Assembly (NCBI GenBank): GCA_025201365.1
Contig: JAIXMF010000002.1
Coordinates: forward strand, 992,001-1,056,000
Direction: 5' to 3'
Length of the DNA stretch: 64,000 nt
Source: Syncephalis plumigaleata
Lineage: Eukaryota; Zoopagomycota; Zoopagomycetes; Zoopagales; Piptocephalidaceae
Shown in pieces: positions 1-64,000 of the stretch. Both the position numbers and the translations under genes were made by a program. The notes under the pieces were generated by a model that had not been told where the DNA came from, did no database searches, and saw only the letters and a list, made by a program, of their open reading frames with translations. How positions within the stretch are numbered: the stretch's first letter is position 1; each line of letters begins with the position of its first letter.

Positions 1-1
1 T

Positions 2-607
2 ACTCGCAAGACACCGATCGCCGGTATTTCCGCCGATTGTCAAGCGGCCATTAGCGGTCTTGATGTCAATCCTGAGTGTATTGACGATATCGAGACCGAT
101 CCACAAGATCAGGACTTTGCCGCTCGTTGTGCAGCCCCCGCCGATGGAGCCAAGGATCACCGCTGTTCAAATGATCAAGTTCTTAAGGCGCTCGATACCC
201 TAGAATCCAAGTGCAAAGCGGAACTTGACGCAAAGAATGCCAATGTCATGGCCTACCATACCAGCTGGCAAACTTACAGCCTTAGCGAGGAGATTCTGTG
301 CTCTAAGAGCACCGCTGGAAAATACTGCATCCTAGATGCTTCTGACAAGCAATGTACCACCAACCAATTGAACCTCATCAAGGACTGGAAGGCACCACGC
401 CCGGACAAGTATACCAATGACTCTGCCTCTACGCTGCGCACTGCTTCGGCCAATCTTGCTAAGCAAAACAACGTTGACGTGGCTCCATCCAACAAGACTA
501 GCGGTACTACCGGTACTACTGGTGCACCATCCACGGCATCGTCATTGACAACGGGTGCTGCCGCATTGACTGCCGGTGTACTGGCTGTCGTTTCCATGTT
601 GATGTAA
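2..607 (+). CDS. GPI-anchored Cys-rich secreted protein, C-terminal part
   Basis: The frame is open from the first bases of the window to a TAA at 605-607, so the N-terminus lies outside. About 201 residues are visible. The first two thirds carry regularly spaced cysteines (for example in GISADCQAA, NPECIDD, AARCAAP, EEILCSK and GKYCILD). A Ser/Thr/Gly-rich stretch follows (TSGTTGTTGAPSTASS), then a hydrophobic tail (ALTAGVLAVVSMLM) that ends the protein. This order of Cys-rich ectodomain, Ser/Thr stalk and terminal hydrophobic segment is typical of fungal GPI-anchored cell-surface proteins. The anchor and surface location are inferred from this pattern. I recognise no named family. No intron is seen in the visible part. 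Confidence 0.75.
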   Translation, partial: TRKTPIAGISADCQAAISGLDVNPECIDDIETDPQDQDFAARCAAPADGAKDHRCSNDQVLKALDTLESKCKAELDAKNANVMAYHTSWQTYSLSEEILCSKSTAGKYCILDASDKQCTTNQLNLIKDWKAPRPDKYTNDSASTLRTASANLAKQNNVDVAPSNKTSGTTGTTGAPSTASSLTTGAAALTAGVLAVVSMLM

Positions 608-887
608 ACTGCTTTACCTGTACTCACAATTGCACGCATAATGCTTGTTCCACAGTATACTATAAATGAATAGAATAACATTGATTTTACATATTATATG
701 TGCAAGCCTCCATTTATTAATGTATTGAATAATTGTTTGTACTTTGCTTGATCCCGTACTAATCCTTAGTTAATAGCAATAGATAAAAAGTACATAATGA
801 AAGATGATAAACGTGAATCTATCTTGAAGTTTATTTAAATTAGCGACCGGTCTTTTACTGCTTATAACACAAGAATAATAAAGAAAA

Positions 888-2832
<1,945 letters not shown>

Positions 2833-2944
2833 TATGATTAGAACAGCAACAACGATAATAAAAGAAAAAAAGAAATAAATTGCAATCATCAATCACCCAG
2901 CTCCCACTTGAAAAGCCATTGATTGCCACACGTGATATTTACTA

Positions 2945-4983
2945 CAGTGTTTTTCCATCCAATTTGCGCATTTATCCTGTAACATTTGCAGTTTATTAAT
3001 AAATAGATTAACACAATTGTTAACACCATTATCATCATAGAAATGCCAATTGACACAACATGACAATAATAACAATCCATGTTTAGTAATGGATCCTTCA
3101 TTGATAGCGATAACTATCATCATCAATTCTATAAGGTAGACGATACAAGTGTACTAGTATAGTTGGATATTGCCATGTCATGTACTTACAAGTAGTAATC
3201 AACTAGTATGATAGATAAACTATGTTGATAATGCTTACGGTTAATGGCATAGAAGTAGCAACGAGTGAACAAATAGAATACACGATAAACAATGTAATAA
3301 ACAAGCAGTAACTAGTAGAATGACTGACTTGTCACGAATGAGCAAGGAATGAGCAAGGAAGGGTGCATGAACACGTATGCCAGTTTATTTGAAGAAGCAG
3401 TGTATGCTTGCATGTGGTAAAGAGTATGTAGATGGCAGTAAACAAATAAAAATACAAATAAAAGCATGACGTAAGGGTGGCATACAAACAGATGACGGAA
3501 AAGAGTGGTAAAAGTAAAAGGTGCATATTACAACGAGAGCAGTGAACGCTTAAGCATTGATAAATAAGCAGGACAGTGATAGAAAACAAATGACTAGAAC
3601 GAACAATAAACAAGGCTTATTGGTATAGTAATAATAACGACAAGTGAGCATATAGATAGGTTAGAGCAAGAGGAAAACAAAGAGATAAATAAACGGCATA
3701 GAGATAGTATGGCAGAATAGCTGCTATTGGGAATGTGTATGTTAAAGTGAAAGAGGAAGTAAGTGGAATACGAATGACACGAAGAAGACGCGTATTACTG
3801 AGAAAGTAAATAGATAAATAGAAGAGAAATAACTAGCATATAGTTAAGAGGAAGTGAACGTGTGTTGTTTAATGACAAGTGGAATGTAGTTGACACAAAG
3901 AAGGCACTTACTGTTTAGTGGTAAGGAAAACAACTAGAATGCAGTTGGCACGAATAAGACAGTATGTGAAAGAAGTTAACGACAAGTGGAATGTAGTCAA
4001 GACTAAGAATATGTGTATTGTTTAATGACAAGTGGAATGTAGTTGGCACTAAGAAGACGGCGTTGGTAAAGAAGTAAAGGGAAAGGGAAGGGAAATGCAG
4101 TTGGCACGAATAGCAAACATGTCAATTAGTATTGGCACTTATTTGCTCTTATTGATTGTTGTGTTCTAAGCGGCATTGCACCATTGTAACTTTGCTACAA
4201 TGACATTAGATGGCACGAATCTTACTGTATTGTGTTGTCAATGACACTGCTTGTCACAATAGATTCATCCTTCCTGTATGTATCTGAATGAGCGTCTTCA
4301 CTCTTGCACAATAGATCCATGTAGTTAGTGCTACTAACATGCCACAAACATAAAAAGACGCATCTATTATCTCCAGCTTCCAGTTCAATTGTGCTTATTA
4401 CACGCTCTTACGCTGTCTTATTGCACTCTACTCACACTACCTTATCGTATATCGCCTACACATTGTGCTTGATCAAATCGAGCAACCATAGCTCCCACAC
4501 TATCAATGAGAAAGTGTCCTACTACTTGTCATGATCCCTTACGGTAAGTATACCTCATTACACTTTGATATTTATTACAGTATACTAACTCATTATTCTA
4601 TTAGATGCACACATCGAAACAATGATTAAGAGGACATGCAAGTTAAAGGATTCGAGTATCGTTTGTGGAATCGGGGTTATGGTTGCTCGTCTGGATTTCA
4701 TTCAAATCACCAAATGCCTTCGTAGTGGAACCGATGTTCCAACACACCCTCATCCAAGTGTCGTTGCTTCTAAACGTTTAATAAATGATGGACAAGACCA
4801 AGAGGGAACCAAACAACAAATAACAATTTATCCGCGATGGTTATCGCTATCGCCCCAGTCCCTCCCCCAAGGGAAGGAGGACTGGGAAACAGAATACGGG
4901 GGTACTTTGTACTTGTAAGTGTTAATTATTATTTATTCGTAAAGACAAAAGGCTAACTGCGCAAATTGGATGGAAAAAGCCTG
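2945..4983. mobile_element. Non-autonomous Tc1/mariner-type DNA transposon, about 2.04 kb
   Basis: The left end begins CAGTGTTTTTCCATCCAATT and continues GCGCATTTATCC. The right end, read on the minus strand, begins CAGGCTTTTTCCATCCAATT and continues GCGCAGTTAGCC, so the terminal inverted repeats are about 30 bp. Both ends are flanked by TA (2943-2944 and 4984-4985), the target duplication of the Tc1/mariner superfamily. Homology to the 235-bp copy at 58526-58760 extends about 100 bp in at the left and about 70 bp at the right. No DDE transposase frame is present, so the element is non-autonomous. Inside are degenerate tandem repeats (about 3750-4110) and a 98-codon ORF (4622-4918) with no recognisable domain. 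It separates the Nsun5-like gene from the aspartic protease. Confidence 0.75.
3750..4110. repeat. Degenerate minisatellite inside the transposon
   Basis: At least five imperfect, unevenly spaced copies of a unit resembling ACAAGTGGAATGTAGTTGGC followed by ACNAAGAAGAC. They lie near 3875, 3935, 3980, 4027 and 4088, with weaker copies upstream (about 3760). The unit is purine-rich on this strand and has no open frame. Confidence 0.6.
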
Positions 4984-5406
4984 TACCTATTGTGCTGTAA
5001 TGATGAGGTCACCGTTTTCAAGACATCACCCCCAATATTTCTTATCCTCTCTCCAACAGTCACTTAACCACTTTCTATCCTGCTGACTCACCTCTCTTTC
5101 CTCTCTCTCTCTCTCTCTCTCTTACTTCTTACTCTTCTTACTTTTGTCCCTCTTCTATCTCCTGCCACCACATATTGCTATTTTGCTTACTGTCCAATAT
5201 TTGTTATTGTTCTTCACACATCTGTTTGCCATTGTCTAGCCGCTCTACTATTACCGCTGCTGCTGCTACATACTGATCACCATACAATAAAGTTGATCAG
5301 TCAAAGGCATATCGTATCATAACCACCACCACCTCATATCATCATCCTTGTATCCATTATTTGCAAACACCACCATCATCTTCATCCAATTTGATTCTAT
5401 CTCATC
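4984..5406 (+). promoter_or_regulatory. Upstream region of the aspartic protease gene
   Basis: This stretch between the transposon and the protease start codon is pyrimidine-rich, with an uninterrupted CT tract near 5101-5122. No open frame or defined TATA element was found. It probably carries the promoter and 5' leader; this is inferred from position only. Confidence 0.4.
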
Positions 5407-6786
5407 ATGAAGTTTTCTATCGCTACAGTATTGGCGGCCACCGCCTTACTCTCGGCCATGGCTCAGGCCAAGTTCACTACGTAAGTGTAGTTGTTGCTAT
5501 ACAGCAAATTAAAAACAAATTGCTTGTTTATTGGCAACCCCATCAATCGACTGATTGGTTTGTTGCAACGCACATGAATATACATGTATACATGTGTATA
5601 TGTGATAATTTACTAATGACAATGACAATGTCGCATTATTTTGTGTACATATAGTGTGAAAATCAAGCGTCTACCCGAGACGTCAGCCGAGAAATTGAAC
5701 CGTTACGCCAACACTGCCTCGTATGTTGCACAACGCTACTTCACCTCTGACGCACGGAATCCAAACCTTAACATTCTGGGCAAGGACGAGAATGGCCAGG
5801 TCAAACATGGCGTGCCCATCTCCAACTTCATGAACGCCCAATACTTTGGTGAGATCGGTATTGGCACGCCACCACAAACGTTCAAGGTGGTATTCGACAC
5901 TGGTTCCTCTAATCTTTGGGTGCCTTCCACGCATTGCTCGTCCATTGCATGCTTCTTCCATTCTAAATTCGATTCGAGCAAGAGTAGCACGTTCAAGTCC
6001 AACGGCACCGAGTTTGCCATTCGCTACGGTACAGGCAGTCTTGAAGGTATCATCAGCAATGACGTGATTACCGTGGGCGATATCGAAGTGAAGCATGCCG
6101 ATTTCGGTGAATCCACGAAGGAACCCGGCTTAACATTTGCCTTTGGTCGATTCGATGGTATCTTCGGATTGGGCTACGATCACATCTCTGTCAAGGGAGT
6201 CATCCCACCGTTCTACCATATGGTGGATCGCAAACTGATCGATAAGCCGTTGTTCAGCTTCTGGTTGAACGACGTAAAGTCAGGCGGTGAAGGTGGCGAG
6301 CTAGTGTTCGGCGACACCAATCCCGACCATTACACGGGCGACATTCATTATGCCCCGGTAACTCGCAAGGGCTACTGGGAAGTGAAGCTGGAGAAGGTCC
6401 AATTCGACGGCGAAGACACTGGACTTGACCCGGTGGGCGCAGCCATCGACACGGGTAGCTCGCTTCTCGTGGTGCCCACGGATTTGGCCGAGATGATCAA
6501 CAAGCAAATCGGTGCCAAGAAGGGCTTTAACGGCCAGTACACCGTGAAATGCTCAAGAGTGCCTTCTCTGCCCGATTTCACCCTAACATTCAACAAGAAA
6601 GACTTTGTGTTGAAGGGACAAGACTACATACTTGAGGTGCAAGGCGAGTGCATGTCCGGCTTTATGGGCATGGACATTCCAGCACCAATGGGTCCACTCT
6701 GGATTATCGGTGATGTTTTCTTGCGTAAATATTATACCGTCTACGATTTGAAGAATGATCGCGTTGGATTTGCCAAATCTAAGTAG
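5407..6786 (+). CDS. PEP4: Vacuolar aspartic protease (proteinase A / saccharopepsin type)
   Basis: Two exons, 5407-5480 and 5655-6786, encode about 401 residues, close to the 405 of yeast proteinase A. Residues 1-21 form a signal peptide (MKFSIATVLAATALLSAMAQ), followed by a short propeptide. The mature enzyme starts near the conserved VPISNFMNAQYFGEIGIGTP. Catalytic aspartates lie in FDTGSS (about Asp106) and AIDTGSS (about Asp290). The flap tyrosine is in the RYGTGSLEG region. The STHCSSIACFFHSKF loop carries the first disulfide pair. The C-terminus WIIGDVFLRKYYTVYDLKND and the FAKSK end are standard for this vacuolar/cathepsin D-like group. The role is proteolysis and zymogen activation in the vacuole. 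The 174-nt intron has GTAAGT and a TAG acceptor. The frame is intact. Confidence 0.95.
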
Positions 6787-7355
6787 ATTGGATCATTTCA
6801 TAAGACGAATGAATAAATCTTACAGCATTATTGATACATTTATGATTTCATGGTTTGAGATGTTGAGAAAATAAATTATTTTATTGGTAGAGTATGATTA
6901 GTACCAACAAATAAGTGTAATTATTAAAAATTGCAGTTAACTGCAGTTATCAGCCACTGCCATTTACTAAGGAAACTTTCCCTAGTGGCGCGGGCTATTG
7001 CTGTATGATATTTAGCTATTAAAATGCTATGTATCGTTTTTATCCATGAATTGTAAATTGCATTCGTTGAGACTGGCGTCTCTTGGTAGATGATAGCTAT
7101 GCGTGAGCTGTATATAGCCCATAGAGCACTTACTATCGGTACGTAGTTTGTATCCTATGGTTTGAGATGTTACTCGCTTTTTCTTTCTCTTTCTTTCTCA
7201 ACTCAGTTTGATTCAATTTGATTTGACAAAAAAAGAAGAAAAATTCGCCCATTCACGCTTGATTTCTTCACTAATCATTGAACTAAAAAAATTTTACTAC
7301 TCATTTGCTTTCTCTCGTTTTTTTTATTCCAGCAGTGTAGATCCGTTACGTTAAG
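6787..7355. other. Intergenic: protease 3' end and NHP2 promoter/leader
   Basis: No gene is visible. An AATAAA-like signal lies just after the protease stop. A T-rich stretch (about 7315-7325) precedes the NHP2 5' leader, whose intron donor is at 7356. Two short palindromes (GTTAACTGCAGTTA near 6935, GGAAACTTTCC near 6970) have no assigned role. Confidence 0.4.
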
Positions 7356-7477
7356 GTAAGATCTTTATTGTTTATCATGATTGCGCTTATTTACAGTAAC
7401 ACGATAACAATAATAACAAATCTATTTATCCTATCCTGTTGACTAACGCGATTGCTTTACTATTATTATTCCTTTAG
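7356..7477 (+). promoter_or_regulatory. 5' UTR intron of NHP2
   Basis: A GTAAGATC donor follows TTACGTTAAG, and a pyrimidine-rich CCTTTAG acceptor lies 21 nt before the NHP2 start codon. The leader of this H/ACA core protein gene is therefore probably spliced. Inferred from splice consensus only. Confidence 0.5.
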
Positions 7478-7498
7478 GCTTACGTCTCCGTCAACATT

Positions 7499-8144
7499 AT
7501 GGGCAAGAAATCAAAAGCTGCGGACACTTCCGCCATGGAAGTAGATACTACACCAAGCGAGGGTACAGAACGTGTTCTACTCACGTCGCCTATTGCCCAT
7601 CCACTTGCCGAGGATAAGCTTAACAAGAAACTGCTAAAAACGGTCAAGAAAGGTGAGTAATAGTAGTAGCAACAATGTTGTATGATATTGACCATCATTA
7701 TAATGTAATATGTAGCGGCCAAGCAGCGTCATGTTAAACGCGGTGTACGCGAGGTAGTCAAGGCTTTACGCAAGGGAGAGAAAGGGTAAGTAGGGATGAT
7801 GATGCTCATGAATAGATGTGACATGCCTATATTTCTATCATTACAATGCATTCTAATCTTTGTTTTCCACGTGTAATAGCATGGTTGTTCTAGCCGGCGA
7901 TATCTCGCCCATTGATGTCATCTCTCATTTACCAGTATTATGCGAAGATAATAGTATCCCTTACTGTTTCGTGCCATCAAAGGAGGATCTTGGTGCAGCA
8001 GGTCGTACTAAACGTCCCACCTCCTGTGTAATGATTGTACCAGGTGGCGGTGGTCGTAAATCCGAAGACACTAGCGAATATCAGGAAAGCTTCGATGAAT
8101 GCAAGAAGGCATTGATCAAATTGAATGCGGCCATGCTGGCTTAA
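7499..8144 (+). CDS. NHP2: H/ACA snoRNP core protein Nhp2 (L7Ae family)
   Basis: Three exons, 7499-7652, 7716-7785 and 7880-8144. A short acidic N-terminus (MGKKSKAADTSAMEVD) precedes the L7Ae fold. Hallmarks are the RHVKRGVREVVKALRKGEKG segment, which contributes to RNA binding, then VVLAGDISPIDVISHLPVLC and DNSIPYCFVPSKEDLGAAGR with the conserved TKRPTSCVM. Nhp2 binds the kink-turn/loop of H/ACA guide RNAs with Cbf5, Nop10 and Gar1, and supports rRNA pseudouridylation in the nucleolus. Length (about 162 aa) matches yeast Nhp2 (156). The glycine at exon junction 2-3 (GG|C) confirms the splice phase. Intact. Confidence 0.93.
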
Positions 8145-9481
8145 TCCTTGCCATTCCATTTTATTATTAGCACACGATAAAGTTGTCTTTTTCTAATTGG
8201 CACGAAATGCGTATGTGCATGTATGTAATAATGACTGAAGTATACGTTGTAATCGATGAACAGCATAATAGTAGTAGCTTAGCCGTATATAACATTTGTG
8301 GATTGAATGCAACGAATGATAGGGCAAGTTAGTTATTTATTACTCTAATGCGAGCATGAATAATAATAATAATAACAATGACAATAGCCCTAGAGCTGAT
8401 AAGAGCATACAGAAACGTAAAAATGAAAGGATGTATATGTGCACACGCTTATTCAGTGGATATCAATCCCATACAATCCGATACACATGTATCTATAACG
8501 TAATGAATCCACACTAAATAGGCGACCTATGTGCACACGTACACACACAAAAGTGTCGTAATGATCCCACATTCTATGGAGAGATAGAGATAGAAGAGTT
8601 CAAAAGAAACCGAAAAGGATAAATGAAAGCGTCTAACAAGCACATTAGATCAAAAAAACGAAAGAAAGTAAGAAAGAAAACGACAACAACGAGATGACTG
8701 CCTTCATGACATAATCAACGGATAAGACTAATAATAGTAATAGTAGTAATAGTAGTAATAATAAAGGCAAAACAACGCATAGTATAAGAAAAGAGTGAGT
8801 GAGTGAAAGAGACAGACAAAATTAAACTAATATAGATGGGGGGAAGGGGAGAGTATAACCATGCGCATGCATCATCTATGCTTCATGCTGGTAGTATGTA
8901 ACAACGACAAACAAACAAACAGATACATCACATCTACTACATAACATTCCATAAGTGTTGATATTAATATCATATACGTCGATTTAAAGTAATGTTCATC
9001 ATCATCGTCATCATAATAGTAATACTACTACTGTACTACGGGTTATACAGCATTTGCTTACATTATCGGATTTAAATAAGGAAAAGAAAAAGATTAGGAA
9101 ATAGGAGATGAATATACGTAGTTAGTTACACGACACAATTGCTTTGGTATTTCATAGTCATTATCTATCTATATTCATCAAGCTAGCTATATAGTATGTA
9201 AGAATCGAGGGTACGATACGTTTCTACTATATTATTGTTACAGTAATTATTATACTACATTCTATAGATGGATCATATGACTATTACCGCGTGCATGCAT
9301 GTGTATATGTGTATACATGTAATAAGGGGAGAATACGAGTAAATAGCTAAATGGAAATCACAATGATGCAAAAGAGAGAGTATAACCCGTAGTTGTAGTA
9401 ATCATTGACAATGTGTTAGCATTAACCTAAATGAGCATATGCTATTAGTAGAGGAACTGATCGATCGCGATATTACACGCT
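8145..9481. other. Intergenic, microsatellite-rich
   Basis: Between the 3' ends of NHP2 and the bZIP gene. It holds short ATA/TAG/CAT runs (about 8355-8375, 8728-8763, 8998-9030) and purine-rich stretches (about 8630-8690, 8800-8850). No coding frame is supported; it is probably mostly the two 3' UTRs. Confidence 0.5.
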
Positions 9482-10891
9482 CTAGATAGATGACCAACTA
9501 TCAGAGTGTGGTCGACCATGAGTTAATGGAATAATCGGTTTGGGTAGTGTAGGCGATGCTGACAAGTCGCGTGCCAACATATCCACAGAGTGTGATGGCG
9601 GTTGCTGCTGTTGCTGATGCTGATGATGATGCGAACCCATTATATAGGATCCACCGTGAGAGGGTGGTGGCGTTGGCACGGAACTCTCGCGTCCTAATGA
9701 TGCTACAGGTGAAGCGGTAGAACGATCAGTCGTGTGTGTAGAACTGTCAGTAGGCAATGGGGTTACCATGTGACGTATATCACCGCCACCGTTACTGCCA
9801 CCGTTCATTGGCGGCATGCTAGACGGCGTATTGTCCTCGAACATACCACGTCGATCCAAATGCATCGAGCCGAGGGTTAATTTTGCATTCAATTCTTCGA
9901 TTTCCTTACGAAGTCGTCGATTCTCCACTTCCATACGTTCCATACGATCTTCCAACTCTTGAACGTAGACTTTCTTCTTTTGACGGCATTCACGAGCTGC
10001 TAGACGGTTGCGTTCGAGACGACGACGTCTACGCTCCTCGGGTGTCATGTGGAGGGTGCCGGAGGAGGTAGGCGTGGCGGGTCGTGAGCCGCCGTCAACG
10101 CTGCCCGCTCGGCTGGGCGATTCATTACCATAAAGCGAGTCGCGTCCCGGTGAACTAGGGACAGGCGAGGTCGATGAGCGTGTTGGAGCAAAGTCACCAT
10201 GATTATGCGATGACACCATCGGATTGCCGTAGTTATGACGTGTAGCCGCCGGGGCGTACAGTTCATTAGATACCGGTGATCGAGACGATGACGATGGCGG
10301 GGACGAGCTCACGTTAGTGGGATTAAGTAGGGATGCAAGACCACCGGCGCCGCCTGAAGATGATATGGGCTGGGTCGAGGCAGGACGTGGACCCGCCTTT
10401 ATCGCGGGCAAGGAGGCGGAGGAAGTCTCGCGATGCGAGTGATGTGGATGAGCCGATGTAGCCGGTAGAATGGCGGGTAGACGAGGGGATGGATAAGGGT
10501 TGTCATCCCGTCCACCATTATGACCTCGCTGCTGATGTGGATGATCGGACCATGATGCCACGGATGGTAGACGCTCGCTATTGGAGGAGGCACTATGCGC
10601 CAATGGAGAGCGTGCCTTGGGCGACCAGGTTCGCTCGGGTAACTGGGCGTGGTCGTCAGCAGCTAGACACTTGCGCTTACGATGATGATAGCCTAGATCG
10701 TCCATATACGTGGGACCGGCTGATGGCGAGGGAGGGGCTGAACCGGCATGTGAGGCGGGAGCCGATGCTGTCGCGTGACTCGACTCGTGATTCAAGAAAT
10801 AAAGATCACGACCTTCGAGACTACTGGTGGCAACCATCGACAAGGCAGCCAACGGCGAGGAGATAACTCGTGAGTCTAAAGAGGACGACAT
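9482..10891 (-). CDS. bZIP transcription factor
   Basis: A single-exon 469-residue protein. Residues 1-280 are low-complexity Ser/Pro/His-rich sequence typical of activation or regulatory regions. The basic region near residues 288-307 (RRRLERNRLAARECRQKKK) has the NxxAAxxCR DNA-contact pattern of the ATF/CREB-like bZIP group. It runs into a leucine-zipper heptad repeat near 308-338 (VQELEDRMERMEVENRRLRK). The C-terminal 130 residues are again Ser/Pro/His-rich with a poly-His/Gln run. It is inferred to be a nuclear homo- or heterodimer that binds CRE/AP-1-like sites; the regulated pathway cannot be told. GC content is higher than in its surroundings, as expected of a long exon. A long microsatellite-rich region lies upstream. 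Confidence 0.9.
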   Translation of the reverse strand: MSSSLDSRVISSPLAALSMVATSSLEGRDLYFLNHESSHATASAPASHAGSAPPSPSAGPTYMDDLGYHHRKRKCLAADDHAQLPERTWSPKARSPLAHSASSNSERLPSVASWSDHPHQQRGHNGGRDDNPYPSPRLPAILPATSAHPHHSHRETSSASLPAIKAGPRPASTQPISSSGGAGGLASLLNPTNVSSSPPSSSSRSPVSNELYAPAATRHNYGNPMVSSHNHGDFAPTRSSTSPVPSSPGRDSLYGNESPSRAGSVDGGSRPATPTSSGTLHMTPEERRRRRLERNRLAARECRQKKKVYVQELEDRMERMEVENRRLRKEIEELNAKLTLGSMHLDRRGMFEDNTPSSMPPMNGGSNGGGDIRHMVTPLPTDSSTHTTDRSTASPVASLGRESSVPTPPPSHGGSYIMGSHHHQHQQQQQPPSHSVDMLARDLSASPTLPKPIIPLTHGRPHSDSWSSI

Positions 10892-13885
10892 GACGACCAG
10901 TAATAAGGGCTAACAGCAGTTGATATGATGGAATAGCCTGGCAGTGGCGATGATGGTAATAGTAGTTGTAGTATTGGTAGTAGTAAATCAAAGAAAATAA
11001 AGCCTAAACTATTGATGATATGTAATAATAGTTAATCAATAAAGTGTGATGCAATGTTGGTAGTAGTAGTAATATAAAATGATGATGAGGTCAATAGTGG
11101 AAAATTAATAAAAGAGAAACGCAAACAAGCAAGTAAGCAAGCAAACAATCCCTTGTGAAAAACAGTCTCTACCACATAGACACACAAAGAGAAATACAAC
11201 AACCAAAAGGTTTTTTTTCTGTAGAAATTAGACTCTCTTATTATGCCCTATTTAATGATGGTGAGTTGATCCCTCTCTCGTATGTATCCACCACTACACT
11301 AAGTGAGAATACACGGTACAATGAGTCAGGGAAACGATAAAGCGAATGGATACAAATGATGAGAGTGTAGACTATTCAAAAGTAATACGTAGAGGGATAA
11401 CCATCTGAAGAAGAAGAAAAAAGCGAAAAAAAAAGGTTTAAGGAGAATAAATTTCCACAAAGGACGTGACGTCAGCCGGTCTACGTGTAGATGTGTAACG
11501 AGAATGCTGAATATGCCAGCGTGGGTTACAAAAGGGCTGGGCAACAAAAAAATTGAAGAAAAAAATACCAGAAAAGTCACACCCGTTCCCATTCATCATA
11601 CACACACACTCGTATACACGCACGTGTGTACACCGTCGAAAAATGAATGAAATGGATAGTATTAGTCCATCATCATCATCATCATCATCATCCAATGTCT
11701 ATTTACTTGTTGTATATACCAGCTACTAGTATTACAGGTATAGTATACTATTAGGTAAGTAAAGTATACAAATCATATTGATTATAGCAAGTATGTAGAT
11801 GACTAGTCAGATGATTATCGTCATCAAAGAGATGTGAATATGATCGGAGAGAGATCAAGAGAAGCGAGGCAAGTAATTGTAGTAGTAGTAGTAGCTTATC
11901 ATGAATATGAGTTCCTTTTTGGCAACGTATACAACATACACACTTCAAAGGTGATACGTCTGTTGTTATACACACATATTGCCACATTCATACATGGTAC
12001 GATAGTAACAAAGAAAGTATGCCAAAAACATACAGAAAAGCCTGTCATCAATGACGTGATCGTGTAATCTTGTCATTCACAGGATCACATGAGAGGGAAC
12101 AAACAATAATTGATGATGATGATGATGATCCTGATGATGTCGTCACAAAGTCTATTTTGAGCAATGCTCATAGTTCCATTCTATGTCCTATACTCATTAC
12201 TAGATAGATAGATAGATAGATAGAAGATAGTTACGATAGTTACGATAATCTATAATCTATCTGTTTATGTGGTAGCGCAATAACTCTACTAATTGATTCA
12301 TTGACTGACTGGTGAGTCGTTTATAGACAATGACTGCATGGCAAAAGGCAAAAAAGAAATACCTCTATCCATTATGCATTACACATCCATTCATCCACAC
12401 GTACATTACCATACACGACACCAGTCATGTGGTGCCATTAACTAAATGGAAGCGTATTCCTCACAAACCATGCATGATTTCAAGAGAATTGAAAATCCGC
12501 TTTATACACACACAATACACGCATGCGTGCATCCACATGTCTACGTGTATAGTAAATAGAATGAATGATGATGCTGCACTTTGTCCATTTAATCTATGAA
12601 TAGCGCACATACACACATACACACATATCGTTTGAACCACTACTGCGTCATTCGTAAAGGGGTAAAAGATATCGAGTATGATAATGATAACGATACGCGG
12701 TTAGAAGGGGAGGGACGTGGCTAGTCTATAATGACACTACACAAACACACGCATGCAGGCGCTCATTTCCTCTCCCTCTCTCCCTCTCTATCTCTTAATT
12801 TTACAAGTAATATTTAGTTACATGTTAGATAATAAAACACTTACCAGAAAACTTTTAATGTCGTCGACGCAGCAGTGATAGTTGTAAATAAACTAACTAC
12901 GTAAATAAAAAGCAGCTCAAAATAATCAATCTATAATGAAGAAGGCGAAGAATTATAACGGTGGTGGTAATACTAAATGGAAGAAGGATCCGATCGAGAT
13001 AAAGAGGGAACTAGATAGAATAAAAGAGATATTCAAGTTTAATTAGGATCGTAGAAAGGCGAAGGAGAGAGAGAGAGAGAGAGTACTCTTTGAATCGATC
13101 AATCCAATAGGACAGTCACAAATAGTAGCCGTTGTAGTAGGGAATAATAGTATCAATGTCAATAATAGTGTAGTAGTTGTAGTAGTTGTAGTTGCTGTAG
13201 CAGTTGTAGCAATAGTTGTAGTATTATTAATAATAATGGCAATACTAGAAGCACACAGTGATGACGGAGTAAGATGAAAGAAAAAGAAAAAGTGAGAATG
13301 AGATGAGAATGAGAATGTATGCGTAGCGTTGTGTGTAAAAGGCGTGTCTAGTGAATAAGAAAGAAAAAGTCCAATACGTGTAGTAGTAGCAACAACGACA
13401 GCAACAACGCTTGACAATAATAACGTTCAAAGCAAGAGCAAAGGTATGACTAACTCTAGACACCACTCTATAATGCGACAAATAGTCGTATTTCTAGTGT
13501 TCTAGTGATAGAAAAAGAAGAGATATAATTAAAGAAGCCTGTAAAGTACTAGTAAATATATATTCTATAAAAGAACACACTATTGACTATAATAGAAGAG
13601 CAGAGGAATAGTAGGAAGAAGAAAAGAAAGGCACTAGCGTAGCAGTAATTAGCTATTACTATTACTATTATTATTGTAATAAATAGGAATCTAACGGTAT
13701 TTCTTGTAATGCAAATGGTCTCACAATATATAGAACGTAGAGTAGCGTGTGTGCGTGTGTGTTTCTAAGTATTGAACGCAAATAGCAGACGAAAAGAATA
13801 GAGCAAAAAATGAAGGCGACTAAAGATGAAAAAGAATTCTTGATGAATAGAGAGGGAAAGAGAGAAAAGCAACTGAATAATGTAA

Positions 13886-13916
<31 letters not shown>

Positions 13917-16075
13917 ATAACGAGATGGATATAAAAGTGAGGCACACGTATTCAAATGGAGAACGGTTACTACTACTACTTCTAGGAATACTATGGATAA
14001 CTACTAGTACGTTATTAACGACAAATGATATTGACGATGACGATGATGGTGGTGATGGTGGTGATGATGATGTAGTGAGCGGGGAGGAGCAAAAGGACCG
14101 TGATTTTATTTCATAATAATGTGAGCAGCAGTAGCAACGCTATACACCGTAAACCATCATTATTTAGCTATAACCGAAATAACCCTAAGCATAACCAGTT
14201 CCTTAACTTACCATATGGGTTACTTGTCATGATGAATGAGGCCAACATATTCATGCTTCGATGACACACATTAGAATGTTGCTTGCTCTGTGGTTAATTT
14301 ACATACAAGCTCATCATACACACACCTTCACGTTGATGCGTCGTAGTATCATTGGTAGACAACATGATACCAAGGGTTGTGTACGTGTATGTACGTGTAT
14401 GTTCTTTACAGACAGACAGAAAGAGGGAGACAGAGAGAGGGAGACAGACTAGTTGATTTAGAATAACTCGTTTTACTTTTCAGATCCATGTGGCAGTAGC
14501 AACACATTCACATCAATGACGCCTTGTCCGTTCATATCACGCGTACATACACACATATACACATATACACAATGCTAAATGGTTATCCTTGACACCTGTC
14601 ATCATCCACACTTTCAATGAGTTGCTCGCTTCTCTTTATCTCGAGGAGTGATTGTTACTATTATCCGTCATTATTATGATCATTTCTCGTGTTGTCTATC
14701 TTTTGCAATATAATAAAGAATAGTGATATTTGTCATACACATCTATATACACACGCGTGCGTGTATGTCCACATGCCAACATCATTGAACCTCGGATGTT
14801 CTCCTACTTGGCCTTTGCTTGCATATCAGGCAAGGTGGACACAGGTTTCTATTTTGTTGTTGTTCAACTACTGCCACTGCTACTGCCACTGCTATAACTC
14901 CGCTTTCATCTCGTGAAAAATGTACCATGACGATGACGTTGACAAAACACGCAGACTTCAACATGATACTACTGCTGTCCAATAGCAATCATTGCATGTG
15001 TTCGGTAGATCATCTTTTCTTTTAGTTTACAATAGGTACATGTGAATATATGGAGGTGTGTGTGCGTGTGCGCGTGTGTGTGTGCTGATGTATACACTGT
15101 AATGCGTCTAGTCGATGACAACATTCCACATGGTGTTTGTACTGCCGTGCCTGCACGAATGAGCGGTGGATGTTGCCCTGTGAATGGTTTCGTGTCATCA
15201 TCCCGCATCGACCTTCAAGTAACTAAACATGCCCGCGTTGAAATGGCACTGGTCAGATAGTGCAAGCGACTCATGCTCGTCCCTGTTTGAGAGTTTATTC
15301 TTGCCCAAATGGGAAATCCTACGTAGTAGAATGCCGAAGAGGATGCGTTGTTTATTTTGTTCAATAAAGAGAGAGAGGGAGATAGAGAGTAAGTTACATG
15401 TGTCGTATATACGAGAGAGCAAGTTATTTGTTACGCAGTTAATGGACGGAAATGTGTGCACGATTGTTCTCATTTTCATTCCTTCATTCCTTCCTTCTCC
15501 TTGGCCTAGTTACTGCTAGAGGCATGACGGGACAGATGCATTTCTAATGGGTTGGTTTCAGTTTCATGGTAAACAGGAAAGAGATATCGTTCATTTACAA
15601 GTATCATGGCCTTGTCACCCGAGCCTACCGTTCTAACAATGGCGTTGAAAATGAAATTATTCTCATTAAACAGATGCTTGGCAATTCATGTGCAGGTTAT
15701 CAGGTGATCTCATGTGATATACGCATATACATCAATATCATTTAGAGCATGATGATAGAATAAGCAGTTGAATTGTTTTTCATTAGATTACATTATACAT
15801 GCAATATGGAGAGAGCACCATAGAACACTGTTACCATCACAATAATAAAGCTTGTCAATTGATGATGCAGCATTGAATGTTACTAGACTAGGCAATTCAC
15901 TTATTCTTTGAATAATACTCCACCATAACGATTTATTAATGACTGATATGTGCATTGCGAATTGTGAACATCATAAACTAGCGATGAATGTGCATCTATA
16001 CATTCCTATAGGAACTACATATGCACGACAACACCCTAGCAGCAGTAGTAGCAGTAGTAGTTATTTCTTTCCAAG
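10892..16075. other. 5.2-kb gene-poor region upstream of the bZIP gene
   Basis: No open frame here has recognisable domain content; those present are short and low in complexity. Microsatellites are dense: (CAT)8 at 11668-11692, (GATA)n at about 12203-12225, (GA)n near 13063-13083, (GT)14 at 13886-13913 and (GTGC/GTGT)n near 15056-15084. Donor-like sites in minus orientation (for example near 12843) could belong to a long spliced bZIP leader, but no exon can be proved. A tiny Lys-rich frame at 12936-13046 is probably chance. Confidence 0.5.
13886..13913. repeat. (GT)14 microsatellite
   Basis: An uninterrupted alternating GT run of about 28 nt in the gene-poor region. It is the longest pure dinucleotide GT tract in the window. 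Confidence 0.95.
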
Positions 16076-16758
16076 TTATTTGCTCTCATTGCTGTCACCC
16101 TCTTCTTCTTCGTCATCCTCTTCTTCTTCGAAATCCGCACCACCGCCCATCATGGCATTAAAGTCCATGTCGCCACCTGCTCCTTGGAATTGCGAAAAGT
16201 CCATGCCTTCCATGCCGGGGAATCCTTGCATACCACCCTCGCCGGCTGCTTGTTCGTGTTGTTCATCTTCATCGACCCATCGGCTGAAATCAGTACGTAG
16301 ATACGGTAGCTTGATCTTTTCCTTTTGCAGACGTGGCCAGTAAGGCTGATCGTCGACCTTTTTCTTGATGATCATATGCAAATTCATACCAGTCTTGGCT
16401 TGTTTCGATTCCTATATAAACAATAAACAACAAACAATAAGCATATGTAATTGATCATTGATCACTCGAGCACTTACCTCTGGTACTACTTCATCATAGA
16501 GTTCAATGTCGAATGCATATTCAGTGCCATCGGATTCACCGCTAAAGGTAAGACGGTTGGACTCTAGGGTAACTTTCTCATTTTTGATATCACGCAAATT
16601 AATCGTAACCAATAGAGTTTCTGTGCGTTGTGCCCAAAGCACTTCTGGATGGCGGATACTGTATACCAAGATATATAGATATTCGATGTTAGTTATGACG
16701 CGTATATAATAAAAAGCTATTCCCTCTATATTCATTCGTATACTTACGTAGTAGTCAT
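16076..16758 (-). CDS. SBA1: Hsp90 co-chaperone p23 (Sba1/Wos2 family)
   Basis: Three exons, 16758-16748 (only 11 nt), 16658-16478 and 16411-16076, encode about 176 residues. The CS-domain fold is recognisable from IRHPEVLWAQRTETLLVTI and VTLESNRLTFSGESDGTEYA. The p23 signature lies in DDQPYWPRLQKEKIKLPYL (the WPRL motif), followed by a WVDEDE segment. A flexible Gly/Met-rich tail (PGMEGMDFSQF and a GGDMDF repeat) ends in a strongly acidic run. p23 stabilises the closed ATP state of Hsp90 and slows its ATPase. The tiny first exon is supported by the start MTTTIRHP, matching the family N-terminus. Intact. Confidence 0.93.
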
Positions 16759-17206
16759 GGTAATCACACAATATAAACGATACACTCAAGGTGGAGAGGT
16801 AAGAGAGAGAGAGAAAGGTGAACTACGTTAGAATCTCGTCAAAATAGCAAGAACGAGAATAGCCCACAAAACTAGACAAAGACAAAGACAAAAGAAAGAA
16901 AGAAAGAAAAAGTGAAAAGAAGTAAGGAGGAAACGAAAGACACGACAATATCAGTCAATAATAATATAGATGTGATGACGCTACACTATGAGGGTTGATG
17001 ATGATGATGATGATGCATTGGTAAAATGAGCATCCTCACTCTCTTTATTGATGCCTGTGTTCCAAAGTGTTCTAATTGATTCCACTCATTTGTGCCGTGT
17101 TTTTTGTGGATACATTTTAGTTTTACCTTTATCGCTACACTCGTTAAGCCAAAATTAACCTGCTCTAAGGCTTATAGTCGTCTACACTTATCAGTATACA
17201 TACACT
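16759..17206. other. Divergent promoter region between p23 and PCC1
   Basis: These two genes diverge. The stretch holds a purine-rich leader next to p23 (16795-16935), a GATGAT repeat near 16997-17013 and AT-rich sequence. No open frame is supported. Confidence 0.4.
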
Positions 17207-17617
17207 ATGGACCATATTATGTAAGGAATACTTGGTTATCACTATCTATTTATTACATACTGTTTATTGATCAGTAGTAAACGTTTAGTAATCTAAGTAT
17301 TCCATTTCCTTCGTCACGCTTGGCTACTATTGCCCAACGAGCAATTGAACCTAATCGTGAACCACGCAAGGATATCATAACACGTGAGCTGAGTGTCAAC
17401 GAGGCAGCTGCAACATTGGAGGCGTAAGTAATTTAGCTATTGTCTATGATGTATATCTATATATCTAATGAATTATGAACATGTTATCATTTCTACTAAT
17501 GATAGGCGATTTATTTCGCGTGAATTGAAAACACTTCGCGTATCAGTTAACAGTTTCTTCGAATCATTAACCCTAGTTTCCGAGACTATGGAGGCATTCG
17601 ATGATCAAGACGAATGA
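17207..17617 (+). CDS. PCC1: KEOPS/EKC complex subunit Pcc1 (LAGE3 homolog)
   Basis: Three exons, 17207-17220 (14 nt), 17298-17423 and 17506-17617, sum to 252 nt and encode 83 residues, the usual size of Pcc1. Diagnostic segments are IPFPSSRLATIAQRAIEPNR (family pattern of PFP then the helix), the strand TRELSVN, and the C-terminal helix LRVSVNSFFESLTLVSETME. This Pcc1 dimerisation helix matches LAGE3 and yeast Pcc1. Pcc1 is the dimer core of KEOPS, which makes N6-threonylcarbamoyladenosine in tRNA and influences transcription and telomeres. The 14-nt first exon is inferred from reading phase, good GT/AG sites and the family's IPFP start. The second and third exons are secure. Confidence 0.85.
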
Positions 17618-17741
17618 AGTGTTTATTTATAGTATATATAGTATATGTATATGTATGAATGTATGAATGTCGTTTTGTAGTAATATAGTGGAGTAGATCG
17701 TAATAGGAGCGAGCATGAATGTAGCTGCTCGATATCATCCG

Positions 17742-18598
17742 TCATGAATGTGTGGCGTCATCATTACAACAGCCGACTTCAGCTAATGCCTCGCTACAAT
17801 TGTTGAACACCTCACGAGCCAGTCGATGAAACCCGTTACTAACATTGCTGGTATTTAATAGTTCACGTAATAATCGACGTACTTGACTCAACTTGTGCGG
17901 ATACTCGCGATAATCGGTATAACAGATAATAGCGTTTAGTGCATTCAAACAAAGAACAAGAATCTAGTGGATATTGTTATGATCTGTAATTGATAGAAAA
18001 AGATACTTGTATAGGAATACAACTTACGTCATTACGGTTGTCTTCGAGATCAGCGATATTCTGCAAGAGAATGTCTAGAATTACATTGCGATCATTTCTA
18101 TAAAAATAGTTGGATAATGGTGGTGACTTTAGAATACTAAATAATAACTCGATACACATATACTTGTTGGCGGCATTCTCTATAATCATATAGCATAGCA
18201 TGAATTAATTATTTAGTAGTGACAGTAACAGGTTATATCTTACCTTCTCGATTCAATAGAAATACAAAACATTCCCCGAATGTTCTATTTGATTCAGGTC
18301 GTTGTGCCAATTCGCAAAGTATAATATTATCGGATAGTGTACCCAATCGAGTAGGATCATGTTTAATAAGCACTCGATGTATGGCCACCTATTATTATCA
18401 TGTTGTTATATTAGCTTGTAGTACCTGATCAATTAGGAATACTTACAAACAAGTAAATGGCAGTATTGGTAGTTTCATCATTTTGATCGTAACAAGTGGC
18501 ATCAATAATATTCAACAATCCACTAATGACTAGACCATCTATACCAGTGATTATTCGTGTATTAGTAGCATGCATCAATACTATACTGTACTCTCATG

Positions 18599-18636
<38 letters not shown>

Positions 18637-19614
18637 ATCAATTACCTATTTGTTCTTCAGGTAACAAGTCTAACCGACAGAATTCAAGGCAAAGATTCAT
18701 GATAACGATAAGTAATCGAGATAGAGCTGCTACTAGTGTAAATAAGTTAGTTCATCATTGACTATTACTTCTTGTATGCAATGATTACCTTGCCAGCCAC
18801 ATTGTAGTAGAGCTAAAGAGGACGAGATTACATTCGCTTGATGCTCGCTCATCTTAACATCGAGTGAACCAGGTTGAGCAAGTCGATCCACGGTGATTGT
18901 TGCAGGTTTTGAACGAATAATTGCCACTAGTAATTCGCATACGAGTAAACTGCGTCGTTCTGGCACCTTTCCCTTTTTGTTTGTTTGTTTGTTTGTTCAT
19001 TACAATGAAAGAAGGTAAGCAAGAAAGAATATAAAGAGACCAGTCGGCAAATGCCATTCAAGTCATTTGACTATTTTATTTACCGTATTTATGCCATACA
19101 ACTGAGTAGCCGCCTCCAGTAATAATTGACACGTACCCAATCGAATGGATGATTCGTGAAACAGCGGCGACAATGTTAATATTTGATAGGCGACATCATT
19201 TCGTGTTTCTTCATTATCGAACCAATCATCTAGATAGCGTCATCCATTAGCCGTTATAAGATATTCTATATATACTCATTGTGACTACCTTCATATTGTT
19301 CAGCGAAATCCAAAAGTTTACGTAATGTAATAATAGATGTATGGTTAGTGATATCGCTATCATCATCATCATCGTCTTCATCATCGATAAAAGTACGCGC
19401 CGCTTTTCCTTTATCCACTCGAGTAGCTCGTTCCTTTAACTCTATTCATTTATTTATTACGTATTAACCAGTTAGCTATCATACAAATATATAAACCTAT
19501 ACTTTATTATTAGTATTATACCGAGTAAACAATATACCTACCCGAAAGGAATTCCTGCAAATTCAGCGGTGTATTTGAAACCTTTTCATCGTTACTGCAA
19601 GACTCTGTAGTCAT
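17742..19614 (-). CDS. LDB17: SPIN90/Dip1/Ldb17 leucine-rich-domain protein (Arp2/3 activator)
   Basis: A multi-exon gene with start MTTESCSNDEKVSN at 19614 and stop at 17742. It has an acidic stretch (DDEDDDDDDSD) and helical repeats. The C-terminal half matches the SPIN90/Ldb17 leucine-rich domain: RTFGECFVFLLNREE, then YFYRNDRNVILDILLQNIAD and HKLSQVRRLLRELL. Members bind Arp2/3 and nucleate linear seed filaments at endocytic actin patches. Length after splicing is roughly 430 residues. Introns are short and carry microsatellites (a TA/TG run at 18598-18637, a TTTG run at 18974-18997). I saw no clear break. The assignment is from recalled domain sequence and would be settled by a profile search. 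Confidence 0.75.
18598..18637. repeat. (TA)n(TG)n compound microsatellite in an LDB17 intron
   Basis: A TA run of about 22 nt changes directly into a TG run of about 16 nt. It lies between exons of the Ldb17-like gene. Confidence 0.9.
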
Positions 19615-20170
19615 GACAAACAATAATAATAATAACAGTGAAAGAATATTAAGAGTGAGTAGAATAGGTAGATAGTTAATTAGAGTAATGGTTCAAGATG
19701 AAATGCTGCTGATACGAAGGAAATAACGCTATATGAGAAATGGAAAGGGAATACTATCTAGCAAGACTGAATGAAAGCCAAGGCAACATTTTAATGATTA
19801 CCCGCTGAAATAGAAGCTGTAAAAATCATTAACCTGCATGACCATTTTGTATCAAATGATGAGTGAATTTCACCTGCTGTGATTAAACGGTATACCCGAT
19901 TGCCATCATTATAATTAACTGTTTTCTCTCCTTTTTGCGCTTTTTCTTTTAACGGCAAGTGTCTATCAATGTTTATTCGTTGAAGAGGGCCATTCTACTA
20001 CACATTCCTGATAAAGAGTAGTATATTGCAGACGTATATACGTACGTGCCTGTGTGTGTACGTGTGTGTATGTTTCGCTTCTTCTCTCTATCCTGTTATC
20101 CTTGTACACTCGGTAGTATTCACTCTAGTATTGACGCGTGTTATTAGCGTGCTATTACTAAGATCACGCT
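19615..20170. other. Divergent intergenic region
   Basis: It lies between the LDB17-like gene (minus) and a small ORF (plus). AT-rich, no supported frame; a GT/ACGT-rich run occurs near 20036-20070. Confidence 0.4.
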
Positions 20171-20572
20171 ATGCGTTCATTTACCGCTGCTCAACGCCAT
20201 CAAATCACTGGCTCACTCTTCTGGCTACTAGGTGCAGGTGCAGTGGCTACCGTGGCTGCTCCCGCTCTTCTACCGTGTCCAGCTATCGAGCGAACTCGTA
20301 ATGATGATGAGTCGTCGCGAACTCGATCGCTAAACACATCGAGTGAACATGCTGCACATGTGTCAACCGATGCGACATCATCCGAATCCACCCTATCCTC
20401 AAAGCACATTTATGGTCGAGTCAATGTTCAAGTATTACCCCTAGAAGAGAATCAAACTGCTGCTTGGTCGTCTTCCTTGGCCGCTCATCCTCAGACCAAT
20501 TCATCATCAGTAACAACAGCATCAACAACAACAACAACAGCAGCAACAACATCGTTCACTGCTTCAACTTGA
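20171..20572 (+). CDS. Small single-pass membrane protein, unknown
   Basis: A 133-residue ORF. Residues 1-40 (MRSFTAAQRHQITGSLFWLL, then a GAGAVATVAAPALLPCP segment) form one clear hydrophobic helix preceded by basic residues, suggesting a single membrane span. The middle is acidic and Ser-rich. The last 25 residues are a Thr/Ala low-complexity tail encoded by an ACA/GCA repeat. The helix-plus-PCPA start resembles small fungal mitochondrial or organelle membrane proteins, but I cannot name a family. The tail may be an extension into a microsatellite. It could also be the first exon of a longer gene. Confidence 0.5.
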   Translation: MRSFTAAQRHQITGSLFWLLGAGAVATVAAPALLPCPAIERTRNDDESSRTRSLNTSSEHAAHVSTDATSSESTLSSKHIYGRVNVQVLPLEENQTAAWSSSLAAHPQTNSSSVTTASTTTTTAATTSFTAST

Positions 20573-21020
20573 TCAATTTATTATTGAACAAGTATCCTAA
20601 TAGATTTGTATCTTTTCTCAATTTGAATTTCATAACCCACTCACTAACTAATTCATTAAAAATTGCGTATTATCTTTTGCTTTCCTATTTATCTTTCATC
20701 TTTCATCATATGTTGGTATATGTTTTGCAATTAACTCTCTCATAATAATAATAGCTAAATAGAAAGAAAAGAGAACGCGAAAATAAACAAGTCATATGTA
20801 TCCGCGTTAATGCATAGGCATAATACAAATGGTATACATATATATATATATGTGTGTACACGCCATGAAGTAGAAAATAAAACATTGTTTGTTTGTTTGT
20901 ATTTGTGTTTACGTTTGTAATAAATCGGCAAATATCGCTTCAACCATCATATTCTTATTATTATCACGGATTGACGACGACAATGGTGACGACGGCGACA
21001 AGTGGTAATATAATAAGCAT
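20573..21020. other. Intergenic between convergent genes
   Basis: AT-rich 3' flanks of the small ORF and of ARF1. Contains a TA/GT microsatellite near 20839-20860 and a TTTG run near 20887-20901. Nothing coding seen. Confidence 0.5.
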
Positions 21021-21655
<635 letters not shown>

Positions 21656-21711
21656 GATGAAAGAAGTAGTGGTATTACGTCTGTCTTTGGTCGCTCACAC
21701 TATGAAAACAC

Positions 21712-21783
21712 TAGATGGTCAGGATCTTGGCAGTGCACATCTTACGCATAACTCATACAGCAGTGTATAGTATTTGTACTTAC
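21712..21783 (-). promoter_or_regulatory. 5' UTR intron of ARF1
   Basis: On the minus strand a GTAAGTAC donor at 21783 and a CATCTAG acceptor at 21712 define a 72-nt intron in the leader, ending 56 nt upstream of the ATG. Inferred from consensus only. Confidence 0.5.
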
Positions 21784-22860
21784 CACTTGAGGATTGATTA
21801 AATGAAAGGTAAATCAGTTAACTGTAACGGTTCTGACAATGAAAAAACAGATGGAACCACAGTGTGTTAAGGTAAACGAACAGGAGTGGGAATAAGCAGT
21901 GAGGTGGACAGGTGTGAGTGAATAGAACGGGTAGATAAAGGAAAAAGAGAAAGTTAGGAAAGGGTGAGGAAAACCCTACTCACTCTACTCTGCTTATGAA
22001 CTAATAGACAAACGGACAGACAGACAGATAAATGGACAGGTGGACAGACACGCACACTCACACAATGACGCATAAACTGGATGTTCTCCTATAAAAATGA
22101 ATCACATTTACTACAGTGGATTGGCACTTACTCCTAACCATCTCACTCTCTTGCACATTATCCCATTTGATTATAGGGAGGTGAGTTGTGTGTATGTGTG
22201 TATGTGTGCTCTCGCTCAGATTCAGTCTCCACGACAGATCGTGTCCAACAACGATTCGTGGAAGAGAACGGACACTGAACCAATCAGCATGTTCCATTAT
22301 ACCCCTTTGAGGTAAGAAATAGAATACGCGTGTCTCTTCATAAAAAGGACACATCATCCTACAACTGCTATAGTAAACGATACTGTCTATGTCCTTGTTA
22401 AGACAAGAACATCGGCAGTTACTAGAAATGTTTATAGTGCTAAGATACTTGAATAACATACAATAAACAAAAAGTGTACTCGTAGAATGGCTTATTATTA
22501 GTATACATTGGTGGATTGTAATGAAATAGTATAGACACATAGGTGCATTGATAACTTCTTACTGCTTGATCGATGATATGGTGAATGCGCTCCACTTGAT
22601 TATCCCCGACCAGTTTAGTAGGTTTCCTTCATTTATCCACCTCTATTACCACGCCTATTATCATTATTATCACTATTACTACTACTACTACTGTTGATTG
22701 CGTGCTTGATTGCCGTCTTGTACAGAATCTACCGCGGATTGCACTGGACTTGCGCGCGCGGCCGTGTTCATCTACCGCTCTATTATCAATACGACGTAAT
22801 ATTTATGTGCCTACCTCGTATTTATAAGATAGTTCAGTATTACTAGCCACATCTGTTATC
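21784..22860. other. Divergent ARF1-PIK1 intergenic region
   Basis: No recognised gene. A minus-strand frame at 22058-22540 has biased, His/Ser/Thr-rich composition and no homology I can recall, so I do not call it. A GC-rich patch (GCGCGCGCGGCCG) near 22755 and a CTACTACTA repeat near 22678 lie in the PIK1 upstream region. Confidence 0.4.
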
Positions 22861-25800
22861 ATGTCGTCCAATCATCAGCTTTTGTTGCGTTTATTCAACT
22901 CGGAATTCTTCAATTCCTGGTTGGCTGTCTCCTATCTATTTCGCTATCCAGATAATATTGGCATTCAACACTATCTATGCAATGAATTGCGTAAATTCCC
23001 TCTCAATGAGATTGAATTCTTTCTGCCGCAATTCTGGTAAGCAGCATTTATCTATGCATATACATGTGTATATTCTAACTTTGTTGTAGTCATTTGTTAA
23101 TTACGCAACCTACGGAATCAGTCGCGTTGGAAACGTTTATTCTCGATCAATGTCAAACGTCAACGCATATTGCTATTCTAGTAAGCGATTCGATCTACGT
23201 TGCATATAAGATGTATGCTAAATCATTGTTATACATAATAATAATTAGACATTCTGGTATTTGCAAGCTTATCGGGCAGATCTGGCCAGTAAACCGTTCA
23301 GTAAATCGTATCGTATTTGTCGACGTGTCTTTCATCGAGTGCGCGATATACTATTCGCCGATGATCAGTCAGAGGAGTTGCATCGACGACGAAATCGAGT
23401 ACGCGAAAACATCGCACCCGCATGCGTCGGTATTAGTTGTGTGATGGCGGCTGTTGCCGCACCACTCATGCTTGCTCCCGCTGGACATATGGCTGTCGTG
23501 CAAGGCCGTAAAGTATGTAGCTATCGTGATCCGGAAAAGGCTCGTGCCATTGCTGCTGCCGCCCACGCTAAGGCAAATAAAAACAACAATCAAAGTGGTA
23601 GCAATACGCATAGTAATAGTGCGGCAGCTAGTGAAAAGGCCAGCAGTAATGACGGTCGGATCGATGATGGTAGATCGCGTTCCGGTACAACGCGTGACTC
23701 GATAGAGTTCGGCGATTCTGATTATGACGAAGAAGAAGACGAAGATGATGATGACGACGACAATGAAGATGGCGGTGGTGATGGTAATGGTAATGAGGAT
23801 GCTAATGGAAGCGACAATGTTAGGAATGATGATAGTTACGATAATGGTAATATTCAACATGATGAATCCATGGATCCTACCATCTCGCCTCGTATCAGTG
23901 TAAGCGATCGAGAATCAATTATATCGCAACGCTTTCTGAAGCGTTTATCGGGCGTGTTTCCCACCAACTCGCCTACTATCGAGGAACTACATCGTGGTAA
24001 GGCATTCTCGCTAAGTAGATTCATGGAGAAAGCGGCCGATTCATTCCGGATCAACCCGAGCACACGGAAGTCACAGCATTACAATCAGAAACGACGTCGA
24101 CGCGACACTACCACTAGTCGTGGCTCAAATACAGCCGATGACACCAGTTCCATACGAGAATTAGGCGATAGCGGGATTGCCGATGTAGAGCCGGAACGAC
24201 GTGAACGACTACTCGCATCGCATTATTTCCACTCAGAAATGCAATTCGTTATGGCATTAGTCGATATCTCGAAACGACTATGCAGCGCTGCTCGTCCTGC
24301 ACGTCAAAGTGCCCTACAAGCCGAACTTACATTGCTAAATCATAATCTGCCGGCCGACGTTTGCATTCCACTATGGTGTTCAGCCACCGCCGACCGTCCC
24401 TATCATCACCAAGTGGTGCGTGTTGCATTACAAGATTGTGTCGTATTGAATTCGGCAGAAAAGGTGTGCTACCTTGTGTCACTATAGTAAGAAATAGTGA
24501 GAGTGATCAACTAATGAAATGTAAACAGGTGCCCTATTTGTTATTAGTCGAAGTATTGGAACAAGAGCATCATGTGGATGAACATGAAACAACTGTACAA
24601 CCAGTGGGTCGTTGGGAGAATACAGATCTAGAGGAGGAGTCCACTTGTCAACGATCACCCTCGCTAGATATTGATGACGAAAATACAGACGAGCTATTCG
24701 GTGGTAGCTATTACAAGTCGCAAAAGATGAAAGAAATTGCCTCGACTAAAGAAGGAGGTCAGGATGCACTGTTATATACACCGGAATTATTACTTCGAAG
24801 GGAGGATGACACGTCAAGCGACGATCAAGAGACGTCAGAACCATTGGCCATACAACTAAAGAAACCGCATTTATCAGCGATAGAATACGATCATACTCGA
24901 GGAGCGGTCAATGGACAGACACGTCCATCGATTCAACGTACAAACTCGGCACCATCACATCCAATTCAGTCATCGGCCACTGCACCCTCTGCGATGATTA
25001 ATTCACTAGGCAAATCATTCGCTGATGCTTCATTATCACGACGTGAATCATTTAATCGACCATTAACTCGAGCGGAAACTGATAATAACGGCGATTATTT
25101 CAGTACAGTTCTTGCACGACGCACATCTAATGCCGGTGCTGCCGATGAGTTCTCAGAGCGTATGCGTACAGCAGCTGTTATGCTAGCCCAATTGGCCGAA
25201 CAAAGTAAACGAGAGGGTGGTGGTCGACGTGCCGGTGCATCAAAGGGTACAACCACAGCGGTGACAGGGAAAGGAAAGCTAGAGGAGATTCGCGAACGAA
25301 TCATTCGTGAGATGATGACATTAGAAGAGGAACGCTTGCAGAAATTAAACACGGAGGGTGTTAGTTCCACAATTAGCGGATCAGGCGGTGAAGGTGGCGG
25401 TGGCGAGTTAATCGAGAATGAACGCGATCTAATGAATGTCGTCAAACAGGACAAGGATGATCCAAGTGGTAAGCATTGATGTGATGTCTGAGTAATCAGC
25501 TATACAATACTTACTATTCTACTGTATAGCGGCTATTCTACGTGAAAGTTGGGAAATGAAACAGGCACGTATTAGAGCATCATCGCCATTCGGTCATCAT
25601 CCAAATTGGCATTTGCTATCAGTTATCGTGAAGACAGGCGATGATCTACGTCAAGAACAGTTTGCATTACAATTGATTAGAGAGATGCAACGTATTTGGC
25701 AACAAGCCAAGGTTGATGTATGGGTTAAATAGTAAGTATACATAAATACATATACACTCATTATAATAGCTACTAATGAATAACTATGTTAATAGTTACC

Positions 25801-26751
25801 GTATTCTCGTAACATCCAATGGATCAGGTCTTATGGAAACAATTAAGAATAGCGTTTCTATTCATTCATTAAAGAAGGAAGGCTATGCACGTCAATTGAA
25901 TCATCGTGGTCTTATATTCACGTTGTATGATCATTTTATTCAGGTAAACTAGTATGCTATTACAATTATCCTATTACTTATTAATACATGTACATCGAAT
26001 AGGAATTTGGTGATCCTACCACTGAAGAATTCCGACGAGCTCAAGATTGTTTTATGCGCAGTTTGGCAGGTTATTCCGTAGTTAATTATATTCTACAATT
26101 AAAAGATCGGTAAGCTATGCTACTTAATCAACTATAACCGAGTAAACAAATGAACTAACATACGAGTCATCAATGAATGATAGTCATAACGGCAATGTAC
26201 TATTAGATAAAGATGGACATATTATTCGTAAGTAGTCAATTAATAGCTGCTTTACTATTTACTTACTCGTTATTTCATAATAGATATCGATTTTGGATTT
26301 ATGTTATCAAATTCACCAGGTTCAGTAGGATTTGAAATGGCACCATTCAAATTACCACAGGAATACGTTGATATTCTAGGTGGCGTGAATGGACAAAAGT
26401 TTGCCGAATTCAAAATACTACTCAAAAAAGCTTTCCTTACCATTAGAAAATCAATTGAAAATCTCGTATTACTTATTGCTATGATGCAGAAAGGTAAGCA
26501 ATATATATATATATATATATATGCCTATCTTCGTTGAATGATATTTTATTAATGCAACTCTACTATTAGACTCGAAATTACCATGCTTAGCGAGTGACGC
26601 TACCATTAGTGCATTGCGTGATCGTTGTCAGCCAACGCTTAACGAGACACAAGCAGAGGAATTTGTCGACAAATTGATCATGAGCAGTTACGGCAATGTA
26701 TTCACTCGTTTATACGATACATATCAGTACTATTCGAATGGTATCTTGTAA
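22861..26751 (+). CDS. PIK1: Phosphatidylinositol 4-kinase, Pik1/PI4K-beta type
   Basis: A multi-exon gene. It starts MSSNHQLLLRLFNSEFFNSW with a short helical domain (LCNELRKFPLNEIEFFLPQF) typical of the Pik1 lipid-kinase-unique region, up to TSTHIAIL.TFWYLQAYRAD. The middle (about 23500-25450) is a long acidic, Ser/Asn-rich linker with interspersed conserved pieces (VPYLLLVEVLEQE). The catalytic domain follows: SPFGHHPNWHLLSVIVKTGD, DLRQEQFALQL, the catalytic loop DRHNGNVLLD split by an intron, and HIDFGFML. The end is SSYGNVFTRLYDTYQYYSNG. The enzyme makes PI4P at the Golgi and in the nucleus, and is recruited with Arf1 and frequenin. Introns include 24464-24528 and 25469-25529. All catalytic motifs are intact. 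Confidence 0.93.
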
Positions 26752-26885
26752 ATGAAGGAGATGAAGAGGAATTTCTTGTATTGGTATTAAATTGCCACAT
26801 TATCCGATATATAAATATTTAGATATAAATATACCAATATATCGGTGAATAGATGAGTGTGTACGAATAGTAGTCTACTTGTTAG

Positions 26886-27891
26886 TTAATCGTCGTGTCG
26901 TGAACGACGACTAGCCTTCTTATCGGATCGACGCTGCTTATCTTCTTTTCGACGTCGTTTCTCGGCTTCCTTCCTAGTTCATTGTACATGCATAGCAATA
27001 TACACATATACAACATAGACATTAATCGCATTATTAGACAATGGTTATACATGAACATATGTAGATGATAAGAATGAATAGATCGTGCAACCTACATGCG
27101 CTTTACTTTGGCTTGTTGTTCGGCATCCGGTTCTTTGGGTACTTGTGAAGCTCGTAGGATAGCATCGTACAATTTGTCTATACAATCCTCTAGATTCATT
27201 TTTTGTGAACGCGTTCTATCCGATGTAAATACCAATTCACCATGTTTATTAAGACGTGTCGCCTCCTATCAGACAATTTATCATTATGAATGATGATGAT
27301 GGTTGTTGTTATCAGCATGATGACTACTATACCTGTTGACCTAATTTCTCGCGTACTGCTTCAGGTAACCAACTGGCATATTGCAATTCAAATCGCATAT
27401 CTACTTTGGTAGACACTAGCATAACACGTATAGTTAGAGTGATATCTACAAATACAACCACGTAATTACAATGTCACTCACATTTATTGACATTCTGACC
27501 ACCAGGCCCGCTACTACGCATGTAGCTCGTTTCAAATGTACCTAACATAAGAAATAGTCAATGATATATACACGATTAATGACATTGGAATACTTACGAT
27601 AAGGAATCTTTTCGCGTGTAAACTTTGCTTGCCACTCGCTTATTATACGATATCGTTCTCGTTCCTCCGGTGTCCATAATGATGCGTTTTCCTCTTCTTC
27701 TGCTTCTGCTTTCTCTTCAATATCCTCTTGACTCTTTCTTGGTGATTTTAATTGTATTGGCGTTACACTCAAATATCGTTTACTATATTGAATAGCTATA
27801 GACTGACTATAAGCAAGTAGACGTTGATTCTAATAGTCTGAATCCATTTTGGTGCATGTATACTAGTATTCAGTGTAAGATTACGCCACAT
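26886..27891 (-). CDS. Mitochondrial peptidyl-tRNA hydrolase, ICT1/MRPL58 type
   Basis: The start at 27891 gives MWRNLTLNTSIHAPKW, a basic amphipathic presequence. It continues as RLLAYSQSIAIQYSKRYL, but the two parts are one base out of frame near 27835, like other single-base gaps in this window. Then come acidic EKAEAEEEENASLWTPEER, EWQAKFTREKIPY and the catalytic block TFETSYMRSSGPGGQNVNK, which contains the GGQ motif that hydrolyses peptidyl-tRNA. The C-terminus is Lys/Arg-rich (KEAEKRRRKEDKQRRSDKK), the tail this family uses to enter the ribosome. The role is rescue of stalled mitochondrial ribosomes or a large-subunit component. Four or five exons. If the presequence frame is rejected, the start would be Met at 27772. 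Confidence 0.8.
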
Positions 27892-28040
27892 TGGTACTAG
27901 TTAGAGTAGTTGTGATAGTAGTAGAAAGAAAGAAGAAAAGTCGTCAACATAATCATAACATTATTTCTCTCTTGAATACTTGATCATTAATGATTATTAT
28001 TTTGTAGCTTGTCTTGCCTATTAACTAACTACTCACTGCA

Positions 28041-30028
28041 ATGTCACGTCTACTTGCTAACACGGCTATTCGTCGACGTGTAGTAGTACCGGTCTTGGTG
28101 TTGTATGTCCATTAGGTGTTGGTGTCACTCATGTATGGCCACGTCTATTGGCAGGTACGTCGGTGTCGTTTCTCTAGTAGGACCCGAAGCACCTGCTCAT
28201 TTAGCGGGACGCTTCGACGGTCTACCCTCCACGGTGGCTGCTGTCATACCACGCGGTGATAAAAGTGAAGGTAAATTCAATCCTACTGAATGGTTTGACG
28301 GTAAAGTAAGCAATATATGTTATATAATGATAATAGCAGTAATAGTAATAGTAGATGTGTAGGAATTACGATATTACGCTACTTTTACGCAATATGCATT
28401 GGTGGCAGCACAGGAGGCACTCAAGGATGCTCGATGGTTCGAACATCTTAGTGAGAAGGAAAAGGAACGTACTGTAAGTGACATCATCATCTACGATTGA
28501 ATTCAACAATGTCAACCGTATGTTTATTTATCTATTTATCTTAGGGTATTTGTATTGGATCAGGTATGGGCGGTCTTGAGGATATCTACGAGAGTAGTTG
28601 TGACTTTAACAAGCGAGTAAGTGTACTAGTGTATTCATCTAGTGGAAGGAGAACATGAATAACACCATCATACAATATGGCATACGGCACTATAGGGTAT
28701 TCGACCATATCGCCATTCTTTGCTCCACGCATGTGTCAACATGGCTGCCGGTCAATTGTCGATTAAATACGGATTTCGTGCAAGTATTATTCTGCTTACA
28801 TTGATATTGTTGCATTTATATATTTATACAATACGATTAGGGCCTAATCATGCCGTGGCTACAGCATGCACAACCGGTGCTCATGCTATCGGTGATGCAT
28901 CACGCTTTATTCAATTGGCGATGCTGATGTTATGATAGCAGGTGGTACGGAGGCATGTATTCATCCGCTAGCCATAGCAGGATTTGCTCGGTAAATGACA
29001 ATGATTAGTATACGTAATGCATAGCATGTAATTGACTGAACTGTCACCATTAGAGCACGATCACTATCGACTAATACAATAACGATCCCATGAAAGCATC
29101 ACGTCCATTTGATCGTGATCGTGATGGATTTGTTATTGGCGAGGGTGCCGGTGTAATGGTGCTTGAAGTAAGAAATAGTCAACATGTAACATATTGACAA
29201 TAGAAATACTACTAATACACATCAATATAAAAACATAAATAGGAATTGGAACATGCACGTCGTCGTGGTGCCACATCTATGCCGAGATTACCGGCTATGG
29301 TTATCAGGTAAGAATGGCTAGTCATATGTCATAGAATACATCTTGCCTATACTTATCATTATTGCTCGTGCTATTAGGTGATGCTTACCATATGACAGCA
29401 CCGCCCATCGATGGATCAGGAGCAGCATTAGCGATGAAACGAGCAATGACTCATGCTGGATTGAATCCAGTGGATATCGATTATGTTAATGCTCATGCAA
29501 CATCAACACCAATAGGTAAGCATTATTATTTATCATTCATATTAAACATCTACATATTATATAGGTGATGCTTGTGAACATCAGCGATACGTACCACTCT
29601 ATTGGATGATGAAACACAACATCTACGTAGACAACCGTTGGCTGTATCCTCTTGTAAAGGATCAATTGGTCATTTATTAGGTGCAGCTGGTGCAGTAGAG
29701 AGTCTATTCTCTGTACTTGCAATTCATAAGGTATACTAGTAATAATAATACTGAGAAGTAGATTGCTAACATCATTCAATAGAATACATTACCACCCACG
29801 GCCAATCTACATAATCCTAGTGCTACTGTTTCTAATGGCAATTCCAATGATGACATCGTATTGACATCGGATGAGGAACCGTTCAATCTGGATTACATAC
29901 CGTTAAAGGGTCGTGAATGGTCGTCAGACACACCATTACAACATGTATTATCGAATTCATTTGGATTTGGTGGTACAAATGCTCACTTTGCATTTCAAAA
30001 TATACGATGGAATAAAATATGCTTATGA
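28041..30028 (+). CDS. CEM1: Mitochondrial 3-oxoacyl-ACP synthase (Cem1/KasII type)
   Basis: The start [16 protein letters not shown] leads into the [20 protein letters not shown] block of the condensing enzymes. Later blocks are [16 protein letters not shown], the nucleophile region [20 protein letters not shown] (Cys), [50 protein letters not shown] (His), [15 protein letters not shown] (Lys/His) and [12 protein letters not shown] at the end. The protein elongates acyl chains in mitochondrial type II fatty acid synthesis, supplying lipoate. Many small exons. The conserved blocks alternate between frames at five or so places (near 28088, 28915, 29074, 29277 and 29582), each explained by one missing base. 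The protein is otherwise full length with all catalytic residues. This fits sequencing error better than decay. Confidence 0.85.
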
Positions 30029-30193
30029 TGATATATGAATATACGTAGATAAAACTTCTTTATTCATTTGTTAACTATTAAATGGCGACACGCAATAATA
30101 ATAGAATGGACGCGAATACTAAGATATACCATTTACTAATAATAATGATCATTATCACCATATAAATACGTAAGAATGATGATTGATTTCGAC
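30029..30193. other. Short intergenic (convergent 3' ends)
   Basis: AT-rich space between the stop codons of two convergent genes; no other signal seen. Confidence 0.5.
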
Positions 30194-31017
30194 TTAGAGG
30201 GTCAACATGGCACCTGCCACCGCGATAAGTGCACCGGCGGTGTAGGTCAAGGTAACACTGGATGGCGACAAGCTATCGGCAGCGTTCGAGCCCTTACCGC
30301 TAGATTCACTACCGGAAGCTTTACCCTCATAGTCGGGAACAGCCGATACGTCATCGACACGCAAGTGGGATGGTGGCATCTTGCCTTCGTTACAGTTGTA
30401 AGTTTCGCGGCATTTGACCTGACATTGAGGAGCAGTGGGTGGATTTTTCTGACATTCTGTCTCGCAGTGTTGAGAGCGGAATTCGCACTCCTTGAAGACA
30501 ATTGGCCAGCGGTGGTCTGGGAGATCAGGTACCTTGTCTGAGCAGCCACTACATGATAAATAAACAGATATAATGGTTAGCACATATTATAAAAGACATG
30601 TAAAGGAGAGGAGAAGCAATCATGCAAAGATCATCATTTGCTATTGTTTGTATTGGATAGACATGCACCACATGTGTGCATCAAAATGTCCATATGGTAG
30701 CAAGCATGCTTTCCATTGCCAGTAAATACTAGACATAATAGCATTTGTACTGCATTCTTTATACATGCATACAAGTATGTACGTATGTTAGAATTCAAAT
30801 GTGGAGAGACTTACCAGTTCCATGCCATGGTCTTTGGATTGCAAAAGTTCATTGGTGCCTTCTTCTCGCCACCACAGTTGGTAATGCAGAAGCCCTTGTT
30901 TTGAGCGCAAATATTGGCGCGAACACCCTCGTCGGCTTCGGTAAGTTGAACTTCAGCACGAACGACCGCGGCAGTTGCAGCAAGCAACACCAACGAAGCA
31001 ATAGTATATGCGCGCAT
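30194..31017 (-). CDS. Secreted GPI-anchored DUF7707-like Cys-rich protein
   Basis: Two exons, 31017-30815 and 30548-30194. There is a signal peptide (MRAYTIASLVLLAATAAVVR, cleavage near A21). The ectodomain has a fixed cysteine pattern: NICAQNKGFCITNCGG, NFCNPKTMAWNCGCSD, PDLPDHRWPIVFKECEF, HCETECQ and CQVKCRETYNC. The C-terminus is Ser-rich (SGSESSGKGSNAADSLSPSS) and ends in hydrophobic LTYTAGALIAVAGAMLTL. Signal peptide, Cys array and C-terminal hydrophobic tail point to a GPI-anchored wall or surface protein. The CxxxC and PDLPD-type region recalls fungal DUF7707 proteins. The family is assigned from memory and function is unknown. Cysteine spacing is unlike the protein at 2-607, so the two are not close paralogs. 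Confidence 0.75.
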
Positions 31018-31946
31018 TCTGTAAATGAGTATTGTAATAGTAGTAGTAGTATAGTAGTAGTAGTAGTAGTAGTAGTAGTGATAATAAAAGTAATAAAGCG
31101 AGAGATGTAATACGAGTGGGTAAAGAGATGAACGAAGGGTATTAGTTCTCTGTTATAACAACTAGGAAAAGTGGAGAATGAAAAAAACGACGACGTTTTA
31201 TCGGCAGTCGAGTCGTATTAAAAAGAGGTGCCAACTCGTTTTAAAGCGAATGTGTGTGTGTTCCCTCATCCAATCATAGAATTGTCCTCAGCGGGCGTGC
31301 TAGTTTTTCTTTCCATATAATGCATGGAAGGAGAACACGGGTGAATGATTCTCTCTGTCTCTCTGTCTCTCTCCATTCTATCATTGCCTCCTTGTTCACG
31401 TGGATGCACAAATGTGACGATTTTGATACGTTGAGCACATTATGTTGTAACGGTAATGGAACAAACTTTTTCATATTCCTCTATATATAACTGCTATACG
31501 TTAAACAATGTGGCTACTACCGTTCAAAGTCTATGCGTACACATGCTATTCATAGGACATGTATAACACGAATCGATAGTTATTACGATTAGTAGTGATA
31601 TATATATGAGTTTACTCGCTACAATTTACGTGGATTGCTGTGCTTCTTAGAATGCCAATGGATCCACTTCATGCAACTCATTGGCACCAATCACATGGTG
31701 CATATTGCACTCGACTTGTTTACCATTAAGCATTAGCTGATGCTGCTACGTGTGTAAAGTATTATGCAAGTCACCCAACCAGTACTTCTTAGTGTATACG
31801 TCTTATTTTGCTTAGGGCAATGCACTTTGCAATCCTATAAATTAGACCGAGTTACCTACTATACTTTCTATTATTGCTATTACCACCACTCGTATCTACT
31901 GTTGTTTTACATACATTTGTCTATTCTACCATATCTTAATATTACT
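31018..31946. other. Intergenic; upstream of the small secreted protein
   Basis: Contains a TAG-repeat run near 31039-31079 and CT-rich microsatellites near 31351-31372. A TATA-like CTATAAATTAG lies near 31834-31844, about 100 nt before the next start codon. The last 60 nt before the ATG are repeated almost exactly upstream of the second copy at 33392. Confidence 0.5.
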
Positions 31947-32252
31947 ATGAAGCTCTCTACCATTTTTGCCATTGTTGCAGTTGCCGTTGTATCCAATCTT
32001 GTCATGGTCGATGCCGGACCCGCACTAAGACGTCGCGCTGTTACTCAAACTAAAGAACAGTATATTGCGGAACTTAATGCCGCTAGTGGTGCTAACCGGA
32101 GCAATTCTAAAGCTATTGACGCCGCCGAAGCAGCCATCAGGAATGCCGGAACTCCCGCCGCGGCCCAGAAAGAGATGCTCAAACTTGTTAAGCACCTCGA
32201 AGTGAAAGGGGCACTACCCGCTCTTCTTAATGCTCTTTTTGGTGAGAACTAA
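31947..32252 (+). CDS. Small secreted protein, intact tandem copy
   Basis: A 101-residue ORF starting at 31947. The signal peptide is MKLSTIFAIVAVAVVSNLVM with cleavage near VDAG. The mature protein is helical, Ala/Lys-rich and free of cysteine. It contains RRRAVTQTKEQYIAELN, AAEAAIRNAGTPAAAQKEM and LKLVKHLEVKGALPALLNAL. RRR after the signal peptide could be a Kex2-type processing site, inferred from the basic run. I do not recognise a family. A decayed second copy starts at 33392 with an almost identical leader and signal peptide, so the pair arose by tandem duplication. A TATA-like box about 100 nt upstream suggests an inducible or strongly expressed gene. Confidence 0.7.
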   Translation: MKLSTIFAIVAVAVVSNLVMVDAGPALRRRAVTQTKEQYIAELNAASGANRSNSKAIDAAEAAIRNAGTPAAAQKEMLKLVKHLEVKGALPALLNALFGEN

Positions 32253-33391
32253 CATTCAAGATAAATACCAAGAAGATATACTTGCGCAAGCACGTGTTGA
32301 TACAAGATCATTCAGTCTATTACATAAACATTGCTTGATCCATTGATTGAATAAATACATTTAATTAGCTAATAATGATAAGAAATTAATAATATTGCTA
32401 CATCATCTGCTTACTGTTGTCATTGTTTTTGAACAGTAACATTGTTCTATACTGTCTTTACACTCATGTAAAAACTTCTTAATACAGTTGGCATAATGGC
32501 ATAGCGCTATAGCTGCTGCTTATCGAGTTGATACAGAAATTAACCATTGTAATCGTAACCGGTATATGCATCGTTCATTGATAGAGAATGATGGTAGTCG
32601 TTAAAAAACGAACGATACATAGCATTGAGTGTTTAGACAATTTACTGTCCATGCAAGTTACACGACATGATTAATTGCCACCACTCAGCATCGGTCGATA
32701 TCAAAGATAAGCAAGTGAACGGCCAAGCCTTCCGTTAATTCGTGCCATTTACAAGCCCTGCCGTTTTTAGAAATACAATGACGATATAGTAGGTTGAATA
32801 TTTACTCACTGTACACGTAATCTAGTGTGAATTAACTCGGATGTACAGTCCTTGTAGTCGTCTATTATGCATCTATAGGTAGCTGGCAATGTACGTACAA
32901 GGCTAGTTAACACACGACAAAGGCGACTATGCACTCATATGCCGAACATCACGAGCGAGCTCATTCTGAGTGACATCATTAATTAATAGGAACAAGTTAA
33001 CGTGCAATTCACAGCAGTTTAATTGGTACTAGTGTGCTTAGTCTATTGCCCTCCATCCAATAGACCAATTAGAACAGCAGTCTTTACCTATCATTCAGAG
33101 AGTGCATCTACCATTCAATATCCACACGTATTACACGGCATGATACAGTCTAATTAGCACCAATTAAACCATAGACGATATTCCTACGCAAAAGTACATG
33201 TAGAAGCAGCATGACCAACATGCAGTAATATTCTACCAATATACTCATAAATAAGACATCATCCTAGTATTTCAACTTGTCCTCTCTATCCTAATATTCT
33301 ATACCTTACACCTTCTATTGTTATTATCACTTGTGCTTACTATTATTTTACATATCTTTATTTGTCTATTCTACCATATCTTAATATTACT
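32253..33391. other. Spacer between the tandem copies
   Basis: No gene supported. The first 130 nt match the 3' flank of the second copy in part (for example TTGATTGAATAAATACA). Scattered short motifs such as CCAATTAAACC and TTAATTGG occur near 33010-33170, with no clear repeat unit. Confidence 0.5.
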
Positions 33392-33729
33392 ATGAAGCTC
33401 TCTACCATTTTTGCCATTGTCGCAGTTGCCGCTATATCTAGCCTTGTCATGGTCGATGCCGACCCGCACTAAGACGTCGCGCTGTTACTCAAACTAAAGA
33501 AGACTTCTCAAGGAAATCGCTGCTGTAAAGGCTGCTAATAAGGAGAACACAAAGCATTACAAACGTTAAAGCTGCCATACAAAATGCTGGTGCTGCTGCT
33601 CAACAAGTAGGCAACGGAAATGCCAAAATTGTTGCTGATTCTCCCAAGAGGGTGTACCAACTTATTAAGCAGCTCGAAAAGAAAGGCCCCATAGCCACCA
33701 TTCTTAAAATTTTTTTGGCCACCGCCTAA
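33392..33729 (+). pseudogene. Decayed tandem copy of the small secreted protein gene
   Basis: The first 70 nt are almost identical to the intact copy at 31947 (same MKLSTIFAIVAVA signal peptide). The remaining 3' sequence can be matched to the same Ala/Lys-rich helical region, ending near the shared 3' flank (ATTGATTGAATAAATACA). The frame is broken at several points and the sequence has diverged more than the signal peptide. Because other genes in this window also show apparent one-base losses, part of the damage could be sequencing error. The divergence of the body supports real decay or fast evolution. Confidence 0.55.
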
Positions 33730-34008
33730 GTCAAAACAAGAGGCCAAGAAGAAGCCAGGCCGGAAGAGCAAAAGCAGTAGTGCCTGAGGATAAAATCCAA
33801 AGCTACAAGAAGCATAATAGCAAGTAGATATAGTTAAGTCGATAATATATTGACACAATTACCATTCAATCTATTACACAAATGATGCTTGATCATTGAT
33901 TGAATAAATACACTTGATTTAATACAATAATGCCATACAAATTAACGAGATTACTAGTATTTATTATGGACTATTTTTGTAAATCAACTATCCTCGCATA
34001 GACGACAT

Positions 34009-37000
34009 TATTCCTTCGGCTTCTCGGTGGTAGATGGATTTGCAGTATCGGACGATTGAGGTGGATGATTACGTGCTATCGATAACACCTCGCCTGCACT
34101 AGTCTTTTCTGTGGTTACGTGTACCGTTCCCCGAACGAATACTGCCCTCGATAAGATACTTGGCCAATGGATTTAGCAATTGCTTGTGGATAAGTCGATT
34201 CAGCGGACGTGCACCTGAATAAATAGTAAGGTTAATGGATGTTTTTATTCTATACGTGTCGATGAGTTGCCCATGATAGTACACTTACCGTAGACTGGAT
34301 CATAGCCTTCATTGGTAGCCATTTCTTGGCATTTGCATCTGCTTCAATACGAATACGACGCTCCTCCAATCGAGCTTGCACTCGGCCAGTCGTACATCAA
34401 CAATGTCACGTAATGCCTCGCGTGATAAGCGATTGAAAATAACCTATCGATTGTTTAGTCAGTTGCTGCTACTAACGAATGAATGTTCTAATGCTAGTCT
34501 GCACTTACTAGGTCATCAATACGATTAATGAATTCTGGAGGGAATTGATGACGCACTGCTGCCATCACGCTTTCCTGAGCAGCAGCACCTACATGACCCG
34601 ACTTGGTGGTGGTGTCAAGGGCCAAAGCATCAGCACCGAGATTCGAGGTCATAATAATGATCGTATTACGAAAATCGACTTTTCGACCTTTACTATCGGT
34701 TAAATGGCCTTCATCCAGTAATTGCAACAGTAGATTCGATACATCCCGATGTGCCTTCTCCATTTCATCCAGCAATACGACCGCATATGGTTTTCGTCGA
34801 ACTGCCTCGGTCAGTTCACCGCCTATATATTATGATCAAGTTATTACTCAATAGTAGTAGTGCTATAAGCCATTATTCTAGCTACCTTCTTCGTGTCCAA
34901 CATAACCTAATGAATCAAATGTAAGACTAATGATAATAACAACAACAAGTGCATATATACGCTTTTACTTACCTGGTGGTGCACCAATAAGGCGTGAAAC
35001 CGCAAATCTATGACAAATGATCAAATAAACCATTGTTAGATAATGTCATGCATCGTATAACAGATGTAATGTAGCCTCTTACCGTTCCATGTACTCGCTC
35101 ATATCGACCCGTACAATGGCTGCCTCGGTATCAAATAGAAATTCCGCAATGGCTTTACACAGCTCGGTCTGTAATCAATATAACACTACTATTAGCATAG
35201 AGTAATAAACTGTATATATAGATCATTGTAAACGTGCCTTGCCCACGCCTGTTGGTCCCAGGAACATAAATGATGCTATGGGTCGTGTATCGCTTTGTAG
35301 TCCCGAACGACTTAGTCTAAATGCAAATAATTTAGCATCTACGTCGTATGCATGTCGAGACTATCATCGATCCATTACCTTACTGCTTCGGAGACAGCGC
35401 TAATCGCTTCATCCTGTCCTACCACTCGTTTACTAAGGGCATCCTCCATGTGAAGTAACTTTTCACGCTCTCCTTTCATTAAATTCTACCGAATAAATAG
35501 TGCTGTCAGTGCATTTCCACTTGCATGTCATTATTAGCATTACCTGTACTGGAATACCAGTACGACGCGAGACAACACCGGCAATATCATCAGCTGTTAC
35601 CCTGTCATGAACTAATGCCTCTGCCTCATCTTCCTCTGCACTGTATATCATAGAATGTTATATATACATATATTAGTAATGAAATATGATGATGATGATG
35701 GTCATTCACGCTGAATACATACGATTCTTGCGGTAGTTTCTTCTCTAAATCCGGAATAATTCCATAGCGAAGCTCACTGGCTCGTGTAAAATTACCCTGT
35801 CGTTGTGCTATTCGAACGATAAATAGACTAGCCTGCGAATAGAGACCAATTATACCTACCTGAATCGAGATCATTTCTCGCTTGTTCCAATTCCATCTTC
35901 GTATTTTGTATTTCTTCTAGTTTTGCCCTACCATTTATAATTAGTCTAAGCTAATATGATATTACCTAAATACAACGCTATTAGCCTACCTTTCCTCCTT
36001 CCAGACCGTCATAAGATGATCGTACTCTTGTCGTTTCTCCTTGAGATCATTCTGTAATTTATCACGTCTTTCCCTCGATACTGTATCAGTTTCCTATAAT
36101 AATAAAGCAAACATTAATGATGAATAAAATAATGCACGCGTATTTCCAGCAGTAGTAAACTTGCCTTTTTCAATGATTCCAATTCAATTTGCATAGTCAT
36201 AATGGCACGATCCAACACTTCGATTGCCTCCGGTTTACTCTCTTGTTGTAGTCTTAATTTCGAACATGCTTCATCGATAAGATCGATGGCCTGCAACGCG
36301 ATAATGATGGTCAGTTAGTGCAAAACAGCATGTAATACACCTCACCTACTTACTTTATCAGGCAAGAAACGATCGGTAATATAACGATGAGATTGAGTGG
36401 CCGCAGCCACTAAGGCACTATCCGCTATACGTACACCATGATGTACTTCGTAGCGTTCTTTCACTATGATCATGTTAGTTTGACTATTTCCTAATAGTAC
36501 TACACTAGTAACGTACATCCACGTAGAATTGAAATGGTATCATGCACGGTGGGTTCATCAACCTATAAGTTACATCATTAGTAAGTACGTGTAAACACAT
36601 TTATCGCTTGTTCAATTACCATGATTGATTGGAAACGACGTGCTAATGCGGGATCTTTCTCAATGTACTAAGATATGTAATATCAATGAGAATCATCAAT
36701 TGTATATAACTGATCGTCTGTTCAACTTCTTACCTGACGATACTCATCGATAGTAGTAGCACCACAACAACGTAATGTACCTCGAGCAAGTGCAGGCTAA
36801 TAATCAATCAATCAATCATTACTATTACTATTACTTTGTAATAGCACTCACCTTTAGCATATTGGATGCATCCATGGCACCTGACGTCTTTCCCAAGCCC
36901 ATTAGCGTATGTAGTTCATCAATGAATAGTATCAGTTTCCCTCTGCCTCTTCTACATCTCGTAGGACAGCTTTCAGTCGATCCTCAAATTCTCCCCTATT

Positions 37001-38016
37001 ATTCATTAGTATTAATGGATGCTATCACTGAGTATTCATGCGCATTTTACTTGCATGTATTTTGCTCCTGCCACTAGTGCCTAATGCATGATAAGAAGTC
37101 AATTAACTGGTTGATTACATACTACCATACTTACACCAAGATCTAACGAGATAACTTTTTATCTTTAACAGATTCTGGCACCTCTCCATTGACAATACGC
37201 TGTGCCAATCCCTCGGCAATCGCTGTCTTTCCCACACTAGATTACGTATGCAACGATTAGTGAATGATCAATCGATCAAACATACTGCTTGTATCAATCT
37301 TACCCTGCTTCACCAATAAGTACGGGATTGTTTTTCGTTCGTCTTGACAAACTATTAGCAGTAATGATTGTTTATTAGTCTGTATTCTATTTCTACTACT
37401 ATTTCTATTCTTACACTTGAATTGTACGTCGAATCACTTCATCACGACCAATCACTGGATCCAGTTTGCCGGTGGAGGCCAACTCTGTAAGATCAATACT
37501 CTATATTGTCAATAGTGATAAATCATTAGCAAGCAAGCAGTCAGCTATTAATCTGCACTAAATAATATCTTACATAGGCTTTCAGTGCTTCCCCTTTAGC
37601 CGGTACTTGATTTGGATCCATACGAAGTCCTCCTCCTCCTCCTCTTGGACCATCTTATCAGCACCAATATTTACAATATCATCTGTTAGATCAATGTTAT
37701 TTACTCGATTATGAATGGATAACTTACTAGCTCCATTGAAATGACGTATTTGAATGGAACATCCTCGGTACATTGATTGTCGTGTCAGTGGATTGACTAA
37801 ACCATAACTTTTACCATTGATGGATAATCGAGATGTAGTCGATAAAACACGTCGACCATTATTATTATACGTATTACTCCTATACTCTGCACCATTGATG
37901 ATACGGAATGGTTGTTTAACAGCATGGTATGGTACTCTAGCATGGCATATTGCCATGAGACTGGCTCCTAGTCGTCTACCAGCAATAGTGAGGGTGTTGC
38001 TAGTGGTGGTTGTCAT
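34009..38016 (-). CDS. HSP78: Mitochondrial Hsp78 disaggregase (ClpB family)
   Basis: A gene with many exons. The start chosen is [17 protein letters not shown] (38016), beginning a long basic presequence; an in-frame ATG at 38055 is possible. The N-domain of bacterial ClpB is absent, as in yeast Hsp78. Seen in order are [36 protein letters not shown], the first Walker [19 protein letters not shown], the coiled-coil M-domain region (about 35900-36250), and [20 protein letters not shown] with [13 protein letters not shown]. The second AAA+ domain follows, with [20 protein letters not shown] as Walker B and [17 protein letters not shown]-terminal [20 protein letters not shown] segment ends it. 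It refolds aggregated matrix proteins with mtHsp70. One-base gaps occur near 34130, 34325, 34385 and 37620. Confidence 0.9.
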
Positions 38017-38353
38017 GATATAAAACAATAAAAGAGAAAAACATCGTGATGTCATAAATGATGCATGCTACACCGTATTTATTGATTACTATTCCAATTT
38101 TAGATCAATCATCTATAATTTATTTGTAGAAGGTTCTAGCACGCGTAGATTATTGAAGTAACATTTCAATGAACATATACATATAATAAAAATAGTATTA
38201 TTAATCATCGTCAATAGTAAACATGAGTCATCATAGATAATTACTAAATGGACAATTAGTTATAGAGACTTGCATTCTTCTTTCTCTTCTATTTGAATAC
38301 TTTCTACAATACTATTTATTGTCTAATTGTAACAGATATAATATTGATATATC

Positions 38354-40805
38354 ATGCATCATAAATTCGTTCCTTGGTCTAGTTCACTGCGTGTACAATC
38401 CATTTCCAGTGATAATAACAAGGGTGACCGAGTTGTCTTACCTTCTTCTGTATTATCGCAACTACTCGATAAATCACACATACTCGAACAGTCAACAAAC
38501 GGTAATGAACAGTTGCATTCGACAAAAGATTATTATCATGACAACCAAGATTCAGATGACGAAGACGAAGACAATAATAATCACTCGGAACTAGATAGGA
38601 ATACGTCTGTAAAGAAGGAAGAAGAGGATACTGCCACACCACTTACATTTGAACTAAGAAATGAAGTAACAGGACAGCACACACATGCTGGTGTATTAGA
38701 GTTCAGTGCCGAGGAGGGCACGATACAGTTGCCAGCATGGATGTTCCAATCATTATCGATAGTGGAAGGTGATCTAATTACGATACAAACAAAGAAACTA
38801 CCTAAAGGTACATGGGCTCAGTTCCAACCGTTATCGGATCAATATCGGCATATCCGCGATTATCGGTAAGTGGACTAGCTCGATTATATAAACCACAATA
38901 CCAATAATAATACTTTATATAGAGCGGCATTTGAGGCATATTTAAGATCTAGTCATACAACGCTAACAGCAGGCGAGACAATTGCCGTGCCATATGGTGG
39001 CGAGTATTATCGATTTAAAGTATTGGCACTGAAACCGCCGATGCCATTGTAGTTATCGATACGGATCTTACTGTAGTGTTGGAGGGACCTGCTCAACTCA
39101 TTGATAGTCAAGAAGATCAACAACAACAACATCAAGGGAATACATTAGCGGATGATTCATCCGGAACAGTAACTGATATAAATACGGAAAGAAATACAAC
39201 AGAAGCAATATCATTAACTGAAGGTGTACCGATCAAGGATCACCTACCTGTTCATGGCCATAAATACTATCAAATAATATGGAGAAAACGTACCAACATA
39301 TCTTTCGACTTTCTGTTGAATCAGGTGATGGTGGTAAGTGTAGCGTATTACTAATAGCAATGATGATGTCTAATAATGGCATCTCTTATAGATTACTATG
39401 TATCATTATTGGACAAGACACCGGATCTACTTCATCATACGTGGTCCAACTGGAATGGTGGCAATGAGCGAGCATTGATTATAGAAACGAGCGATCCATC
39501 ATTCTCTGTAAATGATGTGTATTTCGTGGGAGTTCATACATTTGGTAATGATAATCCATTTGTCTACACATTGCTTGTTGATGTAGAGAAGAGTCAAGCA
39601 GCAGAGAAGGATAATGACATGAATGACTCGTCAGCATCGTCGATCGTTGGTTTAAATGGCGATACAGAGCAATGTCCACGATGCCATGCAATGGTACCAG
39701 CACGATCCATACAATTGCATCGAACTTTTGTGAACGGAATAACATTCGATGTGAGCAATGTGGTAAGGTTACTCGTATTGGCGAGGAACCGATAGACATT
39801 GGCATTGTAGTGAATGTGACGAGGTAAGTAGTTGCACAATTATAAAATAGAGTAGATAATTTACTATTGTTATTATTACAGCATGGTGATATATCGTTGA
39901 AGGAGAAACATAATTGGCAGGTGCATCAATTGCATCATTGTAATTGCGGTGAAGTTTACGATTCAGTCGTCAATTTATCGCAACATCGTGCCACCGACTG
40001 TGTCGAGCGTATCGTATGTTGTCGCTATTGTAGGAATCTACTGCCACGCGGTAAACTAGCCATGGAACCGCACAATCGACTAATGGGTCTGACTGAACAC
40101 GAAGCCTATTGCGGAGGACGTACCATCATTGTGCGCAGTGTCAACAGGCAGTACGTTTGCGTGATGTCAAGGTTCATATGCAACTACATGACTCTGAACG
40201 TGAACGTCGACCACCACCATTCGTACGATGTCGAAATGACAATTGTACTCGTGCGCGTGTCGAGCATGGAGTAGCGCGTAACTCGCTTGATTTATGCGAG
40301 ACGTGCTTCGGCCCATTGTGGAGTTCAGTGGATGATCCGGATCGTCAAAAGCTAGTGATGCGCGTAGCTCGTCGCTACCATATACAACTAATGGATGGTT
40401 GCGAAAAGAATTGGTGTCGTAATCAGGTAAGTGAAAACCGAATAAGCTTGGTTTGCAATTGGATATTGACTATTTCTTCCTCTTCATGACATGATAGTAT
40501 TGCGCAACCGGTAAAGGAAATCAACGATTAGATGCGACAAGTGCTGGCAACGCACTCGTACCACTTGTTCTACCATTGCAAGCACTGACCAAGGGAAGAC
40601 CATTGGCTGAAGATACGCGATTCTACTTTTGCGTTGATGAAACGACAAGTCGACGTCATTTATTGCTTGAAACGTTGCAGGAAGATACGCAATTACAAAG
40701 TATGATGCCACTTGGCTTATTCGTGCATTAGATTGCTGTAATGAAGATGCAAGTAAGGTGGCAACATGGTTACGACAAAATGCACCCACTCCAAAATCTA
40801 TTTGA
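38354..40805 (+). CDS. Ufd1-domain protein with C-terminal zinc fingers
   Basis: A start exon with NNKGDRVVLPSSVLSQLLDK and then the Ufd1 double-psi barrel: HAGVLEFSAEEGTIQLPAWM, DLITIQTKKLPKGTWAQFQP, AAFEAYLRSSHTTLTAGETI and VPYGGEYYRFKVLALK. Unlike yeast Ufd1, a long C-terminal half follows. It has CPRCHAMVPARSIQLH, FCERNNIRCEQCGKV, HWHCSECDE, LHHCNCGEVYDSVVNLSQH, VCCRYCRNLLPRGKL and EAYCGGRT, a set of TRAF/XIAF1-like zinc modules. It ends with ATWLIRALDCCNEDASKVAT, a UBA-like helix. This architecture matches plant PRLI-interacting-factor-K-type proteins. It is inferred to bind ubiquitinated substrates with Cdc48. Single-base gaps shift the frame near 39033, 39275, 39800 and 40700. Confidence 0.8.
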
Positions 40806-40963
40806 TTCTCTATCCCAATAGATGATAAACGTATTGAATGACGTGTGATACTACTAGATTATAGATTATTCCAACGAAAAAGAATATATATATTGCAGAT
40901 ACAAATAAAGATATACATTCAAGTGTCGAATAGGACATGCTATAGACATTGATGTTTCCTCTT

Positions 40964-43900
40964 TTATTGCTTCTTGCCTGCTCCATCTTTGTTCATTAGT
41001 GTGTAGAATACTTCTTGTGGTAGATCCACGGATCCTAGTCGTTTCATTCGTTTCTTGCCTTCACGCTGCTTGTTAAGTAGTTTCATTTTACGACTAACAT
41101 CACCACCATACTAAAGAGAGCAAACCAGTCATTAATAACCACAATTATAGGCATAATGATTTATTCATTAGTGTCACTTACACATTTTGCCGTAACATTT
41201 TTACGCATTGCTGGCACACTAGAAATATACATTTGTAATATGTTATTAGTATCACGTACACTACATGGCATTATAGTTGTACTTGCGTTTCACGAGCAAT
41301 AACACGATTACCGACTGCCGTTTGAATAGCAACTTCAAATAATTGTCTAATTAACACCATTAGCTAACCATCATCATCATCATCATCATCATCATCATTA
41401 ATAATGATGAAATACCATTGCAATACTTACCGTTGAATGACATCTTTTAATCGTTTGGCCCAACTACGACCGACATTTTGTACCTGCGATCTATGCATGA
41501 CAGTGGCCAGTGCATCTACTGGTTTTCCATTCAAAAGAACATCCATCTGTGTATGTATATGTATTGCTCTTGTTACTAATGATCTTGTTGATATTCATTC
41601 ACTACTTAGCATTACCTTGACTAGATCGGATTCTTGATAGTCAATCTCTTCGTAATCAAAACTAATTCAAATGGTTGAGTATTAAGTAGTCAGTTAATCA
41701 AGTTACTTCATTAAATTACCTAGCAAATCCGATGATCGTGATTTCAATTCATCATAAAAGTCGGTAACAATCTCTGCCATGGGCAATGTATAACGGACCA
41801 TGACTCGATTGTCATCCAAGTACTGGTATTCTTTCTGTTCACCACGTCTCATCTAATCGTACATAAATAAGCTATTCATTTGTCTGCAAGTTATAGTATA
41901 CCTACACCACATAGTTCAAGCATTTGTCCGAGATATTCAGCGGGGAATATAAGGGTTGCCAGTACCATCGGTTCTTGTAATGCGCACTTTTGATGTGGCA
42001 ATGAATCGGGCGAGGGAAAGTCGGCCGGTGTACGAATGATGGTTTCCTTACCATCCTTCTCGACAACTATTAGACTAGTGTCAATACAAGATCAATGCCA
42101 TTTTGTCATACTAATGGTATACCTTTATACGGCACTGTCGGTTGAGTGATAATGACATTGGCGGCATATTCCTACATTGCAATCAATACACATTAAGTAC
42201 GCGTATTTCATTTATTATACCACCCTAATCATTTACCTGTTCCAATCTTTGACGGAATACATCCAAATGCAATGTGCCAAGGAATCCAATTCTCCATCCT
42301 TGACCCAATGCCAAACTAGTATTTACTATTCATTAGTACGTTGCCTTCACTTTCATATCAATTCCTTACCTTGTCTCCTTTTGTACATTAACACTAGCAT
42401 CATTAAGGGTAAGCTTGGTAATGGATTCCTCCAATTGAGAAAAATCATCAGTATCCACTGGATATACACCAGCAAATACCTATTAATCCACCGTGTTAGT
42501 CCAGACAAACGATATATCATCAACTTACCATTGATTTAGCTGGCTCGAATCCAGGCAACGGATCTACCGGGTGTTTCAATCGATAGAATGTATCACCAAT
42601 ACGTGCTTCTTTGGCATTCTTCATACTGCATACGACATAACCAACTTGTCCTGCATATCTACAAGTATGCCTGTGTTATATGACTGCCGTCGTATACAAT
42701 ATTCGTTAACTTACAATGCACCGGTCGGCACTTGTTCCGGTACATTAATCCGACCTTCAACATCGAGTGTAATCGGTTACTATTGTTAACATAATAAATG
42801 GATACAACTAACATACCTCTGTTACTTCGTATTTGTTCTCGGAATGTGATGATACAATACGATCACCTAAATACGCGTGTATTAGCATGATGCCCTTGCA
42901 TTCACTTCCTTGTTTACCTTTTATTAATTTACCATCCTTGATAGCCATTAAGCAGACCACGCCCACGTATTTATCATACCAAGAGTCGAAAAGTATGCTT
43001 TTAATGGTTTCTCACGATCTGCATTTGGACTAGACAGCATTATTTAGTGATTCAGTATTAGGGAGACAAGTCAATCATAGGATGCTTCATACCCATTAAT
43101 TCGTTCAATGACAGCAGGAAGTATTTGATCTGTATTGATTCCAGTTTTAGCCGATACCTAAACGTCATATTAGTATATGCGTAGAGTATAATGCGATTAG
43201 TATGCACTGTACCATTAATGCATCCTCGGCATCAATCTCGAATGCTGACTCCATTTGACGGGCAATACGCTCTGGATCGGCCGCAGGAAGGTCAATCTAT
43301 AACGGTGACGTTGTTAATACCGATCAGTCCGCAGCTAGTTATACTAATCTATCAATTACTTTATTTATAATGGGTATAATAGTTAAATCCTGACTGAACG
43401 CCAAGTAGAAGTTGGCCACTGTTTGTGCTTGGATGCCTTGACATGCATCGACAAGTAATAGTGTTCCCTGACAAGCGGATAGTGAACGCGATACTTCATA
43501 ACTAAAGTCGACATGTCCCTAGACGATATGTATGTTAATCAAGTGTAGCATCAATCATTGCATAACCATTATCTACCGGTGTATCAATAAGATTTAATAA
43601 ATATCGTTGCCCGTTATACTCGTAGATCATCGATGCTGTCTAATGAATGATCAGTCATGTCTAATACTAGTCAATCAGCTTGTGCTAATCCTACCTGTGC
43701 CTTTACAGTTATACCACGCTCTCGTTCCACCTCCAACTTGTCGAGTACTTGTTTATTGGCAGTTCTCGTTGATATCGTGCCTAAATGACGCGTTTATTTA
43801 GTTTGCACATCAAAGTAGCGGTAATACACGCATCTCACCAGTTGTTTCCAATAATCTATCTGCAAGTGTACTTTTCCATGGTCTGAACCACAATGATAGA

Positions 43901-44248
43901 GTTAGTCAAATGTTACTGCTGCTGCTAATGGAATAATAGTGCTCTTTACCGATATGTGCAATAATGGAGAAATTACGAATACGATCCGACGTGAATTCTT
44001 CCAAATTCAACTCTGCCTCTCTATACTATGCATAAGCATAAGTTATTATTGATAGTAGGTAAGCGCTATCGCGGTCTACTTACACGCTGTCCTGTAGTGG
44101 CAATCGTAGCGCGTTGGTTTATTCCAGTTGACATGCCAACTATCGCCGACCAACTACTTCGTTGATAGCCTATACTATACGCGTAAGACTGCCATGGTTT
44201 CCTTAATGTAGTGCTACTAAATAGCCTAAGCGCACGAATGAGTGGCAT
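40964..44248 (-). CDS. GUF1: Mitochondrial translation GTPase Guf1 (EF4/LepA)
   Basis: Start 44248 gives [20 protein letters not shown], a basic mitochondrial presequence. The GTPase domain shows FSIIAHIDHGK (P-loop), the [12 protein letters not shown] switch I segment, NLIDTPGHVDF and a [13 protein letters not shown] region. The LepA-specific parts follow: [40 protein letters not shown] and the C-terminal [20 protein letters not shown] with [16 protein letters not shown], which is diagnostic for EF4. It back-translocates stalled ribosomes and promotes accurate mitochondrial translation. It has more than a dozen short introns. One base seems missing inside the P-loop (near 43892, expected GKST), again in a homopolymer A run; otherwise full length. 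Confidence 0.93.
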
Positions 44249-44825
44249 GACACTTTGGTAGCAATACAGATATATGTAAAAGAAAAATATGCAAATTAAT
44301 TATTAGAAGAAAAAACATTTCACGTAGTGCAAACATCATCCTTCAACGTGCATAGAAATATCACCATTAACATTCGGCATTGTACACTGTACTACTATTA
44401 GTAATATTTGATTATATCGTAAAATACTCGTAGACTAATATTGGAACATTAATTTACTACGAGGAATACTAGTATCGGCGTTATGAGTGCAAACAAAAAA
44501 GGAAATGAAGTTGCATTTGCTGCGGGTGTATGTACGTGTCCATTACCGTGTCGATGTTTATTGTGTATCCGCAATTCATGGCTTGAAAGTGTGCATGAAC
44601 ACGGTCAGAGGAGGTACAAGTATGCAATAAACGGGACCTGCTTTTTTGGCGACTACCTATCTCTTTCTAGTTCGCCATTCTTTCCGATATCTTTTTGTGT
44701 TCTTACATCCACTACTTGTATCCATTTGCTTTCTGTTTATACTACACGTATCACCATTATCATTGTTATCATCATCATCGTTGTTGTTGTTATCACTGAG
44801 CCTAGCACCTTTGCAACATTAAATC
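44249..44825. other. Divergent promoter region
   Basis: Between GUF1 (minus) and the DUF4139-type gene (plus). An ORF at 44483-44833 has low-complexity Ser/Thr/Ile composition at its end and no known domain. An ATC/GTT run near 44755-44792 is simple repeat. Confidence 0.4.
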
Positions 44826-47239
44826 ATGACTAATTTGCAAACTAAGGATTCGGCAGCCACGTTTACCGATCCACCACCGGTCACTGCGGCTAGCGTGGCC
44901 CATGCCACCAAGAGTGGTTTACGTACCGTGAATCATGCCGTTACCAACGGTCATACCAACATTACTGGCGGCGATAATCAGACACGCTTTCCAACTGTGG
45001 AGCCAAATCGTTTGGTGGTGCAAGCTCAGGACCATCCAGCACGTCAAGTGGTCGTTTATGCGGATCGCGCTGAGGTTACCCGTTTAGTGTCGGGATTGGC
45101 GTTGAAATTCGGCCAAAACGAGGTCATTATCAGTGGCCTATCTCGTCACATTGAACGAGATTCCATCCGGTAAGTGTGCAGGAACAAATGAGCAAACGTA
45201 GTGGTGGTGTACCAGAGGAAAATGTCATTGATGCATATGATGCATGTCGTCTATTTTTAGTCTCGAGGGTATGGGCGAGTCCATCATACAGGATGTATCG
45301 TATAAGTTGCATCAAGCTATCGTATCGACCAGTGCCACCGAGAATGAAGAGCAAAATGCCAATAAAACTCGTCTTCAAGAGTTACGGCAACAGGTGGCGG
45401 AACTGTACGAGGAACAAAGTCGATTAAAGGCAGATCAGCAACTATTGGATGGCTATTCTCGTCATTACACGCGTAGTAAGGGCGACAAGTGTACCAGCAT
45501 ACCGGACATACTACACGGTGGTAGTCTGGATGCTTTCCAGCGTTTCCGCACCTACTACAGCGAGGCAAGTCGCGAGTTAGGCCAGTCGATCCTAGAGAAT
45601 AAGCAAAAACTAGCCGAGGCCAAATCGTTACTCGAAGGATTAGAGAAGACTCTGTCGGAGGGAACAGACAACAGTAGCAAGGACGTTACTACTGCTGCCA
45701 ATAGAGTAGAGGAATCGACACAAGTTACCGTGATCATTGACGCGGAGGAGGATACTCTATTCGATTTAACCTTATCGTATGGTAGGTATTAGATTGGTAT
45801 ATAACATGATTCATAATACTAATAAGCGTATCTCACCATCATCATCATCAGTGGTATTGAATGCATCATGGCGTCCGCGCTATGACATTAGAGTGGAGAA
45901 TGATGCGCAACGACTTACGCTCGTCTACATGGCAGAGATTCGACAGGCTACAGATGAGTCATGGGAGGACGTGCAAATGGCATTGTCAACGGCACAGCCA
46001 TCACTCGGTGGAGATGCACCAGAATTAACCATGTGGACGGTGCAGTTGCAATCGACTATGCACAATATGCGTAAGAAGAGCGGTTCCGTACGATTCAATC
46101 CATCGTCAGCGGTAGCACTTAGAGAAGAGCCACTAGGGCTATTGGTGGTCACGCACCTGGATCAACGAGTAGAATGCGTACCAGTAGCACCACGCCATTG
46201 GCACAGGCTATACAAAAGTTTAGCGCTGATGCTAAAGGCGATGATAGTGAAACACTAAGTAACGAAGGAGGCCTTGGTAGTGTTGGTATCTCCGGTATGA
46301 ACTACGAGATTCCTGCTCGTGCCACTATTCCATGTGACAATGTACCACACAAAGTAACCGGTAAGTAATGGTTGTTATTATTATTATTATTATGATCATG
46401 TATATGTATTGACATCAACATCTGTCTACTACATATAGTGGTGATGCTTGATATGATTCCCGAATTATGCTACGTCACCTGTCCTAAACTATCTAATCAT
46501 GCTTACTTGAAGGTAGAGTGTGCTTGTTTGTTCGTCATGAGTAATACGCGTTAGCATACTAATACGAATGATCATGTAACTATTAGGCCAAAGTCAAGAA
46601 TGAATCTGATTATGCATTATTACCGGGACAAGCTAACGTATTCCTGGACAATAGTTTTGTAGCGAAATCAACTCTCAAAGTAAGCTTTATATCTATCTAT
46701 CGAGTGTCCAATTGCTTCCTGTATTATAACTAATCCTATTTGTATGATAGCATGTGAGCCCACAAGAATCGTTCGAATGCTCACTGGGCATCGATCCCGC
46801 TGTCCGTATCACTTATCCGCCACGTAGTAAACGTGAACAAACGGCCGGTTTCATCATCTCACGACAGCAAACCATTCGATTCCATCAGCGTATTGAGATT
46901 AAGAATACACGCTCTGCCGGTATTACAGTGATGGTATCGGATCAAGTACCGGTGTCTGAAGAGGAGAAGTTGCAAGTACGTCTCGTTGAACCGAGTGCCT
47001 CTGTCGTTACTACAGCGAGTAAACGACCTGCCACCAACGGTAGCGCTGGTCACAACGACAAAGATAAGGGAGAGAACGAGGAGCAGCGTTTGGTTATTAC
47101 CGGCCCTAAAGCACCACGTATCAATGATAAACAATGTCTCGAATGGGTGCTACGCATTGAATCGGGACGTACGGAGAAGTTGCAATTCTCCTATGAATTG
47201 GCCTTCCCTATTGGCGAATCAGTACTACATATCGATTAA
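44826..47239 (+). CDS. DUF4139/DUF4140 domain protein (mucoidy inhibitor A-like)
   Basis: A multi-exon gene. The first exon ends with HPARQVVVYADRAEVTRLVS and FGQNEVIISGLSRHIERDSI, the N-terminal DUF4140 strand pattern. A coiled coil follows (TRLQELRQQVAELYEEQSRL, ENKQKLAEAKSLLEGLEKTL). The DUF4139 barrel is seen in LNASWRPRYDIRVENDAQRL, VYMAEIRQATDESWEDVQMA, LSTAQPSLGG, YEIPARATIPCDNVPHKVT and GQANVFLDNSFVAKSTLK. It ends with the ISRQQTIRFHQRIEIKNTRS and WVLRIESGRTEKLQFSYEL segments typical of the family C-terminus. Function in fungi is unknown; bacterial relatives affect surface polysaccharide. No catalytic residues are established. The middle changes frame near 46160, resolvable by one base or by a small unpredicted intron. 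Confidence 0.8.
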
Positions 47240-47720
47240 TTAATAGGCTAATAAGTAGAATAAGTAAATTACTCAATAGTCATATTATGTGTTTAAGAAG
47301 TCAGATGTAAGCATTGTTTGTAACCATTTCATACATACTATAATGACTATCGCGATTGTTTAATCATTTCAACCATTTACTATTATTATTATTACAAATA
47401 CTATTGATTGCCTAATTGATGGCTTATCAATGACTTTTACTAGCACCGCAAATAGGCTGCCTTATTTGGAAATCGACATTGCTTTTTTACATACCGATCT
47501 GCGCGCCCTATTTGACATGCTCACCCGCTCGCCTTTCTCCTACTTTCCTTCAACTTTAATATAATCATTATACTTATTATACAGTGAATCTATAACGGCA
47601 GTGTATATTCAGTGAGTGTGCGTGTGTATTACCGGGTTAGCGAACCAACTATAAGACTTTTGCATTATACAACTACAACTACAACTACAAATATATATAT
47701 CGTCTACGGTAGAATTCACT
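47240..47720. other. Intergenic, AT-rich
   Basis: Tandem same-strand genes are separated here. A TAC/ACA trinucleotide run lies near 47668-47688. The start of the next gene is uncertain, so its promoter may overlap the end of this stretch. Confidence 0.3.
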
Positions 47721-49760
47721 ATGGCAGTGGTCACCAACTGGCTGCGTCGTACTTGTATCGACGCTATTCCACGACACTCGCAAGCAAATGGCTTGCACAA
47801 GACATACTGCGTGGCAAGACACCATGGCGTATACACTCTTAATATCAATTGGGCATGAGCTATCGTGGATTTTCCGTTACAACTGGTCAATTGAATGATT
47901 TCAATTCAAATTCTTTCTGTCCAAAGACAGGTGCACCACTTGGACCGGCATCACCTACCATACCCAGCGTTAATGCGGCAATGAATAGGGGTCAATTAAT
48001 GTACAATAATCTTCTCACTGCTGAGCTTGTTCAACATCAAGCAGACGAGCATCGCCTTACGCATCCTAATGGGAATAATGCGCAACCACAAGGAAATTCC
48101 AATGGTGGTGGTGGCGGCGGTAATAATAATGGCAATGGTAGTGGCAATGGCACAGCCGGCGGGATGAAGGATCTACTAATGCGTTGGTGGGCCAATAAAG
48201 AGTTGTCGCCAGTGAGTATTCGTCATCCTTATCGGTTCGATATTTATCATTGGTGGAGATTGGACGACTAACGTAATAATGATGTCATCACGCCTAGTTT
48301 GTACCATTTAGCAGGTGCAGGCACATTGGTGAATTTAGCACAGCAACAGGAACAACTCGAACGTCAGGAGCGTCTAGAAGAGGAACGACGACAAGCGGCA
48401 GCCGAAGAGACAGCGCGTAACTCGGCCGAACGTAAACGACTAGTGGTACGTGGTGCGCTCACCACTCAGTTAAACCACCGCAAGTGCAACTGCCCATGTG
48501 TGATCTGTATGAGGCGGAGGCACTCATTAATCGATTGGTGCAACGCTCGCCCGTACTAGTCAATGGCTATCAAGGTACGGGTAAAAGCACGCTACTAAGT
48601 CGAATGGTGGCAAGTCGACGAAGTGACGTCGATATCACGTTTAATCAGCCGGCTTATCGTCTATCGTTGCGCAAGTGTTTACGCGATCGTTGCAATGAAC
48701 CAGGCGTGCTATTCCGCCTGATTGCCGAGGAGATTGGTTTGGGCAAGGCGGTTCAAGAGGGATTCGTACATGATAACTTTGACAATGCACACCAGTACTT
48801 TGTCGGTGCACTGGAGGATTTACGACGTGATGGCTATGAGCCTTGTCTTTTCGTGGTGGACGACATTGAGATTTATTTAATGACTCGCATTCTCAGCTAC
48901 GACAACAGGCGGGTGGTTGGTTTGAATGGTTGCTCGAATTGCACGAAGCTGGTCTATTACGTCTCGTACTAGTAACCAGTGCCGGTGGTGTTTATCTCGA
49001 TCTCATCAAGTGTAAGTGAAATGGGCATTATATAGTCAAGCTCAGTAATGATAACATTATTTATTTGTTTGTTTAGTTTCTGGATTTGAGGCTCGATTAG
49101 AACGAGCTCATATGCCGGAGGTGCGTCAGGCACGTCTTGTTGACTATTTATTGAATGAGTTCAATCCGCATTCGTGTGATGCTGACACACTGGCATTTGA
49201 TGAAGAATCAGCGCCTGAATTCGCTCGTATCTTCACGGGATTTACGGATATCCTATTTGCCACATCATCGCCATCATTCATGGTAGGCAGTTGTTGCATT
49301 ATTATTTTCATTGCTAATATGCTTATTGTACTTTATCATTCACTAACTAGAATATTGCGAGACACGTATTCGTCATGCGAGGAACAAGATTAAAAAGGCC
49401 ATTCAACGGGATTCATGCTATCGCGAGATATTTGCCAGTATCCCCTGTGAACTTGCAGATTTCGAGGAACGTCTACCTAATAAGACACTATCGGAATTGG
49501 AGAAACTACTGGATTACCTAGTTGATCGAGGTATGGTGGCATGGACAGGCAGTACAATTGTATGGAATAGAAAGATCATTCGAGAGGCGTATCAACGAAT
49601 GAAGCAAGACGAAGATGATGCATTGAAGAACTCGGGATTCTCTCATCAATTCAGTCTAGGTTACGGATGGTTTAAACGAGCACTAGGCTTTAATCGAAAT
49701 GGTAATGATTCCAATCAGAGCAATAAGATTCCATTAGCTGCTGCTGCTGCTGCTAAATAG
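47721..49760 (+). CDS. P-loop ATPase, probably mitochondrial
   Basis: Start uncertain. Presequence-like codons (AASYLYRRYSTTLASKWLAQ, read from upstream of 47721) end at a TAA near 47840. The main frame then resumes 7 nt later at an ATG at 47855 (MSYRGFSVTTGQLNDFN). Next come a Gly/Asn-rich linker and a charged coiled coil (QEQLERQERLEEERRQAAAE). A Walker A motif GYQGTGKSTLL lies near 48569, and Walker B is CLFVVDDIE near 48850. Then EARLERAHMPEVRQARLVDY and a C-terminal winged-helix-like region (LDYLVDRGMVAWTGSTIVW) end in poly-Ala. It looks like an AAA-type ATPase of the ATPase_2-like type. The frame shifts near 48450 and 48890 and the in-frame stop may be one-base gaps. Confidence 0.65.
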
Positions 49761-50017
49761 ATATATACACTACAATAATATGTGAACGTAAAATAGGAGG
49801 TAATCCCAATGATAAATACGTTATTACTGTTTTACTTCAATTACGATTACCAATCTATAAGCATAATTGTTTGAATAAAAAATAGTTAAAAGTACCGATA
49901 ATCCTACAGACCATTACATACGATGTAGATGATGCTTTATTCTACGTGGACATTAGAATGACCCTATGATAAACAAAATAGCATATACTATAATAATAAT
50001 AATAAGATAATAGAGTA

Positions 50018-50314
50018 TTACTCCTTCATTGATGTAGCATTATCCGTATTCATTACACGACCAGCTGCCATGAAACTAGTATACCGTTATAATAGATTAG
50101 TTAATAATGATGTAGAATGATATAAATATATGAATTAATCCACTTACATGGATGTATGAATAATACCTAGACGACGTATAGTGTCAACTTGTTCCGCAGT
50201 TACTTCCGTGCTAGTCTTGAGTTTATCGACATTACGTTGCAATCGTTCCAATTGCGAATGAAGTTGCTGGTATTGTCGTGCTCGTCGACTGTTTGGATCC
50301 TGCGTTGATTGCAT
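50018..50314 (-). CDS. HSK3: DASH/Dam1 complex subunit Hsk3
   Basis: Two exons, 50314-50148 and 50075-50018, sum to 225 nt and encode 74 residues, within the family's usual 65-95. The sequence ARQYQQLHSQLERLQRNVDK, then TAEQVDTIRRLGIIHTSIFM and AAGRVMNTDN matches the Hsk3 pattern: an Arg-Gln-Tyr start, a short coiled coil, a TAxQ..d.R.LG turn and a hydrophobic FMA end. The DASH complex forms the ring coupling kinetochores to microtubules and is essentially fungal, which supports the taxonomic reading. The ATT codon is split by the intron. The family identity rests on these motifs and on size, since the protein is short. Confidence 0.8.
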
Positions 50315-50547
50315 GACTTATACTGTAGTGATTATTGTTGCTACTTAAGAATAACAGTAAATAGTTTGTTTGCTCCCTTTGGAATAGGCGATAACTAGGG
50401 AATAGAATACTAGAAACGTGGATGGAGAAAAGAGAGTAGTTGCCACATTGACGCGTAGTGTAAAAACGCGCCTTTTTATTTATTGTTATTGTTATTGGTA
50501 TTTCTTCCTAAATATAACTTGTCCTATTCCGTATATTTGTCGTCAAT

Positions 50548-51610
50548 ATGGCTTCCTCTAGAGCGAAAAAGAATAGCAAGAATGCAGAGATTTCAACTGA
50601 TCAGCTATTAGATTCGATACTAATCTCTATGAATTACTTGAAATAACGGAGAATGCCACTGCAGACGACATCAAACGTGCTTATCGTCGATTGGCCTTAC
50701 GCTGCCATCCGGATAAGCAATCGATATCGGCGAATGAGGAGGAACGCGCTAATGCAACACGTCAATTCCAACGAGTTGGACTGGCCTACGCTGTACTTGG
50801 TGACGAGAAACGACGTGCTCGCTACGATCGTACCGGTGAGTAGGCGAGACACCCGGACTGGAGGAAGGTGCCAATTGGAACGAGTACTTTAAGGAGCTGT
50901 TCAATCAAGTGGATGACGCGGCATTGACTAAATTCGCCGCTGAATATCGAGGTAATTGCATTATATATCATATATCGTATGTATGTACATGCGTGTAACA
51001 GCATCATTCCTATTGTAGGATCACAAGAGGAGAAAACCGATTTATTGACTGCTTACAACAAGTGTAAAGGTAATTTCGACGAGATATATGACGAGATGCA
51101 CGTAGTCAACGTGCTGGATGATGAGGATCGTTTGCAAGATATTATACGCGCTGCTATTGACGCGGGTGAGGTCGAGGGTTATCCGGCATTTACCAAGGAA
51201 CCAGGTGCCAAACGACTGGCACGACAACGACGAGCACGAGCGAAGCCAAAGCAGCGGAAGCATTACACGCCAAATTAAAGGATCGTAACGATGCTAACGC
51301 CTCCAATGTTCAATCCGAGAATGATTTGGCTCTTATGTTGCAGACAAGGCATGCCAGTCGAATGACATCGTTAATTGCGAATCTCGAGGCAAAATACGCG
51401 CCACAATCAGCAGCAACTACCGCTAAATCGAACAAGAAGAAGAAGGATAAAGGAACGACGAAGAAGCGACAAGGATCAGAGGAGCCGATGGACACTGATG
51501 AGTCGACACGTCCCAAGCGTCGTAGTAAGAAGAAGGCGACTCCCGCCGAACCAAGCGAAGAGGATTCATGGCTTTACAAGCAAAACTATTCGGTAAAAAA
51601 TAACGAATAG
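50548..51610 (+). CDS. J-domain protein, DNAJC9-like
   Basis: Start MASSRAKKNSKNAEIST. A frame change near 50612 (one base short) leads to the J-domain NLYELLEITENATADDIKRA with YRRLALRCHPDKQS (HPD present), then FQRVGLAYAVLGDEKRRARY. A long middle follows, with KCKGNFDEIYDEMHVVNVLD and DIIRAAIDAGEVEGYPAF, a segment conserved in DNAJC9. The protein ends in a basic tail (KRRSKKKATPAE and a WLYKQNYS end). DNAJC9 proteins bind H3-H4 and deliver histones to Hsp70; other J proteins of this size work in splicing, so the name is a family match only. Frame shifts near 50840 and 51240 are probably single-base gaps. The tail includes KKRQGSEEPMDTDEST. Confidence 0.75.
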
Positions 51611-51723
51611 TAGGAAATGATTACATGCATTTCTGGTACAGCTACTACTACTTCTTTTTTGATAAATCCATTAAATGTATTTTACAATAGTATGCAATGT
51701 AGCACGTATAGCGTAACAGTATC

Positions 51724-52518
51724 TTATGACGTGGTTGTGGATGGCGCACCACAATAGTCACAATGACTACAAAGAGCCAAGTTACCGATAGAATCATCAG
51801 AGAAAATAAGTTGCTGACCAGGACAGGTAGACCTAATAATGAATAATAACAATGATAAGTAAATAATCTATTGAACAATACATACTACTACTAGTAATTA
51901 CCAGTGATCATTTGTTGATACAGCCGGTGTAATGTTAGAGGAATAGTTGCCATTGTCATCATTGTTCATTCCATTCTGCCAATATTGATGATCATCTTGT
52001 ATACTGGGATCCTCCATGGTCATATCGTCTAGCTGACTGCCATCGATGTTACTACTAGCACTAGCACTAGCACTAGATTGTAGTTCCTGTTGTATGTCAT
52101 GTTCCATAGATAGTACCTTGTCGAGTAATTCACCATCATTAATCAGTTCATCATTGATTCCCATAGATTGGCGTAGGGCGCGTTCTTGTTTCAACTCCCA
52201 TTCCAGATAGCTTTCTTCTAGATCGGCATTGGCCAACTATACTCGTCAATGATTAGTAGGCTATAATGAGCTATTCATACGTCACTACTTACAAATTCAC
52301 TCGTATACTGTTGCTGACGATGTCCGTTAATACGTGCTTGACGCGCTTCCCGTGCCCGTTGCACTGAATAGTCTCGTTGACGTTTTCGCCATAATGCGTT
52401 AATATTAGCTTGATTCAATCCGTGATGTTGTTGTAAAGGAGCATGCAAGTAACGAGAACCACACGCGGAGTCGTTTGCAAGTAATGAGCCGTTAGTTTGA
52501 TTAGACATACTAGCCATA
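51724..52518 (-). CDS. Possible RPA-interacting protein-like factor
   Basis: Three exons. The start MASMSNQTNGSLLANDSACG leads to ANINALWRKRQRDYSVQRAR, a basic helix like the N-terminus of RPA-interacting proteins. Exon 2 carries LEESYLEWELKQERALRQ and ELLDKVLSMEHDIQQELQS followed by Ser-rich and Asp/Asn-rich linkers. The last short exon has four cysteines (STCPGQQLIF, ALCSHCDYCG), compatible with a small zinc site. The pattern of basic helix, acidic helix and C-terminal Cys cluster is that of RPAIN, which imports replication protein A. The similarity is weak and I am only moderately sure of it. The gene is on the same strand as, and about 6 kb from, the end of the RPA1-like gene. Confidence 0.45.
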
Positions 52519-53834
52519 AAGTAAGGGTAATAGATAGCAAGTAACAAGAATAAAGAAAAGTATGGATTATTTCAACTTGTAGTGTGTCTATTCACTATTT
52601 GATCATTATTTTTCAAAACAACAACCATATGATACATTTATTAGTGATTATACAAGAGTAATATTATTAGTACATTTACTGTTGCATGTCAATTACAATG
52701 TGTTAGTATACTGCAACAGTATTTACAGTTGGCAAACTGTTCTTTACTTTAAACTAAACATGAAATATACAAGAGATAGATGGATAGATTGTAATTGATT
52801 CAATGTTTTATTCATTATAAAGTAAGCAACTTGAGCAAATACCTTGACATTCTACAAGTAAGCAAGATACAAGTTAGTACATAGGAAGCACTACTACTAT
52901 TGCAATAATAATAATGATGTCAAGTATATTGATATAATATTGATATCAGATAAAAGAGACGCTGTTCTTCTCACAGAATACATCTTTTTTGTGTACACTT
53001 CTCGAAGTGAGCTGGGTAAGGCGAGTAACTCATCATTCAATAATAATAATAATAACAACAACAATCATACAAGCGTATTTATCTGTTATACTCACATTCT
53101 TCTAGTAAATAACATGCTTGATCCATCCAATGCAGTCAGTCTAGCTTAATATGACACATCCTATTAATAAGCATTAGCAAATATCATCAACTGAAATGAT
53201 ATACTCGTTGCATCATAATCAACCATGTAATGCCATGCTTGACATCAGTGATATAGTCAGTCGAGGTTGACGTTAGTCATATTCTCATATAAACGCCGCC
53301 ATAAGCTAACAGCGACGACGCCTATCGACGAGCTGGGTTTATATCGGTCATCATGTTGATTCACTGATAGAAGCATAGCATCATGGTCAATCAATGTCAT
53401 ATCAAATACTTACCATGCTTGGTTCAACTATGCGTGCAATAGAATACAATAATACAACAAGGAAAGAAGAAAGAAAGAAAGAAAGGTAGAAGAGAGAAAG
53501 AAGGGAAAGAAAAGAAGGCAATAGTAAGCAAATGTGAGAAAAAGACAATTCACTTTTATGTACAAGTTAAAACTGCCAAATCAACATGGGATATTCCCAT
53601 GATTTATGTGCTTGTTTATACAACAAGTGTAATGAATTCATCAATTGACTCATTATTACAGTATTCGCTCGAGCAACAATAGTTGTATTTATTGCTTGTT
53701 TACTTGCAAGCAAGACGCTCCTTTTACTCGGGAATATCCACGCCATTATTTGTGTGTTACTCGTCAAACAATCGTATTCACCCTGTTCATTGATAGTTTG
53801 TGCTTGATTTCATCTAGTAAAAGACTTGACTACC
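52519..53834. other. Intergenic, AT-rich
   Basis: No supported gene. A purine run (about 53461-53560) and AAT/AAC repeats near 53038-53064 are simple sequence. A GC-richer patch near 53282-53340 holds no frame. Confidence 0.45.
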
Positions 53835-54753
53835 ATGCCACGTACTGCAAAGCAGACTACTAAACAATCGACAACTCGTTCGTCTCCATATTTCAATCAG
53901 AAATTAATGGAAAAGGAAACGACAGTAAGTGAAACGAGTGTTTGCGATGCTACAACCATAGGTACGGATGGATTATCAAGTTATTAGTGCTTTGCCATTA
54001 CATGTCTAATCCTATGCGATCTAGTTTATTATCCACGCGATCATAGCGAGCGAAAAGAGTACATTAATCCATCGACAGGTCGTCGAGTAACAGAATTCCA
54101 GTTTCGTGTCTATGATTTATGCGCACAGGCAAGTGACATGTAGATTAGTGTATATATATAATCGAATGAATAACTAACACGTATTCTATAGATTCCTAAA
54201 GGTAAGTGATCGTAATCACTCTATGATCATAGTAGTAACATATCGATTACACGATTACCATTAGGCTACTATTCAACGTATAAACAAATATCCGATCAAA
54301 TTAAAGGATCACCACGTGCGGGTAAGGAATAGGACATTACAATACAAATGAAATACTAGACTAAATATACTAATGGCAATAACAATAACAATAATTTAGT
54401 GGGTCAAGCATTACGTTGTAATCCATTTGCACCATTACCCGTACCATGTAGGTGGTAGACGAATACTGTTACTGAGAGAATAGCAAATGCTAACTATCAT
54501 TCAGGTCATCGTGTCCTATCGAGTAACGCGTTTATTGGTGGATTTCGTGGGTAGGTAGCATATCTACAAGTGTACTCGTAGCTATTATTGATTCGTAAAC
54601 AACCCATGTTGATCTAGCACCTGGGGAGAGGGCAGTAATATTTGCGATAAACAAACGCTGCTCAAGCAAGAAGGTCTCATTATCGACGAGGATGCCTATG
54701 TGGCAGAGGAGATGCGCGAGTCCCGTTTGTTCACTTCGTTTAAAGCAATCTAA
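53835..54753 (+). CDS. MGT1: Methylated-DNA--protein-cysteine methyltransferase (O6-alkylguanine repair)
   Basis: Seven or more small exons encode about 175 residues. Key segments are FQFRVYDLCAQIPKGYYSTY, KQISDQIKGSPRAVGQALRC, NPFAPLPVPCHRVLSSNAFI and GGFRGTWG, ending RESRLFTSFKAI. PCHRV is the active-site motif; its cysteine accepts the alkyl group from O6-methylguanine and is split across the intron after 54447 (CAT|GT). The helix-turn-helix around PRAVGQALR reads the minor groove with the arginine finger. One exon is only 10 nt (54192-54201, ATTCCTAAAG). Length and motifs are complete, so a functional suicide repair protein is expected. It lies just upstream of a gene-poor region. Confidence 0.93.
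54192..54201 (+). other. 10-nt microexon of MGT1
   Basis: Flanked by a TATAG acceptor and a GTAAGTGATC donor. The exon encodes the IPKG residues joining CAQ to YYSTY without a frame change. Without it the conserved PxG segment is lost. Confidence 0.7.
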
Positions 54754-54997
54754 TCGTGTTATACTGTTATAATTTACATTGATTATATCATGAAATTGCT
54801 CATTGCATGATAATCATTGTAATGTGCACTAGCTACAAACTAAGCATTTGTTAATAAATGTGTCATTACACTCTGCATTACTGTATTCACCTTGAAATTG
54901 GTAGGAGGTGAATGCCATGCTAACAAATAATGATGCTTATCATCGTCATTTGAATTTGTTTGTTCGCCATTACGCGTTATCGAATCAAATACTCGAT

Positions 54998-55843
54998 CTA
55001 TAATGGGATGGATGGCGTATCTATCGGTGCCAAATCTACAATACGCCATTCAGACTGTGCTCTATAATACTAAATGCAATGGCATGAGTATTTAATAAGA
55101 TTGGCAAATTGATCATTATAATTACACCAGATGATTTACTCGACTCGATGGCAAATCGACATCGAACTTTGATGAGTGCACCTCCAATAATCGACACAAG
55201 TATGGCATTGCCACATACTGCCCTTGGATGTTGTTAATAGCCACTAGCAATCATTATACGATAAGCAAAGAAGAATACACTAATGGATTGCTAAATCATA
55301 CGCACATCATGTAAATCCTTGGCTGCCATGTTCATTAGTTTCTCTATCTTTTCACTATAGCCGAATAGAGCGTATACTTGATTTTCATAAGCAATCGTCA
55401 TCTAATAAACATTAGCATTGTATGATAGTGCACGATGAATTGACGCGTAATACCTTTAGTTTATAAGATATTCGCGGTTCTCTAGTCAATTCCAGGTGTT
55501 TACGACAAAAGAAATGCTGATCGCATAGAAAGCACTACTACCTGACGATTCTGCTGTCGTCGCTTCGTGATGTCAACTTCCTCGACCGTCATGCTAGATA
55601 ACGCTGGCCTGTCTTCATGTTCAACCATTGACTGAACGATAAGGTTACACTTTTCTTCTGGACAACGATATTCACTAAGCAACAGGATACTTTTATTTAG
55701 GCGCCACTTTGAAGGAATCACCCTCGCTTTACTTACAACATGTACCTGACTCCCGCTTGAATAATAGTGCAATTATTTAATTGCAAGGTTTTGAGTAGAA
55801 TTCTTTGTCATTACTATTTAATACAAAATTAACTGAAAATAAA
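54998..55843 (-). CDS. RPA1-like C-terminal OB-fold (replication protein A large subunit type), N-terminus missing
   Basis: Spliced minus-strand segments match the RPA1 C-terminal DNA-binding domain (DBD-C). In order: LQLNNCTIIQAGVRYMF and EYRCPEEKCNLIVQSM (first CxxxxC of the zinc ribbon), HFFCRKHLELTREPRISYKL (second pair seen as C..H), KMTIAYENQVYALFGYSEKI and EKLMNMAAKDLHD, then LIKVRCRFAIESS, and finally WRIVDLAPIDTPSIPL ending at 54998-55000. The intron before the ISYKL-containing exon would be only 25 nt, so a one-base error is an alternative. No upstream exons for the other OB folds are recognised before 56 kb, where a small inverted-repeat element sits. It may be a truncated or specialised RPA1 paralog such as MEIOB. 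Assigned from motif memory. Confidence 0.5.
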
Positions 55844-55860
55844 GAAAGAATGAAGAGTAT

Positions 55861-55992
55861 TAAGGGGTGTTAATAGTAGATGTTAATTAACATTAAAGAC
55901 TAATGATTAACCATTATCATTAGGAGAAGGTGTTATTGATTAGAATTAACAGAGGATAACACTATTTGATGTTAATCTTATTACATCCCTTA
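55861..55992. mobile_element. Possible miniature inverted-repeat element
   Basis: A 132-bp stretch that begins TAAGGGGTGTTAATAG and, read from the other end, TAAGGGATGTAATAAG (12 of 16 match). It is very rich in TTAA and has no coding content. The terminal duplication is not clear, so the element is tentative. Confidence 0.3.
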
Positions 55993-57073
55993 CGTGCACG
56001 CATAAGTTTATAAATAAATATACATTCTACGATCAACTAGACATCTAGTAATATCTGGAACAAGGACATGCTTACTATTTGTCCTATTAGAACTTGACGA
56101 GTCATATAAATATAGTGCTAATTATGACATGAAGTACTTGCTCGTTTTATTTAGCAAGACACTATAACGTCACACAAGACGAGCAAGGGTTTAATAATGG
56201 AAAACAATAGAGCAATAATGCATGTGATGACATTAAGGGTTTAAGACATCGTACGGAAAAGCACGGGGATGACAAACCGCAAAAAAGAAAATAGATTGTC
56301 ATGTCCACATTCACGAACGAGCTACCCTTATCAACAAGAGGTGACGCAATAACATTGTATCATCTCGTGTATCATCTACCCGCCCACACTGTTTGAAGGA
56401 TCAACCGGCATTGCTATCGCCTCGTATAATGGCGAGGTTAGAATAGGCCCCATCGCGGATGACTTGCCCGTGTATCCGAACCAAGCACGTGTAATGGCAG
56501 ATGGAATTTATACAGCATTCCAAAAAATGCTACTGGATGCTCGTGATGGGCCTGAGTCGTTGTAATAAGCAAAGCAATGTATTCGAGCATTATTTCATTC
56601 GTATATTTATAATAATAATACAGCTGTTGTTGTGTCAATATACAAAAGTAAATGCCATCATCTGGGTTTATTTAACATGGTAGCACATGATGGCCGGTTA
56701 ATATTCGGCTATATGTTTGTTGGAATGATAACACCAGTACCGAGGTAGTTCTCATTCAATACAGGAATTTCTTAGGGGAACACAAGGAGAAAGAAAATAA
56801 GTTTTAAAGCCAAAACATCTTCTCCGTTAATCAAGTAAGTAACATCATGGTGGTTACTAGATTGGAAAGCACAATAAATTAGACACACCACTTACATGAG
56901 GACCGTCGTGGTAAGTAAGCTTGCTGTGGCATATGGAAGACGAATGAACGGAGTGATGAAACATTAGCCATTGCTGCAAGCTATTTAAGCATGCGCTGTT
57001 AGATGCATCGCTGCGAGTCGGTATAATTTTCGACATCATACACTTCATTTACATTTTTACGATCGATTAAATC
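55993..57073. other. Gene-poor stretch with an orphan coding-like fragment
   Basis: Plus-strand codons at about 56358-56566 have coding-like composition (IASYNGEVRIGPIADDLPVY, YTAFQKMLLDA, ending at a TAA). They are weakly reminiscent of C-terminal segments of acyltransferases but have no start or partner exon. The rest is AT-rich and holds the promoter of the kinase-like gene. No other gene seen. Confidence 0.3.
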
Positions 57074-58427
57074 ATGCTCAAGTCGGCAGCTACGTTTCTT
57101 GTTGCCTTGAAGGCAGTTACTCTTATCCTAAGCGTGCCCACTATACTAGCAAGTCCGGTACGGTCTGAAATCAATCAAGGTATGTATTCAGTCATTATGT
57201 TGTGATGTGCGTATATTAACATAGCAATTGATTAGGTACAATCAATCCCAATATCTTCCTGGGAGCACCGATTACAAGTATACAGCAATATTTTACTCCA
57301 CACAAAGTTACACTTACCAAAACAATCGGAGGCAATAATGATCAAACCGTTGCGCTTGGACATGGAAAATATGGAGATTTACCTGCATTTATAAAATGTG
57401 TGGCTCCTCTACCAACTGGAAAACCAGCATCTGATCGCCAGAAAGAGATAGACAGAGAAAGGGAGGCATTCTCGGTAAGATACTTGTCATTTATTGTATT
57501 CACATACTAATCATGTTTCTTTTTCGCTTTTCTATCTAGATTCTTCAAGAGGCCGATGCTCGACCGGGAAGCAACAATCTAGTTGGCTATACCAATGTTT
57601 CCCGTGCTTATACGCATTTTGCATATGGGAATAATTATTGCTTTGTATACTCGTACGATGGCAATATTGATCTAGCTGAATACCTTCGCAGTATATGGCC
57701 AAACAACATCCCAGCGATATCGTCGGGTAACATCCTATTGGTACGCTCACTCATTAGTGATATCTTAAGTGGACTTATTTACTTGCATAATGCGCATTTG
57801 GTCCATCACGATATCAAGACGCATAACGTTGTTATTTCATTCCCTTATCCCAATACTCCGCAACGACCAAAGGCGACCATTATTGACTTTGACCTTTCAG
57901 AGAGAATACAATATAATGGTAACTCTGTTGTCCCGGCTAGCAACCTCGTAGGAACCATGTCCTATATAGCGCCAGAAGTTTTTGCCCACCATCTAGCTGA
58001 CCCTACGAAAAAAGATGTCTGGGCAGCTGGTATTACACTTTATAAATTATTAACAAAGAGGTATCTAATAAGTGGTAATGATGACAGGGCGCTTGCTATA
58101 AATATCGCGAATACATTTTCCCATGAACTTCCAGAGCAACTTTTCGCTTTTACTGGACCACAATTCCAACAAGCGGAAGTGAGTTCGTTGATCAATGCTC
58201 TCAAAGCTATGCTGGAGACTCACCCTACAAATCGGCCATCCGCCAGAGAGTGCTTAGCTATTCTCAATGGAGCTAATCCACCACCTAGAACGCAACCAAT
58301 CATGCCATCATTAACACCCTCCCAACAAGCAACAATTCCTGGAGGTTCAATGCCTGTGGAATTTGTAGAATCATCGTCAGGAAGGCCTACATCCGTTTTC
58401 TCTAATAAAGTATGGATACACCCATAG
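57074..58427 (+). CDS. Protein-kinase-like protein with an N-terminal signal peptide
   Basis: Three exons, 57074-57179, 57236-57474 and 57540-58427, sum to 1233 nt and 410 residues. Residues 1-25 are hydrophobic (MLKSAATFLVALKAVTLILS) and look like a signal peptide. The kinase fold is clear: a glycine-loop-like GHGKYGDLPAFIKCV with a Lys, the C-helix region REAFSILQEAD, the catalytic loop HHDIKTHNVV (204-211, D206 kept, HRD changed to HHD) and IIDFDLSE (DFG changed to DFD, 231-233). GTMSYIAPEV (APE 259-261) and DVWAAGITLYKLL follow, then NRPSARECL and a Pro/Ser-rich tail. The key Lys, both Asp and the APE Glu are present, so activity is possible. ER or secretory location is inferred. No close family known to me. 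Confidence 0.8.
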
Positions 58428-58525
58428 GAAACCGTATTACGTTCATGCCTATGTGTGACGCCTCTCACTTCATTCATCACTGATCATGATGATACTGCCG
58501 GCTAGTATCATCATCGGTGCCAATA

Positions 58526-58760
58526 CAGGATTTTTCCAACCAATTAGCGCATTTATCCTTTAACATTTTCTTTTTATTAATAAATAATCTTGCATAATTG
58601 TTAATACCATCATCGCATTGCTATTATTATTGAGTAGTTGTCATTGCCCCAGCGGTCAAGGATTATTGCTGCCACACCACAAAACACGTAAGTGTTATCA
58701 TTACTATTATTTATTCGTAAAAACAAAAGGCTAACTGCGCAAATTGGATGGAAAACACTA
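58526..58760. mobile_element. Miniature Tc1/mariner-type element (235 bp)
   Basis: The left end CAGGATTTTTCCAACCAATT and, on the minus strand, the right end TAGTGTTTTCCATCCAATTT are inverted repeats. TA flanks it on both sides (58524-58525 and 58761-58762). Its ends match the 2-kb element at 2945: about 100 bp at the left (CTTTTTATTAATAAATAATC region) and about 70 bp at the right (TTATTTATTCGTAAAAACAA). It carries no ORF, so it is a MITE derived from the same family. It lies about 100 bp after the stop of the kinase-like gene. Confidence 0.75.
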
Positions 58761-58822
58761 TATGTTTCACGTATTGATGATGATGCTTCTATAGTAATAA
58801 AGGTACTTATTTAATAATAATA

Positions 58823-59119
58823 ATGCATCCACCCGACTTCAACTGGAAAGCTGTGGTCACTCTACGATATAATCCACAGCCCCTTAAAGCAAGTATCACT
58901 AACCATATTGCAGTCGTTAGCGCACTCTGGGCAATCCACCGTACACGAATGGCGAGTATATATGGCGACAAGCCAACTGATCACACAACCATCTTTCATA
59001 TATATGGCAATCCATACTTAAAGACATCATATACGCCAAACGCCGTACGGCAATTGTGCAATCCTCTCTTCAATTCTTCCATCACAAATGGCAATGGATT
59101 TCGTCAACATCTCTATTGA
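58823..59119 (+). CDS. Short ORF, unknown
   Basis: A 98-codon frame, MHPPDFNWKAVVTLRYNPQP, with QPLKASITNHIAVVSALW. It has no signal peptide, no domain I recognise and no spliced continuation. Composition is plausible for protein, but it lies between a transposon and another gene. It may be a relic. Confidence is low. Confidence 0.25.
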   Translation: MHPPDFNWKAVVTLRYNPQPLKASITNHIAVVSALWAIHRTRMASIYGDKPTDHTTIFHIYGNPYLKTSYTPNAVRQLCNPLFNSSITNGNGFRQHLY

Positions 59120-59229
59120 TTAACGTTGAATTTTGTTACCTTTATTCACATTAATCAATAAACACTTTTATCACACAAAATAGCTTTCTTCTCTTTTCTT
59201 GTACTGATCAAATAGTTGCCGTATAGATC

Positions 59230-59865
59230 ATGCCAAAGTTCACCGGTACTGCCAGGTTGTGCTTCACTCAACTGGATCCTCAATGGAGTAGTAGTAACAG
59301 CAGCAACAGTAGTAGTACATTGGATGCATCACCTAGTTATCTGGATGCTGAATGGTTTCAAGGTCATGCTTTATTAAAGGAAGAAGAAGATAATACACTC
59401 GTTCAATCTAATACAATATTTACACTTGCAGGATGGCCAGCTCAGAATGCACCACCTATCCATGCGTGTTGTCGAGCATCATCGGGTGAACATGAACATG
59501 AAGATAAACCGGCAACGCCTGATGCTAGTCAACCTTATTACGATCTACGACTGGAGAATCAACAAACAGGTCAAGTACTAACAATACTGAATGTACTACG
59601 ACCATCATCAAGTGATACAGTTCGATTATGCATGGATGATGCAACAACAATAGCAACAACATTGGAACCATCATCATCTGAATCATCTGAATCAACAGAG
59701 ATGAATATTGTTCATTATGAATTCAATACTACACGATTACTGGTTGATGAAGAAGCATTAGCCTATGCTAAAAGATACTATCCTCGTCTAGCTGTAGATA
59801 CACAATTACGTATTTGTAGAGGCGAGTTTATTCTACATTACACGCCTCAATCAACTGATCAATAA
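59230..59865 (+). CDS. Unknown protein, 211 aa, single exon
   Basis: Start MPKFTGTARLCFTQLDPQWS. Ser/Asn-rich spacers (SSNSSNSSSTLDASPSY and SSSESSESTEM) separate beta-strand-like blocks: YLDAEWFQGHALLKEEEDNT, YDLRLENQQTGQVLTILNVL, VRLCMDDATTIATTLEPSS and the C-terminal DTQLRICRGEFILHYTPQS. No transmembrane segment or signal peptide is seen. I do not recognise the family. The frame is intact over 212 codons and the two flanking spaces are AT-rich, which supports a real gene. Confidence 0.6.
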   Translation: MPKFTGTARLCFTQLDPQWSSSNSSNSSSTLDASPSYLDAEWFQGHALLKEEEDNTLVQSNTIFTLAGWPAQNAPPIHACCRASSGEHEHEDKPATPDASQPYYDLRLENQQTGQVLTILNVLRPSSSDTVRLCMDDATTIATTLEPSSSESSESTEMNIVHYEFNTTRLLVDEEALAYAKRYYPRLAVDTQLRICRGEFILHYTPQSTDQ

Positions 59866-60212
59866 GTATAACAATAATAAAAAAATAAAATAGTTGCTAA
59901 ATGAATATATATATATATCAGTATTATCAAGAAAAGAAAACACATTTATTAATCTAGCTAGCATCGTAGTAATACTACTACGTAGTACTTGACATGACTT
60001 GCATGATTACTTGCTAGCACTTGTCGTCCCGTTCCATTCTAGCAATGGGCATGGACAATCTTGAACTGGACACGTTATTTTTCACTACATCGATGTACCA
60101 AAACTAAATAGAACCATTAAACAAAAGAAAGTAAGAAACTATTCTATACTATTTGCTAACCTAACACACACAACAACAACAACAACAACTTGCACTATGT
60201 GTTACTACCACT

Positions 60213-60249
<37 letters not shown>

Positions 60250-60267
60250 CTATCACTATCAATAATA
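59866..60267. other. Intergenic, with a long CAT-repeat
   Basis: AT-rich 3' flanks with (CAA)n near 60169-60188 and a (CAT)n run at about 60210-60249. No gene seen. Confidence 0.5.
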
Positions 60268-62047
60268 TTATTCTTTGAACCACCATGACACAGATACGCC
60301 TACTGCAACCACTGCCAGAGTAGTTCCTACTGGCCACCATGACCATGAAGATGTTGTCGTTGATTGTCGTTTCTTTGTACGTATACTACGCTTTGTTGTC
60401 TTTATGGATCGTTTATGTTTGCTGTTCTTTACTAGACGTGATGGTGATGATGACGACGATGATGATGGTGGTGACATGCTTGTGTCTTGTATAATTCGTA
60501 TACTAGCAATTACATACCCAAAAGTACGGCTAATACTGTCCCAGTAGTAGCGTTGCCAGTTCTCGCGTGTTGTGTCCTCTTGTCCCACGGGAACACCACG
60601 CTGGGTTAGTCGTAGTTCGGTGGACGAGCTACCTTGTGCCAAGGTAATGGCCACATTCGATTGATGATCTAAACGATAATAAATAAATACATACGCGTAA
60701 TTAATATGAATACTCATCGTATTGATTAGATACGCTATCACTTACTGGCTGGCCAAGAGGAGAATCGCCAACTCATGACTATTTTCTCATTTGGTACCTA
60801 TTCGTTGATGATATCAATTAGTGTATCATTGCTGAATACAATACAATACACTTACCAGTTCAACGATGGTACCCGTAATATTACCATCAAATAGACGGAA
60901 ATCACTACCGATCTCTGGTCGAATCACTACGGGACCACGAGTCCATGCTTGCACTTTATCCTGATTCAGTAGAACATCGTAGACATCATGAGCACTGGCT
61001 ACGAATTCAACACTGAGCTTGATGTCGGTAGTGGAGAAATGAGTCGATGATGCCGATGATTTATCGCCTGTCGTCTCATTGGTGCTGTCCGCTGATCCTG
61101 CATTAGAGCCTTTACCGGATGACTTGCCAGCTGAGCCTGACGTGCTAGTCGAGAGACCCAGTTCCTCCGGTGGAATGTACACATCCTTTGAATGGGCTAG
61201 TGTTATTCATACATACACATACATATATCCATAGATTTAATTAATCAACTAATTATGTATGTATACATATGCATGAATGCATTCTACGTACCATCAATAA
61301 GATCCTGCGAGAATCGACCAAGCTTCTTGCGTAATTCGGCAGTAAGCGATTTACGAATTAACTGCCTGACTGCGTCCATTTCACGTGTTTCCGACTCGAT
61401 GGTAATGTCGAACTAGTCAAATGCCATTGCATATCTTCATTAGATCATCTACTACTCGGTTATTGACGTATACTTACAACATACTCATCTTCCTCGGTAT
61501 CATGCATCATCTCAGGAATACTGATATTTCCCTTGACAATGGTACCATCGGCCGTGTTACCTTATGATATCCATCAGTATTGGTCAGTATAGATTAAATA
61601 AAGTTTACTAATTTATCTTTGGAGAACTCACCTTCAACACCGAGCTTCATCGCCAGATCGTACAGTGTAATCACCTTGCCCTTACGCTGGTTAATGTCTA
61701 CATCGCCTGTACAATCGAGTACCGAGGTTATCTTGGCTGTGGCACCAGATGATGTATCGGATACCGTAGTGCCTGGCAACTGCTCGGAAAAGTAGGTTTT
61801 AGCCCAGGCATAGCAGTTCTTTTCCGTCCTATTATCCATCGGCGACAACGAGTGAGGCATCAGTACAGTTGATATACACTTGTTGAACCATATGCTACAC
61901 ACACTACCACTTACCAATGCCTATATAATATTCAACAATGGAATAAAAACAAGTAAACGAGTGATCGTGTTATTACTCATATTCTTCTAGATTACCACTG
62001 ACAACTTACCAGTTATTGACGTTTTTCCAGTTGGCCATATTCGCCAT
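60268..62047 (-). CDS. AHA1: Hsp90 activator Aha1 with a C-terminal membrane segment
   Basis: Start MANMANWKNVNNW, then a 6-nt exon (GCATTG at 61915-61920) giving HW, then TEKNCYAWAKTYFSEQLPG. The N-terminal domain binds the Hsp90 middle domain (DINQRKGKVITLYDLAMKLG, IVKGNISIPEM, FDITIESETREMDAVRQLIR). A Ser/Gly linker leads to the AHSA1 C-terminal domain: LSVEFVASAHDVYDVLLNQ, AWTRGPVVIRPEIGSDFRLF, GTIVELVPNEKIVMSWRFSS and then QRGVPVGQEDTTRENWQRYY. After this comes a Ser-rich, then Lys/Arg-rich stretch and a hydrophobic end (WWPVGTTLAVVAVGVSVSWW) before the final residues FKE. This is a tail-anchor-like addition I do not know from yeast Aha1. The domains stimulate Hsp90 ATPase. Location at a membrane is inferred. 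Confidence 0.88.
61915..61920 (-). other. 6-nt microexon of AHA1
   Basis: On the minus strand: acceptor TATATAG, exon GCATTG, donor GTAAGTGG. It encodes the HW of the family motif NNWHWTEKN, in correct phase with both neighbours (TG|G and TG|G), and is flanked by introns of 89 and 86 nt. Confidence 0.75.
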
Positions 62048-62364
62048 TATGCTTACAAATAGCTGAACTTACGAAGAAACAACCAAGACAAAGGAGAGGG
62101 AGATAACAACTAGTAGAAAGACAAAAAGACGCGCTCTTGTTGTCGACGATATTCGCTTTTTCAGTATTTATGAAAGGAAAAAGATGCAGACATGCAGACA
62201 TCACACATCACACACAGAATGAGAGACATAGAAATCTTCTAGATGTTTCTATCGCCTTTCCCAGTCACCACATCATCACTATCACTATCACATCCTCTTC
62301 TGTATCTTTTATATTCAACTCACCCTTCCACTTCTTACTGATTACAGAAACCGTTGGAACTACA
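62048..62364. other. Divergent promoter between AHA1 and TRS23
   Basis: Divergent space of about 0.3 kb. It includes a CA/CT-rich leader before the TRS23 start. No frame supported. Confidence 0.4.
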
Positions 62365-62928
62365 ATGATCTATGCTGTATATATTATTAACAAAGCAGGT
62401 GGTCTCGTATTCCAGCGTGACTTTGGAGATGGCCTCAATAAACTGTCAGGCAATGACTATTTGATTCTAGCTGGTACATTCCATGGGTAGGTCATCTGTT
62501 ATCCACTATAGACGATATAGACGAGTTATTCATTCAGGGTATGATACCGTTTGTTCATTTAGTGTTCATGCTATTGCCTCTAAAATATCACCGATACCTG
62601 GATCATCAGGCATTGAAATGATAGAAGCGGACACCTTTCGTATTTACTGTTTCCAAACACTTACTGGTATGTAGAAAATGCTACAATCTACATGAATAGA
62701 TAAGCAAACAAACAATGATGATAACAATGATGATGACAATAACTAGGCATTAAATTCTTATTGATTACCGATCCACAACATGCTAATGCTGATCAACATA
62801 CGCGAAAGATATACGAGTTCTACGCGGATTACGCAATGAAGAATCCATTCCACACGCCAGAAATGCCTGTACGTTGCGAGTTATTCGATCAACGGCTTGC
62901 CAAGTTTATACAAACAGTTAGCGCTTAA
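62365..62928 (+). CDS. TRS23: TRAPP complex subunit Trs23 (TRAPPC4/sybindin)
   Basis: Three exons, 62365-62486, 62563-62666 and 62747-62928, sum to 408 nt and encode 135 residues. The start [20 protein letters not shown] matches the longin-like N-terminus. Then come [74 protein letters not shown] and [16 protein letters not shown]. This is the fungal short form without the insert found in human TRAPPC4. Trs23 is a core subunit of the TRAPP guanine-nucleotide exchange factor for Ypt1/Rab1 and acts on ER-to-Golgi traffic. The first intron's acceptor is chosen at 62562 (TTTAG), which keeps the [11 protein letters not shown] alignment. Intact. Confidence 0.93.
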
Positions 62929-62983
62929 AATAGTATTTGAATTCCATTCCCTATATATATATTTATGTAGTAGCATACTACTA

Positions 62984-63106
62984 CAGGGTTATCCAACCGA
63001 TTAACATTTGTTCTTATTAATAAATAATCTTGCACATTCGTTAGCATTATTAATAATTATAATAAAAGTTAAGGGCTCACAATGTTGACTGGTCGGGAAA
63101 AGTCTG
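62984..63106. mobile_element. Degraded miniature Tc1/mariner-type element (123 bp)
   Basis: Begins CAGGGTTATCCAACCGATTA and ends GTCTG, with TA at both borders (62982-62983 and 63107-63108). The internal TTATTAATAAATAATCTTGC is identical to the 58526-58760 copy, but the segment is about 110 bp shorter. It lies 55 bp after the TRS23 stop. Confidence 0.6.
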
Positions 63107-63108
63107 TA

Positions 63109-63946
63109 CTATACAATGCAATACAAGCTTATCTTAATAATCAGTGTTCATCAAGATGATGATAATGATGATGACATTGTTGTTACTGCGATTATTGTTG
63201 ATCGTTCATTTACAGTGCTTTCTGTTTCCCTTCTTCTTCCTTCAGTCAGAACAGGGGCTACTACTCCGTTTTCCAGTTTTCTTCAAACAAGTAATTGTGA
63301 CAGTATAGTATTCGTTTTTCTCTTTTGTTTAACGTGCATTCTACAGATGGTAGACGAAGCATATTCTATTAATCGTCCATCTATCTGTATAATGTTTATT
63401 GCTGACATTTTACGGTAAAATAACACACCTGTAACAACAAACATTTACTATTATTGGATACGTGCTTAACTTTTCATAATGTAACTAGACTATCATGTAT
63501 ACATTCCTAATTGTTCCTAATCATTACGAAAATAGACTTGATACAGCGTGTCTGATAACCAGTAGTCATTTGACAAACCGGTTACTTGTGTGCCACCTAT
63601 GACATTTTGTTGGGACCGTGCAGATAACAAACCTATAAATGCTTATGATTAAGAATATTTGCTTCTATTCACTACTACTACCACTACTATTACTATTACT
63701 ACTGTTGCAACAATAACTACTACTACTGCTACTACTACTACTGCTACTACTATGACAACAACGATACTTGCCATTAGTACTACTATTATTACTGTCGTTG
63801 TTGTTGCTACTACTGCTACTGCTACTGCTACTGCTATCCTTGAGCAGGTTTCATCTCTTTGTTATCAAAGGTAGATCTTTATTTGTATCTCGTGAGAACA
63901 TCACCTGCCTTCCCTTCCTTCCCCTTTCTTTATACGAGTGAAATAT
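63109..63946. other. Intergenic with (ACT)n/(TAC)n microsatellite
   Basis: A long run of ACT/ACT-like triplets near 63674-63760 and similar repeats to 63840. No recognised gene. The ORF at 63116-63418 is low in complexity at its start and has no known domain. Confidence 0.5.
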
Positions 63947-64000
63947 ATGGATAATATGAGTGCCTCTTTCGAAAAATCTATTACTCAGTCAGTTCCGGCA
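63947..64000 (+). CDS. Start of an unknown gene, continues beyond the window
   Basis: An ATG at 63947 opens 18 codons (MDNMSASFEKSITQSVPA) to the window edge, preceded by a pyrimidine-rich leader (63900-63930). No stop is reached. Too short to assign. Confidence 0.35.
   Translation, partial: MDNMSASFEKSITQSVPA

Follow-up and report, generated by a model that had tools for sequence, protein, structure and literature searches.

How fungi parasitise other fungi without harming themselves is, to our knowledge, poorly known. A gene of Syncephalis plumigaleata (Zoopagomycota) raises the question of whether such a fungus sends protein kinases out of its own cytosol. The gene lies on the forward strand at positions 57074-58427 of the window, the whole stretch of 64,000 nucleotides that we analysed, on contig C112 of the 32.6-Mb genome. 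Titles in the reference list of PMC6784888 present Syncephalis as a genus of ubiquitous, obligate mycoparasites, and the accessible part of that paper states that no orthologous gene marks mycoparasitism across the taxa studied. The first-pass annotation had described a three-exon gene for a 410-residue kinase-like protein with a hydrophobic N-terminus and DFD in place of DFG. Our gene model and a Pfam match confirm this description, and the product, with its kinase fold, is identical to a GenBank protein of S. plumigaleata. The parts of the gene, all on the forward strand, are as follows.

56560..57073, +: upstream flank, presumed promoter and 5' UTR; conserved among copies, the nearest 300 bp with 93.7% mean identity
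57074..57179, +: exon 1, with the start codon, the hydrophobic leader and the first linker residues; conserved in 14 copies
57074-57154, +: hydrophobic leader, residues 1-27, within exon 1
57180..57235, +: intron 1, 56 bp, GTATGT...TTAG; 55-56 bp in 14/14 copies, mean identity 95.8% (12 copies)
57236..57474, +: exon 2, with the linker and the N-lobe from beta-1 to alpha-C, including a degenerate Gly-loop; mean identity 83.1%
57394..57399, +: Lys89 of beta-3, directly before the conserved Cys90 (AFIKC), from comparison of copies and relatives
57475..57539, +: intron 2, 65 bp, GTAAGA...CTAG; mean identity 94.5%, flanking exons about 83%
57540..58427, +: exon 3, with beta-4/5, the C-lobe, a low-confidence tail and the stop codon TAG; mean identity 82.5%
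57639..57641, +: Cys149 at the start of beta-5 (CFVYSYDG), from comparison of copies and relatives
57804..57827, +: catalytic loop HHDIKTHN, residues 204-211; position 210 is variable
57885..57893, +: DFD replacing DFG, residues 231-233, from comparison of copies and relatives
57948..57977, +: end of the activation segment with the P+1 loop and APE, residues 252-261; residues 255 and 256 rank with the most variable

Further along the window, at 60826-61920 on the reverse strand, are exons of a gene for an Aha1-type Hsp90 co-chaperone. Pfam Aha1_N matches at 61597-61920, and AHSA1 matches at 60829-61206 below its cut-off.

By its fold, the Syncephalis family is a family of protein kinases. In the kinase-family profile search that the first-pass annotation had proposed, PF00069 matched residues 131-354 of the 410-residue product significantly (101.4 bits, cut-off 31.7). 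The AlphaFold2 model extends beyond this span and has a complete N-lobe, with beta-1 predicted at residues 60-68 and beta-2 at 74-81. Its two-lobed fold matches solved kinases. Among NCBIfam profiles, the only matches were to bacterial and archaeal kinase models, far under their cut-offs.

The N-terminal leader is the feature that sets the question. In the copies of this genome, residues 1-27 are more hydrophobic than any stretch past residue 45. On sequence evidence the start codon is secure, because an in-frame TAA stands two codons upstream of the ATG in 14/14 copies and because P0007 from S. fuscata and P0008 and P0009 from S. pseudoplumigaleata start at the matching place, with similar leaders. 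A transcript starting downstream of the leader, one of the two cases against secretion that had been raised beforehand, is thus opposed by the upstream stop and by the recurrence of the leader in two other species. As to the other case, homologs without a leader, six database protein models (P0005, P0010, P0011, P0015, P0016 and P0033) lack one. P0015 is copy k, whose DNA does contain the leader exon, so that this database model is too short. In the GenBank models P0003, P0004 and P0006, upstream sequence is spliced into the leader after its third residue; the corresponding DNA (copies i, l and m) has the same ATG as the other copies. An open frame at 56353-56565 (+), upstream of the kinase gene, encodes the peptide with which models P0003 and P0006 begin, joined there to the leader. 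This frame has no Pfam match at E 0.01 or at E 5, and a WS/DGAT origin, proposed on a resemblance, was dropped on that result.

Such a leader would direct the proteins into the secretory pathway. The leaders of P0008 and P0009 have textbook ends, with ALTASA before IP or AP, and the hydrophobicity of the P0008 leader (2.00) is lower than that of a stretch in its body (2.17). In the first 31 residues of the protein there are two lysines, one arginine and no acidic residue, one of the lysines being inside the hydrophobic stretch. A strict signal-peptide rule that we wrote accepted the leader in 0/14 copies, also missed that of a more distant gene (C13) and found one in 59/252 one-kilobase segments of the window. 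The charge pattern and the failure of this rule would suit a mitochondrial presequence or a non-cleaved anchor, a reading that is highly improbable given the textbook ends in P0008 and P0009 and a pair of conserved cysteines that fit an oxidising compartment. The leader is nearly constant among copies (entropy 0.16 bits). Its dN/dS is 0.93; the likeness is therefore due to the low divergence of the 5' block, with no measurable purifying selection behind it.

We searched the genome with the protein and found 14 copies with the leader exon. All share one plan: a 106-bp exon 1, a 55-56-bp intron 1, a 239-bp exon 2 and a 64-65-bp intron 2. The exception is copy l, where exon 2 measures 281 bp through a 42-bp in-frame tandem duplication in the Gly-loop region (L040 7742-8022). 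For intron 2, the copy models required a GTAA donor and a CTAG, CCAG or TTAG acceptor; the splicing so modelled agrees with that of GenBank for copies a, e, i and l. Twelve of the 14 copies are open, with 355-428 residues, while copy m stops at 145 and copy n is cut at 308. Four copies lie on small contigs whose flanks match those of loci on C112: 97.2% over 3.9 kb for a/b, 96.7% over 7.5 kb for e/h, 94.7% and 97.1% for j/f, 93.1% and 94.5% for d/n. This suggests that each of the four represents the alternate haplotype of a locus on C112; a mixed culture or segmental duplication may be the cause instead. Nine placed loci, together with copy g on contig C84, where placing was unsuccessful, make about ten loci. 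Copy k is present on C112 (L039 4850-6161) and absent from the matching contig C358 (L035), which suggests a copy-number difference within one genome, one haplotype missing the gene.

Three further copies (o, p and q) are diverged and have internal stops. Diverged members with internal stops are located at C371:14.9k (L037), C112:959k (L040) and C112:989k (L034), where they begin about 2.7 kb from the leader-bearing copies h, m and e; those at C371:14.9k and C112:989k are on matching haplotypes. Protein searches, some of which scored only the best candidates by shared words, about 8000, and may have passed over distant members, found close relatives only in Syncephalis and in two metagenome proteins (P0005 and P0016). 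The earlier suggestion of a kinase family expanded in this lineage is supported. The expectation of several paralogs with a signal peptide and a conserved DFD holds at the level of sequence, with the leader exon in 14 copies and DFD in 13 of the 13 that reach it.

Are these proteins built to work as kinases? DFD is present in all 13 copies long enough to include it, and also in relatives from two other Syncephalis species. In 12/12 open copies, K89, E110, D206, K208, N211, D231, F232, D233, E261, D274 and R347 are invariant. We compared the N-lobes of 9 of 15 Syncephalis-type proteins (P0003, P0006, P0010, P0011, P0015 and P0016 were left out) with 64 of 76 non-Syncephalis kinases that had the common HxD type, enough upstream sequence and distinct sequences, these unrelated kinases being distant matches of the family and not a random sample. 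DFD occurs in 9/9 Syncephalis-type proteins against 1/64 others, or 2/71 in a less filtered comparison. The alpha-C glutamate is kept in 9/9. The Gly-loop GxGxxG is degenerate, its first, second and third glycines being found in 7/9, 2/9 and 0/9 Syncephalis-type proteins against 53/64, 60/64 and 39/64 other kinases. For the HRD arginine, counts were taken from a comparison with 74 kinases in which the column is visible, because the 64-kinase filter admitted just six residues (R, C, A, Q, G, K) within HxD. This arginine is absent from 9/9 Syncephalis-type proteins and present in 64/74 unrelated kinases, of which 0/74 have His or Asn at that column as the family does. The metagenomic relative P0005 has Asn in place of the catalytic-loop Lys.

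Cys90 and Cys149 occur together in 9/9 Syncephalis-type proteins and in 0/62 other kinases with an aligned Lys, which have the two singly in 1 and 3 cases. By PKA geometry, the two presumably stand opposite each other on neighbouring strands. This pairing suggests an N-lobe disulfide, Cys90-Cys149.

Loss of the HRD arginine, the degenerate Gly-loop (second glycine 2/9, third 0/9) and DFD itself could also belong to secreted pseudokinases, that is to ATP-binding or structural folds whose variable face binds partners. As cited in the accessible part of PMC6442604, the DFD pseudokinase RNase L binds Mg-ATP. We consider this reading unlikely: six catalytic residues are invariant in 12/12 copies, variation falls on substrate-contact positions, unlike in unrelated kinases, and the excerpted text of PMC3326643 describes Mnk1/2 as kinases with DFD.

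The distribution of that variation was followed along the protein. Entropy peaks in the beta-2/beta-3 and beta-3/alpha-C loops, in the stretch after APE, from alpha-F to alpha-G, in the P+1 loop and in the Gly-loop. Seven sites, anchored on the KxxN, GTxxYxAPE and DxWxxG motifs, were equated with what we take to be the PKA substrate-specificity residues E127, E170, L198, P202, E203, L205 and E230. Their mean entropy is 1.87 bits against 0.62 for the domain, a value reached by 1/100000 random sets, or by 3/100000 when one copy per locus is used; for the six C-lobe sites against the C-lobe alone the counts are 0/100000 and 4/100000, all of these being optimistic because the set of sites was fixed after the list of variable positions was known. 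D159, one of the seven, is constant. In a control set of 67 unrelated kinases, the six C-lobe sites rank 4, 15, 49, 56, 60 and 87 of 116 columns, and 15763/100000 random sets reach their mean. The sites are not special there; therefore their variability is a property of the Syncephalis family and not of kinases generally. Since a non-catalytic scaffold is unlikely to vary just at substrate sites while its catalytic residues stay fixed, an active enzyme is favoured. The first-pass annotation had left the choice between active kinase and pseudokinase undecided; fixed catalytic residues and variable substrate sites would tip it towards activity.

The copies differ unevenly along their length. Pooled over 66 pairs of the 12 open copies, dN/dS is 0.81. 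It is 1.24 for residues 28-60, 1.04 for 61-115, 0.55 for 116-180, 0.47 for 181-260, 0.87 for 261-365 and 1.44 for the tail. In exon 2, copies a and b are separated by 27 nonsynonymous and 4 synonymous changes; their identity is 87% in this exon but about 97% across the 3.9 kb that they share. Copies j and f differ in residues 261-365 by 34.2 nonsynonymous and 5.8 synonymous changes. No nonsynonymous excess is seen for e/h (dN/dS 0.39 overall) or for d/n (0.94 in exon 2, 0.56-0.58 in exon 3). Copies share longer runs of identity than chance would give: the observed run statistic, which uneven divergence along the gene may raise too, is reached in 0/300, 1/500 and 0/500 permutations. Exchange of blocks between copies is supported by this test, not proved. 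Mean identity is 94-96% for the introns and the 300 bp upstream, against 83% for exons 2 and 3; exonic synonymous sites differ by 18.5% overall, more than introns do. Introns more conserved than exons are a pattern known from some venom and immune gene families. Selection on coding blocks combined with conversion could yield introns more alike than exons, and constraint on very short introns could contribute.

Allelic-looking copies whose exon 2 or 3 has diverged much further than the flanks, as in a and b, and the presence of copy k in one haplotype only might recall self/non-self recognition between Syncephalis strains, with selection keeping alleles divergent. Genes for host interaction would show the same pattern, and copies that are both dispersed and in tandem on two large contigs are unlike a single allorecognition locus. 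Recognition between strains therefore appears very unlikely.

Does the family stand apart in its own genome? Eight weaker genome matches, of many, were read, and they share some of the family's marks. C13 (P0032) has a single exon, a hydrophobic start, DFD and exactly two cysteines, at the family's two positions. Leader-like segments lie upstream of C124 (two tandem genes), C2 (two), C100 (one) and C223 (two); they come from upstream sequence without gene models, in some regions with more than one candidate. The strict rule finds a leader in 7/8 of these regions, C13 failing, against the 59/252 segments of the window. The beta-5 cysteine is present in 8/8 genes where the strand was found (C13, P0033, C124 first and second, C2 first and second, C100 and C223:1784), and the beta-3 cysteine in 5/5 (C13, P0033, C124 first and second, and C100). 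A scan of the other four genes for the beta-3 motif gave no match, so that there the exon was missed or the cysteine is absent. DFD is found in 6/8 genome genes, a count biased because C2 second and C223:706 were chosen for overlapping a DFD motif; it is lost in C124 second and C223:1784. A wider set of divergent kinases (L042, L043, L045, L054, L055 and L056), with leader-like segments upstream and mostly with the beta-5 cysteine and DFD, is thus dispersed over the genome. Counting DFD kinases by DNA pattern was abandoned as too noisy on its own, with 150 matches against 79 in a reversed control. C1:1482794 was set aside as a DFD kinase, its IIDFD being in an insertion of an ordinary kinase with its own DFG.

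Taken together, these observations lead us to a reading that we hold with roughly even confidence: the genes would encode Syncephalis-specific, secreted and probably active kinases that diversify their choice of substrates, perhaps at the interface with the host. The leader would take the kinase into the ER, where a Cys90-Cys149 disulfide between beta-3 and beta-5 would stiffen the N-lobe. By analogy with RNase L and WNG1, the extra acid of DFD would probably join the metal site and hold Mg-ATP despite the degenerate Gly-loop. The enzyme would probably be an active kinase, its catalytic residues being fixed while the substrate-reading ones differ between copies. Duplication, block exchange and probably selection for change may then produce new substrate preferences. 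Judging from lifestyle and evolution, the likeliest place of use would be beyond the cytosol of the parasite, where it meets its fungal host. If this is true, an exported and diversifying kinase family would offer a concrete molecule to test where fungus meets fungus, and the twelve open copies, constant in their catalytic residues and varied in those that contact the substrate, a natural series for the evolution of kinase specificity.

Leader, paired cysteines and conserved catalytic residues would also be at home in lumenal or cell-surface kinases that act on the fungus's own secreted or wall proteins, with no use against a host. Fam20C is the model for such phosphorylation of a cell's own secreted proteins. 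WNG1, too, targets the parasite's own secreted proteins, as reported in the available sections of PMC6442604. Change in copy number, mosaic copies and variable substrate sites better fit a changing outside partner, and we regard a role confined to the fungus's own proteins as somewhat unlikely. Our preferred reading remains that of secreted kinases diversifying their substrates, perhaps at the host interface. In the part of the literature that was searched, we found no paper on kinases of Syncephalis or on a family of secreted kinases in fungi; as far as this search reaches, an expanded family of leader-bearing kinases is undescribed in a mycoparasite.

How does the family compare with known kinases? 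Mnk1/2 and RNase L share its DFD in place of DFG. These animal proteins reside in the cytosol or nucleus and lack the leader that the Syncephalis family has. In crystals, Mnk kinases adopt a DFD-out form, according to the accessible parts of PMC3326643 and PMC1821047. For RNase L, the excerpted text of PMC6442604 cites that both acids of DFD bind Mg.

Like the Syncephalis family, the FunK1 kinases (PF17667) are fungus-specific and expanded, and the Pfam cut-off is passed: the 410-residue product scores 26.6 bits against 24.1, over residues 187-264 only. Three family loci pass and some copies fall below. FunK1 kinases have Ser at position 8 of subdomain VIB, where the Syncephalis family has Lys208 in 12/12 copies, and those of Paracoccidioides are not predicted to be secreted, both according to the available part of PMC3203195. 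We rejected membership of FunK1, as PF00069 scores far better (101.4 vs 26.6 bits) and Lys208 is not the Ser of FunK1.

The closest working parallels would be the ROPK and WNG kinases of Toxoplasma. ROPKs, as the excerpted text of PMC3682881 describes them, are lineage-specific, expanded, secreted parasite kinases with polymorphic members and a family-specific disulfide; in the Syncephalis family secretion and disulfide are predicted. The ROPK disulfide, present in most but not all ROPKs, lies in the C-lobe with a WC motif at the end of alpha-F (PMC3682881, same sections). P0001 has no WC; its cysteines are at 90, 149 and 353, none near alpha-F, and the candidate pair is in the N-lobe. WNG kinases (ROP35/WNG1 and BPK1) are secreted parasite kinases in which an acid replaces the glycine of DFG, comparable with DFD in 13/13 copies here, where secretion is predicted. 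According to the available sections of PMC6442604, they have no Gly-loop and lack beta-1 altogether, WNG1 is active, and changing the acid severely lowers its activity. The Syncephalis model has predicted beta-1 and beta-2 strands, and its acid is Asp instead of the Glu of WNG1. The family thus fails the tested structural marks of both ROPK and WNG. No sequence link with WNG was seen, and the likeness is likely convergent. If it holds, this would be a second case, in a distant lineage, of a missing or degenerate Gly-loop going with an acid in DFG. A more far-reaching convergence is possible, although we would not call it probable: a mycoparasite that, like Toxoplasma with ROPK and WNG but independently, has come to export an arsenal of active kinases. 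Their ATP site would be remodelled by the degenerate Gly-loop together with DFD, their N-lobe braced by a disulfide and their substrate groove hypervariable, and gene conversion and selection would have diversified them to act on the proteins of the fungal hosts.
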